A stretch of 23,502 nucleotides of DNA. It comes from a virus. The stretch lies in the IMG/VR virus record IMGVR_UViG_3300008448_000662, positions 1-23,502 of that record, one strand, 5' to 3'. Both the position numbers and the translations under genes were made by a program. Numbering within the stretch: the stretch's first letter is position 1; each line of letters opens with the position of its first letter. The notes beneath the pieces are model-generated. The model was not told where the DNA came from, did no database searches, and worked only from the letters and a program-made list of their open reading frames with translations. Positions 1-23,502 of the stretch are shown piece by piece.

Positions 1-377
1 TTTCTTGAATTATATGTTGAAATGAATTCAGGTACAATACCCAATATTTGATAAATCTCTTTACAGATAAAACTATTAAACCTCATCAACGTTTGTACTG
101 TATTGATATTGTTAGAGTTCAAAAGAGGTTCCTCTATAATAACTCTAACAATACCTAAATTTTTATACTCATTAAGTTTAGTTTTAAAAATATCTGCTTT
201 AAGTAATAGTTCTTTAATCTTACTTTCTTCAGGGTTTTCTTTAGTCTTAGGTCTCGGTGAAATATGTGTCAATTCCAATAATTCCTTACTTTGTATGTCA
301 AAAAGTGCCCATCCGATAGTTCTTGTTGAAACATCGAGTCCAAGTACTTTAGGACTCTCTTTTAAAGTTCTACTCAT
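1..377 (-). CDS. RuvC-like resolvase/nuclease (3' end cut by the window edge)
   Basis: I translated this by hand from the ATG at 377-375; it stays open to base 1, giving 125 N-terminal residues. The N-terminus reads SPKVLGLDVSTRTIGWALFD, the first strand-turn-strand of the RuvC/RNase H-like fold, with the catalytic Asp at about residue 15. A second acidic motif, RVIIEEPLL, lies near residues 78-86, where RuvC family members carry their second catalytic Glu. The C-terminal Asp cluster is outside the window. Such enzymes cut branched DNA; in phages they resolve replication or packaging intermediates. The start lies 4 nt after the stop of the 824-residue fibre gene, so it is probably co-transcribed with the tail genes. 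No Shine-Dalgarno motif precedes it. The fold is fairly certain; the exact substrate (Holliday junction or other) is not. Confidence 0.8.
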   Translation of the reverse strand, partial: MSRTLKESPKVLGLDVSTRTIGWALFDIQSKELLELTHISPRPKTKENPEESKIKELLLKADIFKTKLNEYKNLGIVRVIIEEPLLNSNNINTVQTLMRFNSFICKEIYQILGIVPEFISTYNSR

Positions 378-381
378 ATGT

Positions 382-2856
382 TTAGAAATCAAATTTTATC
401 AAAAACTGTTGAATACCCTGTCTTGGTACAGGTGACTGCAGTTTTGATATAATCATAAGGTCTTTATTTGAATCGTAAAGACCAATTTCTGTTATATATG
501 GTGGAACACCTAAAGACCACCCAGGGTTTGAACTTTTTTGGAATTCAGCATCCCCCAAGTTAATTTTATATTTCATTTCGTAGATAGTTGCTTGGATATC
601 CGTTTCAACCAAACCATAAAAATAAAACTCGTCACCAAAATTAAGTTGTTGACCTGTGTTACCATTACTTGTTAAATCAATGTAATCACTTAAATCATAG
701 GTCGGAGCCGCGTCATACAAATCTTTAGTTATTACAAAAGTGGTATTTAATAAACCATCAGAAGTTATTAAACCATTTATTGTGGTTGCTGACAAATAAT
801 CGGTGTAATCAATAATTTTCCATTCTGTTGGGTCAGGTCTTTGATTACCAATAACTTTTTGACAAATAATTTCAAATCTTTCCGCAAAATAACCTGTGGT
901 TACATCACATAAATCAGGACAAAGTGTTGTCGTTGTGGTAACGTATGGACTAGTTGTTGTGGTAGTTGTCGATGGGTTATATTGTTTATAATTTAAACAA
1001 GCAAAATCACCACCAAATCTTACACTCACGTTTTGAGAACCAATATCTACACAATTAATATTCGGACCTAATATTTTAGTATAATAATTACAATGTAATG
1101 AATTAGTGAATGACATTTCATTAGTGAATCTGTAAGTAACATACATATACTCACCTGTACCCGTTAAAACCCCTTCACTTGATTGGTTTACAGGTCCACA
1201 AGTGTTTGGTGTTGTTAATGATAATTTAGGTGCGGGTAATGTCCAATTTCGATTTGATTTATAAGATAACGCCGCAACAATTTCCTCATCATCAAATACC
1301 ACAATTTTATGGTCAGGAAATACTTTACCAACCCTACTTGGTAAACCACTTGGTGTTGGGTGATTATCCCACAAATGATAATACCTAATACCAGGCTTAT
1401 TCATATCAACGTTTTTCTTTGACTGAATATATCCAACTTGTAATAAATTAAAGTTTTCAAAACCTGGAGGGTCAACCCAAAATGTTTGCCCTTGACAACA
1501 ATCAGGATTTTTGTGCCACATCAATGTTGGTATACTGATTCTAAAATTTCTAGCTTGACCTAGAGTATCTTCAGGTAATGTGTCATCTAAAGGTTCTAAT
1601 GCAAATTTTTCACCATAATAAAAATCAATTGTTTGATTAGTATAATGAACAATAGCTATCGCCTTTTGTTCTTCAGGTTCAACCTTAACAATCTCACCAA
1701 ATGAATTATTATAATATGTATCGGTAGTTTCAGCACTATAGGTGTTATCAATAAAAAATGTTTGACCTGAATTTGATTGATATCCAAGATACTCTTTAGT
1801 CCCCATATACTGAACCGAACCAAAATTAGAGAATCCTTTATAAAAAACATCATCTAATCCCGCCAAATCTTCAGACCATGGAATATTCATATTCCATATT
1901 TTAACATCAATCTCATCACTATTACATAATGATTCAAAGTTAATTACATCAGTATTATAATGGTTTAATGGTGTTATACTATCATATAATCCTGTCATAC
2001 TTGATGGGTACACTAAAGTTCTTGCAAAGCAAGGCCCCATTAAATCAGTAAAGTCAGGTGTTGGTCTATCTAAAGTTATAACATTATTACATACATCCAA
2101 AATTCTATAAGTTAAAATAGGATAACAACTAAATAACCCCATAACACACACTGTTTCAGGTGTTGCGGGTGTTGGTGTTGGGAATGTAGGTGTTGGCGTA
2201 GGTGTCGGAGTCTCACATGGTAATGTTTCAGTAGGTGTTGGCGTACTTGTTGGTGTTTCAGTAGGTGTTGGCGTAGGTGTTGGTGTTAATCCATTACAAT
2301 TACAATCATGTTTTGCTCTACCATCAAAATAAATTGTTATAAAATCACCAATTTGTGGTAATCTAGCGATTGATGTGTTACACCCTGAATATACAACATT
2401 AATAACACTACCACCACTAACTGTCGACATATCAACCATATAGTTAGAATTAATAACATGTTTGTTATCTGTAAATGCACTCCAATATGTAAAATCATTT
2501 GTCGTTATACCTGTAAAAAACCCTCTTGGCGCTGCTCTATTATATACCGCAGTTGATATTGAATCCATATATGGGATTCCATATGTGTTACCTGAAGACT
2601 CATCCACGTAATATGGGTATTTAACGTTTTGTTTGTTTGATTCAGGGACACCACTTGAGTTTTGTGCATTAAATGATGGTTCTAATATCATGGTATTAGA
2701 TTGATTATATGATGCGGGTAAAACATTATACGATACTTCACTATCACCAATTTGGAAATATGAAATATTAAACTTACCTTGAGACAATTTTTCTCTAGCA
2801 GTATCCGTTAACCTACTGTTAATTAATGCCGATGTATTTTTTAATATATAACTCAT
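382..2856 (-). CDS. Tail-fibre protein with split fibre N-terminal-like domain and Pro-Thr / poly-Thr linkers (824 aa)
   Basis: Residues 8-45 (LTDTAREKLSQGKFNISYFQ followed by IGDSEV) resemble the first half of the DUF3751-type phage tail-fibre N-terminal domain, where a helix leads into a strand ending in a GDG-like turn. Residues 784-824 (PPYITEIGLYDSNKDLMIIS and on) resemble the second half, whose usual motif is REIGLFDxDGDLIAV. About 735 residues lie between the halves. They include a Pro-Thr repeat (191-235), a Thr-rich tract (629-644), and several Cys pairs (CNC at 185-187, CC at 453-454). No signal peptide or membrane segment is seen. The likely role is a virion fibre or connector at the baseplate rim. 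The start ATG follows an A-rich leader and overlaps the stop of a six-codon leader frame. The domain match is by eye; the middle part is unrecognised. Confidence 0.6.
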   Translation of the reverse strand: MSYILKNTSALINSRLTDTAREKLSQGKFNISYFQIGDSEVSYNVLPASYNQSNTMILEPSFNAQNSSGVPESNKQNVKYPYYVDESSGNTYGIPYMDSISTAVYNRAAPRGFFTGITTNDFTYWSAFTDNKHVINSNYMVDMSTVSGGSVINVVYSGCNTSIARLPQIGDFITIYFDGRAKHDCNCNGLTPTPTPTPTETPTSTPTPTETLPCETPTPTPTPTFPTPTPATPETVCVMGLFSCYPILTYRILDVCNNVITLDRPTPDFTDLMGPCFARTLVYPSSMTGLYDSITPLNHYNTDVINFESLCNSDEIDVKIWNMNIPWSEDLAGLDDVFYKGFSNFGSVQYMGTKEYLGYQSNSGQTFFIDNTYSAETTDTYYNNSFGEIVKVEPEEQKAIAIVHYTNQTIDFYYGEKFALEPLDDTLPEDTLGQARNFRISIPTLMWHKNPDCCQGQTFWVDPPGFENFNLLQVGYIQSKKNVDMNKPGIRYYHLWDNHPTPSGLPSRVGKVFPDHKIVVFDDEEIVAALSYKSNRNWTLPAPKLSLTTPNTCGPVNQSSEGVLTGTGEYMYVTYRFTNEMSFTNSLHCNYYTKILGPNINCVDIGSQNVSVRFGGDFACLNYKQYNPSTTTTTTSPYVTTTTTLCPDLCDVTTGYFAERFEIICQKVIGNQRPDPTEWKIIDYTDYLSATTINGLITSDGLLNTTFVITKDLYDAAPTYDLSDYIDLTSNGNTGQQLNFGDEFYFYGLVETDIQATIYEMKYKINLGDAEFQKSSNPGWSLGVPPYITEIGLYDSNKDLMIISKLQSPVPRQGIQQFLIKFDF
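925..972 (-). repeat. Poly-Thr linker coding tract
   Basis: Codons 629-644 of the 824-residue fibre gene encode two Thr runs, T6 (with an adjoining Ser) and T5, separated by SPYV. They are followed by the Cys-containing stretch LCPDLCDV. Thr codons are mixed. A similar Thr run with a following Cys is found in the 491-residue neighbour (residues 91-107), so the two fibre genes appear to share a linker type. Confidence 0.85.
2152..2286 (-). repeat. Pro-Thr coding repeat (45 codons)
   Basis: Codons 191-235 of the 824-residue fibre gene encode alternating Thr-Pro runs broken by ETPTST, ETLPCE and FPTPTPATPE. Codons are mixed: ACA, ACC, ACT and ACG for Thr, and CCA, CCT, CCG and CCC for Pro. This suggests the amino-acid pattern is selected rather than being only a simple-sequence expansion. 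A 22-nt perfect direct repeat lies at 2224-2245 and 2254-2275, offset by exactly 30 nt (ten codons), so recombination or slippage there would keep the frame. The peptide is expected to be an extended, flexible, O-glycosylatable linker. Confidence 0.9.
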
Positions 2857-2881
2857 TTTATTTTTTTTTTCATTTTTTTAA

Positions 2882-4357
2882 TCACTCATAAAGTGAACCA
2901 ACACCCTGTACATTACAACATTGACAACCACTTAAAGACACATTATTAGTGAAACCATTATAGAAAAGAATAGTTGCTTGACAACAAGGTGAGATACCTG
3001 TTGAAGTTGCACCATATTTTAAAGGTCCAGGACCTCCGTTGTATTCTTCATTATCACCGTCAAATACAGGTGTTGGTGTTGGTTCAGGAGTTATTTCAAA
3101 TTCAGATATACCAACAGGTGGTGGTGGGTTATTACATGTTTTAGTGTAACTTATTACTGTCGTAATTGAATAAACGTCATTAGTTTGGTATGTTAATGAC
3201 TCATAAGTATGGACATAATATGTGTTGTAAGTTAAATACGAAGAACAAGGATATGAATTATACGAACCAACATTATCATACGAATTATTAACGTATGTTG
3301 TTATTGGTGTACCGTTTTTAATAACCGTAGTTGTAAAAGAACCACTTGCCGAATTTATATATGGAGTCCTAGTAAATAAACCTTGTAACTGTAAGTCAAA
3401 ATTCAATGTAACACCAGCAGGTAGTGATGGAAAAACACTAATTGTTGTTGTTGTTTGAATTGAGGTACTTGATAGATTTACACTTTGCGAGTTTATTGTT
3501 ACTGAATATGTTGTTATTGGGACACTAGGAAATAATATCGTATTATTAACAGGTGGCGTAAATATAGTGTCGGTAGAATCTTTAACTTTAACCGAATATG
3601 TTACATCAGGACATAACTCTTGGAATACACTGTTTGATGACCATGTTAGTCCCCCATCAATTGAATATTGATATGGAGGTACTCCACCCGCACCTACTAA
3701 ATTAATACTACCATCACAACTTGTACATGTCGTTGGATTAGAACTAACATTTAATGATAAATTTTCAACGTTTTGACATTCACCTTGAGTCACAGTCACA
3801 TCACCTTTTTTACCTAATATTTTCCAATTATTTAGTGGTGGGTAAGCTGGGTTAGTACTAAGAACTGTCTGACCATAATTATTTAATTGCCATACGTTAT
3901 CATTAACATTCCATGTTATTGTGTAATTATCATCATCGGAAATCCAACTTTGGTAACCACCTGATAACCCATTAGGTGTAAAATGAATACTATCAGTTGT
4001 GGTCGAACCATTTTGATTTAAATAACTAATAACCATACATAACTCATATGTTGGTTGTGGAGTTGTAGATGTTGTTGTAGTTGTTGTTTGTGCCGATGCG
4101 GTTAATTTACAAGTCGTATTTGCGGTAAAATCACCATAATAATCAGTTACGGTTACAGGATATGAACCAACAGATAAATTGGTTATTGTAAATGTTGTAT
4201 TACCATTATCCCACAATATATTATAAGGCGGTATACCACCTGTAACTATTAATGATGCAACACCATCGGATGTCGTCGCACTAGTTGGATTTGTGGTTTG
4301 ACATGCAATTCCAAGTGGAAATATCGTTATAGGTTGACACTCATTATATTCAATCAT
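2882..4357 (-). CDS. SprB-repeat fibre/adhesin-like structural protein (491 aa)
   Basis: Two SprB/Ig-like repeats are visible. The first spans about residues 17-85, with the core GGIPPYNILWDNG then TNLSVGSYPVTVTD. The second spans about 203-262, with GGVPPYQYSIDGG then a final VKVKD strand. A poly-Thr linker (91-99) and a short Pro-Thr stretch (EPTPTP, 425-430) join the modules. The C-terminal 40 residues carry CC (458-459) and CQCC (478-481), a compact Cys-rich end. No signal peptide is seen, so the protein is more likely a cytoplasmically assembled virion part than a secreted adhesin. It sits 25 nt upstream of the 824-residue fibre gene and 12 nt after the glycosyltransferase gene. The likely role is a receptor-binding or decoration fibre. 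The repeat family is recognised; the rest is unknown. Confidence 0.6.
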   Translation of the reverse strand: MIEYNECQPITIFPLGIACQTTNPTSATTSDGVASLIVTGGIPPYNILWDNGNTTFTITNLSVGSYPVTVTDYYGDFTANTTCKLTASAQTTTTTTSTTPQPTYELCMVISYLNQNGSTTTDSIHFTPNGLSGGYQSWISDDDNYTITWNVNDNVWQLNNYGQTVLSTNPAYPPLNNWKILGKKGDVTVTQGECQNVENLSLNVSSNPTTCTSCDGSINLVGAGGVPPYQYSIDGGLTWSSNSVFQELCPDVTYSVKVKDSTDTIFTPPVNNTILFPSVPITTYSVTINSQSVNLSSTSIQTTTTISVFPSLPAGVTLNFDLQLQGLFTRTPYINSASGSFTTTVIKNGTPITTYVNNSYDNVGSYNSYPCSSYLTYNTYYVHTYESLTYQTNDVYSITTVISYTKTCNNPPPPVGISEFEITPEPTPTPVFDGDNEEYNGGPGPLKYGATSTGISPCCQATILFYNGFTNNVSLSGCQCCNVQGVGSLYE

Positions 4358-4369
4358 TATTACAGTTTT

Positions 4370-5368
4370 TTATATAAATAATCCGTTATTCTGTTTTTTA
4401 TTAATTAATGACTTCATAACTTCAATATATTTTATGGTTGAACTTTGTTTATCAACATAATCAAAAAAATCGGAGTTTTCTTCCAATTTAATTAGTGGGT
4501 TTACTACGATATAATCACCTTTAAAAAATTTGGTATTTTTTAAGTCTTGGGTAACACCTGCCATATGTAATATAGGTCTTGTTTCATAAACATTAATAGT
4601 GTCTGTAGCCCAAGAAAAATTAAGTTCATCAGTTATTTTAGTTTCAATACCATAATACCATAGATTCCACAACAATGACCACATTTCTGCAGTCCAAAAT
4701 TGTATCTCACCAGGATTTATTGGAAACCTCTTTTGATAATCTAACATTTGGTCATATAATGGTGCACAATTCACATAAATTTTAGACCAAATTTCAGCAT
4801 TTGTGTTTTTTATAATATATTGACCACCACCTGAGTTTTCTTGATTAGATTTAATCGTTTCAACATCAATTCCAACAACATCTGCCATTTCACTCAATAA
4901 TTGACCTTTTTCTGAATTGGGGTGTTGTTTTTCATATCTTTCACAACAATCCATTATATACCTATAACCAATATAACCTATAGTATCAGAAAGATAACTT
5001 ATATCATCATCCATTAATTTTTCGAAATCAGGCAATTCTCTAAAAATGATATCAGCATCATGTAAAAAAAATGCTTGACCATATTCAGGAAATTCTTCTA
5101 ACCATTTATAAATTAAAAATGGTTTTATATTAGGTATATAATGTTTTTGAACTCTTTCATCCAAATAATGATGTACATTTATACCATACTCTTTTAATTT
5201 TAAAGATTCATCACTTGGTGTTTTTTTACCATGAACCATAGCAAAAATAACATGAATATCATTTGGGTTAATACCTTTTTCTATAAAATTGTGAACATAT
5301 ACCTCAACTTGCCAATGAAAATATGGAACATCAGGTTGTGCGGTCACAAAGACTAAATTTTTCATCAT
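4370..5368 (-). CDS. GT-A type glycosyltransferase, resembling Hyp-arabinosyl/Ser-galactosyltransferases (332 aa)
   Basis: The protein begins with a Rossmann-like strand (NLVFVTAQPD) and has the hallmark FFLHDADIIF at about 101-109, whose Asp-Ala-Asp (104-106) would be the metal/nucleotide-sugar DxD motif. A Gly-rich acceptor loop, NSGGGQYIIKN, lies at 178-188. IQFWTAEMWSLLWNLW at 222-237 recalls the W-x-x-EM motif of plant hydroxyproline O-arabinosyltransferases and peptidyl-serine galactosyltransferases. A late His (ILHMAGV, 266-272) fits a metal ligand. No transmembrane anchor is seen, so it should act in the host cytoplasm. Two adjacent ATGs (5368, 5365) make the start uncertain by one codon. 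It sits between adhesin-like genes after a 60-nt gap. The likely job is to glycosylate fibre proteins; modification of host surface glycans or phage DNA bases is the alternative. The GT fold is well supported; sugar and acceptor are not. Confidence 0.75.
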   Translation of the reverse strand: MMKNLVFVTAQPDVPYFHWQVEVYVHNFIEKGINPNDIHVIFAMVHGKKTPSDESLKLKEYGINVHHYLDERVQKHYIPNIKPFLIYKWLEEFPEYGQAFFLHDADIIFRELPDFEKLMDDDISYLSDTIGYIGYRYIMDCCERYEKQHPNSEKGQLLSEMADVVGIDVETIKSNQENSGGGQYIIKNTNAEIWSKIYVNCAPLYDQMLDYQKRFPINPGEIQFWTAEMWSLLWNLWYYGIETKITDELNFSWATDTINVYETRPILHMAGVTQDLKNTKFFKGDYIVVNPLIKLEENSDFFDYVDKQSSTIKYIEVMKSLINKKQNNGLFI

Positions 5369-5428
5369 ATCTAAAATATAATTTATAAATTTGTCTAATA
5401 AATAATTGTTTAATTCTTATACTTAAAT
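5369..5428 (-). promoter_or_regulatory. 60-nt AT-rich spacer before the glycosyltransferase gene
   Basis: This is one of only two gaps over 30 nt in the window. It is almost purely A/T and contains a 12-nt AT palindrome at 5380-5391 plus a minus-strand TTATAAATTATA stretch that loosely resembles a T4-type late motif or a Bacteroidota -7 element. No TTG -33 element at proper spacing and no Shine-Dalgarno motif were seen. A separate promoter for the glycosyltransferase is possible but not shown. Confidence 0.25.
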
Positions 5429-5956
5429 TCAAGGATAAGTAACTTGTACAAATTCTGTAAAAGTTGATTGTTCAAATGTTTCACCCATAATTAATACCAT
5501 AACATTTTGTATACAACACATAAATTGAGCTGTCATTGTTTGATATTCTTCAGCAATGGTTAAATCAAATGTACCATCACCATAATCAACATTATAATTA
5601 ACACTTATTGACCCACCTGTTAAAAGTGGCACCGTTACACTTTCAGTTTGAATCCCTGTTAATGGTTCACATATCATCATATTCCAAAATCTTTTGTATT
5701 GTGTTAGGTAATCAATATAACAACCTTGCCAAAAATCGGTATATATTTTTTCATCATACACATCATTACAAGTTTCACCCGAAGTACATGGTGTTGCCGA
5801 TTTAATGTACTCGTTAAACACTTTAATAAACGCATTTTGTGTTTGGGTTGACGTTGTAACCATAAAATCTTCCCAAACCGTACAATCAACTTCAGTTGTT
5901 CCTGAACCAATAATATTGTAGTTAGTATAATCACATATATCGTAAAAAAAAGCCAT
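5429..5956 (-). CDS. Unknown small structural-cluster protein (175 aa)
   Basis: I do not recognise this protein. It is acidic and aromatic-rich, with seven or more Cys including a CC pair near residues 147-148. The middle (YTDFWQGCYIDYLTQYKRFW, about 72-91) is probably helical, followed by a hairpin-like VTVPLLTGGSISVNYNVDYG and a second helix (EEYQTMTAQFMCCIQNVMVL). There is no signal peptide. It starts 10 nt after the 962-residue adhesin-like gene ends, and its start lies in an A/T-rich leader. The tight linkage to the fibre gene suggests a fibre partner, adaptor or assembly factor; that is inferred from position only. Confidence 0.55.
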   Translation of the reverse strand: MAFFYDICDYTNYNIIGSGTTEVDCTVWEDFMVTTSTQTQNAFIKVFNEYIKSATPCTSGETCNDVYDEKIYTDFWQGCYIDYLTQYKRFWNMMICEPLTGIQTESVTVPLLTGGSISVNYNVDYGDGTFDLTIAEEYQTMTAQFMCCIQNVMVLIMGETFEQSTFTEFVQVTYP

Positions 5957-5966
5957 ATTTTATATT

Positions 5967-8855
5967 TTACATTTTATATTTAAAAATTTGATAAAGAGGT
6001 ATATGGAATGATGCCCAAGTAAATGGTTTCAACGCCAAAGTCATTTGGTTCAAAACCTTTAAATAAGCATCTCGTTGAGCTCTTTGTGTTGCACCACAAA
6101 AGTTAGCATCAGGAAATCCAGGTATTATTGTACCATCAACAACCCAAGTATTAGTTGTAGGGTCCCAAGTATAAAATTCACCATCATCAATCACAAAACA
6201 AAAAGTACCAAAACTAGATGTTAGAGGTAAATCACCATAAGATTGAACTTCAGTTAAGTAGTTTATTTCAAAATCGTACTGAGGTCCAACTAAACCTTCT
6301 TCTTCAAATATTTTTTTACAACTACAACCTTTTAATATATTATATTGAACCCAACCAATATTATCAGGACCATCATTAAAATAATCACCTTCATATCTTG
6401 TTGGTGGTAAAACAACAGGAAGATTATTAGCCTCAGTAATTCTACCTGTAACTATGTAATAGTTATAGTCACTCTGATATTTGTAGTAAGCATCTCTAAG
6501 TTCTCTAAACTCAGAACCAACAACATCACCAATTTCACATTGTAAATAATTAGGTAGCTCTGTACATCTATCAGGTATAATACTTAAATTATTTAAATAA
6601 TCGGAACCGAAAAAATCTAATTTATTTGGATAAATTACTTTAGTCTCAGTTGTTTCACAATACTCTTCAGTTATTTCACAAGAAATTGGTGTGAATTCAG
6701 GCGTATAACAACCCGTACATGATTGACACGAAATATCGTAATAAATCTTCATGTTAATCACAACACCCGCATCGTTAAATGAAACTTCAGATTCACAGTC
6801 GGTAGTTATTGTCATTAAATTTTTACTAATATTAAATGTTACCCCTGATATCCCATCATACGTCATAATAATCTCTTCAATAACATTAGTCCATTCTTCA
6901 ATAGTCGGATATTCGGTTAAAGTATTACCTGTAAAAAAACTATCTGTTTTAGTTACACCACTAATTGTTACTACCGCTTCAAAAATTGCTTCATTTAATA
7001 CACAATTAGTATTACCTGTATTTAAGTCATAAAACCCTTCAAGTAACATTTGTTTAGGTCCTTTAGTGAGTAACATACCTGTATTAGTTAAATCAGACTC
7101 ACACACACTATATATCTGATAAGATTCTTGTATCGTATTACCATCAACAACAACAGTTCGTATTTTAATACATCCATTATCATCTGTTATTTTTAAAGTG
7201 TAAGTCCCCGCAGATAAACTATTAACGTCAAACCCCGTTTGACCATTAACGTTTTCCGACCACTCTAACGTAAATGGTGGTTCACCGTTTGTAACATAAG
7301 CACTAATAGTACCATTAGTTCCGTTTGTTGAATCGGTCGATACCATAACAAAATCAACACCACTTGACGCATCAATTAAAAATTGAATATCTTGACTACA
7401 ACCTGTCCCATCTGTAACATTAACTGTGTGGGGCCCTGAAGTCAAATTAGTAAAGGTCGCTGAACTAAATGCTACTGATACCGTCAATTCATCATCCAAA
7501 ACATACGTATAGATTGGAGTACTTCCTGATACAGAAATAGTTACCGACCCATCATTAAGACCACAAGTAGTCCCCGTAGTAGTTGCCGACAATTCAAATA
7601 ATACCGTATTATTAATTACAATTTCTGTGGTATAAACACATTCACCACCATCTTGGATAGTTAACGTGTAAGTCCCTGATGTTAAATTTTCAAATGACCA
7701 ATTAGTACTATTTGTTGTTTGCGTTGTAGTACTACCTCCTATTTTACTTAGTGTGTAAATATATGGTTGTGTACCACCAAACAAGTTGATACTAATTGAC
7801 CCTCCATCATTACTACATGTAGAGTTTGTTGATGTAACCGACACAACCGAAAAACTACCAGGTGTGGTTAAATATACCGAGGTAATTGCGTTACATAATC
7901 CCGCATCAGTTACTTTAATATCAAATAACCCTGAACCTAAATTCGTAAACGTGTAATTAGTATCAAAAGATGGACCGTTATTTGTTGCCGTTGACCCTGA
8001 ATAGTAGTAAGGTGCGGTTCCTCCTGATATATAAACTGTTACCTCACCATTTGACTCAAAACAAGATGGTCCATCGGTAAAGACTGTAACTATACCAACA
8101 GGTGGTACGACTTGTACAGTTGCCGTTTTGGTGACAACACATCCTGAACTATCGGTAACTGTAACAAAATACGACCCAGCCGATAAATTAGTAATACTAC
8201 TTGTTGTTGCGCCATTAGACCATAAGTACGTAAATGGTGGTGTACCTATAATATCGTTCACAAATATTTTACCTGAGTTTACCGCACATCCCGCATCATT
8301 TACAACATACAAGGTATAATCTAAGTTTGTCGAATCTAAGATAATAACGGTTTCTGACTGACCAGTACAACCACCTCCATCATCACCAATAACATAATAC
8401 GTACTAGCCGATAAATTTTGGAACGTATAATTATCAAATTCTGTTGATGCTGATGTTACATAACCATATACCGAATCATATAAATAAAATTTGGCTTCAG
8501 GTCCATATAAAGTACTTGTTTTAGCAACAATTGACCCATTGTCTTGATTACATAACGTATTTTCACTATTAATTATAGATACACACGTCCCATTAGAAAT
8601 ATAAGCGTTAATTGCGATTACATTGTTGGGTTCACAACTGTCAATAAGATTAAATGTGTATGTGTCTGAAGGTAAATCGGTTAAAGTATAACCTGTAACA
8701 CCAGGACCTAACGCAACAGTACCTAACCCCGATGGGTTAATCCATTGAATGGTGTAATCAGGTGCGGTACCAAAAATTTCTAACGAAAACGCACCCGTTT
8801 CATTATTTGAACAATCACCTGTTAATGATAAACTATATGATAAACTACAAGCCAT
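5967..8855 (-). CDS. Large SprB-repeat tail fibre/adhesin (962 aa)
   Basis: Residues 2-567 hold seven Ig-like modules of about 70-80 residues of SprB-repeat type. The clearest is 200-240, with TPPFTYLWSNGATTSSITNL then GSYFVTVTDSSGC. Others begin near 252, 334, 418 and 500; the first two are more divergent. A C-terminal region of about 390 residues differs. It is Cys-rich (CQSCTGC at 710-716), has a helical YKYQSDYNYYIVTG segment near 791-804, and contains DLPLTSSFGTFCFVIDDGEF then YTWDPTTNTWV (875-906), a motif common in phage tail-fibre and capsid-decoration proteins. The start overlaps the stop of the 1119-residue gpI-like gene by one base (TAATG). The likely role is a long receptor-binding fibre with an adhesin-like shaft. 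No signal peptide or type IX secretion tail is seen, which argues against a host surface adhesin. Confidence 0.65.
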   Translation of the reverse strand: MACSLSYSLSLTGDCSNNETGAFSLEIFGTAPDYTIQWINPSGLGTVALGPGVTGYTLTDLPSDTYTFNLIDSCEPNNVIAINAYISNGTCVSIINSENTLCNQDNGSIVAKTSTLYGPEAKFYLYDSVYGYVTSASTEFDNYTFQNLSASTYYVIGDDGGGCTGQSETVIILDSTNLDYTLYVVNDAGCAVNSGKIFVNDIIGTPPFTYLWSNGATTSSITNLSAGSYFVTVTDSSGCVVTKTATVQVVPPVGIVTVFTDGPSCFESNGEVTVYISGGTAPYYYSGSTATNNGPSFDTNYTFTNLGSGLFDIKVTDAGLCNAITSVYLTTPGSFSVVSVTSTNSTCSNDGGSISINLFGGTQPYIYTLSKIGGSTTTQTTNSTNWSFENLTSGTYTLTIQDGGECVYTTEIVINNTVLFELSATTTGTTCGLNDGSVTISVSGSTPIYTYVLDDELTVSVAFSSATFTNLTSGPHTVNVTDGTGCSQDIQFLIDASSGVDFVMVSTDSTNGTNGTISAYVTNGEPPFTLEWSENVNGQTGFDVNSLSAGTYTLKITDDNGCIKIRTVVVDGNTIQESYQIYSVCESDLTNTGMLLTKGPKQMLLEGFYDLNTGNTNCVLNEAIFEAVVTISGVTKTDSFFTGNTLTEYPTIEEWTNVIEEIIMTYDGISGVTFNISKNLMTITTDCESEVSFNDAGVVINMKIYYDISCQSCTGCYTPEFTPISCEITEEYCETTETKVIYPNKLDFFGSDYLNNLSIIPDRCTELPNYLQCEIGDVVGSEFRELRDAYYKYQSDYNYYIVTGRITEANNLPVVLPPTRYEGDYFNDGPDNIGWVQYNILKGCSCKKIFEEEGLVGPQYDFEINYLTEVQSYGDLPLTSSFGTFCFVIDDGEFYTWDPTTNTWVVDGTIIPGFPDANFCGATQRAQRDAYLKVLNQMTLALKPFTWASFHIPLYQIFKYKM
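7155..8852 (-). repeat. Seven tandem SprB/Ig-like protein repeats
   Basis: These bases encode residues 2-567 of the 962-residue protein. Each module follows the pattern C-x-x-x-(D/N)-G-x-(I/V), then GG-x-x-P-Y-x-Y, then x-NL-x-x-G-x-Y-x-(V/L)-x-(V/I)-(T/Q)-D-x-x-x-C. The modules start near residues 2, 90, 177, 252, 334, 418 and 500. They are divergent in sequence, so the array is old or kept diverse. A Cys at both ends of most modules suggests a conserved intra-module pair. Confidence 0.75.
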
Positions 8856-11800
8856 TAATTACATAAAATATTGAAATTTATTCCGACATTAATTTTTATA
8901 TTCACACCCTCGTCATTTTCAGAACAAATACTATTATAAATAATCACGGTATCATTTTCTGTTATTGTTGAGTCGTACCCATATTCCATTAACTTTTCTA
9001 ATGCTTGATTTAACGATAATAACCAAGCGGTATTTGTGGTTGGGTAACTCACAATCGGAGTTGTTAATCCAACACCCGTGAAAAAAGGTATTTTTATAAT
9101 CATAACATCGTTAAGTCTAATATCAATAAACCATTCACTATTTAATGTGTTTATTAAACAGTCGTTTAATGCGTAACCATTTGATGCTAAATATTGATTT
9201 AACAAGAACCCTAAAATACCACTATATTGTTGTATTTGAGGACTTGTTTCCCAAGGATAAATTGGACACTCAGTCGATTGTGTTGGACAATCTATAGGGA
9301 ATATTGTTGTTGTTAATTCACATGGTTTACATGGTACAGGAACGATATCACAACCTCTCTGTCTTCTCCATGAAAACTTTTGTCTATGAAATATTGAGTT
9401 TTCATATTTAACACCTGTGTTCCATATTGTCGATGCTGGTATCATTTGTTCAACCAACCTTATCCAATAATTACCCATACCGTTCACATACTCAATCATT
9501 TTGTCGTATGAGAAATTGGAATTCTCTACACCAATATTTTTTTGAGTTTCGAGGTATTTGAAATAAATTGAACTTAGTGTTGGGTAACCAACGTTTTTAC
9601 TACCACCAAATTGTCTATCCCTAACGTTAATCATATTCACCCAAAAATTCTGAGCAAACTCAAAAAACGTTTGTGTTTTTGGTTGAGGGTTTATTTCAGT
9701 CCAATCAACACCACCTTTACTCGGATAAATGTCTTTAGGTACAATATTGTAGAACTGTGTTGGTAATATTGTATCAGTAGGTGTTGTGTTAAAAACAGGG
9801 TTCACCGCGACCCCATAAGTGATATTATCAGGTGTGATTTTAATGTCACTAAAAGTACTAGTTAAGTTAAGATTAGAGAACGTGTCAGGTAGTGTGACTT
9901 CAGTACTACCTGATGTCGCACCTGAAGGTATTATGATACTATCAATAATTTCAATATTATTACCTACACTTACACCTAATGTATTTTTAAAATTAATAGT
10001 GACCTCAAATACACTTGGGATATTAATTGTAGCGTCATATGTCGCAACAACTGAACCCGACTTATAATTAGCATTTAAATTAAATGTTAATGTTGTTTGA
10101 GGTATAAAATTCATACCTTGGTTTGGTATTGGGAAATTATACTCTCGTGACATATACCATATGTCATACGCAATACCTTGACCAGGATTTAAAAATAAAT
10201 CAATGTTTTTAACATTTAACACTAATTTTTCATCACTAACATAATATTTTGCATTGTATTTACCATCAAGATTAGTTCTTAACCCAACCTCATCATTGGT
10301 CCAACTTTTGTTATTATCAACAACTTGTTTTAATTTAAAACCAAGGTCCATATAAGGAAAATTACGGAATCGGTCTAAATAATCTTGACCGTAAGAATAT
10401 GGTTCTAATGTCGTTTGTACATTAGTGTTAGTACCTGAAAAAGTACTCCCTGATGTATCAACTTTTTCCAACGCTCTATGTTCAGGTGTTTGTTCAAACC
10501 ATCCACTACCTTTTTGGAAATAGTAATCACTACTATTTTCAGGTGCCGATGGATAACCAAGTTCATCTATAGGATAATCTTCAATTGTTGTATCAACATC
10601 TATAGTTTCGTTTTGAGTGGTAAATCCTGTATAAGTAACCCCTAGTATACTAAATGTATATGTTGGGTCTAACACAGGTGTATCAATTACATAAGTACCA
10701 CCCGAAATTGACGCAAACTCAGAATTAAATTGCCCTAAATTAATTTTTTGGTCCGCTAAATAAACATGTTCATTAAATTCAATCAACGCTTGTGGAGCAC
10801 CAATTAACGCCATTAACGTCTCAACTGATTTTCTTGTTCCTTTTGATTTAAACAAATATGCGGAATTTAAGACAACATTCCTATAAAATTGGTAATTTAA
10901 TTCGTCAGGAGTTAAAACATTATCAACACCACTAAACGCTGATTTTTCAGAATTCTTTTGACCAAATACCGAATCTAACAACTCTTCATTAGATATAGGT
11001 GACATATTAGTTCTCCAACCTAATGTTTGTGCTAAATTTTTTAATAACTGTGATGGTATATCATTACCAGTATTATAATTAACCGAATTCATATACGCTA
11101 ACGCGTCTATAAACGTTTTAGTTTCATCAAAACTTCGACCATAAATTTGTAATATTTTTTCAACTTTATGGTCATAAGTATCAAACTCATTAAAGGCTCC
11201 TGTTGTTAAAAACCTTGACACTAAATTAGTTTTATATCCATCAAAATTTGAACTAATTTCATTTAAAGTTTGTAGATAACTAGTAAAATTAGATGTTATG
11301 ATATCAATATTCCATATACCATTTTTAGGCCAAGTAACTATCTTATTTTCAAAATAATAAGTACCATCTTCAGCAATTTGTGGAATAGTAAACGTCGCAC
11401 TATATTTTGGTGATACATTTCTATTTAATAAGAAATTTTCAACTTCATCTAAATTTTCATTGAAGATTTTGTTAACTTCTCTATCGTTAGGTCTAATAAT
11501 AAATGTCGTATCACTATTCGAGTTTCCTGAAAATGGGTTACCTTCAACAACAACCGACAGTGTACCAGTAACTAAAGATTGTGTTGGTGTTATTTTTTTT
11601 ACCATATACCCATCACCGTTTATATATAATGAGTATTTAGCATATTCTAACGTCATGTCTCTAAGGTTAGAAACAGGTATTTCTCTTAATTTTAAATTTC
11701 TTGTTGAGTTAACTGTAAAATCAATTCCAAATGGATTTCTAATTCTCTCAACATCTAAGTTAAACGAGGTTATATTTTGTACAGTATCATAAATAATATT

Positions 11801-12214
11801 ATCTGCAGTCAACCCTATTGTAAAATCAGGACCAAATGATACCGACTCAATACCCGCGGGATAATAATTAATGATTTTTTCAACTGACGCCGAAATCCTT
11901 TTAACCATTGACCCATATAACGTAAAATTAGTTATTTGAGATAAGTCAAAATTAGGGTAAACATTAAAATTATTTTTAAATAATGTTTTAGATTGACTAA
12001 CACTTTCAATACCTAAATCACCTAAATTAATTGGATTAGAAAATACCCCTGTCGTATACGTTCTATTTGATTTTTCGGTAATAGACTCACTAAACTCAAA
12101 ATTACCTTGAGTTAACCCACCACCTTGGACAAATTGAAGTCCTACTAAATCGTCGGAAAAAGTACCACCTCCTGTTGCACTTTGTGGTGGACAAGTATAT
12201 TTTTTAATCGCCAT
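8855..12214 (-). CDS. Baseplate/tail protein with P2 gpI-like core (1119 aa)
   Basis: Residues about 330-485 read like phage tail protein I. A helical stretch (HKVEKILQIYGRSFDETKTF, 349-368) is followed by IPSQLLKNLAQTLGWR (386-401), then YLFKSKGTRKSVETLMALIG (453-472), which matches the family's RRKGT...AVRRALEALG pattern. P2 gpI and its T4 counterpart gp7 pair with gpJ/gp6 in the baseplate wedge, consistent with the gp6-like gene at the right edge. P2 gpI is under 200 residues, so this protein is greatly enlarged. It has a beta-rich N-terminal half, a middle SGSVVATYDATINIPSVFEV region of Ig-like character, and a Cys-rich linker (VPCKPCEL...CPTQSTECP) before a C-terminal domain of about 150 residues. 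Start and stop overlap neighbours by one base each. Confidence 0.65.
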   Translation of the reverse strand: MAIKKYTCPPQSATGGGTFSDDLVGLQFVQGGGLTQGNFEFSESITEKSNRTYTTGVFSNPINLGDLGIESVSQSKTLFKNNFNVYPNFDLSQITNFTLYGSMVKRISASVEKIINYYPAGIESVSFGPDFTIGLTADNIIYDTVQNITSFNLDVERIRNPFGIDFTVNSTRNLKLREIPVSNLRDMTLEYAKYSLYINGDGYMVKKITPTQSLVTGTLSVVVEGNPFSGNSNSDTTFIIRPNDREVNKIFNENLDEVENFLLNRNVSPKYSATFTIPQIAEDGTYYFENKIVTWPKNGIWNIDIITSNFTSYLQTLNEISSNFDGYKTNLVSRFLTTGAFNEFDTYDHKVEKILQIYGRSFDETKTFIDALAYMNSVNYNTGNDIPSQLLKNLAQTLGWRTNMSPISNEELLDSVFGQKNSEKSAFSGVDNVLTPDELNYQFYRNVVLNSAYLFKSKGTRKSVETLMALIGAPQALIEFNEHVYLADQKINLGQFNSEFASISGGTYVIDTPVLDPTYTFSILGVTYTGFTTQNETIDVDTTIEDYPIDELGYPSAPENSSDYYFQKGSGWFEQTPEHRALEKVDTSGSTFSGTNTNVQTTLEPYSYGQDYLDRFRNFPYMDLGFKLKQVVDNNKSWTNDEVGLRTNLDGKYNAKYYVSDEKLVLNVKNIDLFLNPGQGIAYDIWYMSREYNFPIPNQGMNFIPQTTLTFNLNANYKSGSVVATYDATINIPSVFEVTINFKNTLGVSVGNNIEIIDSIIIPSGATSGSTEVTLPDTFSNLNLTSTFSDIKITPDNITYGVAVNPVFNTTPTDTILPTQFYNIVPKDIYPSKGGVDWTEINPQPKTQTFFEFAQNFWVNMINVRDRQFGGSKNVGYPTLSSIYFKYLETQKNIGVENSNFSYDKMIEYVNGMGNYWIRLVEQMIPASTIWNTGVKYENSIFHRQKFSWRRQRGCDIVPVPCKPCELTTTIFPIDCPTQSTECPIYPWETSPQIQQYSGILGFLLNQYLASNGYALNDCLINTLNSEWFIDIRLNDVMIIKIPFFTGVGLTTPIVSYPTTNTAWLLSLNQALEKLMEYGYDSTITENDTVIIYNSICSENDEGVNIKINVGINFNILCN

Positions 12215-13059
12215 TATTCTGTTATGTTTGTAAAGTTTTTACTGAAATCAATATTATCCCCTCTATCTTGTCTAACCTCATATAACAGATTGTTAAATTG
12301 GTCTCTAATTTCATAAAGGTTGTATTGTTTGTAAATGTTGTTGTCATTGTCGTATATTGTGTAAATACCGTCATCCAATGATTTAGTTTGATTACCATAA
12401 AGAGCAATAGCCAATGTTGAGATGTCATGTTCGGCTAACTCAATATCTAAAGTAATTGGATTAAAAAATGTATTAGTTATTATAATGTTCTGTTCAGGTG
12501 AACCAATAAATGGTACCGAATTCGGTTTATTTGTTGGTGCCGAAGATGGCGATAGTGTACAAAACATTAAGTTTGTATTACTATCAGTATATCTATACCT
12601 AATAGCCTTTTGTGATGTATTTGTTAAGTTTTGTACTACCGCTTCACAAAAAAATGATGAGGTAATTAATCTAAAGAAATTAGGTATTTTAGTACCGTCA
12701 GAATTTAAATCAATAATAATACCTTTAACGTTAGGTAATGCGGATAAAACACCACAATCTAAGATTGTTGTTCTAATTTGCGCTGGTCTGATATAAAGAG
12801 TATAGATACCAATTCTATTGAACACATCCGATGGTAAAGTTAAATTATATAACCCACCTAATATTTCAACATTAGGGTTGTTAACGTTATCTAAAGTATC
12901 CTCATTGTTAAAATAGGGTTTAAGTATTGATTGAGTATCCAATTTAGTTAACACAAAATTGTCTGTTTCATCCCTTGATGGAGTATAATTTAAAATTATT
13001 TCAACATCATCAGGTGAAACGTCAGCGGGTCTTATTGTACCATATGTTCCTGTAGCCAT
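12214..13059 (-). CDS. Unknown tail/baseplate structural protein (281 aa)
   Basis: I cannot assign a family. The N-terminus (MATGTYGTIRPADVSPDDVE) leads into beta-rich sequence such as VEILGGLYNLTLPSDVFNRI and GIYTLYIRPAQIRTTILDCG. The C-terminal 70 residues (DGIYTIYDNDNNIYKQYNLY then EIRDQFNNLLYEVRQDRG) look like stacked strands. There is no signal peptide or membrane segment. It starts in an A-rich leader, 17 nt after the previous gene's stop, and its stop overlaps the start of the gpI-like gene (TAATG). This coupling to a probable wedge protein suggests another wedge or baseplate component. Confidence 0.6.
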   Translation of the reverse strand: MATGTYGTIRPADVSPDDVEIILNYTPSRDETDNFVLTKLDTQSILKPYFNNEDTLDNVNNPNVEILGGLYNLTLPSDVFNRIGIYTLYIRPAQIRTTILDCGVLSALPNVKGIIIDLNSDGTKIPNFFRLITSSFFCEAVVQNLTNTSQKAIRYRYTDSNTNLMFCTLSPSSAPTNKPNSVPFIGSPEQNIIITNTFFNPITLDIELAEHDISTLAIALYGNQTKSLDDGIYTIYDNDNNIYKQYNLYEIRDQFNNLLYEVRQDRGDNIDFSKNFTNITE

Positions 13060-13076
13060 ATTTAATTTATTTTTTT

Positions 13077-14249
13077 TTAATATTCAACAATATTGTAAAA
13101 CTTGTAACCATATGTCATAAGTTCACCAATATTATCAATCTCATTTAATCTTAACATTCTTTCGTAAACACTAATTTTACCTCTATCAATAAATACATCA
13201 GTTCTCACTTCTGGTTCATCAATTACATTTAATAATACCTCATTTTTTGTTAACGCTGAACAAACCAACTGATTTGAGGTAATCCCTGAAGATTTTACAA
13301 CAAAAATTGTAGTTTTATTAGGGTAATCATAGTAATCAATATCATTAATTGTATATGCAGTGTAAGCATTTGACGAACTAGGACCCCAAAATGTACCAAT
13401 ACTACCCGAAGTCCCTGTAACTTGTACACCTAATTTAAATTTACCCGCATACAAACCACTTGTTGGTCCATACACTTGTAACTCATTCATATTTGACGTA
13501 GTATACCCTGTGATAGTTATAGGTGTCGATGAAAAATCATACACATCCAAATCACACTCAGAATCACCACTAAAAATATAATCATAACTAATCGGTGTTG
13601 CCGACCAATTACCGCCCGCGGGTACAAAATATGCGGTACCTTTTGGATTGTCTATAGTGACACCTGAATATGGTACTGTAACATCTTTTTTAATTATGTT
13701 ATTACCCCACGCACTCATACCTGACAAACTAATAGTATATACACCAGGTTGGACGTAAGTATGTGTATAAAAATTCGGAGAAAAATTCACAATAGTTTCA
13801 ATTGCAGTATTGTCCCCCCAATCAACTTTATAATTGGAAAATTGTAAATACGCGTAATTCGCAACATCTGAAGTATTATAAAAATAGTATTGATATGGGT
13901 TAAGTGTTGTTGACGAAAAGATAAAATTAGTTAATACGTCTTTTTGTAATACCGCGCCATCAAACGGTGAATAATAACCAAGGTCAACACAAGTTTCTGT
14001 TAATAAGATTGGAATTGTTAAACCCGTCAACAGTGACGTACCATTAGTACCTCCTGATAAAACTTGGGTCATTGATGAATATACATATGTTTGACCTGTG
14101 TAATATTTTGTTACCGCACTTGTGTATATGTCACAACACACTTCCACTTGGAACTCGTCACTATACGATGCCCCTGTATAATCAACTAAAAAAATATCAC
14201 CTCTAAGTACTCCAGGTGAAATCTTTATATTATATATGTTATCATCCAT
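13077..14249 (-). CDS. Structural protein with PKD-like domain (390 aa)
   Basis: Residues about 137-192 form a PKD-type Ig domain: NYKVDWGDNTAIETI, then HTYVQPGVYTISLSGMSAWG. The WGDN and H-T-Y-x-x-x-G-x-Y-x-(I/V)-x-(L/V) motifs are the family signature. PKD domains mediate protein-protein or carbohydrate contacts on surface and virion proteins. The N-terminal 100 residues are unassigned, with a CC pair at 38-39. The C-terminus (VRTDVFIDRGKISVYERMLR, then LNEIDNIGELMTYGYKFYNI) is charged and compact, and looks like a docking or assembly segment. The start is coupled to the upstream gene through a one-base overlap. It is probably a baseplate-attached decoration or fibre connector. Confidence 0.65.
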   Translation of the reverse strand: MDDNIYNIKISPGVLRGDIFLVDYTGASYSDEFQVEVCCDIYTSAVTKYYTGQTYVYSSMTQVLSGGTNGTSLLTGLTIPILLTETCVDLGYYSPFDGAVLQKDVLTNFIFSSTTLNPYQYYFYNTSDVANYAYLQFSNYKVDWGDNTAIETIVNFSPNFYTHTYVQPGVYTISLSGMSAWGNNIIKKDVTVPYSGVTIDNPKGTAYFVPAGGNWSATPISYDYIFSGDSECDLDVYDFSSTPITITGYTTSNMNELQVYGPTSGLYAGKFKLGVQVTGTSGSIGTFWGPSSSNAYTAYTINDIDYYDYPNKTTIFVVKSSGITSNQLVCSALTKNEVLLNVIDEPEVRTDVFIDRGKISVYERMLRLNEIDNIGELMTYGYKFYNIVEY

Positions 14250-15064
14250 TATGGGTTAATATATTCATACATTTTTATTGGTGTACCCGCACCTATTCTA
14301 TTACCTAAATAATCAAATATTTGATATGTTTTACTATCGTAATCTAACTTTACTTTATTGTAATAATACACTTCAGGTTCAAACACAAACGCGTTTGATA
14401 ATGACGATTGTGGTGCGGTCATCATTCTAACCCATACACCCCGTTTCGCGTCAAAAAACTTAACTGTCATATAAAAAGTATCCAAATTAACAAATGTTCT
14501 AGATTTTAACCAATAATAAAAAAACCCTTCTCTAACACCTAAAGACCCAGGTTTAGTCAAATAATCTAAACTATATGACGGTTTATTAACTTTTACATTT
14601 TGTATGTATTGTGATAAATTAACGATGTCAAAATCACTTTTATTTGAAGGTAATATAACAGTAAAACTATTACTCTGTTGAACCGTGTTTGGACTATCAT
14701 AGAAGTCCAATTTAAAAAAAGATTTGATAAATGGTTTTGCTCTACTATATAGTTCACCTACAGTAAACCCTTCAGAAACAAAACTAAGAGTCCAATCGTT
14801 TATGGTTGATGCCGTCACATTTGACGGTACACCTGAATAAAAATAAAAATCATACGCTAAAGAGGTTTGATTAAATTGACCATAAGGTGCGTGAGCAAAC
14901 CTTATTATTTCAAAATCTTCAGGTACCCCCGTAGCGGCGGTAATCGCATCCTCTTGGAAGTCGTCAATAGAATCATCTCTACCCAAGAAATCCCATTTAA
15001 TTTCTATAGGAATATTAATACTTTGATTAGTACCAGGTACTGTAAATTTATAACTATTATTCAC
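14249..15064 (-). CDS. Unknown tail/baseplate structural protein (271 aa), GTG start
   Basis: I cannot assign a family. The protein opens with beta-rich NNSYKFTVPGTNQSINIPIE and has aromatic strands throughout, for example SLAYDFYFYSG and REGFFYYWLKSRTFVNLDTF. It ends with a Tyr-rich EVYYYNKVKLDYDSKTYQIF. No Cys, signal peptide or membrane helix is seen. The only in-frame start at the upstream junction is a GTG that overlaps the preceding 605-residue gene by 8 nt, and no Shine-Dalgarno precedes it, so re-initiation after that gene is likely. Position within the wedge block suggests a baseplate role. Confidence 0.6.
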   Translation of the reverse strand: MNNSYKFTVPGTNQSINIPIEIKWDFLGRDDSIDDFQEDAITAATGVPEDFEIIRFAHAPYGQFNQTSLAYDFYFYSGVPSNVTASTINDWTLSFVSEGFTVGELYSRAKPFIKSFFKLDFYDSPNTVQQSNSFTVILPSNKSDFDIVNLSQYIQNVKVNKPSYSLDYLTKPGSLGVREGFFYYWLKSRTFVNLDTFYMTVKFFDAKRGVWVRMMTAPQSSLSNAFVFEPEVYYYNKVKLDYDSKTYQIFDYLGNRIGAGTPIKMYEYINP

Positions 15065-16874
15065 AATTATCAGTTGTTGGGTCAGGAACCACGTTGTTGT
15101 TTATGTTATTTGTATTACTATAATTACTACCTTCACCAATTAATCTAAAAACAATTTCTCTATAAGGGTAATGTTTACCATTTAAAAATGGGTAATCAAC
15201 ACCAATACCTGACGAATCGACATAACCATAAGGATACAAATCTCTCCATATAAACGATTCTTCTTTATCAGAATAAAATGCGTAATCAGGAATTCCAACA
15301 ACGTTTTGGTTTGAACCTTCTTCTAAATAATCAGAAAACATTCTAATTGTTATTGGATTATGTGGTTTATAGTAATACCCTTTAGTACTGTTACCAAACG
15401 ACGCCGACGGTAACACCCCAATATTGAAATAATAAGGGTTAAATTTAAATTTATGATACATGTCGGAAATAACTCTTTCAACTTGTTCATAGTTATTCCA
15501 TTCACAATAATCACCATCAATTGTATCTCCAACTTTAAGTGGTTTAATATATGTAAATGGTCTATTAGGTATACCCAAAGGTGTTGTATAAGTATCTAAA
15601 GGTAAACCAACGTCCGAATTACCATTAGTGTTATCCCACCAAGAACTTGGTGTTCCCGCACTAAAAACAGCGGGCGGTATATTAAAACCCCAACCTTTTT
15701 TAAGTCCATAATAACCACCACTTGGATTTGACACACCAAAAGTCCAACCCATATACCCTTTCCATATAATCGTATAAAACAATTCTGTAAGAGGTCTATA
15801 ATGATTGTCTCTTAAACCCTTGATATCAATATCTTCATTAAAAGATAGGTTGTAAACCGTATTACCTTCTTTTACCGCAACTCTTGATTGTTTATTAGGT
15901 GAATACGCACCTTTTTGTCGTTTTTTTATTTTGTTAAATATTTGTTGTTCAAACCCCGATTTTGTTAAAACAGGATAATCCTCTTCAGTTATTATTTTAT
16001 GTTTTCTAACATAATACTCGGAGGTTGTTTCATTTTCATTATCTATATTTATTATTCTTTTAAACGTACCTGTCGTACCGTCATTAAATGTTGTCCCTGT
16101 GTATCCAACATCATAAACATTAAAGATATATTCACCGCTATCATAATATTCGTCACCTAAAGAATAAACTTGAAACTTATCCTCACCATTGTATTTAAAA
16201 CTTAATTTTACATATTCACCAACAGATAAACCATGAGGTGCGGGACATCTAAATGATATGACTAATTGACTTGTACTTGTCGTTCTTGAAATAACAAATG
16301 GTATACCATCTGAAACAGTCCAAGTTAAAACATTATTTGATTTACTATCAAACGCTGACATAAGTTGAGTTGTATTATTATCATAAGGATAACTCATATA
16401 TACACCCCAATTATAAGTTGTCGCACTTCGATTTTCAAAATAAACATGATAATTGTTAGATGAATCAGGTGTTGTATACCCCGATATATTATTATCAGGT
16501 CTCATAAAATCAAACTCATAAAATTGGGGAAGTCCAGAATACGATGGCGCCACACCTGTTGTTTCTTTACACGCTAACGAAGCCACATCTTCAACATTTA
16601 CAAAATATAATGAAGATGAAAATGGGTAATATTTTGTTTTCCCCAAATATTGATTCTCAAACAATAATGATAATTTACTAATTGGTCTAAAAACAGTACT
16701 TGATTGTCTTTCATCATCATATATTTGTTCTAATTGAATTGTAATTGTTCTATCAAATTCAATGTTTTCTTTGGCAGTTTGTACTAACGGTACTTGGAAC
16801 AATAAGTTTGTGTTCGTTGCCGACTTATATCTTAAAGACCCTAAAACTACTCTATTTTCAATTCTACTACTCAT
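15057..16874 (-). CDS. Unknown large tail/baseplate structural protein (605 aa)
   Basis: I cannot name a family for the whole protein. The N-terminal 100 residues look like a beta-sandwich (IENRVVLGSLRYKS, LFQVPLVQTAKENIEFDRTI). CPAPHGLSVGEYVKL at 210-224 matches the HGLxxGDxVxL strand-turn pattern common in phage fibre and tail proteins. After a basic stretch (FNKIKKRQKGAYSPNKQSRV, about 313-332) comes LRDNHYRPLTELFYTIIWKG and a Gly/Trp-rich segment. Codons are like those of the neighbours. The ATG overlaps the stop of the 1712-residue gene by one base. This packing next to a probable wedge component suggests a baseplate part. Confidence 0.6.
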   Translation of the reverse strand: MSSRIENRVVLGSLRYKSATNTNLLFQVPLVQTAKENIEFDRTITIQLEQIYDDERQSSTVFRPISKLSLLFENQYLGKTKYYPFSSSLYFVNVEDVASLACKETTGVAPSYSGLPQFYEFDFMRPDNNISGYTTPDSSNNYHVYFENRSATTYNWGVYMSYPYDNNTTQLMSAFDSKSNNVLTWTVSDGIPFVISRTTSTSQLVISFRCPAPHGLSVGEYVKLSFKYNGEDKFQVYSLGDEYYDSGEYIFNVYDVGYTGTTFNDGTTGTFKRIINIDNENETTSEYYVRKHKIITEEDYPVLTKSGFEQQIFNKIKKRQKGAYSPNKQSRVAVKEGNTVYNLSFNEDIDIKGLRDNHYRPLTELFYTIIWKGYMGWTFGVSNPSGGYYGLKKGWGFNIPPAVFSAGTPSSWWDNTNGNSDVGLPLDTYTTPLGIPNRPFTYIKPLKVGDTIDGDYCEWNNYEQVERVISDMYHKFKFNPYYFNIGVLPSASFGNSTKGYYYKPHNPITIRMFSDYLEEGSNQNVVGIPDYAFYSDKEESFIWRDLYPYGYVDSSGIGVDYPFLNGKHYPYREIVFRLIGEGSNYSNTNNINNNVVPDPTTDNCE

Positions 16875-19800
16875 TAATCAAATTTTTCAAAATCTAACCA
16901 TTGTCTACCAAATTTATCAAAAGCCGAAGCTCCTTTCTTTAATCCAAAATAGAAATGAAATGGTGCACCCACTGTAATAACTCTATTTGGATAAGTGTTT
17001 TGATTCCAATCACTAATATTTGCCGATATTTTACCTGTACTATCTACTGAATAAATATAACCTTTAAAAAAGTCAGTCTGTGATTGGTTATTTGTCCTAA
17101 AATACCTACAACTAGATAATAACCTATCCATTGATTGGTATTTAAAACTTAAAAATTGTACCCCATTTAATTTATCGGCAAACCATTCGTTCTTCTGTGA
17201 ACCAAAAATATTATTGTCATCTGACGACTCATTATCTTTAATTTCCCATTGATAAAACGGTACTTCTTGTGTTTTAACAGGTATATTACCAAACGCACAA
17301 TCCGAAAGAGATACAGGTCCACCTCCAAAATATATTGTTCTTTTAGGTGAAATAAAATCTCTAAATTCAGTGTTAGAACTAAAAAATATTCCAAAAACAT
17401 TATCTTTATCACCTAAATTTTGAACTATATCAGTATCTTTGTAAGTTGTCGGGTCAAATGCAACAACACCAAATTCACTATTTATTGAGTTCATTTGAGC
17501 ATAATCACCATCAATCATATCATTTTTACGACTAAAGAAATTATTAACACTAACGGCAAATATATTTTGTAATAAACTCCTACCTGTTAATCTGTTCAAC
17601 ATAAATTGGTTCAACAATTCACTCACATCATTAAATGTTGTACTATTTAATTTATTTGCAACATAACCATCAAAATCGTCAGTCATTGACATTTCTTGAA
17701 CAAAATAGTCTCTCGGCCCTAAATCCATAACCGTTGTTGGGTACATCAAATTCCTTGCATTACCTTCAGTTGATATACTTTTAACGCCTACAAATTTGTT
17801 AGTGTTAGAATATGCTGCCGACCTGTAATAAAAATTATTGACTGTTGTATCCCTATAGATTACGTTATCACAATAATCGTATACAGGGTTTAATTCTTTA
17901 TCAAATGTTGTTTCATTTTTAAATGGAAAAGCAAATAACGTACCGTTAATCCAATTGTTAGTAAACGTATGTCCAAAAACATTTCTACACGCAGCAAAAT
18001 TATAAATCAAACGAGCTCTCCATTCAACTAATAACTCAGTATCTTTAAGTATGGATAGTAAAGGTACTGTTACAAAAACATAACATCCATTTCTCATTAT
18101 CAAGTCACCGTTAATGCCATTTTGCCAACATTTATCATTTTTTTGACGTATGTTAGTAACACCCTCATTGGTGTAATAACAAGAAAATGGTGCTAAATTA
18201 TTACACGATAATGAGTCTAACACTGGGCTATTTTTAAACCCATCTTCAAATGACCCTGAATCAGAAACACCTGAATTATATGGTGGGTTAGCGTTTCCTC
18301 CCGCATCATCAATTAAATAAATTTCAAATCCTGGGTTAGCATGTAATGGTCTATAATAATCATTATTTGGGTCAGGTTTAAAATCAAATGTTGAGGTCGG
18401 TAATCTATCAGACCTCATAACTATATTTGGTGAAACATTTATTGAGTACCCAGCAGTATATCTTGGGCAATAATAACGTGTATTAGCACAAGCGGCGTCA
18501 CCCTCCTTTTTACATTTACCGTTAGATGGGTCTAGGATAGTTACATAATAAATACTTAAAAAACTACCTCCTTCAATATTTTCATACTTATAATAACGTC
18601 TTTTATTTAATTCCAAAGAATATGGGGTTGGTGCATATGCTTTACAACCAGATTGTTCATACTCACTACTCCATTCAATTAAATATTGATTGTTGGGTCC
18701 TGAAGTTTGATTAGTATTGTAATTTGGATAACCAACTTTTAAACCAAGATTAAGTTCATTTTGGGTACCCGCAGCCCCATTGTTATCTGGATTATTATTA
18801 TCAACTTTAGAGTAGTAGTTAGTTAATTGAGTTGTAAACCCTGACATATCACTAGGTAAAAATTGATATGATGGATAAAATAATTTATGACCTGAATACG
18901 TATCAGATGTTGTATTATTACCAATATGTTGAGTGTTACGTGGTCCTCCTTGAATTGGGATATTTAATTTATATTGACCTTCAACTATAACATTACCAAA
19001 ACTGTTATATCCAAATATTTTACTCAAATCATATTCACAAGTAGTTCTAGTCGAATTTGGGTCAACACCTCTAACTAAAAACACTACATACTGTTTAGGG
19101 TTATTTTCAAATACAGCGGTTGGTTTATAATAATCTCTATCAACACATAAACAACTTCCTTTATACCGTTTAATCCTATTAATATAAAATGTATTTTCTA
19201 AATATCTTGACCTTAAAGAATTATCTAATTGTGTTGATGACTTTAAAATATAATCACTATATGTCATAGCGGTAATAACTTGAAAATACTCGACATCCAT
19301 AGGAAACTGATGAAACATAGTACCATTAATTGATGTACCTGTTAAATTATATATTGTAGTATAGTTACCTCCTTGCCCAATACCATTAGGGTTTGCCCAA
19401 GTAACAGTAACAGGTGTTGTTGTCGCACTTTGTAGTAATGAAGTCCCTGTTATACTATTTAATCCAAAATCATTTGCCGTCGCACCTGTAAAATTAATGT
19501 CATTTGACATTGTTGAATCCTGAAACGTAACCATTTGTCCCTGAACAAAACTACTACCAACTCCGTCTTGTACAACGATAGCCAACACATTATCTAAGTG
19601 TGATGATGTACCTAATGGTAATGAGGTTAACGGTGTTGATGGGCTATTTAAATCTTTTGCGAATCTAACTTTAATTTGATTAGTACCTTTACCTCCATTT
19701 TGGAATAAAATTCCCGTATTATATGAAATATTTGGAACTGTCTGTTCAAAATATTTTGCTTTAACGTTGAATAGGTTTATTCTTTCAGGCAATGGTAAAT

Positions 19801-22012
19801 CCGTACTAAATGCCCTCCAATTTCTAATTTCAACAGTAACTTCATCATCTTCTTCTTTTTCTTCAATAGTCGTATATGGCGTTATTTGATTACAAGTATT
19901 AGATTCATAATTAAAACTATTACATAAACAGGTTGTTCCAACACCAGGACCAATAGTACCCTGTGCAGGTATTCCAACGCCAGACATTAATTCGGTTATT
20001 GGTTGAGGATATGTACCACCACCAATTGAGTTAGGTTGATATAATCCACCATTAGTATATGGTGTTAATAACGCGGTTCCTTTATCGTTTTGAGGTATTT
20101 GATTATTAGTGGTACCTTCACCCGCAAATGAATCAACCGCAACCGCAATATTTTGTGGTGTCCCTTCAGCACAATTACATAACTCACAATCAGGGTAAGT
20201 GAAGTTAGGGATACTAAAGTTTTTAAAATATTTTTTAATTTTTTGTATTTTGATAACCGCAAGAGTACAAACACCTGCCAATGCAATATATGCAAGAGCT
20301 TCTAATATAAATATTGCCGCCAACCCAGGAGCACCTGGGGGAACAAAAGCACCATACGCAGACGCTCCTTTAAGATATGCCTGATATAAATAACTCGCAC
20401 CTAAAGCTGCGATAAAAGGTTGTAAAATAACATTAACAATAAATGATAATATGTGAACTAGTACTATTATGACTGAAAGTACTATGTATAAAACTATCAT
20501 AACAATCGTGAATAATATAAAAATTATATCAGTTCTTTTTTGTGCATCATTAGATGGGAATTTATTATTTTCACTTTCACATTGTTCATCAAGTATGTTT
20601 TTAATTGAAATATACTTACGTTTATTTAATCCATACCTATATTGAGTTATTAAATTTGAAATAGTATATATTTTATTGTATTGGAATTCATAAAATTTAT
20701 CTTCACAATTTATTGCGGTTTCAATCATACTAAGTCCCACGGTAGTACCCGTATCGCCATAATCGTTCCAATCTAAACTAAACGCATATGATTTTCTTTC
20801 TGCGTTTTGGTCAGTTACATTACCTTCGTCATCATGACCATATTCTCTAACATTAGGTACTAAATAAACCGCTCGTTTAATTGGTGCGGATAAACCTGGA
20901 GGTTGGTTCCATTTTATTTTAAATCTATATTTACCCTTAGTTGGTATACCCTTAGTTGGGTCGGCTGAAATTATTTGCTCACCATATTCGTTAGTAATCA
21001 CGTAGTCAAGGTTCATTGGTAAATCAATTAACCAAACACCGTCTTCATCAATAACCTGACCTCCGCCTTGTAAATTATATAATTCCAATATAGGTCTACC
21101 GTCTTCATCAAAATCAATTGTTTGTCTAATAGATAATATTTCGCCAGGACCTGCAGCTAATGAACATAATTCACCTAATTTTTTATTTGGTTTACAATTC
21201 TCTTTTATCGCTACTTCATCAATCGTTGAAATGATTGACCCCATGAATACAGCAGTGGGTTCAATAACTATATTAGCCTCTTCACTAATATCAAAGTCCG
21301 TTCTTGTAATACCAATACTACATAATTCGGTTTCCCCCCATAATGATACTACTTCAATATTTCTATTAAAAGAGATAATTTGAGGTAAAGTGTCAAGATT
21401 ATTTGAAGATTTAAATTTATTTTTGTCAACCATGTCTTCAGTCGCAACACCCATTCTAATTAAATCATTAGGTGTTAATGAAAATTCACCAATATCGGAT
21501 AAATCAATATCTACAAATATTGTTTGTTGTCCGATAGGAACCCCAAATATCATGTAATCACCACTTTCATTTGTTGTTGTGGTATATTTATAATATTTGT
21601 CATAAACCTCAATTAATATCGGGTCTTTAAGTACATCTTCTTTATCGAAAAAAGTACCTGTTGGGACATGGTTTAAGTGTTGTTGTTTGTAAGGTAATAA
21701 ATTATATCTATAACCTTCATCATTAATATTAGCGATTGTTTTATATGGATATACCTCAGTAATTAAAGGGTTAAAAGAATCTTCATCACTCAATGGTACA
21801 AATACCGAAATTTTAACATTAGGTAATCCAAAACCGTTATTTACACTAACTCTACCAACTACTACTCCGTAGTCCGAACATTGTCTTGTATAAATTTGGT
21901 CTTGTAATATTTTTAACGATAATATTTCAAGATATTCAAACTCTTGGTCAATTGCTACAGTTATTGATTTGTCTATTCCAGGTGTTGTTCTTATTCTATA
22001 AGAATTTGACAT
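16874..22012 (-). CDS. Giant tail/baseplate protein with carboxypeptidase-regulatory-like N-terminus and hydrophobic segment (1712 aa)
   Basis: Residues 48-75 (YGVVVGRVSVNNGFGLPNVK onward) and 146-170 (TNESGDYMIFGVPIGQQTIF) are the two ends of a carboxypeptidase-regulatory-like (transthyretin-type) beta fold, separated by about 70 inserted residues. Residues about 494-588 are strongly hydrophobic: IIFILFTIVMIVLYIVLSVI and what follows make one or two membrane-spanning helices, and AAIFILEALAYIALAGVCTL another. A Cys motif (CELCNC, 609-614) follows. The remaining 1100 residues are beta-rich, Asn/Tyr-rich and contain scattered Cys. The protein starts 70 nt after the gp6/J-like gene and is the largest in the window. 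Position and size suggest a wedge or central baseplate protein, but I see no match to T4 gp7, gp10 or a tape measure. A membrane-active part used in DNA delivery is one possibility. Confidence 0.6.
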   Translation of the reverse strand: MSNSYRIRTTPGIDKSITVAIDQEFEYLEILSLKILQDQIYTRQCSDYGVVVGRVSVNNGFGLPNVKISVFVPLSDEDSFNPLITEVYPYKTIANINDEGYRYNLLPYKQQHLNHVPTGTFFDKEDVLKDPILIEVYDKYYKYTTTTNESGDYMIFGVPIGQQTIFVDIDLSDIGEFSLTPNDLIRMGVATEDMVDKNKFKSSNNLDTLPQIISFNRNIEVVSLWGETELCSIGITRTDFDISEEANIVIEPTAVFMGSIISTIDEVAIKENCKPNKKLGELCSLAAGPGEILSIRQTIDFDEDGRPILELYNLQGGGQVIDEDGVWLIDLPMNLDYVITNEYGEQIISADPTKGIPTKGKYRFKIKWNQPPGLSAPIKRAVYLVPNVREYGHDDEGNVTDQNAERKSYAFSLDWNDYGDTGTTVGLSMIETAINCEDKFYEFQYNKIYTISNLITQYRYGLNKRKYISIKNILDEQCESENNKFPSNDAQKRTDIIFILFTIVMIVLYIVLSVIIVLVHILSFIVNVILQPFIAALGASYLYQAYLKGASAYGAFVPPGAPGLAAIFILEALAYIALAGVCTLAVIKIQKIKKYFKNFSIPNFTYPDCELCNCAEGTPQNIAVAVDSFAGEGTTNNQIPQNDKGTALLTPYTNGGLYQPNSIGGGTYPQPITELMSGVGIPAQGTIGPGVGTTCLCNSFNYESNTCNQITPYTTIEEKEEDDEVTVEIRNWRAFSTDLPLPERINLFNVKAKYFEQTVPNISYNTGILFQNGGKGTNQIKVRFAKDLNSPSTPLTSLPLGTSSHLDNVLAIVVQDGVGSSFVQGQMVTFQDSTMSNDINFTGATANDFGLNSITGTSLLQSATTTPVTVTWANPNGIGQGGNYTTIYNLTGTSINGTMFHQFPMDVEYFQVITAMTYSDYILKSSTQLDNSLRSRYLENTFYINRIKRYKGSCLCVDRDYYKPTAVFENNPKQYVVFLVRGVDPNSTRTTCEYDLSKIFGYNSFGNVIVEGQYKLNIPIQGGPRNTQHIGNNTTSDTYSGHKLFYPSYQFLPSDMSGFTTQLTNYYSKVDNNNPDNNGAAGTQNELNLGLKVGYPNYNTNQTSGPNNQYLIEWSSEYEQSGCKAYAPTPYSLELNKRRYYKYENIEGGSFLSIYYVTILDPSNGKCKKEGDAACANTRYYCPRYTAGYSINVSPNIVMRSDRLPTSTFDFKPDPNNDYYRPLHANPGFEIYLIDDAGGNANPPYNSGVSDSGSFEDGFKNSPVLDSLSCNNLAPFSCYYTNEGVTNIRQKNDKCWQNGINGDLIMRNGCYVFVTVPLLSILKDTELLVEWRARLIYNFAACRNVFGHTFTNNWINGTLFAFPFKNETTFDKELNPVYDYCDNVIYRDTTVNNFYYRSAAYSNTNKFVGVKSISTEGNARNLMYPTTVMDLGPRDYFVQEMSMTDDFDGYVANKLNSTTFNDVSELLNQFMLNRLTGRSLLQNIFAVSVNNFFSRKNDMIDGDYAQMNSINSEFGVVAFDPTTYKDTDIVQNLGDKDNVFGIFFSSNTEFRDFISPKRTIYFGGGPVSLSDCAFGNIPVKTQEVPFYQWEIKDNESSDDNNIFGSQKNEWFADKLNGVQFLSFKYQSMDRLLSSCRYFRTNNQSQTDFFKGYIYSVDSTGKISANISDWNQNTYPNRVITVGAPFHFYFGLKKGASAFDKFGRQWLDFEKFD
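20249..20533 (-). other. Predicted membrane-spanning segment inside the 1712-aa structural protein
   Basis: This stretch encodes residues 494-588: a block of about 40 almost uncharged Ile/Val/Leu/Phe residues, a short Gly/Ala/Pro-rich loop (FVPPGAPG), and a second hydrophobic block of about 25 residues ended by the basic KIQKIKKYFKN. The pattern is that of two or three transmembrane helices with a positive flank. Nothing comparable occurs elsewhere in the window. Confidence 0.75.
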
Positions 22013-22082
22013 AATAATCTTTTTAAATAAATAGTTTATATACTATTTTTAAAAATAGATGATTATGTTTAAAAATAAATTA
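22013..22082 (-). promoter_or_regulatory. 70-nt AT-rich spacer with inverted repeats
   Basis: This is the longest gap in the window, between the gp6/J-like stop and the 1712-residue gene. It contains a perfect 16-nt palindrome, CTATTTTTAAAAATAG, at 22043-22058, and an overlapping inverted repeat with arms ATAGT (22031-22035) and ACTAT (22042-22046). The two share bases, so only one hairpin can form at a time. Neither is GC-rich nor followed by a U-run in the minus direction, so this is not a convincing terminator. It may be an operator, an mRNA processing site or a weak promoter region. Confidence 0.3.
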
Positions 22083-23502
22083 TCAACTGTAAGCAACAGT
22101 ACTTAAATTTTTGACTCTAACGTTTATATCTTTATTAGGGTATCTAACTTGGTACGTTTGGTTAGGGTCGGCAAATATGGTATCATCAATTAATTTTATT
22201 TCTTTAGTTTCGCTATTAGCATATTCTTGCGATGTTTGTGATGAAGAATATTGTCCCCCAACTTTGTTAAATACTTTGATATCAGAAAGACTTATTATTC
22301 CATTTTCACTTTGGATTATCCTTCTTATTTCCGATATATTAATGTTTTGTCCCATCTGTCTATTACTAGGACTCATATAATCAGAAACCAAATTTACCAC
22401 TTGTGCTATTACCGCACCTTGTGTTTGACTATTATCTAATACAACATCAATATTAAAACTTAAATCAATAACATTACCTGATTGTATTGAGATATAGTCA
22501 TTAATCATTCTATAGTTAGAAAGAAAATTGGCAATATTACTTTTCAAAGTATTTGATACTATTTCTGTCAAACTTCCTGATTCATCGTATGCTAAAATTT
22601 GTATAATAATTTTGTTATTGTTTTCCGTAATCGCCACTTTAGCTGGTGCTCCGAATTGTGACGGCATTGTTCTGATTAATGAATCGTAATCATTAACAGT
22701 TACCGCTCTTTTTTGTGCCGAAAAATTAAACCCTACCAAATTTCTAACCTCTTCAACTGTTGGGTAATTAGCACCACCAATTGCCGCGGTTACGTTATTA
22801 CAACTTAATGAATTAACGACGGTTGTATTTGTTGATTCTGATGGACCATTCACAAAGAAAGAAACCGTACCAATTTGAGTAATAACTCCAACACCAACGT
22901 TTGTTCCTGTACCACCACCAACTCTATATTGAATGAATAACGTTGAATTTCCTTTCAGTGTACTACCTAACGCAAAGTTGTTAGAATACTTATATAAATC
23001 CAATTTAAACCCGTTTTTAGCAAATTCTTTTAATTGTTCATCCGCTGATTGACTACCACCACCAAATGTTATTTTTAAGAACCCTTCAGGTGTAAATTCT
23101 GAAATAAATTTATTACTTGTTTGTATGTATTTACCAACTTTAATACCAGGTCTATCTGAAACTTTAGTTGGGTCTTCAATAAAAACTCTATCTTCGGCTA
23201 ACGCACTAACTTCATACCATCTATTATCTAAACCTAAAAACTCTTGAGGTGTTGGGACATTACTATATTGTGTACCATCTTTTAATAATACACTTGTAAC
23301 ACCTAAGACATTTTTATCAGGTAAAAACATTTCAAAAAATGGTTTAACTTCATTTGGTGTCACAACTTTTTTAAAGACTTTTGTAAGACCATTAACAACG
23401 GTTTCTCGTTTAACAATAGTGTAATTTTCTAACTTGTTATCTGAATTAAAATTAGGTATCTTTAATCTATTAGGATAACCTTCGGAATTAGTAGGTGACG
23501 CA
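22083..23502 (-). CDS. Baseplate wedge protein, T4 gp6 / P2 gpJ-like (5' end outside the window)
   Basis: The frame is open to the right edge. Upstream of an internal GTG at 23363 I read 46 further codons (starting SPTNSEGYPNRLKIPNF), so that GTG is not the true start. Visible length is 472 residues. The C-terminal half carries the gp6/J signature: TVEEVRNLVGFNFSAQKRAV then NDYDSLIRTMPSQFG (about 248-284), then IANFLSNYRMINDYISI (about 323-339) and LSFNIDVVLD. In T4, gp6 dimers form the ring of wedges that encircles the baseplate hub and drives the switch to contraction. T4 gp6 is about 660 residues, so roughly 190 N-terminal residues would be missing if lengths match. A contractile injection system homologue is the alternative, but the neighbours favour a phage. 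Confidence 0.85.
   Translation of the reverse strand, partial: ASPTNSEGYPNRLKIPNFNSDNKLENYTIVKRETVVNGLTKVFKKVVTPNEVKPFFEMFLPDKNVLGVTSVLLKDGTQYSNVPTPQEFLGLDNRWYEVSALAEDRVFIEDPTKVSDRPGIKVGKYIQTSNKFISEFTPEGFLKITFGGGSQSADEQLKEFAKNGFKLDLYKYSNNFALGSTLKGNSTLFIQYRVGGGTGTNVGVGVITQIGTVSFFVNGPSESTNTTVVNSLSCNNVTAAIGGANYPTVEEVRNLVGFNFSAQKRAVTVNDYDSLIRTMPSQFGAPAKVAITENNNKIIIQILAYDESGSLTEIVSNTLKSNIANFLSNYRMINDYISIQSGNVIDLSFNIDVVLDNSQTQGAVIAQVVNLVSDYMSPSNRQMGQNINISEIRRIIQSENGIISLSDIKVFNKVGGQYSSSQTSQEYANSETKEIKLIDDTIFADPNQTYQVRYPNKDINVRVKNLSTVAYS

Follow-up and report, generated by a model that had tools for sequence, protein, structure and literature searches.

A GT-A-fold enzyme family of phages associated with threonine tracts in virion proteins

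Virions of mycobacteriophages Che8, Corndog, and Myrna are glycosylated (Freeman et al. 2023, Cell Host Microbe, as cited in PMC12619734 and PMC12363180). According to these two articles, the C-termini of capsid and tail-tube proteins are modified by phage-encoded glycosyltransferases, and the virion glycans provide protection from antibodies. Virion glycosylation is already known from these phages; new here are a different enzyme family and an acceptor tag that can be read in sequence. The mycobacteriophage system is alike in that capsid and tail C-termini, which are proposed here as acceptors for the Bacillota tags, are targets of phage-encoded glycosyltransferases. Che8 differs in that its glycosyltransferase genes (gp108–110) lie far from the structural genes and in that a poly-Thr tag is absent from both its capsid and its tail proteins. 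The family HMM showed no homology to Che8 gp108–110 (best E 0.28).

Two further systems are alike in concept. Mucin-type O-glycosylation shares clustered Thr (and PTTVAP-like) tracts of variable length and a presumably stiff, glycan-bearing stalk; the phage version differs in belonging to a bacterial virus and in being, as proposed, cytoplasmic and the work of a single small enzyme. No GalNAc-transferase surfaced among profile-scan matches of 45 family members. Plant GT95 hydroxyproline O-arabinosyltransferases and the GT96 peptidyl-Ser galactosyltransferase share the idea of O-glycosylated Pro/Thr/Ser-rich tracts. GT95 differs in that the proposed phage acceptor is Thr, with no need for hydroxyproline. 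The open-access literature searched, which included no preprints and few subscription journals, described no poly-Thr tag and no function for the phage enzyme.

The enzyme and its neighbors in the window

The window, the whole stretch of 23,502 nucleotides analyzed, is a 23.5-kb fragment (IMG/VR record IMGVR_UViG_3300008448_000662). It is considered a phage tail module because 22083–23363 on the minus strand matches a baseplate wedge family. Its relevant features are as follows.

22083–23363, minus strand: baseplate wedge-like protein (phrog_219, baseplate wedge subunit, E=3.3e-12)
4370–5368, minus strand: glycosyltransferase ORF, 332 aa, with PHROG 4417 match and GT-A model; proposed Thr-tract O-glycosyltransferase
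5051–5059, minus strand: DAD (DxD), enzyme residues 104–106; D104 and D106 invariant in 45 homologues; proposed metal/nucleotide-sugar binding
4679–4702, minus strand: QFWTAEMW, which holds W-T-A-E-M, enzyme residues 223–230; among 45 homologues W225, M229, and W230 invariant, Q223 and E228 at least 90% conserved
4553–4573, minus strand: ILHMAGV, enzyme residues 266–272; H268 and G271 invariant in 45 homologues
2882–4357, minus strand: 491-aa tail-module protein with SprB-type repeats (PF13573 SprB, E=3.2e-8); proposed acceptor
4049–4087, minus strand: poly-Thr TTTTTTSTTPQPT, residues 91–103 of the 491-aa protein; proposed O-glycosylation tract
382–2856, minus strand: 824-aa conserved tail-module (fibre-like) protein, which occurs in 72 glycosyltransferase loci; proposed acceptor
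2155–2286, minus strand: Thr-Pro tract, residues 191–234 of the 824-aa protein
925–969, minus strand: poly-Thr TTTTTTSPYVTTTTT, residues 630–644 of the 824-aa protein

The PHROG 4417 profile matched the enzyme over its full length (E=1.2e-74; residues 7–320 to profile positions 3–290 of 293). This family is widespread in phages and has never been characterised; its PHROG annotation is "unknown function." The structure prediction proposed in a preliminary description of this DNA yielded a confident AF2 model (pLDDT 94.9, pTM 0.92), and its nearest solved folds by Foldseek and VIA were glycogenin (Z 15.6) and UGGT (Z 14). By this model, the enzyme has a GT-A fold with DxD and belongs to that class. 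H268 is proposed as a metal ligand by analogy to retaining GT-A enzymes. Glycogenin and GT8/GT24-like retaining GT-A enzymes (UGGT, XXYLT1, WbbM) are alike in fold and layout (Z 13–16 over 210–250 residues) but differ in acceptors and share 6–13% identity, and Pfam Glyco_transf_8 (GT8) gave 0 matches at E≤1 in an hmmscan of 45 members. No glycosyltransferase family profile scored above cut-off in these 45 members, and a sequence search for solved structures related to the 332-aa enzyme returned no match.

The DAD and W-x-x-EM motifs noted in the preliminary description are present at 5051–5059 and 4679–4702. The likeness to plant HPATs (GT95) drawn there was not borne out by the HMM search it had proposed: PF23452 matched 0 of 45 members by hmmscan, a direct search of the window, run with no positive control, was also blank, and the best folds were glycogenin, UGGT, and related GT-A enzymes. 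For want of a profile match, kinship to HPAT/GT95 is unsupported, though a remote relationship may exist; the remaining resemblance is the short DxD and WxxEM.

The 491-aa gene lies 13 bases downstream of the glycosyltransferase gene on the same strand. As described earlier, the two genes downstream of the enzyme encode poly-Thr and Thr-Pro tracts, all on that strand (4049–4087, 2155–2286, and 925–969). The range first given for the cassette, 2152–5368, includes the enzyme, TTTTTTSTTPQPT, and the Thr-Pro tract; the second poly-Thr tract (925–969) lies outside it. Thr runs or Thr-Pro repeats are present in most homologues of the 491-aa protein. Alignment of 26 homologues of the 824-aa protein showed that the TTTTTTSPYVTTTTT tract keeps its position and varies in length and spacing, and in homologues L003, L008, L057, and L075 poly-Thr takes the place of the Thr-Pro tract. 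The predicted structure of the 824-aa protein was poor and unusable (pLDDT 47). Context suggests that both proteins are fibres, and their proposed acceptor role draws on comparisons across the enzyme family.

Threonine tracts beside the enzyme gene

Thr runs of at least 5 residues were found in 85 of 96 de-duplicated enzyme loci and in 1 of 83 random viral loci, a pairing far above chance. Runs of Ser, Asn, Ala, Gly, Lys, Glu, and Gln were not enriched in enzyme loci relative to random viral loci. Pro runs occurred in 15 of 44 environmental loci, and at least some sit in homologues of the 824-aa protein. General homopolymer richness was rejected since, with the exception of these Pro runs, non-Thr residues are unenriched. 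Codon use was mixed in 220 of 220 Thr runs of at least 6, with clustering no greater than in shuffled ones, so the selection is at the protein level; expansion of a DNA microsatellite as the source of the runs was rejected on this basis.

The 11 enzyme loci with no Thr run comprise four contig ends (at three of them the neighboring gene encodes Thr-Pro tracts), four cellular RiPP-type clusters, two variant tracts, and one locus where the Thr tract is encoded in an overlapping reading frame. In the reverse test, the enzyme was present in 15 of 76 viral contigs encoding a Thr run of at least 8, and in 0 of 44 control contigs with the same DNA pattern but no Thr reading of it in a main ORF. No PHROG 4417 enzyme is encoded on about 80% of the viral contigs that have a long Thr run, which implies other causes, other enzymes, or incomplete contigs.

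Thr runs are frequently Pro-free (e.g., TTTTTTTV and TTTTTTTTTRHD), so hydroxyproline would be unnecessary, and a dependence on it finds no support. A prolyl-hydroxylase-type oxygenase (PF13640) was detected in 1 of 18 large related contigs; the window's own genome is represented by the 23.5-kb fragment only.

Enzyme-carrying phages have hosts in Bacillota, Bacteroidota, and one actinobacterium. Across them, the enzyme gene adjoins virion genes that encode Thr tracts. Because the carriers' own particle proteins bear Thr strings, the enzyme very probably sugar-coats these strings. The best explanation, with a probability of roughly 0.8 on comparative sequence evidence, is that PHROG 4417 enzymes O-glycosylate Thr tracts of virion proteins, which in this phage would be those of the tail-module fibres. 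Phage DNA bases are glycosylated by GT-A enzymes of some phages, but such a role is barely credible here, as the enzyme goes with virion genes and Thr tracts, not with DNA-modification genes, and its remote relatives go with peptide clusters.

Tags on capsid and tail proteins

In the main Bacillota form, the major capsid protein, the major tail protein, or both carry a C-terminal tag of T5–T10. The expectation that the acceptors are fibres fits the tail-module proteins of this phage; in most Bacillota phages, however, the tag is on the major capsid protein and the major tail protein, so the system extends well beyond fibres. The tagged proteins include the unrelated families phrog_88, phrog_238, and phrog_10.

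Two scans, each covering about 400 genomes, compared tags of tail- and capsid-protein homologues. Tail-protein homologues carried the tag in 5 of 5 cases beside the enzyme and 0 of 25 without it; capsid-protein homologues did so in 5 of 5 and 0 of 14. On the tail-protein tree, all 22 with the enzyme were tagged and all 13 without it were untagged. The association is tight and has repeatedly re-evolved: enzyme and tag change state jointly in nine switches, at least five of them forced by well-supported branches. These joint switches and the locus counts (85/96 versus 1/83) lend strong comparative support to the original suggestion that a virus enzyme glycosylates its own Thr-rich virion proteins.

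Many enzyme carriers are temperate with Gram-positive hosts, and phage glycosyltransferases that change host surface glycans are well known. Nevertheless, it is very unlikely that the enzyme alters a polymer of the host surface (teichoic acid or some other wall glycan) to exclude superinfection, with the Thr tags unrelated, since in isolates of several genera its gene lies between head or tail structural genes, and a cell-wall role leaves the joint switches unexplained.

Capsid and tail tags of the same prophage had a common ending in 20 of 24 cases (0 of 20,000 shuffles), and the genes with matching endings can be kilobases apart. Such matching, together with tags on unrelated proteins (capsid, tail tube, fibre, and small Ig-like) across many module types, makes it highly improbable that enzyme and Thr tracts, with no enzymatic relation, co-travel on one mobile module, even though tail modules recombine blockwise.

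On balance, the Thr run appears to be a portable glycosylation tag, repeatedly gained by unrelated head, tail, and fibre proteins in phages of several phyla and coated by one dedicated enzyme; in some phages a second frame at the capsid or tail gene's end would encode the tag, and through frameshifting only a fraction of subunits would be coated. A search of the open-access literature for published frameshifting in capsid and tail genes turned up nothing useful.

Proposed mechanism and relatives of the enzyme

In the O-glycosylation reading, a cytoplasmic, metal-dependent GT-A enzyme would use a nucleotide-sugar of the host as donor and join the sugar, presumably with retention of configuration, to hydroxyls of threonines that cluster in low-complexity tracts of virion proteins encoded by the phage itself. 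Transfer would occur at or before particle assembly. Acceptor tracts in this phage would be the poly-Thr and Thr-Pro linkers of the two tail-module fibre-like proteins, and in most Bacillota relatives the C-terminal poly-Thr tags of the major capsid protein, the major tail protein, or both. The particle may thereby gain a stiff, mucin-like surface bearing glycans, which would shield it or aid binding.

The GT-A fold and DxD speak for a nucleotide-sugar as donor, and annotations of the inspected isolate loci show no second glycosyltransferase next to the enzyme gene. Both argue against transfer to the Thr tracts of a group other than a common sugar, or priming of a glycan extended by host or other phage enzymes. 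Either is unlikely, although donor and product are unreadable from sequence and mycobacteriophages with glycosylated virions have several glycosyltransferase genes.

O-glycosylation of Thr tracts would give an uncharacterised gene family of many phages a proposed function and a substrate rule. As the acceptor is readable in sequence, genomes could be used to predict which virions are glycosylated. Virion glycans influence antibody recognition, particle stability, and binding. Isolated carriers include phages that infect Enterococcus, Staphylococcus, Lactobacillus, and Lactococcus. Several carriers, among them Lactococcus prophage bIL285 and Enterococcus phage VPE25, come from well-studied laboratory systems, where the prediction is directly testable.

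Divergent glycosyltransferases of SAC12B and LP65 adjoin TTVKPTTVAP and TETQTQTQ tracts, respectively; judged from these examples, the chemistry of the tract varies along with the enzyme. The annotation of LP65 gp51 describes it as a structural protein found by mass spectrometry. Remote cellular homologues of the enzyme belong to gene clusters for peptide modification, which also encode C39 peptidase, LanC-like, and PqqD domains.

Glycosyltransferase and candidate acceptors in the tail module

The window is organized as a phage tail module on the minus strand, in which the proposed glycosyltransferase and its candidate acceptors are encoded as follows:

22083-23363 (-), baseplate wedge-like gene, which places the window in the tail module
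4370-5368 (-), glycosyltransferase gene, 332 residues
2882-4357 (-), 491-aa protein with SprB-type repeats, downstream of the glycosyltransferase gene
4049-4087 (-), poly-Thr tract TTTTTTSTTPQPT in the 491-aa protein
382-2856 (-), 824-aa protein, second gene downstream of the glycosyltransferase gene
2155-2286 (-), Thr-Pro tract in the 824-aa protein
925-969 (-), TTTTTTSPYVTTTTT tract in the 824-aa protein

Searches of the 332-aa enzyme against Pfam, NCBIfam, and PDB sequences found no match, but over its full length it belongs to PHROG 4417, a family annotated as unknown function. An AlphaFold model using 45 homologues as input was confident (pLDDT 94.9, pTM 0.92) and has a GT-A glycosyltransferase fold. 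The nearest fold is glycogenin (Z 15.6, 3.5 Å over 230 residues), with UGGT, WbbM, and LgtC also among the nearest. Residues D104, D106, W225, M229, H268, G271, and K283 are invariant in the alignment of the 45 homologues. The enzyme would be metal-dependent and would use a nucleotide-sugar donor to glycosylate Thr hydroxyls within disordered tracts of virion proteins. Because the nearest folds, including glycogenin, are largely retaining enzymes, the linkage is likely alpha.

The preliminary description likened the enzyme to plant Hyp O-arabinosyltransferases (HPAT) and peptidyl-Ser galactosyltransferases; profile searches of the family returned no HPAT match. Thr tags without any Pro occur, so hydroxyproline would be unnecessary as an acceptor. 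The prolyl hydroxylase proposed as a check was found in one of 18 related large contigs.

Homologues of the 824-aa protein (n = 26) have a mean column identity of 70% and keep the position of both tracts, with variable length and spacing. In several phages poly-Thr replaces the Thr-Pro tract, and the two types therefore look interchangeable. Homologues of the 491-aa protein differ strongly in size (up to 756 aa) and composition among related phages, as in host-recognition proteins under diversification. A 962-aa protein (5967-8855, minus strand) contains five SprB repeats, weakly matches T9SS sorting and Ig-like domains, and lacks any stretch of at least 4 consecutive Thr; it is likely a Bacteroidota-phage tail protein.

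Association of the enzyme with Thr tracts

After de-duplication, 85 of 96 enzyme loci had an ORF with at least 5 consecutive Thr residues, versus 1 of 83 random viral loci. Counted per ORF, runs were present in 174/1357 versus 1/989 (Fisher p about 4e-42, overstated because related loci are non-independent and control loci are shorter); relatedness was accounted for by the tail-protein tree described below. Exceptions were four truncated contigs (in three of them, Thr-Pro tracts adjoined the enzyme); four distant homologues in peptide clusters; two divergent Herelleviridae enzymes beside variant tracts; and phage 9183, whose tract is encoded in an overlapping frame. Thr runs of at least 6 residues (n = 220) all used mixed codons, and adjacent codons were identical no more often than in shuffles.

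The strongest evidence linking enzyme and tract is that the two are repeatedly gained and lost together. Among 397 genomes from the order of Gracilibacillus, 30 encoded the tail-protein homologue, which bore the poly-Thr tag in 5/5 with an adjoining enzyme versus 0/25 others. The capsid-protein homologue, present in 19 of 395 genomes from the order of Lacticaseibacillus, was tagged in 5/5 beside the enzyme versus 0/14 others. In a tree of 35 tail proteins, to which enzyme-bearing loci were added by enzyme rather than tag, 22/22 with the enzyme were tagged and 13/13 without it were untagged. Labels changed nine times, at least five forced by well-supported branches. Capsid and tail tags within single prophages had like endings in 20/24 cases (3.6 expected; 0/20,000 shuffles).

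In the reverse direction, 76 viral contigs were picked solely because they encode at least 8 consecutive Thr residues. Fifteen carried the enzyme (every E below 1e-70), versus 0/44 contigs in which the same DNA pattern is not read as Thr in a main ORF. Thr tracts thus also occur without the glycosyltransferase. Many viral contigs (loci L092-L211) encode long Thr runs without it, which may reflect other enzymes or other roles.

Distribution and tag endings

The enzyme was found by tblastn in 74 phage records, with hosts including Enterococcus, Lactobacillus, Staphylococcus, Lactococcus, Arcanobacterium, and Chryseobacterium. Hundreds of IMG/VR contigs and 39 loci in bacterial genomes, mostly apparent prophages, also carry it. 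In inspected isolates, the gene adjoins or is near a virion gene encoding a Thr tract. Tagged proteins belong to unrelated families (tail, phrog_88 and phrog_238; capsid, phrog_10), with endings such as:

phiFL2B tail protein, TTTTTSTTTTTTSSTTTTTTTQASSK
Enterococcus 4995_1 capsid protein, TTTTTTKPTTTTTTTQA
Lactococcus bIL285 tail protein, TTTTTTTTTRHD
1706 tail protein, TTTTTTTTTTHHD
VPE25 tail protein, TTTTTTTTTTAGK

Between their capsid and tail genes, many Bacillota prophages (L292-L330) encode a third, small protein, about 100-115 aa long, that likewise ends in poly-Thr (e.g., L312, L314, L330).

In four phages, a second frame beside the gene end encodes a long Thr-rich extension (positions within each locus):

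L471:35150-35330, phage 9183 capsid gene, CCCAAAA in the overlap
L468:5690-5870, VPE25 capsid gene
L084:7650-7924, SA2 tail gene, CCC TAA
L088:3704-3926, TPWB06 tail gene, CCC TAA

The overlapping frames and slippery-type sequences suggest programmed frameshifting, which would extend a fraction of subunits and dose the tag.

PMC12619734 and PMC12363180 describe mycobacteriophage capsid and tail-tube proteins glycosylated at their C-termini by the phages' own transferases, so the proposed function would be of a known kind. The Che8 transferases are non-homologous to the PHROG 4417 enzyme, and the Che8 capsid and tail proteins lack a poly-Thr tag. As far as the open-access literature searched extends, the enzyme family, the sequence-readable tag, and its spread are new.

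Distant relatives

The most distant homologues (27–33% identity) lie outside phages, in clusters (L321, L315, L328, L329) with a C39-peptidase ABC transporter, with LanC-like proteins, or with PqqD domains; the L328 homologue carries a fused PqqD domain. Such clusters modify peptides in RiPP pathways, and this context supports a peptide acceptor. Glycosylated RiPPs are possible products. Divergent phage enzymes adjoin divergent tracts, TTVKPTTVAP repeats in SAC12B and TETQTQTQ repeats in LP65. The latter type of tail is carried by LP65 gp51, which according to its annotation was detected by mass spectrometry as a structural protein.
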